A DNA stretch of 57,893 bases from Fidelibacterota bacterium (GTDB taxonomy: Bacteria; Fidelibacterota; UBA8477; JABMPR01): positions 1 through 57,893 of the forward strand of contig JABMQQ010000026.1 of NCBI GenBank assembly GCA_013202495.1, given 5' to 3'. The number at the start of each line of letters is the position of its first letter. The stretch's first letter is position 1. Positions 1 to 57,893 of the stretch are shown one piece after another. Both the position numbers and the translations under genes were made by a program. The notes below the pieces were generated by a model. The model was not told the origin of the DNA. It searched no databases and saw only the letters and a list, made by a program, of their open reading frames with translations.

Positions 1-8
1 GAATTGAA

Positions 9-1568
9 ATGAAGAAGGATATCTTTATAAACCAAACAAATAAGGAAACACGGATTGCCATACATGAGCATGACGTACTGGTTGAACTTTATGTGGAAAA
101 ACCTGAAAACATTAGGATTGTTGGCAATATCTATAAGGGTGTTGTCGAGAATGTTTTGCCTGGAATGCAGGCCGCTTTTGTTGATATCGGTATTGGAGCC
201 AATGCGTTTTTACCCTTTTCAGAAGTAGAAGGTGAATCCTTTCTCCTGGATCAGGATGACGACGATGATGATGATGCCAAACCAAAACGCAGTAACCGCG
301 GTCGATCAAGAAACCAGAGCCATCGCCACGATCACAGAAGACCCAACGCGCCAAAACTAAAGACTGGACAACAGATTCTTGTCCAGGTCATCAAAGAACC
401 ATATATGGGTAAAGGCGCCCGAGTTACTACCAACATATCTTTGCCAGGTCGCTTCCTGGTCCTGGTACCCAATTCAAATTCAATCGGTATCTCTCGCAAA
501 ATATATAATAATTTTGAACGTCGTCGCCTACGTCGCAGCTGTCAGGAAATGAAACCTGAAGGATTTGGTCTAATTGCCAGAACCGTTACTGAAGGCAAAG
601 ATGATGAGGCTCTGGGTGCCGATTTAAACAACCTCATGGACTCCTACAAGCGCATGGAGAAGGTGGTAAAAAGTAAACCGGGTCCAGTGCTAGTCTATAA
701 AGACATGGAGACGGTTTCAAGTCTCATTCGAGATCTTTTCACCAATGATGTCCAAAGGGTCGTCGCAGATAATAAGGGTATGTACAAACAGATCAGCAGC
801 TATCTCAAAGGTGCAGCTCCACAATTGCTGGATCGTCTCATTCATTATAATAAAAAATTACCCCTGTTTGATGCCTACAATGTCCAGAAGGGTATTGATG
901 TATCCATGGCTCGGAAAGTGGGTATGAAGAGTGGTGCCTCAATTGTCATTGAACAAACCGAAGCTCTGGTGTCCATCGATGTAAACTCAGGAAAATTTAT
1001 TGGTCGCAAGGATCATGAAGCCAATGCGGTGAAAATCAATCTGGAAGCTGCCCGTGCGATTGCCCAGCAATTACGACTGCGAGATTTGGGCGGTTTGATT
1101 GTCATTGACTTTATTGACATGTCCCGCGAAGACAATAAGAAGAAAGTTTATTACGAACTCCGTCGAGAGCTGCGCAAAGATAGGGCTAAGGTTGCAGTAA
1201 GCTACATTTCCGATTTTGGTCTTCTGGAAATGACCCGTCAACGCATTCGTCTCAGCCTACTGCTCTCAGCAACTGAGGAATGTCCAGTGTGTAAAGGACG
1301 CGGTCGTATCATGTCTAAAGCGGCCCTTACCACACAAATCGAAGGTTGGTTCCGCCGTTTTCATTCTAAAAAGCGTGAATTCAGACTTCAACTTGTTGTC
1401 AACCCAGAACTGGCAAAATTTTTAAGATCTGGTCGTAAAAATGTGGTGCGTTCAATTCAGTGGCAGCATTTTATCAAAGTTGAAATTATCGAGGATGAAT
1501 CCAAAAATATGGATGAATTCCGGGTCATCAGTAAGAAACAAGGTAAGGACATCACTGACGATTATTGA
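9..1568 (+). CDS. rng: Ribonuclease G/E family endoribonuclease
   Basis: Single-strand endoribonuclease of the RNase E/G family, which processes rRNA precursors and degrades mRNA in the cytoplasm. An S1 RNA-binding domain occupies roughly residues 35-140. The Mg2+-binding aspartates are D324 (SIDVNSG) and D367 (VIDFIDM), and the Zn-link CPVC pair is C425/C428 followed by KGRGR, all as the family requires. At 519 residues it is RNase G sized and lacks the long C-terminal scaffold of RNase E. The S1 domain carries an unusual insert: an acidic run with seven Asp in a row at about 83-89, then an Arg/His-rich stretch to about 115. The start is the first ATG of the window; an upstream gene may lie outside it. 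The next gene begins 20 bases downstream. Confidence 0.95.
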   Translation: MKKDIFINQTNKETRIAIHEHDVLVELYVEKPENIRIVGNIYKGVVENVLPGMQAAFVDIGIGANAFLPFSEVEGESFLLDQDDDDDDDAKPKRSNRGRSRNQSHRHDHRRPNAPKLKTGQQILVQVIKEPYMGKGARVTTNISLPGRFLVLVPNSNSIGISRKIYNNFERRRLRRSCQEMKPEGFGLIARTVTEGKDDEALGADLNNLMDSYKRMEKVVKSKPGPVLVYKDMETVSSLIRDLFTNDVQRVVADNKGMYKQISSYLKGAAPQLLDRLIHYNKKLPLFDAYNVQKGIDVSMARKVGMKSGASIVIEQTEALVSIDVNSGKFIGRKDHEANAVKINLEAARAIAQQLRLRDLGGLIVIDFIDMSREDNKKKVYYELRRELRKDRAKVAVSYISDFGLLEMTRQRIRLSLLLSATEECPVCKGRGRIMSKAALTTQIEGWFRRFHSKKREFRLQLVVNPELAKFLRSGRKNVVRSIQWQHFIKVEIIEDESKNMDEFRVISKKQGKDITDDY

Positions 1569-1588
1569 TGTCGTTCTGAGGAGGTTGT

Positions 1589-2050
1589 ATGAGTAAAGCT
1601 GAGAAACTGGCAAAAGAGATTTTTAGTGATCAGGATTTGCAGGATGTATCTGCTGCCATAAATACATTTGAAGGTCGTACGAGTGGTGAGATTGTCATAA
1701 GTTTCAATACCACCTCCCACAATCAACCCTACAAAACTGCCAAGCGAATATTCGAAAAAGCTAAACTTCATGAGACCAAAGAGCGCAATGCGACTTTGAT
1801 AGTTCTTTTTCTCTCTGAACATAAATTTGCTGTGTATGGCGATGTGGGTATTCACGAAAAGGTCCCCACAGATTTCTGGGAAGCAACTGTGGATGAGATG
1901 AGAACTCTATTTGCCCAGGGCAACATGCGTGAAGGTTTGTTGGCGGGGATCCAAAAGCTGGGTGAAAATCTCGCCAAATATTTCCCTGTTTCTGAAGATG
2001 ATGTCAACGAATTAAGCGATGATATTAAATTTGGTGATAGTGATGAGTGA
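1589..2050 (+). CDS. TPM-domain protein, soluble form
   Basis: A 153-residue protein resembling the TPM domain (Pfam TPM_phosphatase; TLP18.3, Psb32 and MOLO-1 family). The features seen are TSGEIVISF near residues 31-39, a hydrophobic strand NATLIVLFLSEHKFAVYGDVGIHE, and a C-terminal helix ending in an acidic tail. Most family members are secreted or membrane anchored. This one has no signal peptide and no membrane segment, so it is probably cytoplasmic. A strong ribosome site (GAGGAGG) lies just before the ATG. It sits between rng and the kinase gene, overlapping the kinase by 8 bases, so the three are likely one transcript. Function is unknown; phosphatase activity is known only for some distant homologues. 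Confidence 0.75.
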   Translation: MSKAEKLAKEIFSDQDLQDVSAAINTFEGRTSGEIVISFNTTSHNQPYKTAKRIFEKAKLHETKERNATLIVLFLSEHKFAVYGDVGIHEKVPTDFWEATVDEMRTLFAQGNMREGLLAGIQKLGENLAKYFPVSEDDVNELSDDIKFGDSDE

Positions 2051-3395
2051 GGCCTGTAATCTTACCCACGTTTTTAAGCGTGATGGAACCTATGTTCCCT
2101 ATTCCCGCAAACGTATCAGCAATGCTATTTATCGAGCAGCCGTTGCTGTAGGTGGACGTGACAAAGACAAGACTGATGAACTCTCTTTGAAAATTGAGGG
2201 TATTATCTGTAAAAACTATTCTGTGGAACATCCTCCCATGGTGGAGCAGATTCAGGATATTGTCGAGAAGGTCCTCATTGAAGAGGGTCATGCGTCAGTA
2301 GCCAAACATTTCATTGTATATCGTGCAACCCAGAATGAAAAACGTAAAGCCAAGCTTAGCAAAAGCACCGTTCATACTGGGAATATTCCCTATCAAAAGA
2401 TTTATGAGGTATTGGTCTGGGCTTCGGACCATGATCTCAATTCCGTCGAGAAATTGAACCAACGTATCGCCAGGGGTGAATTTGCTCAGATATGTCTGGA
2501 ATCGGATGAGGCTTACGAATACGATGTTCAGGCAGCTGCAGAACTTATCACAGAACGTGATGGGGATACTCGGATCGTTGTCGTCGCAGGTCCATCCTCA
2601 TCAGGAAAAACCACCACCACTCGCAAGCTGGCTCATTACCTGTCAAAAAAAGGCATGGGTCTGGTTGAGCTGAATGTTGACCACTACTTTTTTGACCTGG
2701 CAATGCATCCTGTTGATGAATTTGGTGATCATGATTTCGAGACACCCCAAGCTTTAGATCTGGCACTCATCAACAAGCATATCAAACAATTGCTGGCCGG
2801 TGAAGAAGTAATGACGCCGTCATATGATTTCAAGACGGGTACGAGAATTTTGGAACAGATTCCCATGAAGATCAAGCCCACGGATGTGATCCTCATCGAT
2901 AGTCTCCACGGACTCTACGGTGACATGCTCAATGGCATCGATGAGAGCACAGTCTTCAAAGTATATATTGAGACCTTGCTACAGATGAAGGGGGTCAACG
3001 GAAAATTTATTCGTTGGACCGATTTGAGACTCATGCGACGCATGATTCGAGATGAACAGCATCGTGCTTATGATCCACGACAAACATTGACACACTGGCA
3101 TTACGTCCGCAATGCAGAACTGCGAAACATCCTACCTTATATCAAGACTGCTGACTATGTCATCAATGGAGCGGTTCCCTACGAATTGCCAGTAATGCGA
3201 AATCGGCTGCTGGAGCATTTCAAGGAGTGGGAACAGGACTATAAGGATGATCCCCGTCGTGTAGATGCCTATCTGAGAGCAAAAAGGGTGCGGGAAATGC
3301 TTGAGTCTGTCACTCCAGTTACAGATGAATCGCCCATCCCTGAAACCTCACATTTTCGAGAGTTTATTGGCGGTAGCATTTACGATGTGCATTAG
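2043..3395 (+). CDS. ATP-cone / uridine kinase-like (PRK family) fusion
   Basis: A 450-residue protein with two recognisable parts. Residues about 5-100 look like an ATP-cone, the nucleotide-sensing domain of ribonucleotide reductases and NrdR (VFKRDGTYVPYSRKRISNAI, then the EEGHASVAKHFIVYR end). Residues about 175-400 form a P-loop kinase of the phosphoribulokinase/uridine kinase family, with Walker A GPSSSGKTTTT at about 183-193, the LNVDHYF substrate segment and the VILIDSLHGLY strand. I infer a nucleoside or sugar-phosphate kinase regulated by (d)ATP; the substrate cannot be read. An in-frame ATG exists at 2019, but 2043 is preferred because it sits in a GTGATG overlap with the upstream stop. 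Fusions of an ATP-cone to this kinase family are uncommon. Confidence 0.82.
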   Translation: MSEACNLTHVFKRDGTYVPYSRKRISNAIYRAAVAVGGRDKDKTDELSLKIEGIICKNYSVEHPPMVEQIQDIVEKVLIEEGHASVAKHFIVYRATQNEKRKAKLSKSTVHTGNIPYQKIYEVLVWASDHDLNSVEKLNQRIARGEFAQICLESDEAYEYDVQAAAELITERDGDTRIVVVAGPSSSGKTTTTRKLAHYLSKKGMGLVELNVDHYFFDLAMHPVDEFGDHDFETPQALDLALINKHIKQLLAGEEVMTPSYDFKTGTRILEQIPMKIKPTDVILIDSLHGLYGDMLNGIDESTVFKVYIETLLQMKGVNGKFIRWTDLRLMRRMIRDEQHRAYDPRQTLTHWHYVRNAELRNILPYIKTADYVINGAVPYELPVMRNRLLEHFKEWEQDYKDDPRRVDAYLRAKRVREMLESVTPVTDESPIPETSHFREFIGGSIYDVH

Positions 3396-3481
3396 GATAA
3401 ATCCCTGATAATCCGTCAGCTCGTTTTGATTTTGAGTTTATAGACACGCATAAAAAGGGGGCTTGAATATAGAGGGAAGCA

Positions 3482-4939
3482 ATGAACCTTTTATTACGAG
3501 TGATCTTATTGATGTTCTGCATCCAAAAACTGCTTCCTCAAACTCCGTTTGAATCCCTTTTATCAACGCTTGATACGGTTTCCAGCCCCGCCAATAAACA
3601 ATCACATATTGATAGTTTCATGACACAAGCCCGTCTAGGTAGCATACCCATTATTAACGATTCTATCGTGACATTTATACACCTGACGAATGAGGAGAAC
3701 GTTGCTATCGGGGGTGATTTCAATAACTGGGCGGCAAGTTTTAAAAGACCTATTAATCATGTTGACAGCACAAATTTATGGTATCACCAGCAAGTGTTTG
3801 AGCCAAATGCCCGCTTTGACTATGCCTTTTTTATCGATAGTGAATTCGTCAGGGATCGAGAAAACCCTCGCTCTGCAACCGGATACATTAGCGCTGCTTC
3901 TGAACTAGCCATGCCTGACTATGAACACCCCTGGGAAATTGAATTTAATGAATCTGTGCCTGAGGGTCATCTGGAAACTGCTCTCCTTGAATATTTTGCC
4001 AATGATATAGATAAAGCCTACCGAGTAAATACATATTTACCCCCTGGTTATGATTCATTAAAGGAAGGTGGTTATCCAGTCGTCTATTTTCAGGATGGAA
4101 GTGGATACTTAAGCCAAAGTGGAGCGAGAGCAAAAAACATCATCAATAACCTTATTTTCTATCAAGAAATTGAACCATTAATCTCAGTTTATGTGAATCC
4201 GCATAATCGTGGTCTAGAATATTTAATGGGTCAGAAAGACACATACGCAGAATTTTTTGCCAGACATCTTACGGCTCATATTGATAGCATGTACAATACG
4301 ATTGAGAGTCCTGAAGGTCGTCTGGTTGTGGGACCTTCGTATGGAGGTAATATTAGCGCATATATCGCCTACCAGTACTCAGCCATATTTGGAAACTGTG
4401 GCTTGAATTCGGCAGCATTTCGTCCTTCCTATGATGTTTTCAGGCTATTGGCGGATGGTCCGCCCAAAAACGTAGACTTTTATGCCATCTGGGGAACTTA
4501 CGAACACCCTATACATCTCGATCTACGGGCTCTGAGAGATATACTGCTGGATAAAGGCTATACCTTTAATTGGGCTGAATATCCCGAGGGGCATAATTGG
4601 GGATTCTGGCGTGCCAGGGTTGATGATATCTTAAAATATTTCTATCCGTATATTGAGGATGAACCTGTGATTCCACAGAAATTCGCATTAAGACAGAATT
4701 ATCCAAACCCATTTAATCCGATTACAAAAATTAGTTATGACCTTAAGCAGGCGGGTAGCGTAAGTCTGAAAATTTATGATGTCTTGGGTCGAGAAATAAT
4801 CACGCTGATTGAGAATCATCAAAACTCAGGTTCATATCAGATTACATTTAGTGCAGGTGATCTAGCCAGCGGCGTATATTTTTATCGGCTTGACACAGAG
4901 TACTATTCTGGTGTTCGTAAAATGCTTTTACTTAAATGA
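3482..4939 (+). CDS. Secreted esterase (EsteraseD/Fes-like) with T9SS tail
   Basis: A 485-residue exported protein. An N-terminal signal peptide (about 1-19) is followed by an early-set immunoglobulin-like domain of the CBM48/enterochelin-esterase type (about 45-135, with IGGDFNNWA). An alpha/beta-hydrolase of the putative esterase family spans about 150-385. The nucleophile is S286 in GPSYGG (a GxSxG variant) and the likely catalytic histidine is H371 in EGHNWGFWR. The C-terminus from about 405 is a T9SS sorting domain (NYPNPFNP, ending KMLLLK), so the protein is probably exported through the outer membrane and anchored or released. A good ribosome site (GAGGGA) precedes the ATG. The substrate is unknown; feruloyl, acetyl-xylan or siderophore esters are all possible. 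Confidence 0.85.
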   Translation: MNLLLRVILLMFCIQKLLPQTPFESLLSTLDTVSSPANKQSHIDSFMTQARLGSIPIINDSIVTFIHLTNEENVAIGGDFNNWAASFKRPINHVDSTNLWYHQQVFEPNARFDYAFFIDSEFVRDRENPRSATGYISAASELAMPDYEHPWEIEFNESVPEGHLETALLEYFANDIDKAYRVNTYLPPGYDSLKEGGYPVVYFQDGSGYLSQSGARAKNIINNLIFYQEIEPLISVYVNPHNRGLEYLMGQKDTYAEFFARHLTAHIDSMYNTIESPEGRLVVGPSYGGNISAYIAYQYSAIFGNCGLNSAAFRPSYDVFRLLADGPPKNVDFYAIWGTYEHPIHLDLRALRDILLDKGYTFNWAEYPEGHNWGFWRARVDDILKYFYPYIEDEPVIPQKFALRQNYPNPFNPITKISYDLKQAGSVSLKIYDVLGREIITLIENHQNSGSYQITFSAGDLASGVYFYRLDTEYYSGVRKMLLLK

Positions 4940-4949
4940 TGGCTCAAGT

Positions 4950-5726
4950 ATGAATTTCTTAAAAAAATGGTTTTTCCGCTGGTCGTTTATAGATATTCCT
5001 GTATTCGGTATTGGTCTGGCATTGATGATATACTATTTCAATGGTCTGGAGGGGGCAAAATCAGAAGCCGTCTTTATGGAATCTATTGTCCCCAATATTG
5101 GAACAGAGTTATTGGGAGTCTGGTTAAGTGTGAGAATCATTGAATCAGTCTTGCGCGGTAGGCAGAAACGAAGCCGTCTGCGAGCTCAACTCATTGATAA
5201 CATGAATTATTTGGTGACCCTGATCAGAGGAATTGCACCTCATTTTGAGCAGCAGACTATTGATCATCTGAGTTCGGAGCTGAAGTGGTTTGAGGAGATG
5301 AAAGATTATCGGATCAGCGGAACCTCGGAGCAGACCATCGAATTAATCAATGAAGTAACCAGAAAATACGCCCAGGCTGCCAATGAAGCCTCGAAGATCA
5401 ACCCCCTGCGAGATGAAATCAATGATCTCTTTCTGTTTAACCCCCTCATGCTTGAAAATCCCCTGATTAAAGAACTTCATGATATTTATCGCAGGCAGAA
5501 TTATACCCGAATTATTGTTAAGCGTATTGATAGTAGAATTAAAAGATACAGAGAAAAGATGGCTGACCTTGACTTGTCTAGTGAGCTTCGAAAGGAAGAG
5601 GAAACCATCCTGAAGATTGAGGAATATTCAGCAATTCTAAAAGTTTACATCGCCATCACACTCGATGCGGAAGCTGCTGTGGTTGAAGCCCGCGCTGCGG
5701 TCTTAAATCGGGAATATAATTTCTAG
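4950..5726 (+). CDS. Membrane protein with cytoplasmic helical domain, unknown function
   Basis: A 258-residue protein I do not recognise. Residues about 12-30 (IPVFGIGLALMIYYFNGL) and about 45-65 (VPNIGTELLGVWLSVRII) are probable membrane helices. The remainder is charged and helical with coiled-coil character (KRIDSRIKRYREKMADL, LRKEEETILKIEEY), so it probably faces the cytoplasm. An in-frame ATG at 4890 lies inside the upstream esterase gene; the ATG at 4950, 10 bases after that gene's stop, is the better start. It could be co-transcribed with the esterase and the YihY gene that follows. Confidence 0.7.
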   Translation: MNFLKKWFFRWSFIDIPVFGIGLALMIYYFNGLEGAKSEAVFMESIVPNIGTELLGVWLSVRIIESVLRGRQKRSRLRAQLIDNMNYLVTLIRGIAPHFEQQTIDHLSSELKWFEEMKDYRISGTSEQTIELINEVTRKYAQAANEASKINPLRDEINDLFLFNPLMLENPLIKELHDIYRRQNYTRIIVKRIDSRIKRYREKMADLDLSSELRKEEETILKIEEYSAILKVYIAITLDAEAAVVEARAAVLNREYNF

Positions 5727-5794
5727 ATAAATCCTACCTCATCATGAAAAGAAATTGATCGCAGAATTTAATTTTGTAGGTTCTCTGAATAATT

Positions 5795-6739
5795 ATGAAT
5801 GACCAGCATCACTTTTACTATAGAAAACAATTCCGCTGGATAGTACCCTATATAAATAGAGCCAAACAGGTGTCATTTCCTGGTTTCGATCGGGTTCCAG
5901 TATTCAATGTACTTTTATTTTTCTTTAGAGGCATTCGTGATGGCCGGGTGATTTCAAGAGCGGAGGCTGTCTCCTTCAATCTGGTTTTAGCTGTTTTTCC
6001 AGCCATTCTCTTTCTCTTCACCCTCATACCTTTGATCCCCATCGATAACTTTCAAAGTGATCTGCTCCTGATGATTCAATCTCTTTTACCAGCCAGTACC
6101 TATGTCGTGGTTCAGAGAATCATTGAGGATATTATCACCATCAAGCATGGTGGATTATTGTCATTTGGTTTCGCCTTTGCCATGGTCTTTTCAACCAACG
6201 GTATTGTTGCTCTCATAGATGCCTTTAACGTGTCGATCCATGTTGAGGAAAGTCGAACTTGGCTGATGCAGCGAGCCGTAGCCTTAGTACTGGTGGTTTC
6301 TCTCTTCTCCCTGGTAACCATAGGTGTTTCTCTCATGACGATCACCCACAGACTCATGGATTTCCTGGTCCTCAAAGAACTCATGATACAAGGCTGGTTC
6401 TATTACCTGGTCAATATCGGTAAATGGGTTGTTATCCTGGGTGTTTTCTATTTTGCCTACTCCTTTCTTTATTACTGGGGCCCTTCAAAAAAAAGTCAAT
6501 ACAGATTCATCTCAGCCGGGGCAAGTCTGGCAACGGCCCTGTCAATTTTGATTACCACCGGTTTTGGTTTCTATATTGATCATTTCAGTCGCTACAACGC
6601 ACTCTATGGATCCATAGGAACCCTGCCCATTATCATGTTGATGATCTTTTGCTATGCGCTTGCCATCATTATTGGTTTTGAGCTAAATATCGGAATTGTA
6701 GCCGCTCGTAAGCTCCACGTTACAGAAATAAAGAGCTAA
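5795..6739 (+). CDS. YihY/BrkB family inner-membrane protein
   Basis: A 314-residue polytopic membrane protein with about six hydrophobic helices. It matches the YihY/virulence factor BrkB family by the opening pattern SRAEAVSFNLVLAVFPAILF after an amphipathic N-terminus, and by the conserved tail helix with GSIGTLPIIMLMIFCYALAIIIGFELN. The family was once called ribonuclease BN by mistake; its real role is unknown, with transport or envelope functions suggested. The N-terminal 40 residues are basic and cytoplasmic. The gene is followed by an intergenic dispersed repeat, so the transcript may end here. Confidence 0.88.
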   Translation: MNDQHHFYYRKQFRWIVPYINRAKQVSFPGFDRVPVFNVLLFFFRGIRDGRVISRAEAVSFNLVLAVFPAILFLFTLIPLIPIDNFQSDLLLMIQSLLPASTYVVVQRIIEDIITIKHGGLLSFGFAFAMVFSTNGIVALIDAFNVSIHVEESRTWLMQRAVALVLVVSLFSLVTIGVSLMTITHRLMDFLVLKELMIQGWFYYLVNIGKWVVILGVFYFAYSFLYYWGPSKKSQYRFISAGASLATALSILITTGFGFYIDHFSRYNALYGSIGTLPIIMLMIFCYALAIIIGFELNIGIVAARKLHVTEIKS

Positions 6740-6757
6740 CCACCCCTGGACATTGAG

Positions 6758-6890
6758 GTGTCATCCTGCCTGCCAAGTCGAAGCTGTGAGGCGTAGACTG
6801 GAGGTTCTCGAAGGACGAAAATTCCACCATGTGATATCAACCTCCGGTTGCGACCCCTCGATAAACTCAGGATAGGCAGGCACAACCATC
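6758..6890. repeat. Intergenic nested inverted-repeat element
   Basis: Most of the 214-base gap between the YihY gene and the CotH gene. It contains an outer inverted pair TGCCTGCC (6767-6774) / GGCAGGCA (6875-6882) and an inner pair GGAGGTT (6800-6806) / AACCTCC (6839-6845), so the stretch could fold into a long hairpin. The wording CCTCGATAAACTCAGGATAGGCAGG resembles degenerate dispersed repeats of the type CCTTCGACAAGCTCAGGA common in environmental bacterial genomes. A related stretch lies at 57690-57770. No coding potential is seen. Confidence 0.5.
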
Positions 6891-6953
6891 GAAAAGTCAA
6901 AAGCTTGACTAACAAATCATTTTTGAAGTCTGGATTCTGCCTAGATTATCAGC

Positions 6954-9308
6954 ATGAATATTAATATTAAAATTCTACTGCTTCTTCCACTGCTTCTGAC
7001 TGCCAATGATCTTGATTTGCTCTACGATGACAGCCAGGTTGCCATCATAGAAATAAATATGGACCCTGAAGGTCTCATTTGGATGTATGACCATGTGCAG
7101 AGCGACTCTATGCACCTTTCAACCATCCATTTCAGCAACGCCTTTATTGATGAAACCATCGAAAATGTTGGATTTCGCCTCAGGGGCAATACCTCAAGAA
7201 ATGCCCAGAAAAAATCATTCAAGATTTCCTTCAATACGTTTGAACCAGGACGAAAATTTTATGATGTGGAAAAACTGAATCTGAATGGGGAACACAATGA
7301 TCCCTCCATTATTCGCAGCAAAATAGCCTGGGATCATTATCAAAAGAATGGTATGGCCACCACCAGAGCTGCCCACTGTGCCGTGTACATCAATGATGTC
7401 TATTATGGTCTCTACATTTCAATAGAGCATATCGATGAGGAATTTCTGAAAAATCATTTTGAAGATGATACCGGAAATCTGTGGAAGTGTCTCTGGCCGG
7501 CAGATCTCACTTATAGAGGACCCAACGCCAGTGATTATCATCCCTATCAGGATGACACTCGTCCTTACGAATTAAAAACCAATGAAGACCTATATGATTA
7601 TAGTAAGCTAGCCAGATTGATCACCATTCTTCACGATACCCCCCCTGAGCTATTACCAGATTCGTTGGAGCAAGTCCTGGTGGTTCCAGATGTCTTGAAA
7701 TATGCCGCTATGAATGTCCTCATGGGGAATTGGGATGATTACTGGTTTCTGAGAAACAATTACTATCTGTATCATGATCCCAGCCTGGATCGGATTCGAT
7801 TTATTCCCTATGACTATGACAATAGTTTCGGTATTGATTGGTTCAATGTTGATTGGACTCAGGTGAATCCCTATAGCTTTATGACCATCGAAGAGTCTCA
7901 AGGCAATAGTCCAGGGTCTCGACCACTCATGGAAGAAATCATGGGCAATACCCAGTATCGAAATTTATACACACATATTCTCGAGTATTATCAGGACAAT
8001 ATCACCGACCTAAGTCTGTGGGAATTACATCTGGATAGTCTGAAGGCAATAATTGCTCCCTGGGCGGAGTTTGATACCTACAGAACGCTGGACTATGGTT
8101 TTAATATCTCAGATTTTCACCAATCCTATTCATCCAACCCTTACAATAACCAGCATGTCAAAAAGGGACTCAAACAGTTTATTAATGAACGTCATGCTTC
8201 CCTTGAAAACCAACTTGTGTATGAACCCGCTCCTCCAATTATTTATGATCTTCACTATTGGCCCCTCATACCTGGACCTGATGACAGTATTTATGTTAGC
8301 GTGGCAGCATTCAGCAATGTGGGTCTGGATAGTTTAACCATTGCCTATCATCCTGGAGTATTGACGGTCGTGATGTCTTACCCAATGCATTTTGCACCTC
8401 TTGAAAACCCACAATCCATCGAAGCGTCAGATCGATGGTTAGGCGTTATTCCTCCCATGGGTGAAATGGGTCATGGCCGGTTTCAGGTTGGTGCTGTGGA
8501 TATGAATGGTCAAAGCATGCTCTATCCCCGTAGTGACTATAAATACATTCAAGTACCGGGAACCTCACTCAATCCCTTGCGCATCAATGAATTTCTGGCA
8601 GACAATGTGACAACAAATCCTGATGCAAATGGAGAATATGATGATTGGCTAGAAATTTTTAATCCTAGTCCCTCACCCATCTATTTAGGTGGTATGTATC
8701 TCACTGATGATCCCTCCAACCTTACGAAATGGATGTTCCCCTTTGGTGGGGTAGTATTGGGGTCTGGAGGGCATTTACTGGTTTGGTGTGACGAGGATCA
8801 GGAACAGGCAGACCTGCATTGCAATTTCAAGTTGAGCAGGAGTGGGGAGTTCATTGCCCTGGTTGATACCGACGGACTGACCATAGTTGATGCGCTGAAT
8901 TTTGGAGCCCAACAACAGGACATTTCATATGGGAGATCACCAGATGGGGGAGATCAATGGGCATCTTTTGATACCCCAAGTCCGGGATCTACCAATAGTA
9001 CCAGCGACACTGATGTAAGCAGGGTGTTGCCAGGAGATTTTTATCTGAATAATTATCCCAATCCCTTTAATGCAGGAACCACAATTAGATACCAACTTTC
9101 AGAAAAGGGTCCAGTCAATTTGAACATCATAAGTCTCAGGGGTGGTGAAGTTAAATCGCTTCATCAGGGATTACAAAATAGTGGTGAATATTCCATTCAA
9201 TGGGATGGTCTCGATCAAACAGGAAGCAATCTTCCAGCAGGGATCTATTTTGTGAACCTGGAGCAGAGAAACTTCACTACGACACACAAAATTTTGCTTT
9301 TAAAATAA
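6954..9308 (+). CDS. CotH-kinase family protein with lamin-tail domain and T9SS tail
   Basis: A 784-residue exported protein. A short signal peptide (about 1-17) is followed by a CotH kinase domain, about 25-400. The evidence is FRLRGNTSRNAQKKSFKISF, then the KLNLNGEHNDPSIIRSKIAW segment, YGLYISIEHIDEEF, and the metal-binding IPYDYDNSFG. CotH enzymes are atypical protein kinases that phosphorylate extracellular or spore-coat proteins. A lamin-tail domain sits at about 540-680 (RINEFLADN...YDDWLEIFNPS). The C-terminus is a FlgD-like/T9SS sorting domain with NYPNPFNAGTTI at about 700 and a KILLLK end. CotH plus lamin-tail combinations are frequent in secreted proteins of FCB and planctomycete bacteria. 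The substrate is unknown. Confidence 0.87.
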   Translation: MNINIKILLLLPLLLTANDLDLLYDDSQVAIIEINMDPEGLIWMYDHVQSDSMHLSTIHFSNAFIDETIENVGFRLRGNTSRNAQKKSFKISFNTFEPGRKFYDVEKLNLNGEHNDPSIIRSKIAWDHYQKNGMATTRAAHCAVYINDVYYGLYISIEHIDEEFLKNHFEDDTGNLWKCLWPADLTYRGPNASDYHPYQDDTRPYELKTNEDLYDYSKLARLITILHDTPPELLPDSLEQVLVVPDVLKYAAMNVLMGNWDDYWFLRNNYYLYHDPSLDRIRFIPYDYDNSFGIDWFNVDWTQVNPYSFMTIEESQGNSPGSRPLMEEIMGNTQYRNLYTHILEYYQDNITDLSLWELHLDSLKAIIAPWAEFDTYRTLDYGFNISDFHQSYSSNPYNNQHVKKGLKQFINERHASLENQLVYEPAPPIIYDLHYWPLIPGPDDSIYVSVAAFSNVGLDSLTIAYHPGVLTVVMSYPMHFAPLENPQSIEASDRWLGVIPPMGEMGHGRFQVGAVDMNGQSMLYPRSDYKYIQVPGTSLNPLRINEFLADNVTTNPDANGEYDDWLEIFNPSPSPIYLGGMYLTDDPSNLTKWMFPFGGVVLGSGGHLLVWCDEDQEQADLHCNFKLSRSGEFIALVDTDGLTIVDALNFGAQQQDISYGRSPDGGDQWASFDTPSPGSTNSTSDTDVSRVLPGDFYLNNYPNPFNAGTTIRYQLSEKGPVNLNIISLRGGEVKSLHQGLQNSGEYSIQWDGLDQTGSNLPAGIYFVNLEQRNFTTTHKILLLK

Positions 9309-9392
9309 TCAGTTCTGATATCCATACTCTTATGGATTCTATTAGGGCAATAATTAGGCAAAACTGATTGCAGCGTTTTTCAGAGAGGAATC

Positions 9393-10934
9393 ATGAGCAT
9401 ATATTTGAAAATGGCGCTAGCCTTGGTATTGGTTCCGATCATGACAATCAGGGGGCAAAATCTTATGACAGACAAAAATAGCTATGATATTCTCATTAAG
9501 AATGGAACCATCATTGATGGTACTGGCAATCCTGGTTTCCGAGCTGATATACTTGTTATTGGAGAGCAGATTATTCTCATCAAAGATGTGGATCCACACT
9601 CAATTACAGCAAAAACAACCATAGATGCGACCAACATGGTCGTGACTCCAGGCTTTATCGATAATCATGCCCATGGCAACCCCTTAAATACACCGGAATT
9701 CAAGAATTTTTCAGCGATGGGAGTGACCACTATCTTTTTGGGGCAGGATGGGGTCAGTAGTGAGAATATATCAGACTGGATGAACGATGTGGATGCAGTC
9801 GAGTTAGCCATAAATATTGGCACTTATGTTGGTCATGGCAGTATTCGGAATCAAGCTGGTGTAAAACTTGATCCAAAACCTTCATATGGGGATAGAAGCA
9901 AAATGGCCAGGCTCGTTGATGAGGCACTTGAAGCCGGGTGCTTTGGATTATCGACAGGACTTGAATATCAACCAGGATCTTTCTCAGAATTAAATGAATT
10001 GATCGCCATCGCCAAACCCGTTGGGAAAAGAGATGGTGTGATCAGCAGTCATACACGAAATGAGGACGATGAGGCTGTTCAAAATTCTATTGCTGAGCTC
10101 ATCGAACAAGGTGAAGGTGGAAACTGTGCCGTTAATATTTCCCACCTTAAGGTTGTTTATGGACAGGGAGTACCCAGGGCAGAAGAAATCTTGCAGCAAA
10201 TGAAGGATGCCCGACAACAAGGTGTATCAATAACTGCTGATATGTATCCCTATCAGGCAAGCTATACAGGTATTGGAATTGTTTTTCCAGAATGGGCAAA
10301 ACCACCCTACAAATATGAGGAGGTAGTCCGCACTCAACGTGATGAACTGGCCAGCTTTTTAAAAAAGCGGATTCAGATGCGTAACGGTCCTGAAGCCACC
10401 CTGTTTGGAACAGCTCCCTGGGCAGGAAAGACGCTGAAGCAGGTTGCCACAGAATTGGCAAAATCTTTTGAAGATGTACTGATTGACGACATTGGGCCGA
10501 AAGGGGCTAGTGGAGCCTATTTTGTCATGGATCAAGAGCTGCAGGACAGGCTATTTCTGGATCCCTATATCATGGCGGGCTCAGATGGAAGTCCTAGCAT
10601 GAGACACCCCCGGGGCTATGGGTCCTTTGCAAAGGTGATTCGCTATTATGTGAAAGAGAAAAAATTACTGAAGCTTGAACAGGCTATCTACAAAATGTCT
10701 GGGTTACCTGCAAAGACAGTAGGTCTGGTTAAGCAAAATAGAGGACTATTAAAAGAAGGTTTCTTTGCTGATATCCTGGTCTTTGATCCGGATCAAATTA
10801 AAGATGTGGCGACCTTTGAGAATCCTCATGAATTGGCCAGCGGATTTGACTGGGTCATTGTAAATGGAAAAATTGTTCGGTCAGAAGGTGAATTCACAGG
10901 ACAGCGTCCTGGAAAAATGCTACGAAAGCGCTAA
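9393..10934 (+). CDS. Exported N-acyl-D-amino-acid deacylase-like amidohydrolase
   Basis: A 513-residue metal-dependent amidohydrolase of the D-aminoacylase/dihydroorotase-like group. It has an N-terminal signal sequence (about 1-21), the YDILIKNGTIIDGTGNPG opening strand, H92/H94 in GFIDNHAHGN, later metal histidines in SSHTRNED and ISHLKVVYG, and the catalytic aspartate in GSDGSPSMRHPRGYGSF. The C-terminal composite sandwich strands (GFFADILVFDP) are complete. Classical D-aminoacylases have a metal-binding Cys in a GNCG loop; here the loop reads GQDG, so metal binding or substrate range may differ. It probably hydrolyses N-acyl-D-amino acids or related amides in the periplasm. A small cupin gene follows after 33 bases. 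Confidence 0.85.
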   Translation: MSIYLKMALALVLVPIMTIRGQNLMTDKNSYDILIKNGTIIDGTGNPGFRADILVIGEQIILIKDVDPHSITAKTTIDATNMVVTPGFIDNHAHGNPLNTPEFKNFSAMGVTTIFLGQDGVSSENISDWMNDVDAVELAINIGTYVGHGSIRNQAGVKLDPKPSYGDRSKMARLVDEALEAGCFGLSTGLEYQPGSFSELNELIAIAKPVGKRDGVISSHTRNEDDEAVQNSIAELIEQGEGGNCAVNISHLKVVYGQGVPRAEEILQQMKDARQQGVSITADMYPYQASYTGIGIVFPEWAKPPYKYEEVVRTQRDELASFLKKRIQMRNGPEATLFGTAPWAGKTLKQVATELAKSFEDVLIDDIGPKGASGAYFVMDQELQDRLFLDPYIMAGSDGSPSMRHPRGYGSFAKVIRYYVKEKKLLKLEQAIYKMSGLPAKTVGLVKQNRGLLKEGFFADILVFDPDQIKDVATFENPHELASGFDWVIVNGKIVRSEGEFTGQRPGKMLRKR

Positions 10935-10967
10935 GCCCATCAAAATGATGAGAGGGTAGATTTCCAT

Positions 10968-11333
10968 ATGCCGAGAATAATAAATTCGCCGACAATAATT
11001 GAATCCGCAGGAAATAAACCAAAACGGATAGAAGAATTCGTGGGTCACGTCAATTCTAACCATGACGAGGTGAGCGTGGCTCGCATGGTGTCACCCGGTG
11101 GATGGGTGGAACCCGGTCAGCGTCCAGAATTTATGGAGATAACCCTGGTTTTGAAGGGACAGCTTCATGTTGAATATACTGGTGGTGCATGCGATGTCAT
11201 CGCTGGACAATCCATTATCACGGATCCTTTGGAGTGGGTACGTTATAGTACCCCGAGGGAAGAAGGCGCCGAATATGTCGCGATATGTCTACCTGCATTT
11301 TCTCCAGCGACTGTTCATCGAGATGATGAATGA
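10968..11333 (+). CDS. Cupin-domain protein
   Basis: A 121-residue single-domain cupin with no signal peptide. The barrel is visible as VARMVSPGGWVEPGQRPEFMEITLVLKGQLHVEYTGG then DVIAGQSIITDPLEWVRYSTP. The usual first cupin motif His-X-His is replaced by EPGQRPEFMEI, so a metal site, if present, is non-standard. A ribosome site (GAGAGGG) lies 10 bases before the ATG. The position just after the deacylase gene suggests co-transcription. Exact role unknown; small cupins of this kind may bind sugars or amino-acid derivatives. Confidence 0.75.
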   Translation: MPRIINSPTIIESAGNKPKRIEEFVGHVNSNHDEVSVARMVSPGGWVEPGQRPEFMEITLVLKGQLHVEYTGGACDVIAGQSIITDPLEWVRYSTPREEGAEYVAICLPAFSPATVHRDDE

Positions 11334-11431
11334 CCCTTCATAGAAAATTTTAGCTTTGATACTCAGGTTTACACGGGAAATTATCCATCGAATAATTATA
11401 GTTGAATCAATACACAAGATAGGGGTTTGAA

Positions 11432-11959
11432 ATGAAATGTCCGGCATGTGCCAATACACTTGTAGCAACAAAGGTTGGCGAGATCACAGTTGATGTCTGT
11501 AAAAATGGTTGTGGTGGTCTTTGGTTTGATAATTTTGAACTAAAACGGGTCGATGAGAGGCATGAAGCTGCTGGAGAAGCCCTATTGCAATTTGAAAAAA
11601 ATCCAGGCGTTTCAGTTGACTTTACTCAAAAACGACCCTGTCCAAAATGTGATGGCGTGACCATGTTGAAGCATTTCATGAGTATTAAACGGGATGTAGA
11701 AGTAGATGAGTGTGGTAATTGTGGCGGGTTCTGGCTGGATGCTGGTGAATTGGGTCAAATAAGAAATCAATTCAAGACAGAAGCTGACAGAACCAAAGCT
11801 TCTGAGAGCTATTTTAATGACACCTTTGGTGAAGAGCTGGAGAAGATGTTGGAAGAAAGTCAGGAGAAGGCCGACAGAGCTAACAGTATTGCCAAGATGT
11901 TTCGCTTTTTGCTGCCTTCCTATTATATCCCAGGCAAACAAAAGTGGGGTGCCTTCTAA
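11432..11959 (+). CDS. Double zinc-ribbon (zf-TFIIB type) protein
   Basis: A 175-residue protein with two zinc ribbons of the bacterial zf-TFIIB family. The first is MKCPACAN...CKNGCGGLWFDNFEL, near residues 1-35; the second is CPKCDG...VDECGNCGGFWLDAGEL, about 68-110. The C-terminal third is a charged helix with no clear fold. Function is unknown; the family is often next to membrane or RNA-related genes. The next gene starts only 5 bases after the stop, so the two are probably co-expressed. Confidence 0.8.
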   Translation: MKCPACANTLVATKVGEITVDVCKNGCGGLWFDNFELKRVDERHEAAGEALLQFEKNPGVSVDFTQKRPCPKCDGVTMLKHFMSIKRDVEVDECGNCGGFWLDAGELGQIRNQFKTEADRTKASESYFNDTFGEELEKMLEESQEKADRANSIAKMFRFLLPSYYIPGKQKWGAF

Positions 11960-11964
11960 ATTCT

Positions 11965-12609
11965 ATGTCAGAACCCCAGGACTTAGAGACAGGAAATTTC
12001 TCTAATTGGCTAGATGACACGCTCACAGCGCTGAGAAATGATGCTGAGACGGATGTACCCTGTGGGGAATGTAATTCCTGCTGTAGATCCTCCTATTTTA
12101 TCCATATCAAATCCGATGAATTAAATACCCTGTCTCACATTCCAGATGAACTTTTATTTCCTGCTCCTGGTTTGCCAGAGGGGAATGTGCTTATGGGTTA
12201 TGATGAGAAGGGAAACTGTCCCATGCTGAGAGATGGCGCCTGTTCAATCTATGATCACCGCCCCGCCACCTGTCGCAGCTATGATTGCAGGATATTTCCA
12301 GCCACAGGTATTCAGATAAGTGGAAAAGACAAAATCCTCATCTCCCAACAAGTTCAACGCTGGAAATTCAATCTATCTGAAGCTGAAGAAATCAAGGAAC
12401 ACAAAGCAGTCCGAAAAGCCGCCTCATTCTTGACGCACAAAGCGAAGCTGTTTCCATCTGATGTGCTACCCGGCACCCCGACCCAGTTAGCCATTATGGC
12501 CATCAAGGTTCATGATCTCTTTTTAGAGCAGAAAGAAGAACCTGTTGATGATTCAGGATTGGTTGATGCTGTCATCACAGCTCGAGAAAGATTCGATACG
12601 CGGAGCTAA
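11965..12609 (+). CDS. YkgJ-family cysteine-cluster protein
   Basis: A 214-residue protein with the YkgJ/UPF0153 cysteine pattern: CGECNSCCRSSYF near the N-terminus, then NCPMLRDGACSIYDHRPATCRSYDCRIFPA. The eight or so cysteines probably bind zinc or an Fe-S cluster. Function of the family is unknown. An ATG also exists at 11944, but that would overlap the zinc-ribbon gene by 16 bases and add MGCLLNS; the ATG at 11965 is preferred. It lies directly behind the zinc-ribbon gene. Confidence 0.82.
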   Translation: MSEPQDLETGNFSNWLDDTLTALRNDAETDVPCGECNSCCRSSYFIHIKSDELNTLSHIPDELLFPAPGLPEGNVLMGYDEKGNCPMLRDGACSIYDHRPATCRSYDCRIFPATGIQISGKDKILISQQVQRWKFNLSEAEEIKEHKAVRKAASFLTHKAKLFPSDVLPGTPTQLAIMAIKVHDLFLEQKEEPVDDSGLVDAVITARERFDTRS

Positions 12610-12644
12610 TCACCCCGGACAAGAAAACTTGAGAAGGAATCGAT

Positions 12645-13457
12645 ATGCAAGTCATCACAAAGAGCTTTATCCTGATGTTTTTTGTGATAGTTCTAGCCTC
12701 CTGTTCAAGCTCACCTTCTCAGAAAAAGTTAGAATCCCTTTTTAGAGAAAAAGGCGTTGTCGGTACCATTGTCATATCCAACCTGGATGGCAGCCAGAAA
12801 TATCAGGCATATCCTGAACGGGCCAAGACCGCCTTCCTGCCAGCCTCAACCTTCAAAATCCCAAATACCCTCATCGCCCTCGAAGAGGCAGTCATATCCA
12901 GCCCAGGTGAGATACTCAAATGGGATGGGAAGGTTCGCTTTGTCGAAGCCTGGAATCAGAATCATTCCTTAATGACCGCATTCCCCGTCTCCTGCGTCTG
13001 GTTTTATCAGGAACTCGCCAGGAGAGTCGGCAATGAAACATATCTGGAGTATCTGAAGACCTTGAATTATGGAAATATGCTTACGGGTCCAGAGATCTCA
13101 AGGTTCTGGCTGGATGGTGACCTTCGAATAACTGCAGAAGAACAAATCGTCTTTCTGAAGAAACTTTATGCAGAGGACCTCCCCTTTCAGCCCGAAAATT
13201 TTCAGGTGTTGAAGGAGGTCATGGTGGTAGAGCAATCAGAAGACTACACGCTTTACGCAAAAACTGGTTGGGCTGTTCGCGATGATGGAGAGCACATCTG
13301 GTGGGTGGGATATGAGGAAAAAGGCGAAGAGGTCTGGTTTTTTGCCACAAATATTGAGATTACCAACAACGATCAAGCACAGCTTCACAAGGAAATTACC
13401 AGAGAAGCATTGGGGCTAATCGGTGTGTTGCCCTCAGTACAAGAGGAGCAAAATTAA
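12645..13457 (+). CDS. Class D (OXA-type) beta-lactamase family lipoprotein
   Basis: A 270-residue serine beta-lactamase-like protein. The N-terminus is a lipoprotein signal ending in the lipobox LASC (Cys about 20), so the enzyme is probably membrane anchored. All class D motifs are present: S68-x-x-K71 (STFK), S116-C-V118 (SXV), Y142-G-N144, FWLDG with W155 (the tryptophan that protects the carboxylated lysine) and K206-T-G208. The length is normal for OXA enzymes. It is chromosomal, among house-keeping genes, with no mobile element nearby, so it looks like an intrinsic gene. It may act on beta-lactams or may be a penicillin-binding sensor; the sequence alone does not decide. The UPF0178 gene begins at the next base. 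Confidence 0.9.
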   Translation: MQVITKSFILMFFVIVLASCSSSPSQKKLESLFREKGVVGTIVISNLDGSQKYQAYPERAKTAFLPASTFKIPNTLIALEEAVISSPGEILKWDGKVRFVEAWNQNHSLMTAFPVSCVWFYQELARRVGNETYLEYLKTLNYGNMLTGPEISRFWLDGDLRITAEEQIVFLKKLYAEDLPFQPENFQVLKEVMVVEQSEDYTLYAKTGWAVRDDGEHIWWVGYEEKGEEVWFFATNIEITNNDQAQLHKEITREALGLIGVLPSVQEEQN

Positions 13458-13907
13458 TTGCTGCATATCTACGTAGACGCTGATGCATGTCCCGTTAAGA
13501 ATGAAGTATATCGCGTTGCTGACCGATATCAGCTTAATGTCACCCTCGTATCAAATTCCAGGATGCGTGTTCCTCAAAGTTCACGTATTAAGCTGGAAGT
13601 TGTCGGTGATGGTTTCGATGAAGCTGATGATTGGATTGTCGAGCATGTACAAGAAGGTGATGTGGTCATCACAGCAGACATACCTCTGGCAGGACGTTGC
13701 ATTACGGCTGGAGCTGAGGTGTTGAGTAATTCTGGAAAACGGTTTACAGATGATAATATTGGCCAGACCCTGGCAACCAGGGATCTACTGGCAGAGTTAA
13801 GGGGGACTGGTGAAATTACAGGTGGTCCACCTCCGTTGACACAGCGAGACCGTTCTGAATTCCTCCAGAAATTAGATGTTGTCATTCAGTCCATTAGACG
13901 GAGATAA
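13458..13907 (+). CDS. YaiI/YqxD family (UPF0178, DUF188) protein
   Basis: A 149-residue cytoplasmic protein of the UPF0178 family, recognised by the opening HIYVDADACPVK, the centre WIVEHVQEGDVVITADIPLA, and the tail GGPPPLTQRDRSEF. The fold is PIN-like with conserved acidic residues (D6, D8), which suggests a nuclease, but no activity is established. The start is TTG at 13458, directly abutting the TAA of the beta-lactamase gene; no closer in-frame ATG fits the family N-terminus. Confidence 0.9.
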   Translation: MLHIYVDADACPVKNEVYRVADRYQLNVTLVSNSRMRVPQSSRIKLEVVGDGFDEADDWIVEHVQEGDVVITADIPLAGRCITAGAEVLSNSGKRFTDDNIGQTLATRDLLAELRGTGEITGGPPPLTQRDRSEFLQKLDVVIQSIRRR

Positions 13908-13944
13908 AGTCATAGTAAATGACAAAGAGGAAAGTGGTTAAAAT

Positions 13945-14790
13945 ATGAAAAAAAGTTCACTGATTTCCACAGGTATGTTGGTTCTTATACTAAGTGTCAA
14001 TGGAGCTAACTCAATTCATTCACAGAAATTGACCATGAACATCACTAGGGGTGACCAGTTTTTCATTGAATCTTTGATGCAGAATGAAATTGCAGAGACA
14101 GAAGTCAGTCATACCATTCTGGCAGGTCCACTATCACATCGTGAGAAGCTTGCCAGAAAACATGATCATATCCTGATCTTTATAAAGGGCGTTGGTACAC
14201 TGAGATCAGGTTCAGATGAGTATAGCATTGAACCTGAATGCATTGCGCTGTCAAATGCCCAAAAACGTGTTCTGATTGAAGTGGCTGCTGGAGACACACT
14301 TCACTATGTACACATCAAGAAAAAGCTATCCAAGCTGGACCAAAGAGAGCTGAAAACCTTTCCCACTGAAAACAGGGAGGGCATTTATTTCAAACGATTT
14401 GTGGACTGTGAAGCTTATACCGAGAAAATTAAAAGCCCTAATACGGTTAGCCGAACCGTGTTGCCCAAAGATCACGCGCCACGAGTTGCCATGGGGACGG
14501 TGGACACCAAAGGTCCGGATGCAGTCGGAGCCCACGAACATCCCATGCTGGATCAGCTATTCCTTGGGTTGTCCGGCAATGATGCCATGGTATTTGCAGA
14601 TACAGATTCAATAGCTTTCCATGAATGGGAAATATTGCACATTCCAATTGGAGCCAGCCATCGGGTAACCGTAGGGGAAAACAAACGCATGTATTACCAG
14701 TGGATGGATTTCTTTCTAACCACGGCAGGACAGGAGTGGTTGAAGACACACAAAAAGATTGAAGACTACAAGAACACTGATAGTAAATAG
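13945..14790 (+). CDS. Exported two-cupin protein
   Basis: A 281-residue protein with a signal peptide (about 1-27, MKKSSLISTGMLVLILSVNG) and two cupin barrels. The first spans about 45-130 (HDHILIFIKGVGTLRSG) and the second about 165-255 (VGAHEHPMLDQLFLGLSGNDAMVFADTD, then WEILHIPIGASHRV). The second keeps a His-x-His pair (HEHP) and a late His, so it probably binds a metal. The first is more degenerate. The substrate is not identifiable; a periplasmic sugar-binding or isomerase role is possible. The ATG is preceded by an AGAGGAA ribosome site. Confidence 0.72.
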   Translation: MKKSSLISTGMLVLILSVNGANSIHSQKLTMNITRGDQFFIESLMQNEIAETEVSHTILAGPLSHREKLARKHDHILIFIKGVGTLRSGSDEYSIEPECIALSNAQKRVLIEVAAGDTLHYVHIKKKLSKLDQRELKTFPTENREGIYFKRFVDCEAYTEKIKSPNTVSRTVLPKDHAPRVAMGTVDTKGPDAVGAHEHPMLDQLFLGLSGNDAMVFADTDSIAFHEWEILHIPIGASHRVTVGENKRMYYQWMDFFLTTAGQEWLKTHKKIEDYKNTDSK

Positions 14791-14819
14791 AGTGGTTATT
14801 AAAAATTGGGGAGATAATA

Positions 14820-15281
14820 ATGACTGATCAGATGACGATTGAATCGTTTCTTGGCGAAAAAAAACTGGCATTGGCCGGGGCATCTCGAAAAGCCAGTAAG
14901 TTTGGCAATGCAGTTCTCAAAGAGTTGAGCAGTAAGGGTTATAAATTACTTTTGGTTCATCCTGAAGCAGAGACAATAGATGGTGTCGCTTGCCATGGGT
15001 CTCTGGCTGAATTGCCTGCAGATGTGGGTGGGTTGATAAATGTAGTACCGCCAGTACAGACCGAAAAGTTGGTTCAAGAAGCCTATTCGGCAGGGATCAA
15101 GAAAATCTGGATGCAGCAAGGGTCTGATTCACCTGTTGCGATTCAGTATTGTAAGGAGCATGAGATGGAGGTTGTCCACGGGGAATGCATACTGATGTTT
15201 GCTCAACCCAGGGGCTTGCATAAGTTCCATCATTGGCTATGGGGTCTCTTCGGAAAGCTGCCCAGGGGTCATCATAAATGA
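14820..15281 (+). CDS. CoA-binding domain protein (YccU-like)
   Basis: A 153-residue Rossmann-fold protein of the CoA_binding family. It shows KLALAGASRKASKFGNAV at about 15-32, the YKLLLVHPEAETIDGVACHGSLAEL segment and the GIKKIWMQQGSDSP loop. These small proteins bind CoA or a nucleotide; they resemble the N-terminus of ADP-forming acyl-CoA synthetase but lack the catalytic parts. Role unknown. A GGGGAG ribosome site lies shortly before the ATG. The next gene begins 22 bases downstream. Confidence 0.87.
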   Translation: MTDQMTIESFLGEKKLALAGASRKASKFGNAVLKELSSKGYKLLLVHPEAETIDGVACHGSLAELPADVGGLINVVPPVQTEKLVQEAYSAGIKKIWMQQGSDSPVAIQYCKEHEMEVVHGECILMFAQPRGLHKFHHWLWGLFGKLPRGHHK

Positions 15282-15303
15282 TCTATTCAACGACTGGGGT
15301 AAT

Positions 15304-16293
15304 ATGAAAGTACTGTTTATCGGCGGAACGGGGATCATCAGTTCAGCCTGCTCAGAATTGGCAGTTTCAAGGGGCATTGATCTCTACCACTTGAATAGAG
15401 GTAAAAGCGCCAGTTTGAGACCGGTATCTGGGGTTAAAAATATTCAAGCAGATATCAGGAATTATGCAGAGACCGAACAGGCACTGGGAGATCATAAATT
15501 TGATGTAGTGGTCAACTGGATCGGTTTTACCCCTGAGCAAATTCAAGCTGATATCCAAATGTTTAGCAGCAGAACAGACCAATATGTATTTATAAGTTCT
15601 GCTTCCATCTATGAGACACCACCCAGCAGCTTACCAATCACCGAGGATACAGCACTAAGCAACCCATATTGGGAGTATTCCCGAATCAAGATTGCCTGTG
15701 AAGATCTTCTAAGGAAAAGTTATGAGGACCTGGGATTTCCGTACACCATTGTACGTCCTTCTCACACCTATGATAAGACACTTATTCCCCTACAGGGTGG
15801 TATTACTGCGCTCATGCGCTTAAAGCAGGAGCATCAAGTCGTTGTCCATGGTGATGGATCATCTATTTGGACCTTAACCCATCACAAAGATTTTGCCATT
15901 GGATTGGTCGGTCTATTAGGAAAAAAGGAAGCCATCAACGAGGCCTATCATATCACTGGAGATGAGTGGTTATCATGGGACAATATCTTTCACTTAATGG
16001 GTGCCGCCATGGGAGTTAAACCCAACATGGTTCATATCCCTTCAGACATCATTGCCACCTATGACCCTGTGTTTGGTGAAGGACTTTTGGGCGACAAAAC
16101 CCACAGTATGATTTTTGATAATTCAAAAATTAAGGCTCTGGTTCCTGATTTTTCGGCTGAGATACCATTTGAACAGGGTGCCAGGGAGATTGTTGCCTGG
16201 TATGAAGCTGATGCTGCACGTCAGAAAATAGACCAGCATCTCAATGGTCTTTTCGATAAAATGATTCAAGATTATTCTGCTGTGGGACGATAA
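15304..16293 (+). CDS. NAD-dependent epimerase/dehydratase-like protein
   Basis: A 329-residue extended short-chain dehydrogenase. The glycine-rich NAD(P) site is at the start (MKVLFIGGTGIISSACSEL). The middle has VNWIGFTPEQI and SSASIYETP, and the catalytic pair appears as Y-x-x-x-K in YSRIKIACEDLL. RPSHTYD and the substrate-lobe segment ITGDEWLSWDNIF follow. It may act on a sugar nucleotide, but related proteins also include RNA-binding chloroplast CSP41-like forms. An in-frame ATG at 15199 lies inside the CoA-binding gene; the ATG at 15304 starts exactly at the nucleotide-binding strand and is chosen. Confidence 0.82.
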   Translation: MKVLFIGGTGIISSACSELAVSRGIDLYHLNRGKSASLRPVSGVKNIQADIRNYAETEQALGDHKFDVVVNWIGFTPEQIQADIQMFSSRTDQYVFISSASIYETPPSSLPITEDTALSNPYWEYSRIKIACEDLLRKSYEDLGFPYTIVRPSHTYDKTLIPLQGGITALMRLKQEHQVVVHGDGSSIWTLTHHKDFAIGLVGLLGKKEAINEAYHITGDEWLSWDNIFHLMGAAMGVKPNMVHIPSDIIATYDPVFGEGLLGDKTHSMIFDNSKIKALVPDFSAEIPFEQGAREIVAWYEADAARQKIDQHLNGLFDKMIQDYSAVGR

Positions 16294-16316
16294 GCATCGG
16301 GGGTCAAGGAGACAGT

Positions 16317-17039
16317 ATGTATAATGAATATCACTCGCTCGCCAGCCACATTCGGGAACTTGATCTAGGTGAATATCTGGAGTTCGGATGCGGCGATGGA
16401 GGATTTCTCAAGTATGTCCTCGATCTGAATGAGTCATTCAAGTCAGTCACGGCAGTAGACATAAACACAGCATCAGTCGAGAAGGCTAAAGAGACCCTGG
16501 TTGACTATGATATTCAATTCATTACTCAGGAGAAACTACCGCTAAATATTGAGCCCGATCGATTCTCAAGCATAACCCTTTCCAACACCTTGCACCATCT
16601 CAGAGACAAGAAATCCGTATTTGAAGAACTGAAAAGATTGATCAAACCAGATGGTCAAATCATCATTACTGAGATGATCAGTAATGAACTTACTGAACCA
16701 GAGCAAACCTATTGTCGTTTCCATGCATTGCGGGCAGAGGTGGATCGGTTGCATGGAATATTTCATGAAACCACCTATACATCTTTTGAAATCCAGGAGA
16801 TGGTTTCTGGCGCAGGACTGAGGATGGACTCAAAAGAAATACTACTCAATACTAAAGAGGTTGATCCAGACAATATTGAGTCGACCGAAATGGAAGCGAC
16901 AATCAATGAACTGACCCAATCAGTCAGTGAGAAGCCAGAATTTTTGGCATTGGAAGAAACTGCCAGGAGTATCAAAGCACATTTACGTCAATATGGTATC
17001 AAACGACCGAGACAACTATATCTCGAAACCACTCTGTAG
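16317..17039 (+). CDS. Class I SAM-dependent methyltransferase
   Basis: A 240-residue methyltransferase. Motif I is YLEFGCGDGGFLKYVL (about 20-35), the acidic second strand is SVTAVDINTASVEKA, and the post-I motif is FSSITLSNTLHHLRDKKSVFEEL. The C-terminal half is helical and acidic, with no clear substrate domain. The substrate is unknown; small metabolites are typical of this UbiE/Methyltransf_11 type. It is preceded by an AAGGAGACAG ribosome site and lies 23 bases after the epimerase-like gene. Confidence 0.85.
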   Translation: MYNEYHSLASHIRELDLGEYLEFGCGDGGFLKYVLDLNESFKSVTAVDINTASVEKAKETLVDYDIQFITQEKLPLNIEPDRFSSITLSNTLHHLRDKKSVFEELKRLIKPDGQIIITEMISNELTEPEQTYCRFHALRAEVDRLHGIFHETTYTSFEIQEMVSGAGLRMDSKEILLNTKEVDPDNIESTEMEATINELTQSVSEKPEFLALEETARSIKAHLRQYGIKRPRQLYLETTL

Positions 17040-17059
17040 GCAGGCCAATCCCATAAAAC

Positions 17060-17101
17060 TATTTTTAGCCACAGATGAAACACTGACAAACACAGATAGG
17101 T
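17060..17101. repeat. Short degenerate intergenic repeat (CACAGAT type)
   Basis: The stretch TTTTTAGCCACAGATGAAAC followed by ACTGACAAACACAGATAG belongs to a widely seen, degenerate intergenic repeat type (TAGCCACAGATTCACACAGAT). A reverse-oriented relative lies at 44550-44595 (CACAAATCTGTGAAAATCCG then TGTGAATCCGTGGCT). It sits directly upstream of the ion-channel gene. Function unknown. Confidence 0.45.
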
Positions 17102-17107
17102 AGATCG

Positions 17108-17827
17108 ATGAAACTGAAACAAATAATAGAATCAAATGACACTCGTACTGGTAAAACAGTTGATTTATTTATTCAAGTGATGATCGTTCTGTCACTTATC
17201 TCCTTTTCAATTGAAACATTGCCAGACCTATCAGAAAAAATGGTTAAATGGCTCGGGTATCTAGAAACAGTAACTGTTGCAGTTTTCACAATTGAATATG
17301 TCCTTAGGATCGCAGTTGCAGATAAGAAAATGCACTACATTTTGAGCTTTTACGGATTGATTGATATCGTTGCAATCTTACCATTTTACTTAAGTACAGG
17401 AATTGATTTACGCTCCATCAGGATTTTTCGGCTTTTTCGACTTTTCAGGGCTTTCAAACTACTTCAATTTAGTACAGCTGCGAATCGCCTCGGAAAGGCA
17501 TTCCTTGACGTGAAAGATGAATTTATAATTTTTCTTATGGCGGCAATGTTTGTTTTATATGTATCTGCTGTCGGGATTTACTATTTTGAGAATGAAGTTC
17601 AACCAGAAGCATTTAAATCAGTCTTCCATTGTCTTTGGTGGGCAGTCGCAACGCTTACAACTGTAGGGTATGGAGATGTTTATCCCATTACCGCTGGTGG
17701 AAAAATATTTGCATCCGTTATTGTATTTATTGGTCTAGGTATAGTAGCTGTTCCCACGGGCTTGATTGCTTCATCCTTAACTGCATCAATGAAAAATACT
17801 GATGACGAGGAGCGCAGTGGGCTTTAA
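17108..17827 (+). CDS. Voltage-gated potassium channel family protein
   Basis: A 239-residue six-helix ion channel subunit. S1 and S2 lie within about 20-75. S4 carries regularly spaced arginines (RSIRIFRLFRLFRAFKLLQF, about 97-116). The pore loop holds the potassium selectivity filter TVGYGD at 185-190, and S6 follows (VIVFIGLGIVAVPTGLIASSL). The short polar tail has no RCK or cyclic-nucleotide domain, so it resembles minimal KvAP-like channels. Four subunits would form the inner-membrane pore. Confidence 0.92.
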   Translation: MKLKQIIESNDTRTGKTVDLFIQVMIVLSLISFSIETLPDLSEKMVKWLGYLETVTVAVFTIEYVLRIAVADKKMHYILSFYGLIDIVAILPFYLSTGIDLRSIRIFRLFRLFRAFKLLQFSTAANRLGKAFLDVKDEFIIFLMAAMFVLYVSAVGIYYFENEVQPEAFKSVFHCLWWAVATLTTVGYGDVYPITAGGKIFASVIVFIGLGIVAVPTGLIASSLTASMKNTDDEERSGL

Positions 17828-17998
17828 TATGCTGCCTTGAGAGAGAGCATTTAAAAATCCTATATCGGGCATTTTTGATGCCTTAGTCATGTACAAATAA
17901 CTGAAATAGAATAATTAAGTACTTCAACGAGTCAGAAGCATTCAAAGCACCCCCATTCTATCTATATTGAATGCTAATAATAATGACAGGACGACAAC

Positions 17999-18814
17999 AT
18001 GAATACAGCGACCTTCTCCAATATATTGCCCCAGGCCAAGAGCCTCATTGGCATGATCCATGTCCAGGCTTTACCAGGCACACCTCAAAACCATCTATCT
18101 GTTTCTGAAATTACTGCCCAAGCAGTCAAGGAGGCAAAAATTCTTGCTGAATATGGGATGCAATCCATAGCACTGGAGAATATGCACGATGTGCCTTATT
18201 TGAATCGTGAAGTGGGACCAGAAATTATTGCAACACTAACCCGGATATGCTCCGATGTCCGTGCGGTAACAGACCTACCATTGGGGCTCCAGATTCTGGC
18301 CGGGGCGAATCAAGCGGCACTATCGGTAGCTCAAGCATCAGAATTGCAATTCATTCGCGCCGAGGGTTTTGTCTTTGGGCACATGGCTGATGAAGGTTTA
18401 CTCCAATCAGATGCTGGCGAACTCCTTCGCTTTCGGAAACGAATTGGGGCAGAAGAGATCCTGATCTTTACCGATATCAAGAAAAAGCATAGTAGCCACG
18501 CCATGACCTCCGATGTGTCCCTTGAAGATACGGTTGAAGCGGCTAAATTTTTTCTTAGTGATGGCGTGATAATCACTGGAACCCATACAGGCAAACCTGT
18601 GAATCAGCAAGAACTTGGAAGCATCTACGCATCTGCAAACCTACCTGTCCTGGTGGGGAGTGGTGTAACACCCAAGGGTCTCTCTGAAATCTTTGATACT
18701 GCAGATGCCTTCATCGTTGGCAGTTATTTCAAGCAGGGGGGCAATTGGAAAAATGACCCTGATCCCCAGCGAATCGACGCCCTGATTAATGCTCGTAAAA
18801 GTTTGCTTTCATGA
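17999..18814 (+). CDS. BtpA/SgcQ family TIM-barrel protein
   Basis: A 271-residue protein of the BtpA family, identified by LIGMIHVQALPGTP (about 16-29), SIALENMHDVPYLNREVGPEI, the LPLGLQILAGANQAALSVA strand and the end PVLVGSGVTPKGL...AFIVGSYFKQGG. The fold is a TIM barrel with a C-terminal phosphate-binding pattern. BtpA was linked to photosystem I stability in cyanobacteria and SgcQ to a sugar operon in E. coli; the enzymatic reaction is unclear. It overlaps the next gene by 4 bases (ATGA), and that gene overlaps a third, making a tight three-gene operon. Confidence 0.88.
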   Translation: MNTATFSNILPQAKSLIGMIHVQALPGTPQNHLSVSEITAQAVKEAKILAEYGMQSIALENMHDVPYLNREVGPEIIATLTRICSDVRAVTDLPLGLQILAGANQAALSVAQASELQFIRAEGFVFGHMADEGLLQSDAGELLRFRKRIGAEEILIFTDIKKKHSSHAMTSDVSLEDTVEAAKFFLSDGVIITGTHTGKPVNQQELGSIYASANLPVLVGSGVTPKGLSEIFDTADAFIVGSYFKQGGNWKNDPDPQRIDALINARKSLLS

Positions 18815-20382
18815 ATACGCTGATAGCTGAGAAATTATATATCAATGGCATCATTCTTACTCAGGATGATGAGCGTAGCCAATTTTCACAAATGGCAACC
18901 CATGGCAAAATTATTCTAGCTGTTGGAGATGATCTCTTCCAATACACAGATGACAAAATGGAAACTATCGATTTAAATGGTGCAGTTGTAGTCCCCGGAT
19001 TTATTGATGCCCATGTTCATTTTCTGTGGGGTGGTGAGACGCTACTGACCATTCCTGCCAGTGAAGCCCAATCAAAATCAGACTTTATTGAAATTGTCAG
19101 AAGGTTTGCAGAGGGTCAACCTGCTGAATCCTGGCTAAAGGGCGGTGGCTGGAATGAACATCATTTTACCGATCATAGTTTTCCCAATAAGGATTGGCTG
19201 GATGAGGCGGCACCGGGACATCCCATGATTCTCACACGTCACGATGGACATTCAGGGATTGCTAGCTCGGCGGCTCTTGAATTAGCGGGAATCGACTCAA
19301 AAACACCAGATCCTCATGGTGGGGTAATTGATCGCGACGCCCACGGTGAACCCACTGGCATCTTACGTGAGGCAGCCATGGGTTTGGTTATGCGACATAT
19401 GCCTGAGGAGACTGAAGCAGAACTCATGAGAAACCTGGAGACATCTCAGAACTATTTGTTGGAAAGAGGTGTCACCTCTGTGGGTGATATGATTTATGAC
19501 ATGAACCACTTTCGTTTTCTCCAGGACATGGCTCGTCAGGGGAAACTCAAGGTACGAGTAACTGCTTATACACCTATCCTGAAATGGCAGGAGATGAAAG
19601 CCCTATTGCAAGAGGGCATATATGAAGATGAGTATTTCCAATACAAGGGATTGAAGGGCTTTAGTGATGGCAGCCTTGGCTCCCACACAGCGCTTATGTT
19701 AGCTCCGTATGAAGACAGTCCCGATTCAGCAGGAATCTATGAAGTTGACTGGAAAGATGTAAAGCTGATTCGTACCAACATCTCTGAAGCTGATAAGATG
19801 GGATATCAAAGTGTAATCCACGCCATTGGTGATAGAGCCGTGCGTGAGGTTCTGGATGTGTTTGAAGACGTCATCCAGGGAAATGGTCCCAGGGATCGTC
19901 GTTTTCGAGTTGAGCATGCCCAACATATCCATCCACAGGATCAATCCAGGTTTGCCGGGCTTGATGTCATCGCATCGGTTCAACCTGCCCATTGTGTGGA
20001 TGATGCACTCTATGTCGATAAGTTGCTGGGTGATCGCTGCGGTTATGCCTATCCCTTCCAGTCCTTACATCAAGCTGATGTGATATTGGCTTTTGGGTCC
20101 GATTGGCCAGTATCTCCCGCTGATCCCGTTGCCACCATTCATGGTGCTGTTCATCGTGCGGGGTGGCATATGGAAGAGGCATTTGGGTTAAATGATTCAT
20201 TGGAAGCACATACACGCCTGGCTGCCTATGCCGGCTTTAGAGAACATGATCTGGGAATACTGAAGGCAGGTCATCTTGCTGATTTTGTGGTTCTTGATCC
20301 TGACTTTCAACATCTTGATACCGTCGATGAAATCCCAGAAGGGTTAATTCAAGCAGTTTACATGAATGGAAGAAAGGTATGA
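18811..20382 (+). CDS. YtcJ-like amidohydrolase
   Basis: A 523-residue metal-dependent hydrolase of the amidohydrolase_3/YtcJ group. H68 and H70 are in GFIDAHVHFLWGG, the barrel centre includes KGGGWNEHHF and DGHSGIASSAAL, the metal histidines continue in SVIHAIGDRAV and RVEHAQHI, and the late aspartate is in FGSDWPVSPADP. The family hydrolyses amides or carbamates of diverse metabolites; the substrate is not readable. It overlaps the BtpA gene and the PuuD-like gene by 4 bases each, so it probably shares a catabolic pathway with a gamma-glutamyl hydrolase. Confidence 0.88.
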   Translation: MNTLIAEKLYINGIILTQDDERSQFSQMATHGKIILAVGDDLFQYTDDKMETIDLNGAVVVPGFIDAHVHFLWGGETLLTIPASEAQSKSDFIEIVRRFAEGQPAESWLKGGGWNEHHFTDHSFPNKDWLDEAAPGHPMILTRHDGHSGIASSAALELAGIDSKTPDPHGGVIDRDAHGEPTGILREAAMGLVMRHMPEETEAELMRNLETSQNYLLERGVTSVGDMIYDMNHFRFLQDMARQGKLKVRVTAYTPILKWQEMKALLQEGIYEDEYFQYKGLKGFSDGSLGSHTALMLAPYEDSPDSAGIYEVDWKDVKLIRTNISEADKMGYQSVIHAIGDRAVREVLDVFEDVIQGNGPRDRRFRVEHAQHIHPQDQSRFAGLDVIASVQPAHCVDDALYVDKLLGDRCGYAYPFQSLHQADVILAFGSDWPVSPADPVATIHGAVHRAGWHMEEAFGLNDSLEAHTRLAAYAGFREHDLGILKAGHLADFVVLDPDFQHLDTVDEIPEGLIQAVYMNGRKV

Positions 20383-21089
20383 AACCTCTGATTGGTCTCA
20401 GCCCCTCATATTATGAGCACAAGGAAATGGATCGCAGTGTCCTGGGTAAGTCCTACACGGACAGCGTGCAGAAGGCTGGCGGGCTCCCCGTTTTAATTCC
20501 CCCCATTATCGAAGGGGATGATCTGGTTCAGCTTATTCAGAAATTGGATGGAATTATCCTCACAGGGGGAGATGATCTGCATCCCAAATTCTATGGAGAA
20601 TCTCCTGAGCCGCTGACACCCAAACCATTTCATCTACGTCGGGGTGAACACGATAGACAAATTTTCGAATATGTCTGGGAGAACAAAATACCCACTTTAG
20701 CCATATGCCTGGGGATGCAGGAGGTCAACGTGTTTTTGGGGGGATCTCTATACCAGGATATTCCCGCTCAGGTTAACAATCCCTTGGTGCACAAAATTGG
20801 AGACTGGTTTGAAGCTCGACATGATGTAAGTCTTGAAAGCCAATCCCTCCTCCACAAACTGACAGGTCAACCGATAGTGGACACAAACACGGCTCATCAT
20901 CAGGCAATCAAAGAAGTGCCAGATACTTTACATGTCACAGGCCGAAGTGCTGATGGTCTCATAGAAGCATTGGAGCCCAAAGATAAAACCATTCCACTGC
21001 TGGCTGTCCAGTGGCATCCAGAATCAGAAATTAATGATATCATTGGCATTGATTTGTTCAAATGGCTCGTATCCGAGTCTACCAGATAA
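20379..21089 (+). CDS. Gamma-glutamyl hydrolase (PuuD-like, peptidase C26)
   Basis: A 236-residue class I glutamine-amidotransferase-like hydrolase. The nucleophile is C110 (AICLGMQ) with H213 and E215 (QWHPES) completing the triad. The opening segment LTGGDDLHPKFYGE is typical of gamma-glutamyl-gamma-aminobutyrate hydrolases (PuuD). It likely removes a gamma-glutamyl group from an amine or amino acid in the cytoplasm. No other puu genes are present, so putrescine as substrate is not supported. It is the last gene of the BtpA-YtcJ operon. Confidence 0.85.
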   Translation: MKPLIGLSPSYYEHKEMDRSVLGKSYTDSVQKAGGLPVLIPPIIEGDDLVQLIQKLDGIILTGGDDLHPKFYGESPEPLTPKPFHLRRGEHDRQIFEYVWENKIPTLAICLGMQEVNVFLGGSLYQDIPAQVNNPLVHKIGDWFEARHDVSLESQSLLHKLTGQPIVDTNTAHHQAIKEVPDTLHVTGRSADGLIEALEPKDKTIPLLAVQWHPESEINDIIGIDLFKWLVSESTR

Positions 21090-21170
21090 ACCCCTGTGAA
21101 CACCATATAATTGCTTCGCTCGTTATTTTACTGTAAGCAACTAAGCATAACATTCCCACCAGTTTAGGAT

Positions 21171-21176
21171 TATAAT
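21171..21176 (+). promoter_or_regulatory. Possible -10 box for the M16 protease gene
   Basis: A perfect TATAAT lies 41 bases before the chosen ATG of the protease gene, in a 128-base gap after the PuuD-like gene. No convincing -35 hexamer sits 17 bases upstream, so the call rests on the -10 only. Confidence 0.35.
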
Positions 21177-21217
21177 GGCGTGCAATTTTTTGATTATTGA
21201 ATAAGGGAGAAATAAAT

Positions 21218-24055
21218 ATGCACCGCTCACGATCACATCTAAGCTTACTATCGCTACTGATCGCACTCACACTACTCATATCCGCCTGTGTTTTTACAGG
21301 TCAGGATGCTGATGAAAGTAGTATCGATTTAAATGCTCAGATGCCCACTGATCCAAGCCTCATCGAAGGACAACTGGACAATGGTTTAAAATATTTTATC
21401 AAAAAGAATGGCAAACCGGAGAATCGTGCTGAACTACGTCTTGTAATCAATGCTGGCTCAATCATGGAAGATGAAGATCAGCTTGGTCTGGCCCACCTTC
21501 TAGAACATCTCGCTTTCAATGGAACTGAAGACTTTCCCAAACAGGATCTGGTCAACTATCTGGAAGGTATCGGAATGCGTTTTGGTCCCGACCTGAATGC
21601 CTACACGAGTTTTGATGAAACCGTTTATATGCTTCAAGTTCCCACTGACAGCGTAAACCAGATGGCTACGGGATTCAAGATTTTAGAAAACTGGGCTCAT
21701 AAAGTGAGTCTCGAAGGTGAGGAAATTGACAAAGAGCGTGGCGTTGTTGTTGAAGAATGGCGTCTGGGACAGGGCGCTGGTCAGCGAATTTTTGACAAGC
21801 AAATCCCCGTTCTTTTTAAAGGCTCACGTTATGCTGACAGACTTCCAATTGGATCCATGGATGTGATTAAGAATGCCAGCCACGAGAGTGTAAGACGCTT
21901 TTATAACGACTGGTATAGACCAGACCTCATGGCTGTAGTAGCTGTGGGAGATTTTGATCCTGCTGATATTGAGGCCAGAATCAAAGCTCTCTTCGGAGCT
22001 ATTCCCAAGGCTACTGAAACCAGAGATCGCACAGTTTTTGAGGTTCCAGGTCAATCTGAGGTGCTATATGCAGTTGCATCTGATCCAGAAGCCACTCGCT
22101 CCAGTGTGAATATTCTTTTCAAACATCCCTCACGAATTGACCGCACTGCAGGTGAGTACCGTGAAAATATTGTAGAGCGGATTTACCATGAAATGCTGAA
22201 CGCACGCTTTAGTGAGTTATCCCAGAAAGCCGATGCACCCTTCCTGTATGCCTTCTCCACTAAATGGGGCTGGGCGAGAACCTCTGAAATGGTTGCTCTC
22301 GGTGCCGGCGTTGTGGATGGTGGGATACCAGCTGGACTGGAAGCTGTTCTCATAGAGGGTGAACGTGTTCGTCGTCATGGTTTCACCTCAACCGAGTTGG
22401 ATCGAGCAAAAAAATCGGTTCTCAGGTCTATGGAAGCGCTTTATCAGGAGCGAGATAAACAAGAATCCCGGGGTTATGCCTCAGAACTCATTCGTCACTT
22501 CCTGGAAGAAGAAGCCGTTTCTGGTATAGCTTATGAGTTTCAACTTTACCAGGAAACCATACCTGGAATTGGACTTGATGAAGTAAACGCGCTGGCACAG
22601 AAATTTATCACAGATGAGAACCGTGTTGTCATGGCTTCCGGACCAGAAAAAGAAGGCGTCTCCGTTCCTGAAGAAGCTGAATTGGCTGCAGTCATGACCA
22701 GCATCGCAACCTTGAATATCGACCCTTATGTAGACCAGATTTCTACTGACCCACTCATCTCAGAGCTTCCCATGGCTGGCAAAGTTGTTGGGAAAAAATA
22801 TCACGAAGATATCGATACCTACGAATTACGCTTGAGCAACGGTGTGAGAGTCGTTTTAAAATCTACGGATTTTAAAAATGATGAAATCCTTTTTCAGGCC
22901 TACAGCCCAGGTGGCTATTCAGTATTTGAAGATGAAGATCTTATCACGGGTAAGATGGCTGATAAACTGATGGATTATAGCGGTCTGGGACATTTCAGTC
23001 TCATGGATTTGCAAAAATTGATGGCTGGTAAAGAGGTTGCTACCACACCTTATATCAACGCCCTCTATGAAGGTCTGCGGGGTTCAGTATCACCCAATGA
23101 TCTTGAAATGCTTTTCCAGATGATCTACCTGCAATTCACAGCTAGTCGTCAAGATGAAGCAGCAGTTGCAGCCCTGATGACTCAGTTCCGTTCACAACTG
23201 GAAAACAAAAGTCTCAGTCCAGAGGCAGCCTATAGTGATACTCTTAGCGCAACCATGAATCTCTATCATCCCCGTCGTCAACCAATGACCGTTGAAAAAC
23301 TTGATCTGGTTGACCTCAATAGAGCTCAAGAACTTTATGATGATCGCTTTCAGGATGCGGGCGATTTCACCTTTCTCTTTGTGGGAAATTTTAAAAATGA
23401 AACCATGTTGCCCCTGATTCAGCAGTATCTGGGTTCACTACCTGCCACAGGCAGGAATGAAACCTGGGTAGATGAAGGTGTCATGACACCTCAGGCTAAA
23501 GTTCAAAAAGAAGTCAAACGAGGTGTCGAGCCTAAGAGTCGCACTCGGATTGTCTTTCCTGGTAAATTTGACTATACCCGCCAGAATCGCTATGACATGT
23601 ACTCCATGATGCAAGTTCTGCGTATTCGTTTGCGTGAGGTACTCCGTGAAGATATGGGAGGTGTATATGGCGTCAGCGTATGGGCCAGCATGTCTAAGGA
23701 ACCCCAGGCCAAATACACACTGAATGTGACCTTTGGTTGTGCACCTGATCGTGTCCAGGAATTGACGGATGCTGTTCTGGTTGAAATCAAAAAGATTATG
23801 AATGAAGCACCTGATCAAGTGAATGTGGATAAGGTTAAGGAATCTCAGCGTCGTGAACGCGAAATCAATATCCAGAAGAATTCGTATTGGTTGAATTCAC
23901 TGGCTGTATACTACCGTGAAGGTCGTGAACTTTCAGATTTTATGAAATTCAATGAGCTCATCGAAGGTTTCTCAGGTAAAGCTGCCCAGGCTGCAGCGGC
24001 TAAATACTTTGATCTGGATCGAATGGTTCAGGTGACCTTGAATCCTGAAGATTAA
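21218..24055 (+). CDS. M16 family zinc protease lipoprotein (PqqL-like)
   Basis: A 945-residue exported protease. The signal ends in the lipobox LISAC, so it is probably a lipoprotein. The inverted zinc motif is H93-x-x-E96-H97 (HLLEHLAFNG), with the distal Glu expected in the EEIDKERGVVVEEW region. Two M16 halves follow one another (about 40-480 and 500-945); the second keeps the fold but no zinc motif, as in PqqL/PtrA-type clamshell proteases, with ...FRSQLENK and the REVLREDMGGVYGVSV substrate region. An in-frame ATG at 21197 exists, but AAGGGAG is positioned for the ATG at 21218. A terminator follows 22 bases after the stop. Confidence 0.93.
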   Translation: MHRSRSHLSLLSLLIALTLLISACVFTGQDADESSIDLNAQMPTDPSLIEGQLDNGLKYFIKKNGKPENRAELRLVINAGSIMEDEDQLGLAHLLEHLAFNGTEDFPKQDLVNYLEGIGMRFGPDLNAYTSFDETVYMLQVPTDSVNQMATGFKILENWAHKVSLEGEEIDKERGVVVEEWRLGQGAGQRIFDKQIPVLFKGSRYADRLPIGSMDVIKNASHESVRRFYNDWYRPDLMAVVAVGDFDPADIEARIKALFGAIPKATETRDRTVFEVPGQSEVLYAVASDPEATRSSVNILFKHPSRIDRTAGEYRENIVERIYHEMLNARFSELSQKADAPFLYAFSTKWGWARTSEMVALGAGVVDGGIPAGLEAVLIEGERVRRHGFTSTELDRAKKSVLRSMEALYQERDKQESRGYASELIRHFLEEEAVSGIAYEFQLYQETIPGIGLDEVNALAQKFITDENRVVMASGPEKEGVSVPEEAELAAVMTSIATLNIDPYVDQISTDPLISELPMAGKVVGKKYHEDIDTYELRLSNGVRVVLKSTDFKNDEILFQAYSPGGYSVFEDEDLITGKMADKLMDYSGLGHFSLMDLQKLMAGKEVATTPYINALYEGLRGSVSPNDLEMLFQMIYLQFTASRQDEAAVAALMTQFRSQLENKSLSPEAAYSDTLSATMNLYHPRRQPMTVEKLDLVDLNRAQELYDDRFQDAGDFTFLFVGNFKNETMLPLIQQYLGSLPATGRNETWVDEGVMTPQAKVQKEVKRGVEPKSRTRIVFPGKFDYTRQNRYDMYSMMQVLRIRLREVLREDMGGVYGVSVWASMSKEPQAKYTLNVTFGCAPDRVQELTDAVLVEIKKIMNEAPDQVNVDKVKESQRREREINIQKNSYWLNSLAVYYREGRELSDFMKFNELIEGFSGKAAQAAAAKYFDLDRMVQVTLNPED

Positions 24056-24076
24056 TTCAACAGCAAAATATCTACG

Positions 24077-24107
24077 AGATGGCTCCTATATGGAGCCATC
24101 TTTTTTT
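24077..24107 (+). terminator. Rho-independent terminator after the M16 protease gene
   Basis: Perfect 10-base stem AGATGGCTCC / GGAGCCATCT with a 5-base loop (TATAT), running directly into a T tract (T7). It ends the protease transcript. Confidence 0.92.
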
Positions 24108-24142
24108 ACCCCTGGTATGCCTGAGAAATACTATATATACAC

Positions 24143-24766
24143 ATGAATAAGATAGTCAGGCTAAACGAAGTCAGCTTATCTACGGCGGTTGAAAAACTCT
24201 GCCAGGCGGATGCCAATCTTCGGCTGGTGGTAGATCAGTTTGGAATACCTCCATTATGGGCGAGAGCACCGGGGTTCCCGACACTGATACATATTATCCT
24301 GGAACAGCAAGTCTCCCTGGCTTCAGCCAAGGCCTGTTTCGATAAACTCAATTCAGCCCTGGACGAATTGAATCCAGAATCGTTTTTAACTCTGGATGAT
24401 GCCGCATTACTTCGGATTGGATTTAGTCGTCAGAAAACCCGTTACTCCAGAATCCTGGCACAGGCAATCAAGGATGGGTCGCTGGATATTGATACCCTGA
24501 TTTATGACTCGGATGAGGAGGCGTTCTCAAAGTTAACGGCACTTACCGGGATTGGCCCCTGGACAGCCAATATTTATCTCCTCATGGCACTGGGGCGACC
24601 CGATATCTGGCCAGGTGGTGATCTGGCACTTGAAGTGGCTCTTCAGAACCTGCTCGGGTTGGATCATCGACCCAGAGGAGAGGAATTTCAACAATTGGCA
24701 GAGGGATGGCGACCTCATCGCGCAGTTGCAGCCAGGATATTGTGGCATTATTATCTATCGCAATAG
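24143..24766 (+). CDS. DNA-3-methyladenine glycosylase II-like (HhH-GPD, AlkA type)
   Basis: A 207-residue base-excision repair glycosylase. The helix-hairpin-helix is at about 131-152 (LTALTGIGPWTANIYLLMAL) and the catalytic aspartate is D160 in WPGGDLAL. The N-terminal IILEQQVSLASAKACFDKL helix is typical of the AlkA branch. It lacks the long N-terminal domain of E. coli AlkA and has no Fe-S cluster cysteines. It would excise alkylated purines from DNA. Confidence 0.9.
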   Translation: MNKIVRLNEVSLSTAVEKLCQADANLRLVVDQFGIPPLWARAPGFPTLIHIILEQQVSLASAKACFDKLNSALDELNPESFLTLDDAALLRIGFSRQKTRYSRILAQAIKDGSLDIDTLIYDSDEEAFSKLTALTGIGPWTANIYLLMALGRPDIWPGGDLALEVALQNLLGLDHRPRGEEFQQLAEGWRPHRAVAARILWHYYLSQ

Positions 24767-24802
24767 GGTTAATTAGATCAATTCAAATGATTAGGAAAAA
24801 TT

Positions 24803-25162
24803 ATGTCAGTTAAACATATGCAGGACTTACTATTAGAGCCCATTTCAGCTGGAGAGAAGACCTTCAAGCAGGTTCTTATTTCTTCGGAAGAAGGTCCCAA
24901 TTTTGCCATGAGGCGGTTTGTGATAGAAGCGGGCGGCTTTATGCCATTGCACTCGAACTCTGTTGAACATGAACAGTTTTGCATTGGAGGTGAAGCGGAG
25001 GTCGTGATTGGCGAGGAGACACTTATCGTTGAGCAAAATGATGTAGTCTTTATACCAGCCAATGTTCCCCACAGTTACAAGACCATAAGTTCAGAAGCCT
25101 TTGAGTTCCTGTGTCTGGTTCCCAACCAGGAAGATGTCATTGATATCAAAGTCGAAAAATGA
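24803..25162 (+). CDS. Cupin-domain protein
   Basis: A 119-residue single cupin. The metal-binding motif is intact: FMPLHSNSVEHEQFCIGGEAEVVIG (HSNSxEHEQ) and the second motif PANVPHSYKTIS. It resembles stand-alone cytoplasmic cupins of unknown substrate. It overlaps the following lipoprotein gene by 4 bases (ATGA), so the two are co-translated. Confidence 0.82.
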   Translation: MSVKHMQDLLLEPISAGEKTFKQVLISSEEGPNFAMRRFVIEAGGFMPLHSNSVEHEQFCIGGEAEVVIGEETLIVEQNDVVFIPANVPHSYKTISSEAFEFLCLVPNQEDVIDIKVEK

Positions 25163-25647
25163 GAACTAAGGCTAAAACATTAGGCTCATTCCTGGGAATC
25201 CTGATTATTTTTACCACAATGATTTCAAGCTGCAATATCAAAGATGACCTGGATACTGAAAGACGTCGATTATTAAATACTGACAAGCAATTTGCTCAGA
25301 TGTCCCTTGATAAAGGGGCAGCTGAAGCCTTCAATCACTTCCTTACCGAGGATGCCATGGGAATGTCCCACAATCAGCATCCCGTCATTGGACGTGAACA
25401 GATCTACCAGGAAATGAAAGTTGGTCAGGAAGATTACCAGCTGGCCTGGGAGCCACAGCGAGCTGAGGTGTCCGGATCAGATGATATGGGCTGGACCTGG
25501 GGCAAGTATGTGCTGACTTTCAAAGATGAAGATAGTGTTGAACAAAAACGTTATGGTAAGTATCTGAATATCTGGACAAGACAGGATGACGGCCAGTGGA
25601 AAGTTGCTGTCGATATGGGGAATTCCAGTCCTGAACCTGTTGAGTAG
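25159..25647 (+). CDS. SnoaL/DUF4440-like lipoprotein
   Basis: A 162-residue protein. A lipoprotein signal (MISSC lipobox, Cys about 25) precedes an NTF2-like cone of the DUF4440/SnoaL kind: RRRLLNTDKQFAQMSLDKGAAEAFNHFL, then a strand set ending YLNIWTRQDDGQWKVAVDMGN. These folds bind small hydrophobic or polar ligands; a specific function is not known. It is translationally coupled to the cupin gene. Confidence 0.8.
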   Translation: MRTKAKTLGSFLGILIIFTTMISSCNIKDDLDTERRRLLNTDKQFAQMSLDKGAAEAFNHFLTEDAMGMSHNQHPVIGREQIYQEMKVGQEDYQLAWEPQRAEVSGSDDMGWTWGKYVLTFKDEDSVEQKRYGKYLNIWTRQDDGQWKVAVDMGNSSPEPVE

Positions 25648-25683
25648 GGCAATTTTATTTAAATAAGTAGAGCGGGAGTAATT

Positions 25684-26502
25684 ATGGATGCTCAAGAAAT
25701 CTTAAAACAAGTAACCGAATTTATTACCAATTATGCCTGGAATGTTTTGGGTAGTCTACTCATTTTCATCGTTGGGAAGTGGTTGGCCAGGAAATCGTCC
25801 TCCCTACTGGGTAAGCTTTTATCAAAGCAGAATGTGGATGAAACCCTCATTCGTTTCCTGGATAATATCGCCTATTACGTTCTCATGGTTGTTGTTCTTA
25901 TGGCTGCTGCAGATCAGCTGGGAATAGATACTACTTCCTTCCTGGCAATATTTGGTGCTGCTGGGCTAGCTGTGGGATTGGCTCTCAAGGATTCCCTGGG
26001 GAATATTGCCAGTGGTGTTATGCTGGTCTTCTTTCGCCCCTTTAAACTTGGTGATTATGTCACTGCCGGCGGTGTCTCAGGTACCGTTGAAACCATCAAC
26101 GTTTTTAACACGATCTTTCTGACGCCAGATAACCAGCGTATCATTGTGCCCAATGGACAAATTACCAATGGGTCAATCACCAACGTCAGTGCCCATCCAA
26201 CCCGGCGTCTTGATCTGGTTTTCGGCATTAGTTATGAGGACAATATTTTGACAGCCAAGGCGATATTTAAAAATGTTCTAGATTCCGAGCCTCGAATTCT
26301 GGAAGAACCTTCACCCCGAATATCGGTTTTGGAGTTGGCCAATAGCAGCGTGAATTTTTGCGTAAGACCCTGGGTCAAGACAGAAGACTATTGGGATCTG
26401 AAGTTTGATCTCACAGAGAAGATTAAACTTGCCCTGGATGAAGCGGGAATCAGTATTCCATATCCACAAACCGATGTTCATCTCCATCAAGTAGAGAAAT
26501 GA
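25684..26502 (+). CDS. MscS-type mechanosensitive ion channel
   Basis: A 272-residue small-conductance mechanosensitive channel. Three membrane helices occupy about 15-115. The pore-lining third helix reads FLAIFGAAGLAVGLALKDSLGNIASGVML, with the Ala/Gly packing typical of MscS. The beta domain follows with PFKLGDYVTAGGVSGTVETINVFNT, then IIVPNGQITNGSITN, then the C-terminal alpha/beta domain ending ISIPYPQTDVHL. It is a heptamer in known homologues and relieves turgor in hypo-osmotic shock. It overlaps the next gene by 4 bases. Confidence 0.95.
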   Translation: MDAQEILKQVTEFITNYAWNVLGSLLIFIVGKWLARKSSSLLGKLLSKQNVDETLIRFLDNIAYYVLMVVVLMAAADQLGIDTTSFLAIFGAAGLAVGLALKDSLGNIASGVMLVFFRPFKLGDYVTAGGVSGTVETINVFNTIFLTPDNQRIIVPNGQITNGSITNVSAHPTRRLDLVFGISYEDNILTAKAIFKNVLDSEPRILEEPSPRISVLELANSSVNFCVRPWVKTEDYWDLKFDLTEKIKLALDEAGISIPYPQTDVHLHQVEK

Positions 26503-27062
26503 TCCCCTTCAAGGAATTTCAAACGCAGAATAAAGGGCAGATCTTCTGGCTATTATTTAGTCTCACTGTTCTCACAATTGTAGGGATGCAAATGACTGGA
26601 TCAGCGCTTGTAAATGAGACTGCTCCAGGGGGGATTGTTACTTTCGAACTTGTCGGCACACTGGCAGGGAGTCAGAGTATTGTTGAGTCCTGGCAGGGGT
26701 CAGCCATGACATGGGCCGGTATCAATATGGGGCTGGATTTCCTGTTTCTCTTCTTATACGGATTAACCATTGCATTGGTCTGTTTAATCCTGGCCGATCG
26801 GATGCCGGAAAAATTTCAAAGCTTGAAAACTTTGGGAAGATGGCTGGCTGTTGGTGTCCTTATCGCTGCTGGACTAGATGTCGTTGAGAACATATCGCTT
26901 ATTCTGCTGCTCACTGGATCCGAAAATGAGTTTTTGCCACCCCTGGCTCGCTGGATGTCCCTTCCAAAATTTGGATTGGTGCTCCTATCTTTATTGTACA
27001 TCGTGGGTGGTGGTGCGAGAGACCTGCTGAACAGGATTAAATTGTCAAGCGGGACTGCTTAG
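26499..27062 (+). CDS. Small integral membrane protein, unknown function
   Basis: A 187-residue protein with four predicted membrane helices (about 17-32, 78-100, 113-132, 155-175). The first periplasmic loop holds FELVGTLAGSQSIVESWQG. The pattern AAGLDVVENISLILLLTG between helices resembles a family of uncharacterised bacterial membrane proteins. Translationally coupled to the MscS channel gene, so it could be an accessory, but no evidence proves that. Confidence 0.68.
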   Translation: MIPFKEFQTQNKGQIFWLLFSLTVLTIVGMQMTGSALVNETAPGGIVTFELVGTLAGSQSIVESWQGSAMTWAGINMGLDFLFLFLYGLTIALVCLILADRMPEKFQSLKTLGRWLAVGVLIAAGLDVVENISLILLLTGSENEFLPPLARWMSLPKFGLVLLSLLYIVGGGARDLLNRIKLSSGTA

Positions 27063-27105
27063 TAAAAAATCTACTAATGTTTAGGATGAAAAGTTGTTTG
27101 CCAGG

Positions 27106-28017
27106 CTAAGATTTTATGATGGCATGCTGAAGCTGTGAGCGAAGTTCCAGTACAACCTTCACATAATTTTTAGAAGGGTTGTATTTATATACTGCCCGCC
27201 AATTGGCAGAATTCTCTGAAAAATCTGTACTACCGATATCATAGTTACCACGTTTGAGTAAATAGTTGGCAATACTGGCCATAACATCTGCCCATTCAAA
27301 GGGTTCTCGAACTCCATCACCATCCATATCAACGGCGTAGCTCTTAAAACTGGTCGGCATGAATTGTCCATAGCCAAAAGCACCAGCGTAGGATCCTTTT
27401 ACATCATGTGGTCCCAGACCATCTACCCGGCAGATCATAAACCAGGCAACCATCTCATCCTCAGCCCATTTTGCCCGACGAGGAATATTGTGAATAATTG
27501 TATGCAGGGAATTAAAGACCGGGTAAGATGAGGCATAAAGTCCATATTGAGTTTCTACACCGACAAAGCTGAGGATTAGAAAGGGATCCACACCATATTG
27601 CTTGGCCACTTTATGTAGGAGCTCGGAGTGCTCGTTGTAAAACTTCACACCACCATTTACGCGTTTATCATTCACGAAGATCTGGCGATAGTCAGTGTAA
27701 TCCATTCTTTCAGCAGGCTTGGAAAATTTAGCAGATATGTTGGGCTCAATTTTGATGCCGGAATTGGAGAATACCTGCCAGGCGTAAGCAGCCGGGACAC
27801 CACTGCGGCGCAAACGCTTAATTACCCGGCCATATACCTGTCGGGCTTGCTCATTTTTTGAGATGAGGTTCACCATGTCTTTTTCAACTTGATTGGACCA
27901 GCTGGTTGGGGCAGAGCCATGTTTTGAGTCGCGATCTGCATAGACGGACAGACCCGTAAGCAGCAGAATGATAGTGATTGTATTTCTCATATATCCCATA
28001 TAGTAATTCTTATTCAT
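27106..28017 (-). CDS. MltB-type lytic murein transglycosylase
   Basis: A 303-residue peptidoglycan-cleaving enzyme of the SLT_2/MltB family. A signal peptide occupies about 1-27. The catalytic glutamate is in FVGVETQYGLYAS. The AFGYGQFMPTSFKSYAVDMDGDGVREPFEWADVMASIANYL segment is the MltB signature. It lacks the C-terminal peptidoglycan-binding domain, making it a short form, and has no clear lipobox. Start codons at residues 1, 7 and 10 are all possible. It is the last gene of a minus-strand operon, 9 bases after a T9SS amidase gene, so it may work with the amidases in wall remodelling or cell separation. Confidence 0.9.
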   Translation of the reverse strand: MNKNYYMGYMRNTITIILLLTGLSVYADRDSKHGSAPTSWSNQVEKDMVNLISKNEQARQVYGRVIKRLRRSGVPAAYAWQVFSNSGIKIEPNISAKFSKPAERMDYTDYRQIFVNDKRVNGGVKFYNEHSELLHKVAKQYGVDPFLILSFVGVETQYGLYASSYPVFNSLHTIIHNIPRRAKWAEDEMVAWFMICRVDGLGPHDVKGSYAGAFGYGQFMPTSFKSYAVDMDGDGVREPFEWADVMASIANYLLKRGNYDIGSTDFSENSANWRAVYKYNPSKNYVKVVLELRSQLQHAIIKS

Positions 28018-28026
28018 ATCTACAAG

Positions 28027-29613
28027 TTACTTCAGCACAGTGATCTTTCGTGTGATCGAGAACTCATTGGCATCCATTTTTACCAGATAAAGACCTGAGG
28101 ACACGTTTGAGGCATCCCAATGTGTGATATAATGTCCGGCAGTCAATGAAGCATTCATGATCTGGTCCACTTCCTGGCCCTGGAGATCAAATACACGAAT
28201 ACTCACCTCAGCGTTTTGAGGCAGAATAAAGGGGATACTGGTCGAAGGGTTAAAGGGGTTGGGGTAATTGGGCTGTAGGGCATACTCTGAAGGAGTCGCG
28301 ACGCCTGCTTCATCTAGAGCCAGAACATCTCGGGAAATAGTGCGGAATGAAACACTCCAATCATCACCACCTATACCATCTTGATTTCCATCAAGGGGAA
28401 AGCCTGCCATATCTGTGGCTGTGGCCGCAAACGTGATGGTATAATCTGTAAAAAAATCAAGAGAATCTGTGAGTATGAATGCCATACGCTTCGAGTCTTG
28501 AGTAAAATGAAACGTGCCCCCAGCATCGGGCTCAATGGTAAAAGCCTCCTCTACAGATACCCTATTCATAGCTTTCGAAAAATCAAAATAGGGAATACTC
28601 CAGGGAGTCCATAAGGTATCACCTTCTGCAGGATGGGATTCAACTATGACTGGAGGCGTTGTGTTGAGAAGTTGAATGGTAGTGAAGCTTGTCTGGTTTG
28701 CAGTCACAGTAACCGAAGATGTGTCTGGTGAGAAACCCTCAGCAGTAACGATGACTTCATAGATACCTGGTGATAGAGTATCCACTTTGAAGTAGCCATT
28801 GTTATTTTCACCACCGGAATAGTGATAGCCACCAGGTTCAATGGAGACTTCAATATTGTTAATTGGTTGGTATTGATCTTCCAGGCTGGCTAGAGCAAAG
28901 TAGGAAACTGTCACATCAGAATTTCTGACCAATCCAGCAATTGCACCAACAGAAAAACCCGGTTGTCCAAAATACGCCAGGTAGCTTCTGGCCAGCGCCA
29001 TCGCTTCATGCTTCCGGTAATCCAGATTCATCAAGCGCCAGGATTCAGGGATATAATCATGAAACGAACCTTCAGAGATAGTGGCTGGCATATTGGCTGG
29101 AACGAGAACCCCATATCCATAGGTCCAGGTTGGGTTTAAAGTCAAGTCACCAATTGAAATGTCGTGTGTCGTTTGATTAACATCATCAAGGAGAGGTGCC
29201 ATAATGTTGGCCATAGTACGGGCCAGTGGAAAAGTAGGTGAACCAGTGGTTCCGTTATAAATAACCATGGCATAATTCGCGGTGCCGTTAAAACCATTGC
29301 TATGATTGCTGTTGAAGTAATCGGCATTAAAGGCATTAGCAACCCCTGCGCGCTCAGACAATCCCAGATCATCTGATGTATCATTATTTCCAGTACGGGT
29401 GATGGCTACTTGAGCTCCCAGACCCAGCAGGATGTTTCGTAACTCCAGCCCTTTGGTTAGATTTGATTCAGACTCCCAGAATCCTGTAGCAGCTATGTAT
29501 CGATCATCACTTTCATGTCCCGAATGTCCAGGATCGATGCAGATGCGAATCCCGCTTAAATCCTGTGAGAATATGCTGGAAACCAGAGCAATAAGGATAA
29601 GTATTCGTTTCAT
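28027..29613 (-). CDS. N-acetylmuramoyl-L-alanine amidase with T9SS tail (copy B)
   Basis: A 528-residue exported amidase. After the signal (about 1-16), the Amidase_3 zinc site is seen as DPGHSG, Glu in FWESESNLT, NSNHSNG and the catalytic Glu in ISEGSFHD. A carboxypeptidase-regulatory-like beta domain follows at about 220-300 (GYFKVDTLSPGIYEVIVTA), then a Big_5/Ig-like domain at about 310-425 (DWSVSFRTI). A T9SS tail ends the protein (NYPNPFNPSTSI at about 450, RKITVLK at the end). It would cut the peptide stem from peptidoglycan at the cell surface. An ATG at 29661 is in frame, but 29613 is 7 bases after the upstream stop and begins a clean signal peptide. Same architecture as the longer gene at 30672-33164. 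Confidence 0.9.
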   Translation of the reverse strand: MKRILILIALVSSIFSQDLSGIRICIDPGHSGHESDDRYIAATGFWESESNLTKGLELRNILLGLGAQVAITRTGNNDTSDDLGLSERAGVANAFNADYFNSNHSNGFNGTANYAMVIYNGTTGSPTFPLARTMANIMAPLLDDVNQTTHDISIGDLTLNPTWTYGYGVLVPANMPATISEGSFHDYIPESWRLMNLDYRKHEAMALARSYLAYFGQPGFSVGAIAGLVRNSDVTVSYFALASLEDQYQPINNIEVSIEPGGYHYSGGENNNGYFKVDTLSPGIYEVIVTAEGFSPDTSSVTVTANQTSFTTIQLLNTTPPVIVESHPAEGDTLWTPWSIPYFDFSKAMNRVSVEEAFTIEPDAGGTFHFTQDSKRMAFILTDSLDFFTDYTITFAATATDMAGFPLDGNQDGIGGDDWSVSFRTISRDVLALDEAGVATPSEYALQPNYPNPFNPSTSIPFILPQNAEVSIRVFDLQGQEVDQIMNASLTAGHYITHWDASNVSSGLYLVKMDANEFSITRKITVLK

Positions 29614-29620
29614 ACCAGAC

Positions 29621-30538
29621 CTACTCAACGATCTCAATTGTGGTTTCAATGATTTCACCACGAAGCGTATGATAAATCACGTGCATTCCGTCTGGTGCCC
29701 ATTGTGGGTACATTTCAATTTTCTCTGGGGTGTCAGTAATTTTCCAGGAATTCAACCCATCATAGGAAACAATCCAGATTTCGGAATCCGTATACTGAAC
29801 ACCGTCATCCAGATCCTTCATGTAGACAAGATATTCACCGTCAGGTGACCAATGGGGGGCATGTACAAAACCCAATTCAGAAATGATGTTTCCCTGAAGA
29901 TCACTTACAAATGTTCCGCCGCCTGTCTTGGAATAGACAAGTTTATCAAATGTGGGGGAAAGCTCTGACCAGATGTAGTTTCCTTCACCCTGGGGAGCAA
30001 TCACAGATACCTCTCCAGACTGGAATAGTTTTAGGGTCAATTTGTCGTTTAAGATGGTCGTATAGTCTTCCAGGTTATGTTCACGTTGACCATTGGAACC
30101 GTTCAGTACAACAGGAGCTTCGTCGATGAGGTAGATCAATCTATCATTGACCACATTGGCTGGCGAAACAAAACGTGCAGCATCAGCGATGAGCTGAACC
30201 CCATTCGCTGTAGCTTTATACAATGAAGTGAATTTTCGGCCCTTCTGATATTCATCATGACGATAAATGACAGTGCCATCTGTGAGGCCGCGTGGTTCAA
30301 AACCTGCCCCTTGTGAATTTGTGATTTTCCTGATTTCCTCGGAAGACCTGTCCAGAATCCAGAGACCTGTAAAGGCCTTTTGAGTCAGTAAAATGGATTT
30401 TCCATCAACAGTGTAAGATGGAAAATAGAAGGGTGTCTTGTTGTCCCCCAGCAGCACTTGAGTGTTTTTTACAATAATGTCTTTTGCCAGAAGACAGGAG
30501 GTCATAAGCATTATCATGGTGAGATATTTTGTTTTCAA
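29621..30538 (-). CDS. PD40/TolB-like beta-propeller protein (copy B)
   Basis: A 305-residue exported protein. A signal peptide (about 1-18, TSCLLAKD) is followed by several WD40-like PD40 repeats: FYFPSYTVDGKSILLTQ, then APHWSPDGEYLVYMKDL, then YPQWAPDGMHVIYHT. It resembles TolB-type propellers that bind proteins or peptidoglycan-associated partners in the periplasm. It is homologous to the gene at 33167-34120: FTGLWILD matches YTGLYLLD, and IEMYPQWAPDG matches FEMNPQWSPDG. It precedes amidase copy B by 7 bases, suggesting they act together. Confidence 0.82.
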   Translation of the reverse strand: MKTKYLTMIMLMTSCLLAKDIIVKNTQVLLGDNKTPFYFPSYTVDGKSILLTQKAFTGLWILDRSSEEIRKITNSQGAGFEPRGLTDGTVIYRHDEYQKGRKFTSLYKATANGVQLIADAARFVSPANVVNDRLIYLIDEAPVVLNGSNGQREHNLEDYTTILNDKLTLKLFQSGEVSVIAPQGEGNYIWSELSPTFDKLVYSKTGGGTFVSDLQGNIISELGFVHAPHWSPDGEYLVYMKDLDDGVQYTDSEIWIVSYDGLNSWKITDTPEKIEMYPQWAPDGMHVIYHTLRGEIIETTIEIVE

Positions 30539-30671
30539 AATAATATTTCCCTCGCTACGTTTTTGCCACCCTCGTTAACTGTTTATGTTGATATGCAATC
30601 CTCATTGCACGTAAAAGCCATGGAAATTAACGATTACCAACTCCAGGTTGTGTGATCTGGCTTAACTCTGG

Positions 30672-33164
30672 TTACTTGAGAACCATCACCTTTTGTGTCC
30701 TGGTGATCCCATTAGCCTCCAACCTGATCATGTAGACTCCGGAGGAAACATCTGATGCGTTCCAGCGGGTCTCATGATACCCAGTTGTGAGTTTCCCACT
30801 CAATAGAGTCGCAACAGTTTCACCCCTCAGGTTATATACTCTAATACTGGTGTGAGCATCTTCAACAAGGGTAAATGGAATGGTGGTCCAGGGATTAAAT
30901 GGGTTTGGATAATTGGGCAAGAGGGCCAGTTCAGAGGGTTGCTGAAGCTCCATCTCATCAACACCGAGATAGTTTCTGGTCACAACCCGTAGATTGTCTA
31001 TGTAATAGGTCCCTGTACTGCTTTGTCCCGGTGTGTGGCTCAATTGGATACTATCGAATTCTAGGGTTCCATTAAGATTTCCATCCCCTATCCAAGTTCC
31101 AGTACCATCTGCAGCCATGTCCCAACTGACCAATTTCCAGCCATACCAATCCACGGTATACCAGGGGCTTACTTCATGAGCACCAGTACCGAAAATATTA
31201 TCATCAACACAAAACCTGAATTTATTTCCATTTCCGTCACCAAAAACAAAGGCTTGCATGATTTTACTGGAAGTGAAATGGACGTTGCGTCCTGGACCGC
31301 CACTCAGGTATTCACGAATAAGCCATGAACTGGCATTGGTGTCCCATCCATAATTCAGTTTGAGGGAGGTGTTATCTGTTGCTGTAAAAACGCTTAGATC
31401 GGTTACAAAGCTTCTGGTACAAAGTGGGGCCAGAATGCCAGAATTGCTCCCGGAAGCAGTGATTTCCCACCAGTAATTGGCAGGGTTTGTTTCAAAATTA
31501 TCAATATTTATTACCTGATAACCAAAGTTGCTTGTTGAAAAATCCATTTCAGTTTGAACAGTTCGTACATTGCCATATAGATCAGCGAAACCCGACAATA
31601 GTCTGATGCGATAGGCTTCAACATCCAGCAAATCATTGGTGGAATAGATAACGAGGACACTTCTTGAATTGATCACATGATGTTCCAGTGTGAAGGATTG
31701 GAGCTGTCCATTGGAAACTTGCTCAAAGATAACCAGGTCTGAACTGATGCTATTGGGATGAAGCTCTTCATTCCAGACCAGATTTATGATAGGTCTTTGA
31801 TTGACTGTTGTGGAACCATTTGAAGGTGTGGAGGCATTCACGAACGGTGGAGATATATCTGGAGGACTGGTTGTAAATTGTATACTCCAATCGTCACCAC
31901 CGACACTGTCCTGGTTACCATCCAGGGGTCGCCCCAATAAATCGACTGCAGTACCAGCCAGACTCATTGTATAGTCAGTCAGAAATTCGAGTGTATCCTG
32001 TACTTGAAATGTCATCCGCTTCTGGTCCACTGAAAGAGAAACCATTCCAGCGACTAGAGGGTTAATGGAAAAGGCTGCGCCAACAGAAGCGCCATCCATG
32101 GCTCTTGAAAAAGTTATACTGGGATTGCTAAAGGCTGAAAACGAAGATTCGCCCCCAGCTGGATTTGATTGAATAACATAGGGTGGTATACTTGGAACCA
32201 GTAAAATGTCCCGAAATGTCACAAAATCTGGAGACATTGCTGAGACCACCAGCGTATCAGAAAAATAACCATCAGCTGATACAATGACCTCATGAGTTGT
32301 GTCGGGAAGATCCTCAAAAAAGTAAAAGCCATTGTGAAGCTCATCTCCATTGGGGAATTCGTGGAAGAGGGATTCATAGGTGTCAGTGGTATAGGATTGA
32401 CCATTCACCTCTACTGTAGCTCCATTAACACGAACTCCTGTTTCTGAATTGGTGATGATACCAGCAAGTATACCAGGATAGGGTCTGGCGAGTTCAAATT
32501 TATCCAGAATGGTCCAGAACATACTATATGCCAGCATGCGGGTGTAATCGGTATTCATGTCAAGCTGGTTTTGCAGAGGATTGGTATGATGCCCTTGCTC
32601 GCTCAATTCACTGGGCATATTGGTGCGTCTGTTTACGGAAAGGTAAGGACCCTGAAATCCGGTTTGCGAGCAGGTTCCATAAAAGCTGCAATCTCCAGTT
32701 GATCCCCAACTATGCTGGGGGATGCGCATGACATCAGCAAGAATATCTACCATAATATCACTCATGGCCTCGCCACCTACTGGTGGGTCAGGAGTTCCAT
32801 TCCAGAGCTGACCCCAGAGCAATAAAACATTATTATGGGTAGTTGCTCCAGCATTACTGTGAATCGAGTGAAACCATGAAGCTCCTCGATTGTTGGCATC
32901 AGTACTTCTTTCAGAGAGACCCACTTCAACCTGATCGTTGTATCGGGAAGACCAGACCGTATCAATGTCTGTTTTTGAGAGCAGTAATTGCCGGAGATGT
33001 AGTGCAGTCTGTAATGTTTCTTCAGCTTCTGAGTAACCATTAACACCCATATTCTGAGTGATGCTATGACCAGGATCGACAAAGATGTTCCAACCTGATA
33101 AACCGGTGACCTGAGCCATGAGCATTGATGCAGTCAGAACGAGGAAGACTATAGATCTTTTCAT
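30672..33164 (-). CDS. N-acetylmuramoyl-L-alanine amidase with T9SS tail (copy A, long)
   Basis: An 830-residue exported amidase. The Amidase_3 domain spans about 20-230, with DPGHSI, Glu in YSEAEETL, FHSIHSNA and the catalytic-type Glu in LSEQGHHT. A carboxypeptidase-regulatory-like domain follows (GILAGIITNSETGVRVNG), then two Ig-like Big_5 domains (DWSIQFTTS and RTVQTEMDFSTS). About 560-720 is a carbohydrate-binding-like beta domain (NYWWEITASGSNSG). The T9SS tail has NYPNPFNPWTTI at about 750 and a KVMVLK end. The ATG at 33164 sits 2 bases after the previous stop, and GGAGGT lies inside that gene's last codons; the in-frame TTG at 33176 is rejected. Confidence 0.9.
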   Translation of the reverse strand: MKRSIVFLVLTASMLMAQVTGLSGWNIFVDPGHSITQNMGVNGYSEAEETLQTALHLRQLLLSKTDIDTVWSSRYNDQVEVGLSERSTDANNRGASWFHSIHSNAGATTHNNVLLLWGQLWNGTPDPPVGGEAMSDIMVDILADVMRIPQHSWGSTGDCSFYGTCSQTGFQGPYLSVNRRTNMPSELSEQGHHTNPLQNQLDMNTDYTRMLAYSMFWTILDKFELARPYPGILAGIITNSETGVRVNGATVEVNGQSYTTDTYESLFHEFPNGDELHNGFYFFEDLPDTTHEVIVSADGYFSDTLVVSAMSPDFVTFRDILLVPSIPPYVIQSNPAGGESSFSAFSNPSITFSRAMDGASVGAAFSINPLVAGMVSLSVDQKRMTFQVQDTLEFLTDYTMSLAGTAVDLLGRPLDGNQDSVGGDDWSIQFTTSPPDISPPFVNASTPSNGSTTVNQRPIINLVWNEELHPNSISSDLVIFEQVSNGQLQSFTLEHHVINSRSVLVIYSTNDLLDVEAYRIRLLSGFADLYGNVRTVQTEMDFSTSNFGYQVINIDNFETNPANYWWEITASGSNSGILAPLCTRSFVTDLSVFTATDNTSLKLNYGWDTNASSWLIREYLSGGPGRNVHFTSSKIMQAFVFGDGNGNKFRFCVDDNIFGTGAHEVSPWYTVDWYGWKLVSWDMAADGTGTWIGDGNLNGTLEFDSIQLSHTPGQSSTGTYYIDNLRVVTRNYLGVDEMELQQPSELALLPNYPNPFNPWTTIPFTLVEDAHTSIRVYNLRGETVATLLSGKLTTGYHETRWNASDVSSGVYMIRLEANGITRTQKVMVLK

Positions 33165-33166
33165 AC

Positions 33167-34120
33167 CTACCTCCAACCCACTTGTTGAATGAAGAGTTGG
33201 CCGCGCTGATCTGTATCATAAACAATCCATTCACCATCAGGTGACCACTGAGGGTTCATTTCAAAAATGAGGGGTGTCTCGGTCAATTTTATACGGGAAC
33301 TGCCATCAACATTGATAACATAAATATCTGAAGCGGTGATGGAATGGCCATCATCAGAGGTGAGCATAAATGTGATCCATTCTGCGTCAGGAGACCAGGC
33401 CGGGGCGCTGCCTCGTCCTAGGCTCACACGATCTTCTCCATCCACCTTAGCCAGCCATAAGTTCTGACCTGCAGTAGAATAAACGACCTTTGAGCCATCA
33501 GGGGAGATGGCATAACTGTAGATATGATCCTGGTCAGAGAAATGTGTGGTTTCTGAGGACCTGCCAGTGCTTTGAAGGACCAGTCGATTTTGAAATCGAC
33601 CATCTTTTATATAATTAAGTGGTGGTAGGGATACTTCCTGGTTGGAATCATCTGTTTTAAAGCTCTCAAATTTTTCAGCAAAGGTGAGATACAGTTGTGA
33701 ATCATCATCTGTCCAGATAGGCGTGCCGCTCATTCTGGAACGGGGCTCTGAGAGGGTTTCCATAACGCCATCAGAGATATTGAAACTGACTAAAGTATGG
33801 GAGCGTCGCATTTTATTGAAGTGTGAAATTTTGGATGCGATTCGGGTTCCATCATGAGACCATGCAAATCCATATCCGGCAGAGTAATCATTGCTGATCT
33901 GCTGGACATTTCCCGTGGGGAAATCCAGGAGATATAAACCGGTATAGCTGGCACCTCCAGCAGCAACCTGATCTCCACTGGGTGACCACTTCGGTCCCAT
34001 GTAATATTCTCCAGGTCTACTAAGTGCAACAGGGTCGCCCTTGGTCTCAATCTGCTTTGCTAGAACTGCTGTGGAACAAAGAAGAAGCAAGCTGATGAGT
34101 AATCCTGCTTTATTTGTCAT
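33167..34120 (-). CDS. PD40/TolB-like beta-propeller protein (copy A)
   Basis: A 317-residue exported protein. A signal peptide (about 1-21) is followed by PD40 repeats: GPKWSPSGDQVAAGG, GFAWSHDGTRIASKI, AYAISPDGSKVVYST, PAWSPDAEWITFML and NPQWSPDGEWIVYD. A TolB-like propeller probably acts in the periplasm. It is the first gene of the minus-strand operon PD40-amidase-PD40-amidase-MltB. An in-frame TTG exists at 34132, but GGAGATAG fits the ATG at 34120. Its last codons contain the ribosome site of the next gene. Confidence 0.85.
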   Translation of the reverse strand: MTNKAGLLISLLLLCSTAVLAKQIETKGDPVALSRPGEYYMGPKWSPSGDQVAAGGASYTGLYLLDFPTGNVQQISNDYSAGYGFAWSHDGTRIASKISHFNKMRRSHTLVSFNISDGVMETLSEPRSRMSGTPIWTDDDSQLYLTFAEKFESFKTDDSNQEVSLPPLNYIKDGRFQNRLVLQSTGRSSETTHFSDQDHIYSYAISPDGSKVVYSTAGQNLWLAKVDGEDRVSLGRGSAPAWSPDAEWITFMLTSDDGHSITASDIYVINVDGSSRIKLTETPLIFEMNPQWSPDGEWIVYDTDQRGQLFIQQVGWR

Positions 34121-34275
34121 GGCTATCTCCAATTATGTCGTGATGATCCATAAATCAACTAGTTTGTAAATATACTTACCAAACTAAATGCAGAAGGGTC
34201 CACCTGCAAATATCAAAAGCTTAACATTCATAATAACCTGAAGTGGTTTTTGGTATTGCTCATGATTAGAAAATA

Positions 34276-34307
34276 TAAAAAACCCAGGTTCAAAAAGAAC
34301 CTGGGTT
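34276..34307 (-). terminator. Rho-independent terminator of the SelW-like gene
   Basis: On the minus strand, perfect 11-base stem AACCCAGGTTC / GAACCTGGGTT with a 5-T loop, followed by TTTT. It lies 34 bases downstream of the stop of the selenoprotein gene, so that gene forms its own short transcript. Confidence 0.85.
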
Positions 34308-34340
34308 AACATTTTTAGACAGCAAAGCGTGAGGAACTCT

Positions 34341-34568
34341 CTATGCTAATTGATCAATCACCTCATCATCACTCAAGGGGAAGCGGCCCAATTCTTTTTT
34401 TGAAAAGATCAACTTATCATCTTTCCAAATATTATATGCTCCGCCGGCGGAAGGCAGGATGGTCAGCTTGTCAACTTCATTGCCAAATTTATCTAGAATG
34501 CCTGCAACCAAACTGGTTGCTCGAGGTAAATAGTTTCAGGTAACGCAATATTCAATTTTAATTTGCAT
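34341..34568 (-). CDS. SelW/Rdx-family selenoprotein (UGA = selenocysteine)
   Basis: A 75-residue thioredoxin-fold redox protein whose eleventh codon is TGA (34538-34536). Reading TGA as selenocysteine (U) gives the family motif C8-V-T-U11 in IEYCVTUNYLPRA. The rest fits the SelW/SelT/SelH (Rdx) fold with no other stop: LTILPSAGGAYNIW and FSKKELGRFPLSDDEV. AAGGAGATATTT precedes the ATG and a terminator follows. A SECIS-like hairpin lies just after the UGA. Standard gene callers break the gene at the TGA, so it is easily missed. A Cys-to-stop mutation is the alternative, but the intact family pattern, ribosome site and hairpin argue for selenocysteine. It probably reduces or transfers thiols in the cytoplasm. 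Confidence 0.88.
34504..34529 (-). promoter_or_regulatory. Bacterial SECIS-like element after the UGA codon
   Basis: On the minus strand, GCAACC (34520-34515) pairs with GGTTGC (34509-34504) around the loop AGTTT. CCT (bases 10-12 after the UGA) could pair with AGG just outside, with a CGA bulge on the 5' side. The loop begins at base 22 after the UGA and has G at 23 and U at 24. Bacterial SECIS hairpins are known to place a G among the first loop bases at a comparable distance, so SelB binding is plausible. Confidence 0.72.
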
Positions 34569-34610
34569 AAATATCTCCTTTATCCTTTAAACTAAATTTT
34601 GCAACTCAGC

Positions 34611-34640
34611 TTGACAACTCCTGAAAATTTGGATTAATAT
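34611..34640 (+). promoter_or_regulatory. Promoter of the DCC-family gene, possibly leaderless
   Basis: A perfect -35 TTGACA (34611-34616) and a -10-like TAATAT (34635-34640) are separated by 18 bases. The start codon of the DCC gene is at 34647, only 6 bases after the -10. Transcription would begin at or next to the ATG, and no Shine-Dalgarno sequence is present, so a leaderless mRNA is likely. Confidence 0.6.
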
Positions 34641-34646
34641 CACAGT

Positions 34647-35066
34647 ATGTTAGTCGAAGTCCCCACATTAGATCATCCCACCCTGCTTTTTGATGGCTAT
34701 TGCAACTTGTGCAGCGGATCTGTACTCGCCATCATCAGTCGAGACCCCCAGGCTATTTTTCGATTTATCAACCTCCAGTCAGATCTGGGACAAGCACTTC
34801 TGGATCAACATAAGCTCAATAGGGATGATATTGATTCGGTGGTGTTGATACACGGTGATTCCTTTTCAATTAAAAGTGATGCTGTCCTGGATGTTTTTCA
34901 CCTACTGGGAGGATTCTATCGACCGCTGGCAATTTTTAAATACTTGCCTGTTTCATTCCGCAATTGGATGTACGATTGGATCGCTGGGAATAGGTATACC
35001 TGGTTTGGAAAAAAAGACGTCTGCATGATACCGACGCCTGAGCTGAGGGAACGTTTTCTTTCTTAG
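34647..35066 (+). CDS. DCC-family thiol-disulfide oxidoreductase (DUF393)
   Basis: A 139-residue protein of the DUF393/DCC family. The diagnostic opening LLFDGYCNLCSG (CxxC with the DG before it) is at about 13-25, followed by FRFINLQSDLGQALL and DSVVLIH. The C-terminus FRNWMYDWIAGNRYTWFGKK is typical. It is predicted to be a thioredoxin-like thiol oxidoreductase; no partner is known. It is divergent to the selenoprotein gene 78 bases away, a second redox protein in this small region, and its stop overlaps the MFS gene end by 4 bases in convergent orientation. Confidence 0.9.
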   Translation: MLVEVPTLDHPTLLFDGYCNLCSGSVLAIISRDPQAIFRFINLQSDLGQALLDQHKLNRDDIDSVVLIHGDSFSIKSDAVLDVFHLLGGFYRPLAIFKYLPVSFRNWMYDWIAGNRYTWFGKKDVCMIPTPELRERFLS

Positions 35067-36229
35067 GTGATCGTGCTGTGCCTGATCTCCGCTTTGCGGA
35101 TACTTACTGTAATATATTGGACGGCAATGAGTGAGATAAGACTCATGATAGCACCGGCAATAAATGGGATCCGATAATCAACAATCCAGGCCAGACCACC
35201 TAATACGGGAATAACCACGGCTGCAATATGGTTGATAGTGAAACCCATGGCCATGGTGGGCGCCATGTGGTCTGCATCGCCCACCTTTTGGAAGAAGGTG
35301 CGAATACCCATGGAAAAGTTGAAGAAAATATGATCAAGAATATAGAGTACAGCAATGACTGCCTTGGTTTCTACTGTTGCATAGGCGATAAAGACAAAGA
35401 TCAGGCTGAGATACTCGACGGAAAGTACCTTTTGCTCACCAAAACGAATGATGGCTTTTCCAATCATGGGACTTAGAAAGTAATTGATAGCATTGTTGAG
35501 CATGAAGAGCATGGTTATTTCTTTTACACTGAATTGAAATTTTTCCACCAGCAGGAAAACGGCAAAAGCCACAAAGATCTGGCGCCGGGCGCCTGCCATA
35601 AAAGTCAGGAAGTAATAGAGGCTGTAACGTTTCCTGAAGATCATCTTCTTTTGCTGGGGAACTACATCATGCCGGGTAGGATTTTGAAACATGCCCCAGA
35701 GTCCAGCTATGACAATGAGTCCACCCAGAATACCAAACATCAATTCATAACTGAGAACAGAGCTGGCACCCAGCAATACAAAACCAATAACAATGGCAGA
35801 TGCTGAGGAATAGCTGCGCAATTTACCCATGACCCAGGGGGAGGTATGTGTATCAAAATATTGTAATGTTAAGGACTGATTTGTGGTTTCAAAATAGTGA
35901 AAACCAAAACTCATGAGCAAGGTGGTGAAAATCAAACCGGCAAAAGAAGGAAACACACCGGTAAAACTGATTCCAAGACCCAAAATAGCCACGGATAAGG
36001 CTGAAAGCCGATGCTCTTTGATAACCAGCGTGACAAAAACCACGAGGAGGGCCAAAAATCCAGGTATTTCCCGCACAGATTGGATCACACCTATATGGTT
36101 TCCACCTAATCCCACAACATCAACTGCAAAATTATTGAAGAGGGTACGCCATACCTGAAAACCCATGGTTGTTACAATGGACATGACAGCAAGGAAAAGG
36201 AACATACGATCTTGTCTGGCTTTTAGCAT
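35063..36229 (-). CDS. Major facilitator superfamily transporter
   Basis: A 388-residue polytopic inner-membrane transporter with about 11-12 hydrophobic helices, beginning LFLAVMSIVTTMGFQVWRTLFNNFAVDVVGL. The cytoplasmic loop after helix 6 carries NPTRHDVVPQQKKMIFRKRY. It is MFS_1-like; substrate and direction are not recognisable. Convergent with the DCC gene, sharing 4 bases. Confidence 0.85.
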   Translation of the reverse strand: MLKARQDRMFLFLAVMSIVTTMGFQVWRTLFNNFAVDVVGLGGNHIGVIQSVREIPGFLALLVVFVTLVIKEHRLSALSVAILGLGISFTGVFPSFAGLIFTTLLMSFGFHYFETTNQSLTLQYFDTHTSPWVMGKLRSYSSASAIVIGFVLLGASSVLSYELMFGILGGLIVIAGLWGMFQNPTRHDVVPQQKKMIFRKRYSLYYFLTFMAGARRQIFVAFAVFLLVEKFQFSVKEITMLFMLNNAINYFLSPMIGKAIIRFGEQKVLSVEYLSLIFVFIAYATVETKAVIAVLYILDHIFFNFSMGIRTFFQKVGDADHMAPTMAMGFTINHIAAVVIPVLGGLAWIVDYRIPFIAGAIMSLISLIAVQYITVSIRKAEIRHSTIT

Positions 36230-36417
36230 GGCAGCAGGCTAATCCTAAACGACTGATGATGGAAAGACTTTCTATTGTATTCATGGAAATATTACATTAA
36301 CACTTGACCGCTATAACATTCTGGATTTTTCAATAGAGAAAACATGATGGATAAGAAGCTGCAATTGATCAAATATTTGCAATCTTGTTTTAGTAAATAG
36401 CTAAAAAGGAAAACACT

Positions 36418-37575
36418 ATGGAAAGGCGCGATTTTATAATACAAAGCGGGACAATATTAACTGCGACGATGTTATTCCCTGGGGAACTATCAGGGCTGGA
36501 CAGGTCAGAGAAATCGCTTATCGGGACCCGTAGACCCAATCCTGATAACTATCCTCAACCTATTCTGAAGGCAATCTCCATTGGGATGAATGCCCCCAAT
36601 CCACACAACTCACAAGCCTGGAAGTTCAAGATTCTCTCTGATTTTGAAGCACTGTTGTATCTTGATGAGTCAAGACTTTTACACGCCACAGATCCACCAG
36701 GTCGTCAAATCCATATCGGTTGCGGGTGTTTTCTGGAAACCCTGCGTCTAGGTGCATCCACGTTGGGATATTCAGCAGAATATGACCTGTTACCAGAGGG
36801 TGAATACCTACTCGAAGAGGCTGGCTTGAAACCGGTCGCTTTCATTAAGGTAGCAGCAGGTTCAACCGAACCACTTCCTCTATCTGACTCGATCTTTTCG
36901 CGCCAAACGAACCGATCACTCTATGAGGGGGAGCTGATGACCAATTCAGAGTTTGATTCCATAACCGCTTTGACAACAGCCAAATATTCAGAACTCAGTT
37001 TCCATTCTGAACCTGAACGCTTAAAAGAAATGGTGGATGTTCTCTATGAAGGTATGGTGGTGGAGGCAAACACACACGTGACATACGATGAATCCCGAAT
37101 ATGGTTTAGGAGCAGTCAGAAAAAAATTGAGACCAAACGAGATGGTATCAACTTACGGACAGATGGCACGAAAGGACTCTTGCTCTCCATTATGGAGTTT
37201 ATTGTGAATGAAGAAAATGAAGAGAGCTGGCATAAATCAACTTCCATCAACGCATTTTTAAAATCCTATCGCAAAAAAATCTACACTGCCAAGGGAATAG
37301 TCCTGTTTAAGACACAGACAAATACAATGTCAGACTGGATTACCACGGGCATTGATTATGTTAGATTTCAACTTGCAGCCGATCAGTTGGGCTTCGTCAT
37401 TCACCCCGTAAGCCAGGTTTTACAGGAATATCCTGAAATGGATGATCTTAGGACACGCTTCAATGAGTTGGTTGGTGTATCAAAACCCTCTAAAATTCAG
37501 ATGGGAGTTCGTATTGGCAGGGGTGAAATACTATACTACTCATACCGCAGAGAACCAGAAGACCTATTGATCTGA
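36418..37575 (+). CDS. Acg/nitroreductase-family FMN oxidoreductase with Tat-like signal
   Basis: A 385-residue protein of the Acg FMN-binding (nitroreductase-like) family. The N-terminus MERRDFIIQSGTILTATMLF has the RRDF twin-arginine pattern and a hydrophobic stretch, so Tat export is plausible. GMNAPNPHNSQAWKFKIL matches the nitroreductase APS..NxQPW FMN pocket. The second domain has FSRQTNRSLYEGE and ends with DQLGFVIHPVSQ and an RIG flavin segment. Acg-type proteins bind FMN and may store or deplete flavin rather than reduce nitro compounds. The gap upstream (36230-36417) holds only weak promoter-like bases. Confidence 0.82.
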   Translation: MERRDFIIQSGTILTATMLFPGELSGLDRSEKSLIGTRRPNPDNYPQPILKAISIGMNAPNPHNSQAWKFKILSDFEALLYLDESRLLHATDPPGRQIHIGCGCFLETLRLGASTLGYSAEYDLLPEGEYLLEEAGLKPVAFIKVAAGSTEPLPLSDSIFSRQTNRSLYEGELMTNSEFDSITALTTAKYSELSFHSEPERLKEMVDVLYEGMVVEANTHVTYDESRIWFRSSQKKIETKRDGINLRTDGTKGLLLSIMEFIVNEENEESWHKSTSINAFLKSYRKKIYTAKGIVLFKTQTNTMSDWITTGIDYVRFQLAADQLGFVIHPVSQVLQEYPEMDDLRTRFNELVGVSKPSKIQMGVRIGRGEILYYSYRREPEDLLI

Positions 37576-37588
37576 TTTGGAGCAGAAA

Positions 37589-38932
37589 CTATTTGCTGGA
37601 TTTCAGCAGTGTTCCCCTGGATATATCGCCATCCAGGGTCTTACTTGCCACAATTCCCCCCCTCCTTATAACTGTTTCAGGAAATAATGCAGGAAAATCT
37701 GTGTAAGCGTTCCAATCCAGTGATGTCTCCAGCCTGGATTCCCAATCATCAGCGATTGACCAGGGATCTACAATCATCAGATCAGCATGCAAACCTGGTT
37801 TGATACTACCTTTAAGATGATCAAGGGCGAAAATTTTAGCTGGATTCCGGCTGGTAAGGCGGACCAACAATTCCAGATTAAGATGGCGCTCCATAAATTG
37901 AGCTAACAGAGTGGGGAAAAGGGTCTCCACACCGCCCATTCCATTGGGAATGTCTTGAAAGCGAGTTCCCCTGGGTTTGTCTGCCAGACAAAAGGGGCAA
38001 TGGTCAGAACCAATCGTATGAATCTGTCCATTCTGGAGCCCCAGCCACAAGGCCTCACAATCTGCTTCAGTGCGTAGTGGGGGACTGGACACAAACATTT
38101 GTCCATCAGCCCTCTCGTACATCTTATCCGAGAGCAGTAAATAGTGGGGGCAGGTCTCAACTTTCAACAGGGGATATTCAGCTGCTTTAGCCAGCCCTGC
38201 TGCAGTATTAAGATGAACGATATATATGGTACAGTTCGTTCGAGCAGAGATTTCTCCAAGCTGACTCACCGCCACCAGTTCTGCCTTAGCAGGACGACTC
38301 AAACCATGATAGCGGGAATGGGTTTCCTTCCCATGAGCAAAGGGCTCAGAAGCTTTGATTATTACATCATTGTCTTCAGAGTGTACCATGAGGATACCAT
38401 GGTGCTGTGCAATAATATCTGCCACAGCTTCAATTTGATCATAGGTCAGCATCATGTTTGCTTCAGCATAGGTGGTAAACACTTTGAAGCTGTTGAACCC
38501 TCGGGCGATCAATTCTGGAATCTCAGCCAGTATTTCCGGTTCGAAACGAGTGATGTTAACATGAATACCCACATCGCAAAGGGACTCACCTGCCAGCTCA
38601 ATACGAGTATTGAGGCTTTCTGTCAATGATTGGCCCGATTCTAGCACGCTAAAGTCCAGGATGGTGGTTACCCCTCCGTGGAGGGCCGAGCGGCTTCCTG
38701 AGGCGAATGTGTCCGCAGAATGGCCACTTTTGATAGGGATCCCCATGTGCGTGTGTGGATCAATGACCCCTGGAAATATCCATTTTCCTCCAGCTTCCAA
38801 AATTTTGGTGTTCTCTGGTGGGTTAATAACTGGAGATATTTCTACAAATAGGTCGTCTTCGATGAGGACATCTTGAATTTCCTGGCTGTTAGGTCCGATG
38901 ACCAGACCATTTCTTATGAGCAAAGAACTCAA
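37589..38932 (-). CDS. Hydantoinase/dihydropyrimidinase-like amidohydrolase
   Basis: A 447-residue cyclic-amide hydrolase. The binuclear metal site is complete: H60 and H62 (DPHTHMG), the carboxylated lysine K150 (FNSFKVF), H184 (MVHSEDND), H240 (IVHLNTA) and D310 (GSDHCPF). The sequence fits the dihydropyrimidinase/hydantoinase/allantoinase group. It overlaps xdhC by 4 bases and is the last gene of the selenium-molybdenum operon. In E. coli, hyuA (phenylhydantoinase) lies in the same kind of cluster with ygfJ, yqeB and yqeC, which supports a role in purine or hydantoin catabolism. Confidence 0.88.
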   Translation of the reverse strand: MSSLLIRNGLVIGPNSQEIQDVLIEDDLFVEISPVINPPENTKILEAGGKWIFPGVIDPHTHMGIPIKSGHSADTFASGSRSALHGGVTTILDFSVLESGQSLTESLNTRIELAGESLCDVGIHVNITRFEPEILAEIPELIARGFNSFKVFTTYAEANMMLTYDQIEAVADIIAQHHGILMVHSEDNDVIIKASEPFAHGKETHSRYHGLSRPAKAELVAVSQLGEISARTNCTIYIVHLNTAAGLAKAAEYPLLKVETCPHYLLLSDKMYERADGQMFVSSPPLRTEADCEALWLGLQNGQIHTIGSDHCPFCLADKPRGTRFQDIPNGMGGVETLFPTLLAQFMERHLNLELLVRLTSRNPAKIFALDHLKGSIKPGLHADLMIVDPWSIADDWESRLETSLDWNAYTDFPALFPETVIRRGGIVASKTLDGDISRGTLLKSSK

Positions 38933-39951
38933 GCAGATTTCCCACGGTAGACTGATATAATTTCTGATAAAATGCTGATGGCGATCTCAGGTACTGTCTG
39001 GGCATCTATATCGATACCTACTGGTGCATGAACTTTTGATAAGGATTCCTGGGCAAAACCGCTGGAATGCAAATTTTCAGATAATAGCTTCCATTTCCGT
39101 GCACTACTTACGAGTCCGATATAGCGAGCCGAAATATCAAGGGCATGAGATAAGAGTTGGCGGTCGTGTTTATGTTCCCGACTGGCAATGAGGATAAAAT
39201 CTCGCTTCGGAATGTGTGAAATAGCTTCCCGATTTATCGGGAACTCCGTTTTAAGTCTTTTTGCATAAGGGAATCGATCTGCTGTTATCAATTCTGTTCG
39301 ATCATCGTAGACCTTGACCTGAAGCTCATTAAAATGAGCCAATTGAGCCACAGCCTGACCCACATGCCCGGCTCCAAAGATGTGTAGCATGGGTGGGGAA
39401 AACACCTGCCACATGAGATTGAGGGAATCACCCTGAACCAGAGATCTGGTGAGTTGATTTTCAAATATAGTTCTTAGCCGTTTTTCCAGTTCAACCTCTG
39501 TGTTCTCAATGTCCTGGCGAGAGGTCACAATTTGTCTGTGGACTTGAGTCGGGGAGTCTCCACTTATATGGAGTTTGACCATAAGTTTCTGATCAAAGGC
39601 GGACTGTTTGAGCATATCACCATAAAAAGTTTCCAGTTCGAGTGAGAAGGGCTCAACAAGAACTTTCAAAGTTCCTCCGCACAGCCCCACATCCGCTTCA
39701 ACATCATTTCCCGTCATGTCAAAATCAAAGAGCATGGAGCTGGGTTCGGAAATCATTTTCAGGGCAGCCCGACTGACTTTCAATTCCATGGATCCACCAC
39801 CAATGGTCCCCAGAAGTGTGCCGTCATCCAGAACAAGCATCATGGGATAGTCTTTCCGGGGGACTGAGCCTTTCCATTGAACAACAGAACAGAGCATTGC
39901 CCTGCTCTCATTCCCACGGGACTTCCATTGATTCAGGAGCGATTTAATCAT
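38929..39951 (-). CDS. xdhC: XdhC-family molybdenum hydroxylase maturation factor
   Basis: A 340-residue XdhC/CoxI family protein. The N-terminal domain has GTIGGGSMELKV (about 48-59) and the GLCGG motif with C91. The C-terminal Rossmann part has FGAGHVGQA at about 192-200 and ends in the conserved PVGIDIDAQTVPEIAISILSEI. XdhC proteins bind molybdenum cofactor and deliver the sulfurated form to xanthine-dehydrogenase-like enzymes. In an operon with yqeB and yqeC, the target is probably a selenium-dependent molybdenum hydroxylase. It overlaps the neighbours by 4 bases on each side. Confidence 0.92.
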   Translation of the reverse strand: MIKSLLNQWKSRGNESRAMLCSVVQWKGSVPRKDYPMMLVLDDGTLLGTIGGGSMELKVSRAALKMISEPSSMLFDFDMTGNDVEADVGLCGGTLKVLVEPFSLELETFYGDMLKQSAFDQKLMVKLHISGDSPTQVHRQIVTSRQDIENTEVELEKRLRTIFENQLTRSLVQGDSLNLMWQVFSPPMLHIFGAGHVGQAVAQLAHFNELQVKVYDDRTELITADRFPYAKRLKTEFPINREAISHIPKRDFILIASREHKHDRQLLSHALDISARYIGLVSSARKWKLLSENLHSSGFAQESLSKVHAPVGIDIDAQTVPEIAISILSEIISVYRGKSA

Positions 39952-40751
39952 TGAAGTGTCTCATTCTGATGGAGCACAATCGCTTCAAATACACCAGCTG
40001 CAATGGCTCGGGCTTTTTCTGAAATTTGTTGGTATCCCACAGATTCACCCCGAGGATCAATATCACCAATTTTCATTCCCTTGACTACAGGTGTGTGCTC
40101 AGAGATCATACCGCGAACCATGCCGTCAAGAGGAGCGTATACGGGTTTATCGTTGTTGATCAAAGCGAGTTGCTGTCCTTTGGTCACGAGCTCTCCAAAC
40201 CGGGAAGACCACTTTATTTGTCCACTTCGGGTAGCCCGAACTAATCGCCGAGTGGTTTCCCCTCCTAAATTTCCAGGTATACCTGAATCTGCCAAAGGTG
40301 CTCCTGTGGAGATGATGCGACCAAGATTGTGCCCTCGCATGGTTTCTATGGCGAGATGACAGTTTTTATCAACTTCAAATCCAGGTCCTAATCCAATGAC
40401 CAGATCTGCCCAGGTTCTGAAATCTCCAGTATATTTTTTTAACATGCGTGCATCGACTATGATAGAGGGCTTAAATTCAAGAAGCTTCACTGGATCATCG
40501 TCAAACATGGGAATGTGTTTCCAGGGTTTGGATGGGTTTAATATATGCGATTGAGCCTTTTTCGATTTAATTCCCTCTACTTCGGATTTTCCATCCACCA
40601 ACGCACAACTGAAGGTGACGGGTCTCCGAATAGCCAGAGGAGGGGCTATATCTGACAAAAATACATGCAAGCCGACCCGATGCAGTAGATGGGCTACTCC
40701 GCTGCCTAATTCTCCGGCACCTCGAACCCAGACCAGTTCTTTAGCGAGCAT
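39948..40751 (-). CDS. yqeB: Selenium-dependent molybdenum hydroxylase maturation protein YqeB
   Basis: A 267-residue protein of the YqeB/EF2563 family. The opening ELVWVRGAGELGSGVAHLLHR is a Rossmann-like nucleotide site. It continues with IRRPVTFSCALVDG and the VDARMLK...ADLVIGLGPGFEVDKNCHLAIETMRGHNLG signature, and has a C-terminal biotinyl-like hairpin (LVTKGQQLALINNDKPVYAPLDGMVRGM). The family occurs only with selenium-labile molybdenum hydroxylases and is used as a marker of that trait. The ATG at 40751 overlaps the previous gene by 11 bases; the longer in-frame start at 40838 would add 29 residues that do not fit. Confidence 0.9.
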   Translation of the reverse strand: MLAKELVWVRGAGELGSGVAHLLHRVGLHVFLSDIAPPLAIRRPVTFSCALVDGKSEVEGIKSKKAQSHILNPSKPWKHIPMFDDDPVKLLEFKPSIIVDARMLKKYTGDFRTWADLVIGLGPGFEVDKNCHLAIETMRGHNLGRIISTGAPLADSGIPGNLGGETTRRLVRATRSGQIKWSSRFGELVTKGQQLALINNDKPVYAPLDGMVRGMISEHTPVVKGMKIGDIDPRGESVGYQQISEKARAIAAGVFEAIVLHQNETLQ

Positions 40752-41328
40752 GTTCAAACTCCAGGTAGTGGTCCATATCCATACTGATACCTTCATCAGG
40801 TATATCAATGAAGAGGGTGTCGGACCGAAATGTTTCAATCACCTGACGGCCCCCTACATCACCTGTGGCGGCCAGAAAAAAGGGTGATAGTTCGGTGGAA
40901 AAAAAGGTGGGATGCCCAGGTTTGTTCTGGTGACGAGGGGCTAGAATAAGGGGCTTCTTCTCATTTAACCTATCAATTAGTCTGGTGACAGTCTTTCGCT
41001 GTATAAAGGGTTTATCACCAGGACAAAAACACCAGTAGTCATAGGTCCGTCCTGCTGCCTTGACTCCGGTTACTACAGAACTGGCTATACCTGAATGAAA
41101 GTCTGTATTAAATTCGTAAATGATTTTATCATCGAAGCGTTGATCCAGAACCTTTTGGATCTTTTCACTCTGATACCCAAGAATGACGTAAACATCCAGA
41201 TCAAAATCGATAAAGGTGTTTACTGTATGCTCGATGGCAGTGCGGTCTTCCAGCACTTCAAGAAGTTTATTGGGAGGAAAGCGTGTGGAACGACCAGCCG
41301 CTGTGATAATCATTGCCAGATTGAGCAT
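40741..41328 (-). CDS. MobA-like nucleotidyltransferase (MocA/YgfJ type)
   Basis: A 195-residue NTP-transferase. The signature ITAAGRSTRFPPNKLL (about 8-23) and the metal-binding CPGDKPFI are seen. MocA makes molybdopterin cytosine dinucleotide from molybdopterin and CTP for xanthine-oxidase-family enzymes, and YgfJ is the homologue found in selenium-dependent clusters. The neighbours yqeC, yqeB and xdhC point to the YgfJ role. Its start overlaps the yqeC stop by 1 base (TAATG). Confidence 0.88.
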   Translation of the reverse strand: MLNLAMIITAAGRSTRFPPNKLLEVLEDRTAIEHTVNTFIDFDLDVYVILGYQSEKIQKVLDQRFDDKIIYEFNTDFHSGIASSVVTGVKAAGRTYDYWCFCPGDKPFIQRKTVTRLIDRLNEKKPLILAPRHQNKPGHPTFFSTELSPFFLAATGDVGGRQVIETFRSDTLFIDIPDEGISMDMDHYLEFEHAR

Positions 41329-42065
41329 TAATTAACCTTTTGAATATTGCCCTGTTCAATACTGCCGTAATAAACTGAATCATGACTCAATCGAGAAAGT
41401 GTTTTCGCCAATTCAAAAGCTTGATCCGGATAAGCATCAGCCTTGTTTACAAAATAGGTCAATTTGATTTCTTTTGGCACCTTCTGGAGATATCCATATT
41501 CACTGGTGAGGACTCGTGCGATGAAGATGGAATCAAGTATCTGGTTGGCATTCACATCCCAGAGTTCTCTAAACAATTCAGGACGATGCACCATTTTTCC
41601 ATCTACTCTGGCACCTACAGCATCTGCTCCGACCAAGATAATAGCATGGGTGGCAAAATGGGGAATAACTGGATCAAAGGGTTGGTGGGCTTTGATGGGT
41701 TTTTTTCTCGCTCCATCACACTCAAAGATTGTCAGATCCGAAGCCTCATGCACTAACTGCAGTTGGTCAGGTTCGAGTCCTATAAGTTTATGCTCACTTT
41801 CCTGGCCACCCATGATGTAAAGGGGATTAATCTCCAGTAAGGCTTCTCGATTTGCTTCGGCTTCAAATTCAGGAAAGAAGTGGACCTGGTGCTGTGGTGA
41901 AATTCCAGCTTTTGTAAGCGAGGAGAGTATGACATGCTCATAGGATTTTGAGAGTTCATTGCCAAGCTCATGCAGTAGAGCCGTTTTGCCTCCGCCACCG
42001 AGAATACCCACACAGCTCCCCTCGGCTTCGGCTACATTTTGAAATAAGATTTGAGAAAAATTCAT
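41328..42065 (-). CDS. yqeC: Selenium-dependent hydroxylase accessory protein YqeC
   Basis: A 245-residue P-loop-like protein of the YqeC family. The nucleotide-binding loop is GILGGGGKTALLHEL (GGGGKT at 23-28). Then come IMGGQESEHKLIGLEPDQL, FECDGARKKPIKAHQPFDPVIP and the VGADAVGARVDGKMVHRPELF segment typical of the family. Its precise role is unknown; it occurs with YqeB in genomes that use selenium as a molybdenum-enzyme cofactor. It is the first gene of the five-gene overlapping operon. Confidence 0.9.
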   Translation of the reverse strand: MNFSQILFQNVAEAEGSCVGILGGGGKTALLHELGNELSKSYEHVILSSLTKAGISPQHQVHFFPEFEAEANREALLEINPLYIMGGQESEHKLIGLEPDQLQLVHEASDLTIFECDGARKKPIKAHQPFDPVIPHFATHAIILVGADAVGARVDGKMVHRPELFRELWDVNANQILDSIFIARVLTSEYGYLQKVPKEIKLTYFVNKADAYPDQAFELAKTLSRLSHDSVYYGSIEQGNIQKVN

Positions 42066-42089
42066 GAGGGAATATAATCAGAATATTCT

Positions 42090-42113
42090 AGGCGAGGATT
42101 CGAATCCTCGCCT
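42090..42113. repeat. Perfect 24-base palindrome
   Basis: Each half is AGGCGAGGATTC and its complement, centred on TTCGAA. It lies in the 56-base gap between the quinone oxidoreductase and yqeC, both on the minus strand. There is no T tract, so it is not a usual terminator; it may be an operator or processing site. The core GGATTCGAATCC also matches the T-arm of tRNAs. Confidence 0.6.
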
Positions 42114-42121
42114 GGATGCAA

Positions 42122-43138
42122 TTATATGTGTACAACAATTTTCCCCTGGCTATTGCGGGATTCCATGAGCCTGTGTGCTTCAGCCATCTCTTCAAACTTG
42201 AATTCGTGCCCCACAACAGGTTTGAGATCATGCTGAAGGGTATATGAGCTCAGGTCTGTCCAAATTTTCATCATCCGTTCAGTGTCTTTCAAGAGATAGC
42301 CAAGATGACTGGCTCCCACTACCTGGGAAGCTGTTGCCATGGCATCGATTTTGACGCGGGGAATGTCCTGCCAGGTTTTCCACCAGGAAAAGGGGTTCAA
42401 TTTATTTAAATTCAGACTGGCAAATCCAATCACAACGAGTCTTCCAAAGGGGTTCAACACATCCATGCTCTTGCGGAAAACCTCACCACCCACAACTTCA
42501 AGAATGACATCCACACCTTGCCCACCCGTTTTCTCTCGAATAAACTCAACAAAATCATCAGTTTGGTAATTGATGGGATGGTCTACACCCAGTTGGCGAA
42601 TCAGATCCAGCTTGGTATCCTTGCTGGCAGTCCCAAAAACTTCACAACCCAGCGCTTTGGCTAATTGAACTGCTGCAGTACCAACACCACCAGCGGCGGC
42701 TTGAATTAGAACACGATCCGTCGCTCTGATTCTACACACTTCAAACAGAGCCACCCAGGCTGTCATAAACTGGACAGCATATCCTGCATTTTCAGCAGAA
42801 CTAAAATTCTCAAAGGCAGGCAGAATCTGGCTGACTGGAACCACTACCTCTTCGGCATAACACCCATACTGTCCAACGACAATCACAGGAGTTCCAATCT
42901 GAAGATGAGAGACTCCTTCACCCAGCGCCTCAATTTTTCCATAGGCTTCCATGCCAGGGATGTAGGGACGTTTGGGAGCCCAGCCATAAAGTCCCTTGCG
43001 ACTCTGAATCTCTGCGTAATTCAAACCAATGGTTTCAATCCGAACTCTGACTTCATTTTGACCCACGGGGGTTGAGGCTACATCTGAGATTTTTAAAACG
43101 TCTGCACCGCCAACTTTATTGAGGACGTAAGCTTTCAT
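42122..43138 (-). CDS. Zinc-type alcohol dehydrogenase / quinone oxidoreductase family
   Basis: A 338-residue medium-chain reductase of the quinone oxidoreductase (QOR/VAT-1) branch. The opening VGQNEVRVRIETIGLNYAEIQSRKG is typical, and the NADPH site is AAAGGVGTAAVQLAKALG at about 148-165. The zinc-binding cysteines of true alcohol dehydrogenases are absent. It probably reduces quinones or enones with NADPH. A separate promoter is likely upstream, so it need not be part of the selenium operon. Confidence 0.9.
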   Translation of the reverse strand: MKAYVLNKVGGADVLKISDVASTPVGQNEVRVRIETIGLNYAEIQSRKGLYGWAPKRPYIPGMEAYGKIEALGEGVSHLQIGTPVIVVGQYGCYAEEVVVPVSQILPAFENFSSAENAGYAVQFMTAWVALFEVCRIRATDRVLIQAAAGGVGTAAVQLAKALGCEVFGTASKDTKLDLIRQLGVDHPINYQTDDFVEFIREKTGGQGVDVILEVVGGEVFRKSMDVLNPFGRLVVIGFASLNLNKLNPFSWWKTWQDIPRVKIDAMATASQVVGASHLGYLLKDTERMMKIWTDLSSYTLQHDLKPVVGHEFKFEEMAEAHRLMESRNSQGKIVVHI

Positions 43139-43585
43139 AAATATTCCTTATTCAGGTGTTTTCAGATTTCTAAGCTATTATAATGTTTAAGGATATCATC
43201 CAAGGAAAAACTTCTCCATCAGTTACCCACGGGAACACATTGGTTTGTCGCCTCCCCAGACACGGCATCAGAAAAACATATAAATGCCCACAGGAGAAAG
43301 AGAAATTTATGATCAAATGGCCGGGAATAGTAACTATAGGGGTAGTGACTGATTATTGCTAAAACACATAACAACATAAATATCAGTAGTATAAGACATG
43401 ATTAAACTCAAAATAAAGTGACTCTGTGACATTTATCAACTGCAAAAATAAAGGTGAGAAAGATTGTCATTTAGCCCTTGTTGACCCAATTCGCGCCGTC
43501 TATACTGGCTGCCCAAAGACAATAACCCTATGAAAAAATCCAACTTACATAAAATTAAAAAAAAGATAGCCACGATAGAGGAAAT
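43139..43585. other. Intergenic region, 447 bases
   Basis: Divergent spacer between the quinone oxidoreductase and the 3D-domain gene. Apart from the -10 box at 43177-43182, nothing firm is seen. A 17-codon frame at 43309-43362 begins after a GGAG site (MIKWPGIVTIGVVTDYC) but resembles nothing known. A TTGTTG...TATACT pair at about 43478-43506 could be a promoter for the 3D-domain gene. Confidence 0.4.
43177..43182 (-). promoter_or_regulatory. Possible -10 box for the quinone oxidoreductase gene
   Basis: On the minus strand, a perfect TATAAT lies about 38 bases before the start codon of the quinone oxidoreductase gene. The -35 region has only weak matches (TTGGAT at a 15-base spacing). Confidence 0.4.
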
Positions 43586-44131
43586 ATGAAATACAGACAC
43601 ATTATCGCATACACAATGATCTTGCTCGCATTCTGGGCAGTTCATGTTAATCGTGAAGCGAGACATCATACCGAAATTGAAAACATTCTTGCTCATGAAT
43701 CCATGATTAAAGACTCACTAAATACCTACATGGTAGAAATGGCAGCCGCCCTGGATCTCTTCACCGAAGGACATCCATTGGTATTTACTGCCTATAATGC
43801 ACTCGTTGGACAGACAGATGATACACCCAATATCACAGCCAGTAATAAACAAATATTTCCTGGCGTTCTGGCCTTGAGTCGTGAGCTAATCACCAGATAT
43901 GGACATGGTGGCGATATTCAATATGGTGATAAGGTCTGGGTGGTGGTACCCATGCAGGTTGAAGACACCATGAATAAACGCTGGCGTGGTCGTGGGGATG
44001 TCTTCATGCTGGACTATGACAAAGCAGTACAGTTTGGCAGAAAATCCGGCATTCTATATCATCAGGGTGATGACATTGAATATGCCAGTGCCATTCAAGA
44101 AGATAAAGAGACTTTTACTGCGATTAACTAA
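43586..44131 (+). CDS. 3D-domain (RlpA-like double-psi barrel) protein with N-terminal anchor
   Basis: A 181-residue protein. An N-terminal hydrophobic segment (about 6-20) acts as an anchor or signal, and a 3D domain spans about 66-160. The pattern is FTAYNALVGQTDDTPNITASN, then FPGVLALSRELI, then YGDKVWVVV, then VEDTMNKRWRGRGDVFM and AVQFGRKSGILYH. The three aspartates that name the domain are probably D78 or D79, D127 and D138. Known 3D and MltA-type domains bind or cleave peptidoglycan. No lytic enzyme domain is attached, so the role could be binding or a minimal transglycosylase. A terminator follows 25 bases after the stop. Confidence 0.75.
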   Translation: MKYRHIIAYTMILLAFWAVHVNREARHHTEIENILAHESMIKDSLNTYMVEMAAALDLFTEGHPLVFTAYNALVGQTDDTPNITASNKQIFPGVLALSRELITRYGHGGDIQYGDKVWVVVPMQVEDTMNKRWRGRGDVFMLDYDKAVQFGRKSGILYHQGDDIEYASAIQEDKETFTAIN

Positions 44132-44155
44132 GCGCAGATTTACATAAATAGAATA

Positions 44156-44192
44156 AAAAGGGGCTGTCCCAAAAGGGCAGCCCCTTTTTTTT
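44156..44192 (+). terminator. Rho-independent terminator after the 3D-domain gene
   Basis: The stem GGGGCTG-t-CCC / GGGCAGCCCC with an AAAA loop and one bulged T is followed by eight T. The A-rich 5' flank (AAAA) makes it usable in both directions. Confidence 0.9.
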
Positions 44193-44596
44193 ACTATTAG
44201 TAATGGGGTATAGAGGTATAAGCCAAGAGTGTTGCATATATAACTGTTAATATTATAGTTGTATATAAAGAACCCTTCTCCTCTAAAGTTAGCTTTAAAG
44301 CATATGAACAACATCTGTCGCAACTATTTTCCTCTAATCTAGCTGATAGAACAGATTCCTTTCCTTTGGATATCAGGCGTTTCCTGCTCCCATGACTTGA
44401 TAAGGTGAAAATTAAGTTTGGGATGGTTGATATTGTCAATAATCTGATGAAACTATAGTCGGAGTCAGTCGAGGGAACAGGAAAGAGTCGTATACCTGTC
44501 TCAGGTGAGCAGATTTGGCCTTATAGGGTTGAAAAATTACCTTGAAAATGGATTTTACACAAATCTGTGAAAATCCGTGTGAATCCGTGGCTAAAA
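44193..44596. other. Intergenic stretch between convergent terminators
   Basis: About 400 bases with no gene I can support. An 80-codon minus-strand frame (44197-44439) starts at TTG, has no family match and ends at the terminator edge, so it is not called. A degenerate repeat at about 44550-44595 matches the 17060-17101 type. Confidence 0.4.
44550..44595. repeat. Degenerate intergenic repeat (CACAGAT type)
   Basis: CACAAATCTGTGAAAATCCG followed by TGTGAATCCGTGGCTAAAAA resembles, in reverse, the stretch at 17060-17101. It is a recurring type in environmental bacterial genomes. No function known. Confidence 0.45.
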
Positions 44597-44640
44597 AGAA
44601 AAAGGCCGCCTCAGGTTCTGAGACAGCCTCTTTTTATTAC
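44597..44640 (-). terminator. Terminator of the AmmeMemoRadiSam operon
   Basis: An interrupted inverted repeat AGGC-cg-CCTCAG / CTGAG-aca-GCCT with A- and T-rich flanks on both sides. It lies about 30 bases downstream of the amrS stop on the minus strand. Confidence 0.7.
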
Positions 44641-44666
44641 TCAAAACTAATTCCCCCTGAAGTAAT

Positions 44667-45731
44667 CTATATCAGGATTCGCTGATAGCGATTCCCCCAG
44701 GTTCCGTGGGTTAGCTCAAACACCCCAGGCAGGTTTTGTCCACATGAATCACAACATCCCTTTTCATCAAGGTGCCACCCAGTAATTGTATAGCCCACTC
44801 TGCCAATTAAGAGTTTGCCACAAGCCGGGCAGATAGTAGATGCGTTTTCAGGATCATGCACATTCCCTAGATAAACATAATTGAGACCATTCTTCATGGC
44901 GATTCGTTTGGCCTTGAGCAAAGATTGATGAGTCGTAGGTGGATGAGTCATTAATTTGTAATCGGGGTGAAAAGCTGAAAAATGCAAGGGTACATGGGAA
45001 CCGAGATGTGCAACAATCCAACCGGTCATTTCATCCAGCTCTTTCTCCGAATCATTTTCTCCAGGAATGAGCAAGGTGGTGATTTCTGTCCACACAGAAG
45101 TTTCTTGAATAAGATATTCAAGGGTATCCAGGACCGGCTGTAAGGAACCGGCACAGAGCTCGTTGTAAAATGATTCGCTGAAACCTTTAAGGTCCACGTT
45201 CACTGCATCCATATGTTGAAAGAAACCTTCTCGAGCGATTTCATTTATATAGCTGGCAGTTACGGCGACGGTTTTGATACCGGACTCATGACAGGCGATT
45301 GCCGTATCCACAGCGTATTCATAAAAAACAACAGGATCATTATAGGTAAAGGCCACACTATGACATCCATGGTCCCGGGCGGCCTGGGCGATGGCTCCAG
45401 GAGTGGCAGGAGACTGAAGAATATCCATTTCTCGTGATTTACTCATATCCCAGTTCTGACAAAACTTGCAGCTCAGGTTGCAGCCTGCAGTCCCAAAGGA
45501 GAGCACCGAACTCCCCGGGTAGAAATGATTGAGGGGTTTTTTCTCTATGGGATCAATAACGAAGCCACTGGAACGACCATAGGTGGTTAATTCAATCCTG
45601 TCACCCCTACGTTTACGGACAAAACATAAGCCTCTCTGTTCATCAGCAAGTTTGCAGTCTCTGGGACACAGAGTGCATTGAAGGCGTCCATCGATTTTTT
45701 TGATACTAAATTGGGGGTGTTGGGCAATCAT
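44667..45731 (-). CDS. amrS: AmmeMemoRadiSam system radical SAM enzyme
   Basis: A 354-residue radical SAM protein of the AmmeMemoRadiSam type, related to pyruvate formate-lyase activating enzymes. The Fe-S triad is C84-x3-C88-x2-C91 (CNLSCKFC). An additional N-terminal CTLCPRDC cluster and a C-terminal zinc-ribbon-like pair (ICPACG and CCDSCGQ) are present. The signature LLIPGENDSEKELDEM is intact. The protein acts with the AMMECR1- and Memo-like partners encoded upstream; the reaction of this system is unknown. It is the last gene of the operon. Confidence 0.94.
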   Translation of the reverse strand: MIAQHPQFSIKKIDGRLQCTLCPRDCKLADEQRGLCFVRKRRGDRIELTTYGRSSGFVIDPIEKKPLNHFYPGSSVLSFGTAGCNLSCKFCQNWDMSKSREMDILQSPATPGAIAQAARDHGCHSVAFTYNDPVVFYEYAVDTAIACHESGIKTVAVTASYINEIAREGFFQHMDAVNVDLKGFSESFYNELCAGSLQPVLDTLEYLIQETSVWTEITTLLIPGENDSEKELDEMTGWIVAHLGSHVPLHFSAFHPDYKLMTHPPTTHQSLLKAKRIAMKNGLNYVYLGNVHDPENASTICPACGKLLIGRVGYTITGWHLDEKGCCDSCGQNLPGVFELTHGTWGNRYQRILI

Positions 45732-45763
45732 GCGAGTTCTAATTACCTTTCTGTGGTGAGAGT

Positions 45764-46342
45764 CTAAACATCCTCATCACCAAACTCAAAGCTATAGAAT
45801 TTCTGGCAGGATATTGAATCTGACCAATATCCCCGAGGGAAACCTGCTTTCTGCTTGAGATGTGATAGAAACGAATCTACATCTGGAAGTTTATCCCAGA
45901 CGGCTGGTAAAAATAGACCACGGTGATGCTCATCTCTGATGATGAGACCGTCTCTGCCAGGCACGAGTTGATGTTTTAAATCCAACTCAGAGTCGATGAT
46001 CATCTCTTCAGGTTGAGTAAGCACAGAAATCTCTATGTGGAGCTGCAGAAATTCAGTCGGTGAAAGCGGTTTAAAACGGGGATCTGTGAAGGCAGCATGC
46101 CAGGCATTTTCTGCCACATCCTCCACCAGGGGCCGATATGCCTCCACGGAACCTATACAGCCTCGCAATTCTCCTTGTTTTTCAAGGGTGACAAAGGCGG
46201 CTCCTGGTGCATTGAGACCGGGCTCAAAATTTTCCGGATTAGTAGGGAGTGGTGAGCCGTGATCAAGACCGTGTTGAATGGATTCTCTCGCGAGAACCAA
46301 AAGTTGTCTTTGTTCAGATTGTGTAAAAGTGACTTCTGTCAT
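45764..46342 (-). CDS. amrA: AmmeMemoRadiSam system protein A (AMMECR1-like)
   Basis: A 192-residue AMMECR1-domain protein. The conserved LRGCIGS motif is seen (GELRGCIGSVEAYRPL), followed by NAWHAAFTDPRFKPL and HIEISVLTQPEEM, with the tail LPDVDSFLSHLKQKAG. It is the human AMMECR1 homologue and occurs in bacteria with Memo-like and radical SAM partners, both present here. Function unknown. It lies 33 bases before amrS. Confidence 0.94.
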   Translation of the reverse strand: MTEVTFTQSEQRQLLVLARESIQHGLDHGSPLPTNPENFEPGLNAPGAAFVTLEKQGELRGCIGSVEAYRPLVEDVAENAWHAAFTDPRFKPLSPTEFLQLHIEISVLTQPEEMIIDSELDLKHQLVPGRDGLIIRDEHHRGLFLPAVWDKLPDVDSFLSHLKQKAGFPRGYWSDSISCQKFYSFEFGDEDV

Positions 46343-46358
46343 TGGCTTTGCAATCGTG

Positions 46359-48308
46359 TTATTTCAAGAGGAGCACTTTAATAACCTCGCTTTGAACTCC
46401 ATGATCAATTTTCGCGAAGTAAACACCTGCTTCTGCAGCACTCCCAGTTACATTCCAACTGACTGAGTAAACACCAACTTCTTTTTTCTCTGAAACCAGA
46501 GTTTCTACCACTCGTCCACTGAGATCATAGATACTTAGTCGTGTAAATGCACTTTTAGTAAGAGAATATTTAATAATCGTACTCGGATTAAAGGGATTCG
46601 GAAAGTTTTGCGATAGACTGAATGATGAAGGATTCTTATTACTTCCATTCAATCCCGCAGTAATCTGATCTACGATACGAATCTCATCCAGCGATAATTC
46701 ACTGGTGCCAAGATCTCCATGCTCTGCCACAAATTCAAGGACATCAATATCTGACCAATCAAAAAGACCCACAGGATCGAACCAGGCACCATCCCAGGAT
46801 CCAGTTTCTACAAATTCGCTAAGTGGAATCTGAACATACTGCCAGGTACCATCCCATTCAATATCTGAAATGGATAAGGTCTTGGTCACTCGCCACGGAT
46901 GGTCCTCTGGTAGAGCATTTTTTGTATCTAAAAAGCGGATGTCGAAACCAACAGGCTGTCCAACTCCTCTTACCCAGCATGTGAGGAGATTATCTTCATC
47001 CAATAATCTGGAAAGATCCCGGTTTGGTAGAAAATTAAAGCCGATTCTTTCGTATTGCGTGGCCTGAGACCAGCTGAGATGATAACTACCCACTTTAGGA
47101 TTATTAGAAGTGTACAAGGTAACGATGCCCTCAGTGTTAAAGTCTGAGAGAATATTCTGACCTATATAATCATCATAAATATAGAATCCCACAGAGTCAG
47201 CCTGAGTAACGAAATCTGTCTGGGGCGGTGTATTGAATCCCATGGCCTCCAGGAGAGGTATGTTCAAATCATGATCAAACATTCCACTACTGTATCTCTC
47301 AAACAGTCCAAAGCCTCCATGGTAATCCCACATGGTCCAGCCGATATTCAATGAATCCAGATAATGAGTCGTTGCTCGATACCATTCAACCCGTTGATCA
47401 GGATCAGAGTTGTGATTAAGAACTCCAAATTCACCACAATAAATAGGGACATCCCTGGATGTGCTAAACGCTACTGCAATATCAATAAGGCTTCTCATAT
47501 GTGCAACCGTACCCTGTGTGGAGTAACTCGCCATATTACTTTGAATCCAGGTTCCCACCAGTGATGATGGGCAGGCCGGCATGGCTGAGGCTCCATAAGG
47601 AAAGGGCACTCCCGTAAGTGGTTCCATAGATGGATCTGTCCAGCTGGCGCCCTGGTGAGTGAAAATAAAGGGATCGTAAAAATGAAAGGTATAGATAAGA
47701 TTGTCATCATTGTAATTCATCATGTCATCCAGATTATTGTAGCTGTTCCAGCTGGAGGGTCCTACAATAAGTGTACGGTTTGAATCAGTCTGTCGAATGA
47801 TGTTCACAATATTTTGCTGGATGGTATCCCAGATAAAATCCGAAATGCCCCAGGGCTCATTTTTGATTTCAAAATAAAGGGTTGAGTCCCGATCTATGAA
47901 GTGCGCTGCCAGTTGTGGCCAGATCAATGATAAAGGTTGATTAATGGCTGGTGTTGTGGCTCCGCCTGAATCAAAACTGTGGTTATCCAGAATGAGATGC
48001 AGACCTAAAGCTTCAGTCCAATCAATGATTTGATCCAGAAAATCAAGCAAGATGGGATCAACGATATAATCGGGGTCCCCACTACTCATCCCATGAAAAT
48101 TGATAGGGAGGCGAATCACATCTACACCAAGGCTTTGAATATCCACAAAATCATCATAGGTATAACGTGAAAATTGGACTTCCTGGATTGAACTCTCCTG
48201 AAACCAGTTACTAAGATTAACACCTTTCTCAAAAGGGGCGGCAGGTTGGGCTGTAAGGGAGGGGACAGTCAGGAGCAGGAGGATAAAACTCATTTGAAGG
48301 CGTTTCAT
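46359..48308 (-). CDS. Secreted GH5-family glycoside hydrolase with T9SS tail
   Basis: A 649-residue exported glycosidase. After the signal (about 1-20), a GH5 (cellulase-like) TIM barrel spans about 25-350. It shows VNLSNWFQ, VIRLPINFHG, the acid/base E151 in EIKNEPWG and the nucleophile E293 in YCGEFGVLN. A beta-sandwich resembling CBM11 or CIA30 carbohydrate-binding domains follows at about 365-560 (WDGTWQYVQIPLSEF). The end is a T9SS tail (NFPNPFNPSTII, KVLLLK). It would hydrolyse beta-1,4-glucans or mannans outside the cell. It sits between amrB and amrA on the same strand, an unexpected place for a glycosidase. Confidence 0.92.
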   Translation of the reverse strand: MKRLQMSFILLLLTVPSLTAQPAAPFEKGVNLSNWFQESSIQEVQFSRYTYDDFVDIQSLGVDVIRLPINFHGMSSGDPDYIVDPILLDFLDQIIDWTEALGLHLILDNHSFDSGGATTPAINQPLSLIWPQLAAHFIDRDSTLYFEIKNEPWGISDFIWDTIQQNIVNIIRQTDSNRTLIVGPSSWNSYNNLDDMMNYNDDNLIYTFHFYDPFIFTHQGASWTDPSMEPLTGVPFPYGASAMPACPSSLVGTWIQSNMASYSTQGTVAHMRSLIDIAVAFSTSRDVPIYCGEFGVLNHNSDPDQRVEWYRATTHYLDSLNIGWTMWDYHGGFGLFERYSSGMFDHDLNIPLLEAMGFNTPPQTDFVTQADSVGFYIYDDYIGQNILSDFNTEGIVTLYTSNNPKVGSYHLSWSQATQYERIGFNFLPNRDLSRLLDEDNLLTCWVRGVGQPVGFDIRFLDTKNALPEDHPWRVTKTLSISDIEWDGTWQYVQIPLSEFVETGSWDGAWFDPVGLFDWSDIDVLEFVAEHGDLGTSELSLDEIRIVDQITAGLNGSNKNPSSFSLSQNFPNPFNPSTIIKYSLTKSAFTRLSIYDLSGRVVETLVSEKKEVGVYSVSWNVTGSAAEAGVYFAKIDHGVQSEVIKVLLLK

Positions 48309-48325
48309 AACATTTCCTTTTAGGT

Positions 48326-49132
48326 TTAAAGCTCAAATAGTCCCCAGGCGCCATATCCAACAACCTGGTCTTTGCGGCCAGACGTATCACCGGAGTTTCG
48401 AAGATCAAGACGTTTGATGGACATACCCTTTTGTTTAGCCAAGTGGAGGAATCCCCGCAGGGGTATGCGGCCACAGGCTGAATGATCTCCCAGCAGTTCT
48501 CCTTGAAATGATTCAATGTGGTTGGCTGCAATGGTATCCAGCTTGACAGCTTCGTCATAACTGTGAAAATGACTCAAGTCGGTAGATATGACGATAAGAC
48601 TCTCGTCTCCACCCCAGAGATATTCAATAACATCAGCAACCTCTTTTTGAGTTGCTTCACCAACTACGAATGGAATCAGTCTGAAGCTGGCCAGAACCTT
48701 CTGTAAAAAGGGAAGCTGGACTTCAAGGGAATGCTCCTCAGCATGGGCTTGATCAGAAAAGGATATCTGAGGATAATCGTCAACCAGTTTTTGGATGGTT
48801 TTTGTATCCAGGTTGATCTCCCCCAGGGGTGTTTGAAACTGGTCATCAGTCGGGAGTGCCAATCCCTGTAGATAAACACGGTGAGCCGGTCCAAGAAGTA
48901 TCACTTTGCGGATGACATGTCTGTATTGGAGTAGTGTACGATATGCAGCAGCAGCAATTGAACCTGAGTAGATAGTACCAGCATGAGGAACAATAATAGC
49001 TTTGGGAACCGCTGTCGTTTCATTTGGTCTTTCATGGATGAAGCCAGAGATTTGATCTTCTAATATGTGAGGATCACCAGGATAAAACATACCTGACACA
49101 GCTGAGGGACGTATTTGCTTGATCTTACTCAT
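48326..49132 (-). CDS. amrB: AmmeMemoRadiSam system protein B (Memo-like)
   Basis: A 268-residue Memo-family protein, related to class III extradiol dioxygenases. The metal-binding histidines are in the expected places: SGMFYPGD, VPHAGTIYSG, ILLGPAHRVY, EEHSLEVQLPFLQ and ISTDLSHFHSYDEA, with the end VVGYGAW. Memo homologues bind copper or iron; the bacterial reaction is unknown. It is the first gene of the minus-strand operon amrB-GH5-amrA-amrS. Confidence 0.94.
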   Translation of the reverse strand: MSKIKQIRPSAVSGMFYPGDPHILEDQISGFIHERPNETTAVPKAIIVPHAGTIYSGSIAAAAYRTLLQYRHVIRKVILLGPAHRVYLQGLALPTDDQFQTPLGEINLDTKTIQKLVDDYPQISFSDQAHAEEHSLEVQLPFLQKVLASFRLIPFVVGEATQKEVADVIEYLWGGDESLIVISTDLSHFHSYDEAVKLDTIAANHIESFQGELLGDHSACGRIPLRGFLHLAKQKGMSIKRLDLRNSGDTSGRKDQVVGYGAWGLFEL

Positions 49133-49284
49133 GGTGGATTCTTATCAATGAAATATAGCGGAGTGAGGGATGGAGGCCAATACTGGATTCCTTCAATCTC
49201 TAAAAGGATGTGTTTCCTTCGTTAAATGAAATTAAAGTTCAAAATCTTTGCATGCGCAAAACTCAGGTCTATATTCACCTCGAA
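49133..49284. other. Upstream part of the amrB / aro intergenic region
   Basis: Divergent spacer that must hold the minus-strand promoter of amrB and the plus-strand promoter of the aro leader. A possible -35 TTGCAT (49248-49253) and -10 TATATT (49270-49275) face the leader peptide. No further gene is seen. Confidence 0.45.
49248..49275 (+). promoter_or_regulatory. Candidate promoter of the aro operon leader
   Basis: -35-like TTGCAT and -10 TATATT (five of six matches) are separated by 16 bases. Transcription would start at about 49282, just before the leader ATG at 49285, so the leader peptide mRNA may be leaderless; no Shine-Dalgarno site is visible. Confidence 0.45.
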
Positions 49285-49329
49285 ATGAAATGGCAAGCAT
49301 CATATTACTTTTTTATGCGATCAGGGTGA
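49285..49329 (+). CDS. Aromatic-rich leader peptide of the aro attenuator
   Basis: A 14-codon frame, MKWQASYYFFMRSG and stop TGA. It carries one Trp and the tandem run Tyr-Tyr-Phe-Phe (49303-49314), directly in front of a terminator and an operon for Tyr/Phe synthesis. In known attenuators such as pheA and trp, ribosomes stall at these codons when the charged tRNA is scarce. The stop codon lies inside the strand that would form the antiterminator. No ribosome site is seen, so it may be translated from the mRNA end. Confidence 0.8.
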   Translation: MKWQASYYFFMRSG

Positions 49330-49364
49330 TGGTTTAAATCTGTATATTTGAACATTTTCACCCT
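49323..49364 (+). promoter_or_regulatory. Antiterminator pairing of the aro attenuator
   Basis: AGGGTGA (49323-49329) is an exact complement of TCACCCT (49358-49364). The second strand takes up the first four bases of the terminator stem. A ribosome at the leader stop codon would cover the first strand and let the terminator form; a ribosome stalled 10-20 bases earlier would leave it free. Confidence 0.7.
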
Positions 49365-49389
49365 CGTCAATTGGCGGGGGTTTTTTTTT
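49361..49389 (+). terminator. Attenuator terminator of the aro operon
   Basis: The stem CCCTCGTC / GGCGGGGG (8 pairs, two of them G-U) has an AATT loop and is followed by nine T. It lies about 100 bases before the first aro gene and has no upstream plus-strand gene to end except the leader peptide. Confidence 0.85.
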
Positions 49390-49413
49390 ACCATCAAGCG
49401 CAGCTTGATGGTA
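49389..49413. repeat. Perfect hairpin after the attenuator
   Basis: TACCATCAAGC / GCTTGATGGTA with the loop GCA, an 11-base stem directly after the T tract. GC-rich bases with repeated GCGAAGC words follow up to about 49450. Its role is unknown; it could protect the 5' end of a processed transcript. Confidence 0.6.
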
Positions 49414-49487
49414 CCGCGGCGAAGCTGAAAGCGAAGCCGGGTCGGGTTGATAACAAAGCTTAAACCAGGAAAAAGAGGATAAACACA

Positions 49488-50813
49488 GTGGTAGAGAATA
49501 AACAAAAGGTAGGAATAATAGGCTTCGGACGTTTCGGAGCTCTACTTGCCGAACTGTTGAGTAATGATTATCAGCCCATCATCACAGATGAGCGTGACCT
49601 ATCTGAGTTGGCTCAATCCTCTGGATACCCCTGGGCAGATCTTGAGACTGTCATGCAGCAGGAAATCGTGTTTTTGGCCGTTCCGATCAGTCGGATGAAG
49701 AATTTGCTCAAGGAAATAGCTCCACAGAGTCGACCAGGTCAGGTTTTGATTGATGTGGCCTCTGTAAAAACCCGTATTCGAGACTGGATGATTGAAGCAT
49801 TACCCTCAACTGTGCAAATTTTAAATACTCATCCTATGTTTGGACCTGATTCCTACAAGCGGGATCGTGATCTGAGGATGGTATTCTGTCCAACTCGTAT
49901 CGATGCAGAAATTGAAAGTACCTGGCGTAATATTTTTGAATCCTGGGGTTGCAGACTCATTGATCTTGAAGTTGAAGACCATGACAGATTAGCTGCCCGT
50001 TCTCAAGGTATCACTCACTTTGTCGGCCGTGTCATGAAGGGGATGGATATTCAACCTACTGCCGTAGACACACATGGATTCAGACAAGTTCATCATGTGG
50101 TTGAACAAACCTGTCAGGATACTGAGGAACTCTTCCATGATTTGCAGTATTATAATCCCTATACACCTGAAATGCTCACCGACTTCTCGAGATCGGTGCA
50201 CGCTGTGAAAGCGCGTGTGTATCGTCCCGATTCTCCCCCTGAGGTGATTGGTTACCAGGGTATCCCTGGCAGTTTTTCTGAGGAAGCAGCACGCAATTAT
50301 ATACAAGAGGAAAAACTGGGAGACATAGACACCAAACCTTGTCTCACCAGTCGAAATGTCATGGAAAGTCTGTATACATATGAAATAGATCGTGGTATAA
50401 TTGCCATGGAAAATGCGAGAGGAGGTGTGGTTCATGAGAGTATTCATGCGTTGGCGAAAGCCCGATGCAAGGTACGCTCCATGTTCCACATCCAGGTAAA
50501 TCAATGTCTTATTACAAAAGCAGGAGTTGATCCCAAAGAGATAACGGAAGTTCGATCTCACCCTCAAGCGCTCAAGCAATGTTCACGGTTTTTAAGGGAA
50601 AATTTTGCAAATGTCCCTCACCTTGAAGCGGAAGATACCGCTGAAGCTGCCAGGAAGCTGCATCAGGGAGAATTTTCAGATACCACCGCCGTCATTGCAC
50701 CAGCCCGAGCTGCTGAATTATATGAACTGAATGTGAGTCAGTTTGGGATTCAGGACCTGAAAGACAATAAGACGCTGTTTCTCGTCGTAGAGCGAACAGG
50801 AACCTCGATTTAA
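49488..50813 (+). CDS. Prephenate dehydrogenase / prephenate dehydratase fusion
   Basis: A 441-residue bifunctional enzyme. Residues about 5-245 are prephenate dehydrogenase: NAD site GIIGFGRFGALL (9-20), THPMFGP (114-120), ITH at 175-177. Residues about 254-438 are prephenate dehydratase: GYQGIPGSFSEEAARNY, MENARGGVVHE, RSHPQALKQC. It makes 4-hydroxyphenylpyruvate and phenylpyruvate, the branch steps to Tyr and Phe. The protein stops just after the TRF site, so there is no ACT regulatory domain. The site itself reads TLF (429-431): the usual Arg is Leu. No chorismate mutase domain is present. The start at 49488 is a GTG, preceded by AAGAGGA. It is the first structural gene after the attenuator. 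Confidence 0.88.
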   Translation: MVENKQKVGIIGFGRFGALLAELLSNDYQPIITDERDLSELAQSSGYPWADLETVMQQEIVFLAVPISRMKNLLKEIAPQSRPGQVLIDVASVKTRIRDWMIEALPSTVQILNTHPMFGPDSYKRDRDLRMVFCPTRIDAEIESTWRNIFESWGCRLIDLEVEDHDRLAARSQGITHFVGRVMKGMDIQPTAVDTHGFRQVHHVVEQTCQDTEELFHDLQYYNPYTPEMLTDFSRSVHAVKARVYRPDSPPEVIGYQGIPGSFSEEAARNYIQEEKLGDIDTKPCLTSRNVMESLYTYEIDRGIIAMENARGGVVHESIHALAKARCKVRSMFHIQVNQCLITKAGVDPKEITEVRSHPQALKQCSRFLRENFANVPHLEAEDTAEAARKLHQGEFSDTTAVIAPARAAELYELNVSQFGIQDLKDNKTLFLVVERTGTSI

Positions 50814-50871
50814 GTTGCAATTACTTAACAGAAATAAAACCTTATAGGCCACCACTAAAGGATAGTACACG

Positions 50872-51888
50872 ATGATTGTCATAATGAATGTAAACGCTTC
50901 CCAGGAAGCTATAGATAGAGTCCAACAGGAAATTGAAAAACTGGGCTATACACCCAAACCTGCTCCCGGTGAAACCCGTACCATTGTCGGAGTGATGGGA
51001 CCCAAACCCCTGCGTGGGAAGCAGCACCTCCAGGCCTTACCAGAAGTTTCAAATGTTATTGAGATCAGCACACCTTATAAATTGGCTTCACGGGAATGGC
51101 AGCCGCAGGATACTATTGTGAACGTGGGCGGAGCCCGTATTGGCGGCTCCAACGTGTCGATTATCGCCGGCCCCTGTTCAATTGAATCCTATGAGCAAAC
51201 CAAAACGGTGGGTGATGCTGTAAAGACGGCAGGAGGTCACTTTCTCCGTGGTGGTGCATTCAAGCCACGAACATCTCCCTATTCCTTCCAGGGTCTGGGT
51301 GTTGAAGGACTCAAAATTCTGAAACAGGTTGGCAAGGAAGTTGGTTTGCCCACAGTGACCGAAGTGACAGATACAGAAGTATTGGATATCACGGCACAAC
51401 ATACAGACATGCTCCAGATAGGTACCCGTAACATGCAGAATTTTACGCTTATCAAAGCAGCAGCGCGTACGGGGATGCCCATCTTTTTAAAGCGTGGAAT
51501 GTCAGCCACTGTGAACGAAACCATTCTGGCTGCGGAATACATTTTGAATGAAGGGAATGAAAAACTGGTTCTCTGTGAACGAGGAATCCGTACCTTTGTG
51601 GATCACACCAGAAATACTCTGGATGTGAGTGCCATTCCTGCCTTTCAGCGTTTAACCCATCTGCCAGTAGTGGTTGATCCCAGTCATGCTGCTGGAAAAA
51701 GATCAAAAGTGCTACCTTTATCTTTAGCTGGAATAGCAGCCGGAGCTCAGGGTGTCATGGTTGAAGTTCATCCAAACCCTGAAGTTGCTCTCAGCGATGG
51801 GCCTCAACAATTGGTCCCGGCAGATTTCAAACATCTGGTAGATCAAATCAGACTGGTTGCTGAAGCTGTTGGCAAAAAACTGGACTGA
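50872..51888 (+). CDS. aroF: 3-deoxy-7-phosphoheptulonate synthase (DAHP synthase, type I beta)
   Basis: A 338-residue enzyme that joins phosphoenolpyruvate and erythrose 4-phosphate, the first step of aromatic synthesis. Residues about 1-75 form the ferredoxin-like regulatory domain known from the Thermotoga enzyme, where it binds Tyr and Phe. The catalytic barrel has the metal ligands C102 (GPCSIES), H272 (DPSHAAG), E298 (VEVHPNP) and D309 (LSDGPQ), at the same positions as in the Thermotoga maritima enzyme. The second gene of the aro operon, 58 bases after the fusion gene. Confidence 0.95.
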   Translation: MIVIMNVNASQEAIDRVQQEIEKLGYTPKPAPGETRTIVGVMGPKPLRGKQHLQALPEVSNVIEISTPYKLASREWQPQDTIVNVGGARIGGSNVSIIAGPCSIESYEQTKTVGDAVKTAGGHFLRGGAFKPRTSPYSFQGLGVEGLKILKQVGKEVGLPTVTEVTDTEVLDITAQHTDMLQIGTRNMQNFTLIKAAARTGMPIFLKRGMSATVNETILAAEYILNEGNEKLVLCERGIRTFVDHTRNTLDVSAIPAFQRLTHLPVVVDPSHAAGKRSKVLPLSLAGIAAGAQGVMVEVHPNPEVALSDGPQQLVPADFKHLVDQIRLVAEAVGKKLD

Positions 51889-51908
51889 TCCTTTAGAAGG
51901 AGTCACCC

Positions 51909-53168
51909 ATGGCTTTGCTTGGAGAAATTAGGCTACCTGGTGACAAATCAATAAGCCATCGAGCCCTCATGTTTACCGCGTTGAGTGATGGTCTTAGTCG
52001 CCTTGAAAATCTGAATCCTGGGGCCGATGTGGTCACAACTCTGCGTGCCCTGATCAACTGTGGAATTCATATCGAAGAAAAGCATGGTGTTGTCCATGTC
52101 CAGGGCGGTGGACTGCGTCCGTTCAAACAACCTGATCTGGGAGTTGACTGTGGAAACTCGGGGACCACTGCACGCTTGATGATGGGTCTTTTAGCGGCTC
52201 ACCCCATCCATGTTCAGTTCACAGGTGATCAATCTCTCAGCAAACGACCCATGGATAGAGTTTTCAGACCTCTCCAGCAAATGGGTGCGAACATCTCTGC
52301 CAACAAAAGAAACTATTTACCCCTTATGCTGAGCGGTCGTGAACTGTGGGCTCTGGATTACCAGTTACCCTATGCCAGCGCCCAGGTTAAATCAGCCATT
52401 CTTTTGGCAGGGCTGCACGCAAAGGGACAAACCACGGTCAAATCGCCAGCTTTTAGTCGCGATCATACTGAGCAAATGCTTAAGGCTATGGGTGCACGCA
52501 TAAAGGTCAAGGGACGTGAAGTGACAGTCCATCAACTGACTAAACCACTCAAACCTATCGATTTTGTGATACCTGGTGACTTTTCTGCTGCGGCCTTTTT
52601 TATTGCTGCAGCCCTCATGGTTCCTGATTCAGATGTGATCCTTCGTGGTGTTGGGATAAATCCAACAAGAACAGCCTTTCTCAGAGCTGTCAAGGAAATG
52701 GGTGGAAAGATAACAGTGGCCAATAAAGCAAAGCTCAGCGGTGAAGCTATTGCTGATTTACGCATCCGAGCCTCTCAGTTAAAAGGCATTCAAATCTATC
52801 CAGAGCAGATTCCAAATCTGATTGATGAATTGCCTCTCATTGCACTATTGGCAACACAAGCTGAGGGTGAAACTGTGGTAACGGGTGCTGAAGAATTGCG
52901 CGTGAAGGAATCCGATCGAATTGCTGCGATTGTGACCAATCTAAGTGCCTGGGGTGCCAAAATATTTGAGCGACCCGATGGATTTCATGTAGAAGGACCA
53001 ACACCTCTTAAGGGGGGCAAGGTCAAAACCTATAATGATCATCGTATTGCCATGACGCTGGGTGTCGCAGGACTGATCAGCAAGTCACCAGCAACTCTGG
53101 ATGACCCGGATTGTGTAGATATTTCATATCCTGGTTTCTTTGATGAGCTTCGGGGTTTAATAAGTTAA
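51909..53168 (+). CDS. aroA: 3-phosphoshikimate 1-carboxyvinyltransferase (EPSP synthase)
   Basis: A 419-residue EPSP synthase. Family signatures are PGDKSISHRAL (10-20), DCGNSGTTARLMMGLL, SKRPMDRV, ASAQVKSAILLAG, FSRDHTEQML, LRVKESDRIAAI and YNDHRIAMTL. The enzyme joins shikimate 3-phosphate with phosphoenolpyruvate. A ribosome site (AAGGAG) lies 11 bases upstream and the gap to aroF is 20 bases. Confidence 0.96.
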   Translation: MALLGEIRLPGDKSISHRALMFTALSDGLSRLENLNPGADVVTTLRALINCGIHIEEKHGVVHVQGGGLRPFKQPDLGVDCGNSGTTARLMMGLLAAHPIHVQFTGDQSLSKRPMDRVFRPLQQMGANISANKRNYLPLMLSGRELWALDYQLPYASAQVKSAILLAGLHAKGQTTVKSPAFSRDHTEQMLKAMGARIKVKGREVTVHQLTKPLKPIDFVIPGDFSAAAFFIAAALMVPDSDVILRGVGINPTRTAFLRAVKEMGGKITVANKAKLSGEAIADLRIRASQLKGIQIYPEQIPNLIDELPLIALLATQAEGETVVTGAEELRVKESDRIAAIVTNLSAWGAKIFERPDGFHVEGPTPLKGGKVKTYNDHRIAMTLGVAGLISKSPATLDDPDCVDISYPGFFDELRGLIS

Positions 53169-53212
53169 TATTTTAGAATAAGCGTTTTGAACACACGAAT
53201 CAGGAGATAAAT

Positions 53213-54079
53213 GTGAAATTAGCCGTTATTGGTGATCCTCTCAGACAAAGTGTCAGCGATTTTATGCATGGTTGGATATACGAGCAGCTTGCACTGGAGG
53301 CTGAGTATAAAAAGATCAAGGTTGTCCAGGGAGATCTGGAACGCTGGGTCAAGCTCCCTTCTGCTAGGAAGCTGGATGGATTTAATGTGACCATCCCCCA
53401 TAAAGAGGATATTATCCCCTTCCTGGATAGTGTGAATGATCGTACTGCACCAATTGGCGCAGTGAATTGTGTCAGACGCCATGATGGGAAACTCACTGGA
53501 TACAATACGGACTGGTATGGCTTTGTGAAATCTCTGGAAGCCGCAGGTGTGGATCTGGCAGGAAAAAAAGTAGTCGTCCTGGGGAGTGGCGGTGCCGCAC
53601 GAGCCATCACCTTTGGGTTGGCCCGGGTTGGAGCTGGTAAAACCACAGTGATTGCAAGAGATCCTGATAGGGCAAAAGCCCTTATTAAGGACATGAGCAG
53701 TTCTGCTGAAGGCATGAAATTAGCTGGCTGCTCCTGGGATGAAAGCGCAGTTGAACCCATTGAAGATGCATATTGCCTGGTCAACTGTACTCCAATTGGA
53801 ATGAAGCCAAAACAGAATGAGAGTCCTCTGGATGGAGATATCCTGGAATCCATCGATGTTGTGGTTGACACTATTTTTAATCCATTGAATACACGCTTAC
53901 TCTCAGAGGCAATATTTTCTGACTGTCAAACCGTTTCTGGTTTGGATATGTATCTCTATCAGGCCATGGCCTCAGTTGATGTCTGGTTTGGACCCCAGGA
54001 TTGGAATCGAATTAAGATGAATGAGATGCGCGAAGCCGTTCACAACAAGATAACGGGCTTTAAACGAAAATTCGAATAA
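53213..54079 (+). CDS. aroE: Shikimate dehydrogenase
   Basis: A 288-residue shikimate dehydrogenase. Substrate side: DPLRQSVSDFMHGW (the usual His is Gln at position 12), FNVTIPHKE with the catalytic K64, and GYNTDWYGF with D100. NADP side: VLGSGGAARAITFGLARVG (about 122-140). The end GLDMYLYQAMASVDVW is typical. The start is GTG at 53213, positioned by AGGAG at 53202; the overlapping ATG at 53211 meets a stop at once. Confidence 0.94.
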   Translation: MKLAVIGDPLRQSVSDFMHGWIYEQLALEAEYKKIKVVQGDLERWVKLPSARKLDGFNVTIPHKEDIIPFLDSVNDRTAPIGAVNCVRRHDGKLTGYNTDWYGFVKSLEAAGVDLAGKKVVVLGSGGAARAITFGLARVGAGKTTVIARDPDRAKALIKDMSSSAEGMKLAGCSWDESAVEPIEDAYCLVNCTPIGMKPKQNESPLDGDILESIDVVVDTIFNPLNTRLLSEAIFSDCQTVSGLDMYLYQAMASVDVWFGPQDWNRIKMNEMREAVHNKITGFKRKFE

Positions 54080-54180
54080 TACGGATAATTACAGCCCTCT
54101 CGCAGAGTGCGCAGAGTCGCAGAGAAACTGAGTATGCAAATCCTAAGCATACTTCGTGACTTTCGTTTGATTCGTTGTAA
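54080..54180. repeat. Degenerate intergenic repeat inside the aro operon
   Basis: The 148-base gap between aroE and aroC starts with CTCTCGCAGAGTGCGCAGAG and TCGCAGAGAAACT, then an inverted GTATGC...GCATAC pair and CTTCGTGACTTTCGTTTGAT. This resembles the GCAGAGACGCAGAG / CTTCGTGTCTTTGTG dispersed repeats found between genes in many environmental bacteria. No terminator or promoter is evident. Confidence 0.5.
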
Positions 54181-54227
54181 AAAGGACCATTATTGAAGAC
54201 AAATAGTGAGGAGTAAGGATATTTAGA

Positions 54228-55382
54228 ATGTTACAGCACCTAAAATTTTTAACAGCTGGGGAATCACACGGCAAAGGCTTGTCAGGAATTCTTGAAGGAT
54301 TCCCTGCTGGTGTACCACTTTCCGAAAGTTTTATCGCCAGAGATCTAGCTCGTCGGCAAATGGGTCACGGTCGCGGGGGTCGCATGACCATCGAGAAGGA
54401 TCATGCTGAAATAACCAGCGGGTTGCGTCATGGAAATACCCTGGGATCTCCCATAGCACTCTGGATCCAGAATCGGGATTGGGAAAACTGGAAACAGGAT
54501 AAAATGTCACATGAAGCACCATCGAATCCTGTTCCTGAGGTGACTCTACCTCGTCCAGGCCATGCTGATCTGGCTGGAGTTCAAAAATTTGGCTTCAGTG
54601 ACATTCGCAATGTTCTGGAACGGTCATCTGCTCGTGAAACTGCCATGAGAGTAGCCCTGGGAGCAGTTTGCCGAGCCTTCTTAAACGAATTGGGTGTTAA
54701 GATATTCAGCCATGTGATTCAGATAGGCCCTGTCAAAACCGCAACAAAACCAGATCAACTACACACGGATTTGAATAAAGCTGCAGATGCCTCTGATGTG
54801 AGGTGCCTGGATAAAGAAGCCGCCGAGGCAATGATCAAACATATCGATATAACCCGCAAAGCGGGTGATTCGGTGGGGGGTGTTTTTGAAGTTCTCGCCT
54901 CGGGACTACCACCTGGTCTGGGTTCTTATACTCATTGGGATCGCAAGCTGGATGCCCGCCTGGCTGCCGCTATGATGTCAATCAATGCCATGAAATCAGT
55001 AAGTATTGGAGATGGTCTGGATGTCGGTGAGGCCACTGGATCTCAGGTTCACGATGAAATAATTTTACAAGATGATACCATCCGCAGAGCCACAAATCAT
55101 GCAGGGGGTATAGAAGGTGGTATGTCAAATGGTGAGCTTATTCAGGTTCAAGTCACCATGAAACCCATCCCAACCCTGGCAAGACCCTTAAGATCGGTGG
55201 ATATCAAAACCCATGAACCTGGAATAGCTCATAAAGAGAGAACCGATGCCTGTGCCGTTCCAGCTGCTTCTGTAATTGGTGAGGCCATGATGGCTTTGGT
55301 TTTGACTGATGCTATCCTTGAAAAGTTTGGTGGAGATTCTCTAGACCAGGTCAAAGCGCACATCGCTGCCACAGGAGTGTAG
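54228..55382 (+). CDS. aroC: Chorismate synthase
   Basis: A 384-residue FMN-dependent enzyme making chorismate from EPSP. Signatures: LTAGESHGKGLSGILEGFPAG at the start, RRQMGHGRGGRM, TLGSPIALWIQNRDW, RPGHADLAG, RSSARETAMRVALGAVCR, and in the last third GGIEGGMSNGE and RTDACAVPAASVIGEAM. Length is normal. The gene is followed by aroK after 22 bases. Confidence 0.97.
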   Translation: MLQHLKFLTAGESHGKGLSGILEGFPAGVPLSESFIARDLARRQMGHGRGGRMTIEKDHAEITSGLRHGNTLGSPIALWIQNRDWENWKQDKMSHEAPSNPVPEVTLPRPGHADLAGVQKFGFSDIRNVLERSSARETAMRVALGAVCRAFLNELGVKIFSHVIQIGPVKTATKPDQLHTDLNKAADASDVRCLDKEAAEAMIKHIDITRKAGDSVGGVFEVLASGLPPGLGSYTHWDRKLDARLAAAMMSINAMKSVSIGDGLDVGEATGSQVHDEIILQDDTIRRATNHAGGIEGGMSNGELIQVQVTMKPIPTLARPLRSVDIKTHEPGIAHKERTDACAVPAASVIGEAMMALVLTDAILEKFGGDSLDQVKAHIAATGV

Positions 55383-55404
55383 AGTGGTCGAAGGGGATTA
55401 AATT

Positions 55405-55926
55405 ATGAGCATTAGTAAAGTATACTTGATTGGCTTGATGGGTGCTGGCAAAAGTACCGTCGGTCGACTTTTGGCTGATGCGCTCAGCTGGCAATTGCTG
55501 GATATTGATCATGAAATTGAAAAATTTGCAGGAAATGACATCCCCTCCATTTTTGAAGCACAGGGAGAGGATGGATTTCGTGACTATGAAGCTCAGGTTC
55601 TCATTGACACAGCTTCACTGAACAAGGCCATCATACCTTGTGGGGGAGGCATTGTAACCAGACCTGAAAATGTAGAGTATCTGAAGGACCACCTAACTAT
55701 CTGGCTGGATGTATCTCCTGAAGAAGCTGCAGCTCGACTGGAGCATTCAGATCATCGTCCCCTGTTAAATGAATGCAAGGATACGATTAAAAAATTGCAG
55801 GAAATTTTGGATAATCGCCAGGCTGGCTATGCTGAAGCCGCCACACTCCATATAAATACCAGGCAACGGGCTCCAGATATGATTGCCCATGAAATACTTG
55901 AGAAGCTAGAAAGCTACCATGTCTAA
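55405..55926 (+). CDS. aroK: Shikimate kinase
   Basis: A 173-residue P-loop kinase that phosphorylates shikimate with ATP. Walker A is GLMGAGKSTVGR (10-21), the substrate segment is LLDIDHEIEKFAG, then GFRDYEAQVL, the IPCGGGIVT loop and the lid with HRPLL. The stop overlaps the aroB start by 8 bases, so translation is coupled. Confidence 0.96.
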   Translation: MSISKVYLIGLMGAGKSTVGRLLADALSWQLLDIDHEIEKFAGNDIPSIFEAQGEDGFRDYEAQVLIDTASLNKAIIPCGGGIVTRPENVEYLKDHLTIWLDVSPEEAAARLEHSDHRPLLNECKDTIKKLQEILDNRQAGYAEAATLHINTRQRAPDMIAHEILEKLESYHV

Positions 55927-57034
55927 ATCACCAGCCCTTAAAATTACCCATAGGACTGGCTCTTACGAGATTCGTGTGGGCCAGAATCTGCTGGATTCGG
56001 TGGCAGAGCTACTCTCAAGTATTGGCGCCTTTGGACCTGTAGGAATTATCAGCAATGCTGCGGTCAATGATCTCTATGGTAGACCAATTCGTGAAGCGCT
56101 TAACCAGGCTGATTATGTAACTCGAACAATCTTGATCCCTGAAGGTGAGGAATATAAAACCCTGGCCTCGGCAGAGCAGGTGATGTCCGCTTTGATTGCC
56201 CAGGGCATGGAACGCTCTGGAACCATTCTTACCCTGGGAGGCGGTGTGGTTACTGATTTGGGTGGTTTTGTTGCCAGCATTCTCTACCGTGGGGTCAAAC
56301 TTGTCCATATCCCAACAACTCTGCTATCTATGGTGGACGCTGCTGTAGGTGGTAAGACCGGTGTTAATCATACCAGTGGTAAAAATCTGATCGGGAGCTT
56401 TTATCAACCTGATTTGGTCATCATGGATGTGAAAACGCTGGAAACCCTACAGGCTCGTGATCGCATCTCAGGATATGCAGAAATGTTTAAGATGGGTGTG
56501 ATTCGCGATACGAGCTACTTAAAATTTCTTGTTGACCATATGGATGAATGTTTGGCAGTTGAGTCTGGCGATATCCTCATCCAAGCAATCACTCGAAGTT
56601 GTGAACTGAAGGCTGAGGTGGTTGAGGTTGATGAGAAGGAAGCAGATTTACGACGCATTCTGAATTTTGGACATACTCTTGGTCATGCTATTGAATCCAC
56701 GCTCGGATATGGTGTTGTCCGACATGGTGAAGCTGTCATTCTTGGCATGTATGGTGCGGGATGGCTTTCCAATCAGGTCGGTGATTTATCGATGGAAGAT
56801 TGGGATAAACTCTCAACCATGCTGAAGAGAATTCCCTTAGAGCTTCCACTAAAGTCCTTAAATCCGGAAGCCATTGAAATGGCAACCCGCCTGGATAAAA
56901 AGGTGGCGAATTCACAATTGAACTTTGTTTTACTGCACCGCCTGGGAGATGCTTATATGCAGACTGGGATTCCGACATTAATGATAAAATTGGCCGTTGA
57001 TGCCATCAGATCTGTCTGGGAGGGTAGCGAATGA
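55919..57034 (+). CDS. aroB: 3-dehydroquinate synthase
   Basis: A 371-residue NAD- and zinc-dependent enzyme that closes DAHP to 3-dehydroquinate. Signatures: LIPEGEEYKTLASAEQVM, TLGGGVVTDLGGFVASILYRG, HIPTTLLSMVDAAVGGKTGVN, the metal-site ILNFGHTLGHAIES and VRHGEAVILGM. Complete. The operon still lacks 3-dehydroquinate dehydratase and chorismate mutase, which must be elsewhere. It overlaps marC by 4 bases. Confidence 0.96.
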   Translation: MSKSPALKITHRTGSYEIRVGQNLLDSVAELLSSIGAFGPVGIISNAAVNDLYGRPIREALNQADYVTRTILIPEGEEYKTLASAEQVMSALIAQGMERSGTILTLGGGVVTDLGGFVASILYRGVKLVHIPTTLLSMVDAAVGGKTGVNHTSGKNLIGSFYQPDLVIMDVKTLETLQARDRISGYAEMFKMGVIRDTSYLKFLVDHMDECLAVESGDILIQAITRSCELKAEVVEVDEKEADLRRILNFGHTLGHAIESTLGYGVVRHGEAVILGMYGAGWLSNQVGDLSMEDWDKLSTMLKRIPLELPLKSLNPEAIEMATRLDKKVANSQLNFVLLHRLGDAYMQTGIPTLMIKLAVDAIRSVWEGSE

Positions 57035-57615
57035 CTCTAGATTTTAATGCTTTCATGCATGCTTTTGTGACCCTGTTGGTCATTATGGATCCCTTTGGTG
57101 GATTGCCCGTGTTTATGACATTAACCAAGGATTATCCTGAAGAGCGGGCAAAACACAGTGCTCATCGAGCGACCCGTGTGTCTCTCATCTTACTCACTCT
57201 TTTTGTTTTTGTGGGGGAGGGGATTCTTGAATTTTTTAGCATAACAATGTTTTCTTTCCAGGTTGGTGGCGGGCTCATTCTGCTTTCTTTGGGCTTATTA
57301 TATGTTCTGGGTGTCACCCTGGGGGATGATAAGGATTATTCCAAAGATATCGTCATTCCCATGGCCACACCTCTCATTGCAGGCCCCGGAGCGATTACAG
57401 CAATAATTATTCTGGTTTCGCAATATGGATTTTGGGTACCTCTGTTGGCCATGTTGCTGAACCTTTTTATTTTTTGGCTAGCCATGTATTATGCGAAGTA
57501 CATCAAAAAGTTTCTGGGTGAGCAGGGACTGGAGATCATGAGTCGTGTCATGGGGCTTTTACTGGTTGCTCTGGCAATCGAGATGATCAGAACAGCCTGG
57601 ATAGAGCTCCTCTGA
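57031..57615 (+). CDS. MarC family integral membrane protein
   Basis: A 194-residue protein with six membrane helices of the MarC/UPF0056 family. Recognised by VIMDPFGGLPVFMTLTKDYPEE at about 18-39, FSITMFSFQVGGGLILLSLGL and PMATPLIAGPGAITAIIIL, with RVMGLLLVALAIEMI at the end. The function is unknown; the old link to multiple antibiotic resistance was withdrawn. It is coupled to aroB by an ATGA overlap but has no obvious part in aromatic synthesis. Confidence 0.93.
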   Translation: MTLDFNAFMHAFVTLLVIMDPFGGLPVFMTLTKDYPEERAKHSAHRATRVSLILLTLFVFVGEGILEFFSITMFSFQVGGGLILLSLGLLYVLGVTLGDDKDYSKDIVIPMATPLIAGPGAITAIIILVSQYGFWVPLLAMLLNLFIFWLAMYYAKYIKKFLGEQGLEIMSRVMGLLLVALAIEMIRTAWIELL

Positions 57616-57689
57616 TAGCCATTTGCGTAAGCATTTGATCCACCTATATTCTCACCGCTCTTAGTGTTATGGGAACGTCTGTCTGAGGA

Positions 57690-57770
57690 TCTCGAAGACT
57701 GCGGAAAAATGGCGTGTCATCCTTCGAGTCCACCCCTACGGGGTCCTCAGGAAGCCAAAAGTCGAAAACA
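57690..57770. repeat. Dispersed intergenic repeat upstream of the tRNA
   Basis: GATCTCGAAGACTGCGG, GTGTCATCCTTCGAG and the hairpin CCCCTACGGGG followed by TCCTCAGGAAG recall the element at 6758-6890 (GTGTCATCCTGC, TTCTCGAAGGAC). It lies directly before tRNA-Val. No coding potential. Confidence 0.4.
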
Positions 57771-57771
57771 T

Positions 57772-57848
57772 GGTCGATTGGCTCAGCTGGTTAGAGCGCT
57801 CGGTTCACATCCGGGAGGTCGTAGGTTCGAGTCCTACATCGACCACCA
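57772..57848 (+). tRNA. tRNA-Val (CAC)
   Basis: A complete cloverleaf. The acceptor stem is GGTCGAT / ATCGACC, the D-arm GCTC...GAGC. The anticodon stem CTCGG / CCGGG carries the loop TTCACAT (anticodon CAC, reading GUG). The T-arm is GTAGG-TTCGAGT-CCTAC, the discriminator is A, and CCA is encoded. Confidence 0.95.
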
Positions 57849-57893
57849 AGACAGGTTAAAACTTGTCAATTCTAATAGGTCGTTCTCGATAGA

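Follow-up and report, generated by a model that had tools for sequence, protein, structure and literature searches.

The window analysed here, a stretch of 57,893 nucleotides, belongs to the MAG of an uncultured marine bacterium of Ca. Neomarinimicrobiota (Marinimicrobia) and carries a run of eight genes headed by a tyrA-pheA fusion, ahead of which lie a promoter-like site, a short reading frame and two alternative hairpins. The features are as follows:

49247-49275, + strand: promoter-like site by consensus match, TTTGCA (49247-49252), a 17-nt spacer and TATATT (49270-49275).
49285-49329, + strand: leader peptide frame MKWQASYYFFMRSG, 14 codons, ATG at 49285, without a Shine-Dalgarno-like motif.
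49303-49314, + strand: putative control codons 7-10, Tyr-Tyr-Phe-Phe (TAT TAC TTT TTT), aromatic in 18/18 family leaders read.
49323-49364, + strand: antiterminator found by folding, AGGGTGA (49323-49329, over the stop) with TCACCCT (49358-49364), plus an upper stem.
49360-49389, + strand: intrinsic terminator found by folding, ACCCTCGTC-AATT-GGCGGGGGT, then nine T (49381-49389).
49390-49443, + strand: a pair of small hairpins lying 3' of the terminator and 5' of the gene, of which the second is like a dispersed REP-like repeat of the genus.
49474-49479, + strand: Shine-Dalgarno-like AGAGGA of tyrA-pheA.
49488-50813, + strand: tyrA-pheA fusion, prephenate dehydrogenase plus prephenate dehydratase, first structural gene (Pfam PF02153, PF00800).
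50872-51888, + strand: DAHP synthase, first shikimate step (Pfam PF00793, PF18152).
51909-53168, + strand: aroA, EPSP synthase (Pfam PF00275).
53213-54079, + strand: aroE, shikimate dehydrogenase (Pfam PF08501).
54228-55382, + strand: aroC, chorismate synthase (Pfam PF01264).
55405-55926, + strand: aroK, shikimate kinase (Pfam PF01202).
55919-57034, + strand: aroB, 3-dehydroquinate synthase (Pfam PF01761, PF24621).
57031-57615, + strand: MarC-family membrane protein, overlapping aroB (Pfam PF01914).

All eight genes were supported by Pfam, including that of the MarC-family protein, which is perhaps the last of the operon. A preliminary description of this DNA had set the element before tyrA-pheA, aroF, aroA, aroE, aroC, aroK and aroB, and its phrase "nearly the whole shikimate pathway" was fair, because aroD was not among the eight genes tested. 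The order is kept in relatives: DAHP synthase follows tyrA-pheA in 13/13 named family loci, and aroA follows DAHP synthase in 12 of them, the thirteenth locus being short. Twelve of the 13 named relatives found are Neomarinimicrobiota/Marinimicrobia, and one is named only "bacterium". The gene 5' of the leader (48326-49132) lies on the opposite strand and reads away, so the terminator does not serve it. Farther upstream, the minus strand (46359-48308) encodes a large secreted-looking protein with an NFPNPFNPST-type C-terminal end, which we take to be a sorting signal on a product with a glycoside-hydrolase look.

The 14-codon frame is present as originally described, from the ATG at 49285 to the TGA at 49327-49329, and it is a short frame, of predicted translation, in which codons for amino acids made by the operon are clustered. 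Nine bases separate TATATT from the leader ATG in the window, which places the predicted transcription start at that ATG or within a few bases of it. The same spacing holds across the family of the window (f1), where TATATT was found 8-10 nt 5' of the leader ATG at 16/16 loci. Moreover, a Shine-Dalgarno-like motif precedes 0/16 leaders versus 15/16 tyrA-pheA starts in these loci, the in-frame start with such a motif having been taken wherever there was a choice. The missing motif and the close TATATT together indicate that f1 leaders are probably leaderless, as had been suggested. A comparable geometry was observed elsewhere in the phylum, where 14/17 other-family leaders listed have an in-frame ATG 7-8 nt after a permissive TAnnWT box, one of them (G129) placed by eye; G151 has it when measured from an upstream in-frame ATG, and G124 and G072 did not match.

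Comparison within the family revealed how narrowly the frame is conserved. A leader was found at 16/16 family tyrA-pheA loci with upstream DNA, and its core codons read YYFF in 14 of them, YYYF in G002 and YFYF in G019, a member of another genus. A covariance model (R1) added two genomes (G004, G016), bringing the leader to 18/20 family genomes; G008 and G011, 63% and 72% complete, gave no R1 match. With the window as reference, 13 relatives without indels showed 7 synonymous changes and 1 non-synonymous change (Phe to Tyr) in core codons 7-10 versus 6 synonymous and 40 non-synonymous changes in the other nine leader codons, inherited changes counting once per relative. Such a pattern points to selection on the amino acids of the core. 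The spacing is also largely kept, with the core at nt 19-30, GGTGA at nt 41 and the stop at nt 43 in 14/16 loci; a one-base insertion in G012 moves the stop by 9 nt, and G019 has six extra bases ahead of the core and a later stop. Control by Tyr, Phe and perhaps Trp had been proposed: the Tyr/Phe core is indeed kept, whereas Trp sensing in the genus of the window found no support, because the single Trp codon (codon 3) lies outside the core and occurs in only 11/18 family leaders. As a separate observation, amino-acid pathways are patchy in this genus (g1), with HisG in 7/19 genomes, TrpA in 5/19 and acetolactate synthase over the cut-off in 4/19, the Tyr/Phe leader being present in 17/19; several of these genomes are incomplete.

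Downstream of the core, the complementarity between AGGGTGA over the stop codon and TCACCCT was confirmed at 49323-49329 and 49358-49364. Folding disclosed an upper stem absent from the preliminary description, GTTTAAAT (49332-49339) with ATTTGAAC (49346-49353), for a total of 15 antiterminator pairs. The terminator had been given 8 pairs; its nine T and its sharing of bases with the antiterminator stood, but the hairpin (49360-49381, loop AATT) has 9 pairs when the outer A-T is counted. The two hairpins share ACCCT and are mutually exclusive, and the intrinsic terminator lies ahead of the first structural gene. Folded apart, both form in the window genome (G000) with nearly equal energies, -15.9 and -14.8 kcal/mol. 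An antiterminator hairpin joining both strands was obtained at 16/16 family loci (-12.8 to -17.5 kcal/mol), and a terminator hairpin of similar energies likewise at 16/16; the antiterminator of G005 is shortened with partly other pairs, and the terminator of G009 has an extra G ahead of the T run. When folding from AGGGTGA onward was left unconstrained, the antiterminator prevailed in 6/16 family loci and the terminator in 10/16. The whole leader (49285-49389) is only moderately unusual in its stability, with a z of -2.25 and 6/200 shuffles equally stable.

The small hairpins at 49390-49443 are probably outside the switch, and a second regulatory element after the terminator was rejected on finding that the second of them matches a dispersed repeat. 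This hairpin (49412-49443) is small and symmetric, CGGC-GAA-GCT...AGC-GAA-GCCG, and resembles the REP-like repeat dispersed in the genus; the 75-base stretch compared has matches in 16/19 genus genomes, with E up to 0.5 and many of them short and weak.

Alignment of relatives had been proposed as a check, and it revealed the conserved aromatic codons; compensatory changes stood out clearly only when families were compared, those within the genus being weak. Among the 16 family sequences, 90% of cells are paired in the antiterminator and 99.3% in the terminator; the covariation score was reached by 66/500 and 30/500 shuffles, respectively. Weak covariation may be expectable where three strands constrain one another, which is not positive evidence. 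An alignment of ten distant leaders (A2) was likewise weak in covariation, and its score was higher when slid by +3. Between families, one position of the antiterminator helix is G-C or U-A and the next is A-U, G-C or U-A; these helices were selected because they pair, and a scan against shuffled regions is therefore the fairer test.

Such a scan asked blindly for a short ATG frame, an antiterminator helix of at least 6 pairs and an intrinsic terminator, ignoring amino-acid identity. On both strands of the 57,893-base window it returned this site only, as three overlapping frames with one hairpin pair. Applied to 97 regions upstream of pheA or tyrA-pheA in the phylum (16 of family f1, 80 further ones and G124), it gave 27 positives, each having 4 or more Tyr/Phe codons in a stretch of 8, and none in 20 dinucleotide-shuffled sets nor in the reverse complements of the 97 regions. 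The sample comes from 137 genomes with a PDT match, of which 97 regions were scanned, 10 more were read by eye and the other 30 lay outside it. Dropping the antiterminator condition let 32/97 regions pass. The strict scan recovered 14/16 family loci, because G005 and G009 fail it through the shortened antiterminator and the extra G, respectively. As for other attenuators in the genus, the blind scan found none in 7 HisG, 13 IlvB-like and 20 TrpE-like loci; one match among five true trp operons, at L195, was non-aromatic and judged to be chance.

How a ribosome would act on these hairpins was modelled by masked folding of the 27 scan positives. With the ribosome at the stop, the antiterminator fell to 0.00 and the terminator reached 0.94-0.99; a ribosome waiting on the first codon of the core, before the terminator 3' arm is made, gave the antiterminator a mean pair probability of 0.88-1.00. 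Equilibrium folding with a ribosome in that waiting position favours the terminator over the antiterminator in 23/27 (means 0.83 and 0.26). This preference, together with an antiterminator in only 6/16 unconstrained folds, implies that the model needs co-transcriptional kinetics, and the switch would accordingly be kinetic. A ribosome stalled at the last Phe codon would already cover part of AGGGTGA (edge at 40, strand at 39-45). In these models the antiterminator would lie free under a ribosome stalled earlier in the core and be covered by one at the stop, the placement expected of an attenuator.

With its anatomy, its conservation, its codon pattern and its match to the next gene, the element is by far best explained as a classical ribosome-mediated transcription attenuator, at a probability of about 0.9. 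That identification, already made in the preliminary description, has gained from the comparison, in which frame and aromatic codons are kept while their neighbours change and both hairpins can form at each of the 16 family loci. Transcription would start at or just before the leader ATG, and ribosomes would probably bind a leaderless message. A shortage of charged tRNA-Tyr or tRNA-Phe would stall the ribosome at codons 7-10, leaving AGGGTGA and the upper stem free to pair with the strand that otherwise supplies the terminator's 5' arm, and transcription would continue through tyrA-pheA and the aro genes. With both tRNAs charged, the ribosome would reach the TGA within AGGGTGA and cover the 5' side of the antiterminator, so that the terminator would form. 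The physiological response proposed, like the stalling and termination behind it, is a prediction from sequence.

Beyond the family, the same plan recurs widely. Among 245 genomes, R1 matched the 18 family genomes and G124, where the match lies directly before pheA. A second model (R2), trained on ten leaders from other families, matched 39/245 genomes, including those ten. All 39 matches were read: in 38 of them, weak ones included, trpE, pheA or chorismate mutase plus class II DAHP synthase come next, and the contig of the remaining one (G170) ends too soon. Most of these next genes were identified by eye, and seven proteins were put to NCBIfam: the best match was TrpE for five, three over the cut-off and two below it (cut off by the locus end), and chorismate mutase and class II DAHP synthase (an incomplete protein) for the remaining two, both below the cut-off. 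Altogether, 61 genomes carry leaders, comprising f1, the R2 set, G076, G077, G179 and, as a weaker case, G072. Leaders that have diverged but keep the plan were found in nine other families (f7, f10, f11, f15, f21, f22, f25, f26 and f31), several resting on one genome, and f19 joins them only if G072 is counted. G217 was left uncounted, as were two candidates in f20 (G074, G075) with Phe codons but without a terminator. In family f6, no leader was found upstream of tyrA-pheA in 10 loci read, and a coding sequence taken by eye for DAHP synthase runs up to that gene. A trpA-like motif precedes pheA in 30/97 regions, 29 of them without a leader directly before pheA, the exception being a deletion scar (G129); leader and pheA share one contig and strand in 15/22 trpE-leader genomes, 6.4 to 13.4 kb apart. 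In the phylum as a whole, this plan is found ahead of aromatic operons, with Tyr/Phe codons before pheA, tyrA-pheA or chorismate mutase/DAHP synthase genes and Tyr/Trp/Phe codons before trpE. Family f7 offers some variants: in three loci (L378, L382 and L385, genomes of at most 1 Mb), a leader FYNFYFYF or NFYYYF lies before a chorismate mutase-like gene, a class II DAHP synthase following in G099 and, by eye, in G089, and other f7 genomes have a WKWYF leader with a GTG start before trpE.

The codon content of these leaders follows the next gene. At least 2 Trp codons occur in 22/22 leaders before trpE, mostly of YYSWYWFF type, versus 1/38 before other aromatic genes (Fisher p 1.6e-15, treating related leaders as independent). 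These 60 leaders are those with a known next gene, their Trp counts entered by hand from the leaders read; G170, with two Trp codons, was left out since its contig ends before the next gene, and five of the 22 (family f7, KTWKWYF) need a chosen GTG start, without which the count is 17/17. The predicted control codons thus match the products of the operons they precede. The single exception among the 38 (G165) is itself a trp deletion. In three genomes (L351, L347 and L353), the start of trpE is joined to the end of trpA between leader and pheA; the trpE remnant measures 110 bases with two Trp codons in G165, 72 bases with one in G129 and 22 bases with none in G138. These scars seem to catch the Trp codons of the leader being lost stepwise. 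MAG chimeras could imitate such a joint, but it recurs in three genomes from two families.

Five trp operons were also read, that of the window genome itself (L191, C146, about 2390-2566) and four more (L192-L195): a TTGACA/TACAMT promoter overlaps ACTAGT in 4/5 genomes, a motif that, as we take it, resembles a TrpR operator. Within a few bases of it, 4/5 genomes have a short frame that starts with ATG and carries one or two Trp codons toward its end (by eye; SWQC, SWPC, LWNQWRS and SWWRLAS), and an intrinsic terminator was not found by these frames in the five operons.

Other explanations of the f1 element have to be weighed against these data. Two competing hairpins, of which equilibrium folding alone mostly favours the terminator, would also suit a switch governed by a factor or a sensed metabolite (an RNA-binding protein, a T-box or a riboswitch), beside which the short frame is incidental. 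Such a switch is very unlikely: no Rfam family reached its gathering score in the leader region (Trp_leader RF00513 gave 13.3 bits vs 41), the frame is the sole conserved element noticed between promoter and hairpins, its core codons change synonymously while the flanks do not, and Trp codons follow trpE. Less likely again is that the peptide acts in trans as a small regulatory protein, attenuation being secondary, as reported for peTrpL of Sinorhizobium meliloti, likewise a 14-residue peptide, whose coding sequence lies at the extreme 5' end of the RNA (PMC7298713). Outside its core the f1 peptide is little conserved, with the 40 non-synonymous changes in nine codons already given, as would be expected of a sensor more than of a protein; it may still act in trans as well as by attenuation. 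The least likely option, a constitutive early terminator or the end of a neighbour transcript beside a chance frame, draws on the ability of a terminator placed between promoter and gene to reduce expression in the absence of a signal, but the upstream gene reads away and the frame-hairpin plan recurs in about 60 genomes and in none of the shuffled sets.

We consider it somewhat more probable than not that a single leaderless attenuator lineage, old in the phylum, serves the aromatic operons of Marinimicrobia. Its common and perhaps ancestral form, YYSWYWFF, would read Tyr, Trp and Phe before the trpE of a trp-pheA cluster, and its codons would track the genes entering or leaving. Repeated invention, instead of common descent, is a possible origin of the f1 leader and those of other families. 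If the single lineage is true, the codon content of a leader records the history of its operon. The wider set of leaders is in any case a natural experiment in which sensor codons track the following gene, and it makes testable how fast a sensor is reshaped once its target changes. In the window, one switch would stand over most of the shikimate pathway together with the Tyr/Phe branch, and the short terminated RNA relative to read-through could offer a sequence marker for amino-acid limitation in ocean metatranscriptomes.

Attenuators reportedly occur in proteobacteria and a few other phyla, according to a 2004 study by Vitreschak et al. Enterobacterial pheL-pheA and trpL-trp have mutually exclusive hairpins with a stop codon near them. 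No paper joining the phylum with leader peptides was found among those listed by a literature search that used its older names and not Fidelibacterota, nor were leaders with all three aromatic residues met in the literature searched. In a survey of Actinobacteria, Phe and Tyr operons showed no RNA structure that is conserved (PMC1262725), and a 2010 survey states that, to its authors' knowledge, no leader-peptide system had been shown outside Proteobacteria/Actinobacteria before their own Firmicutes cases (PMC2965389). Leader-peptide attenuation is hereby extended to a large, almost wholly uncultured phylum, of which Fidelibacter multiformis is said to be the only isolate (PMC11652737); the mechanism was already known, and its occurrence there is new within the literature searched. 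The uORFC-13-1 motif, a candidate Phe uORF before aroF, resembles the window leader in being a predicted uORF that has one or more Phe codons and a terminator ahead of DAHP synthase; an RBS is part of its published consensus, whereas the window leader is without a Shine-Dalgarno-like motif (PMC8632094). The leaderless trpL of S. meliloti, with its 14-residue peptide (PMC7298713), and the leaderless attenuators of Streptomyces lividans (PMC8079986) share a transcript that begins at the leader start codon, as predicted in the window, but belong to other lineages and have control codons for Trp, Leu and others, not Tyr/Phe. Enterobacterial pheL-pheA and trpL-trp resemble our element in that the operon is preceded by a leader peptide with many residues of the amino acid it makes (PMC11802643) and differ from it in that the window leader has no Shine-Dalgarno-like motif, probably no 5' UTR, and mixed Tyr/Phe control. 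Corynebacterium glutamicum aroR, a leader with Phe-Tyr-Phe before the aroF DAHP synthase operon, likewise puts Phe/Tyr leader codons and ribosome stalling at the entry of the shikimate pathway (PMC11802643), but in an unrelated phylum; in the window, tyrA-pheA is the first gene of an operon with six shikimate genes, and similarly built leaders in other parts of the phylum carry Trp codons where trpE is next. Set beside these systems, the attenuator described here is ordinary in mechanism, well supported by comparison and broader in its distribution than was claimed at the outset.
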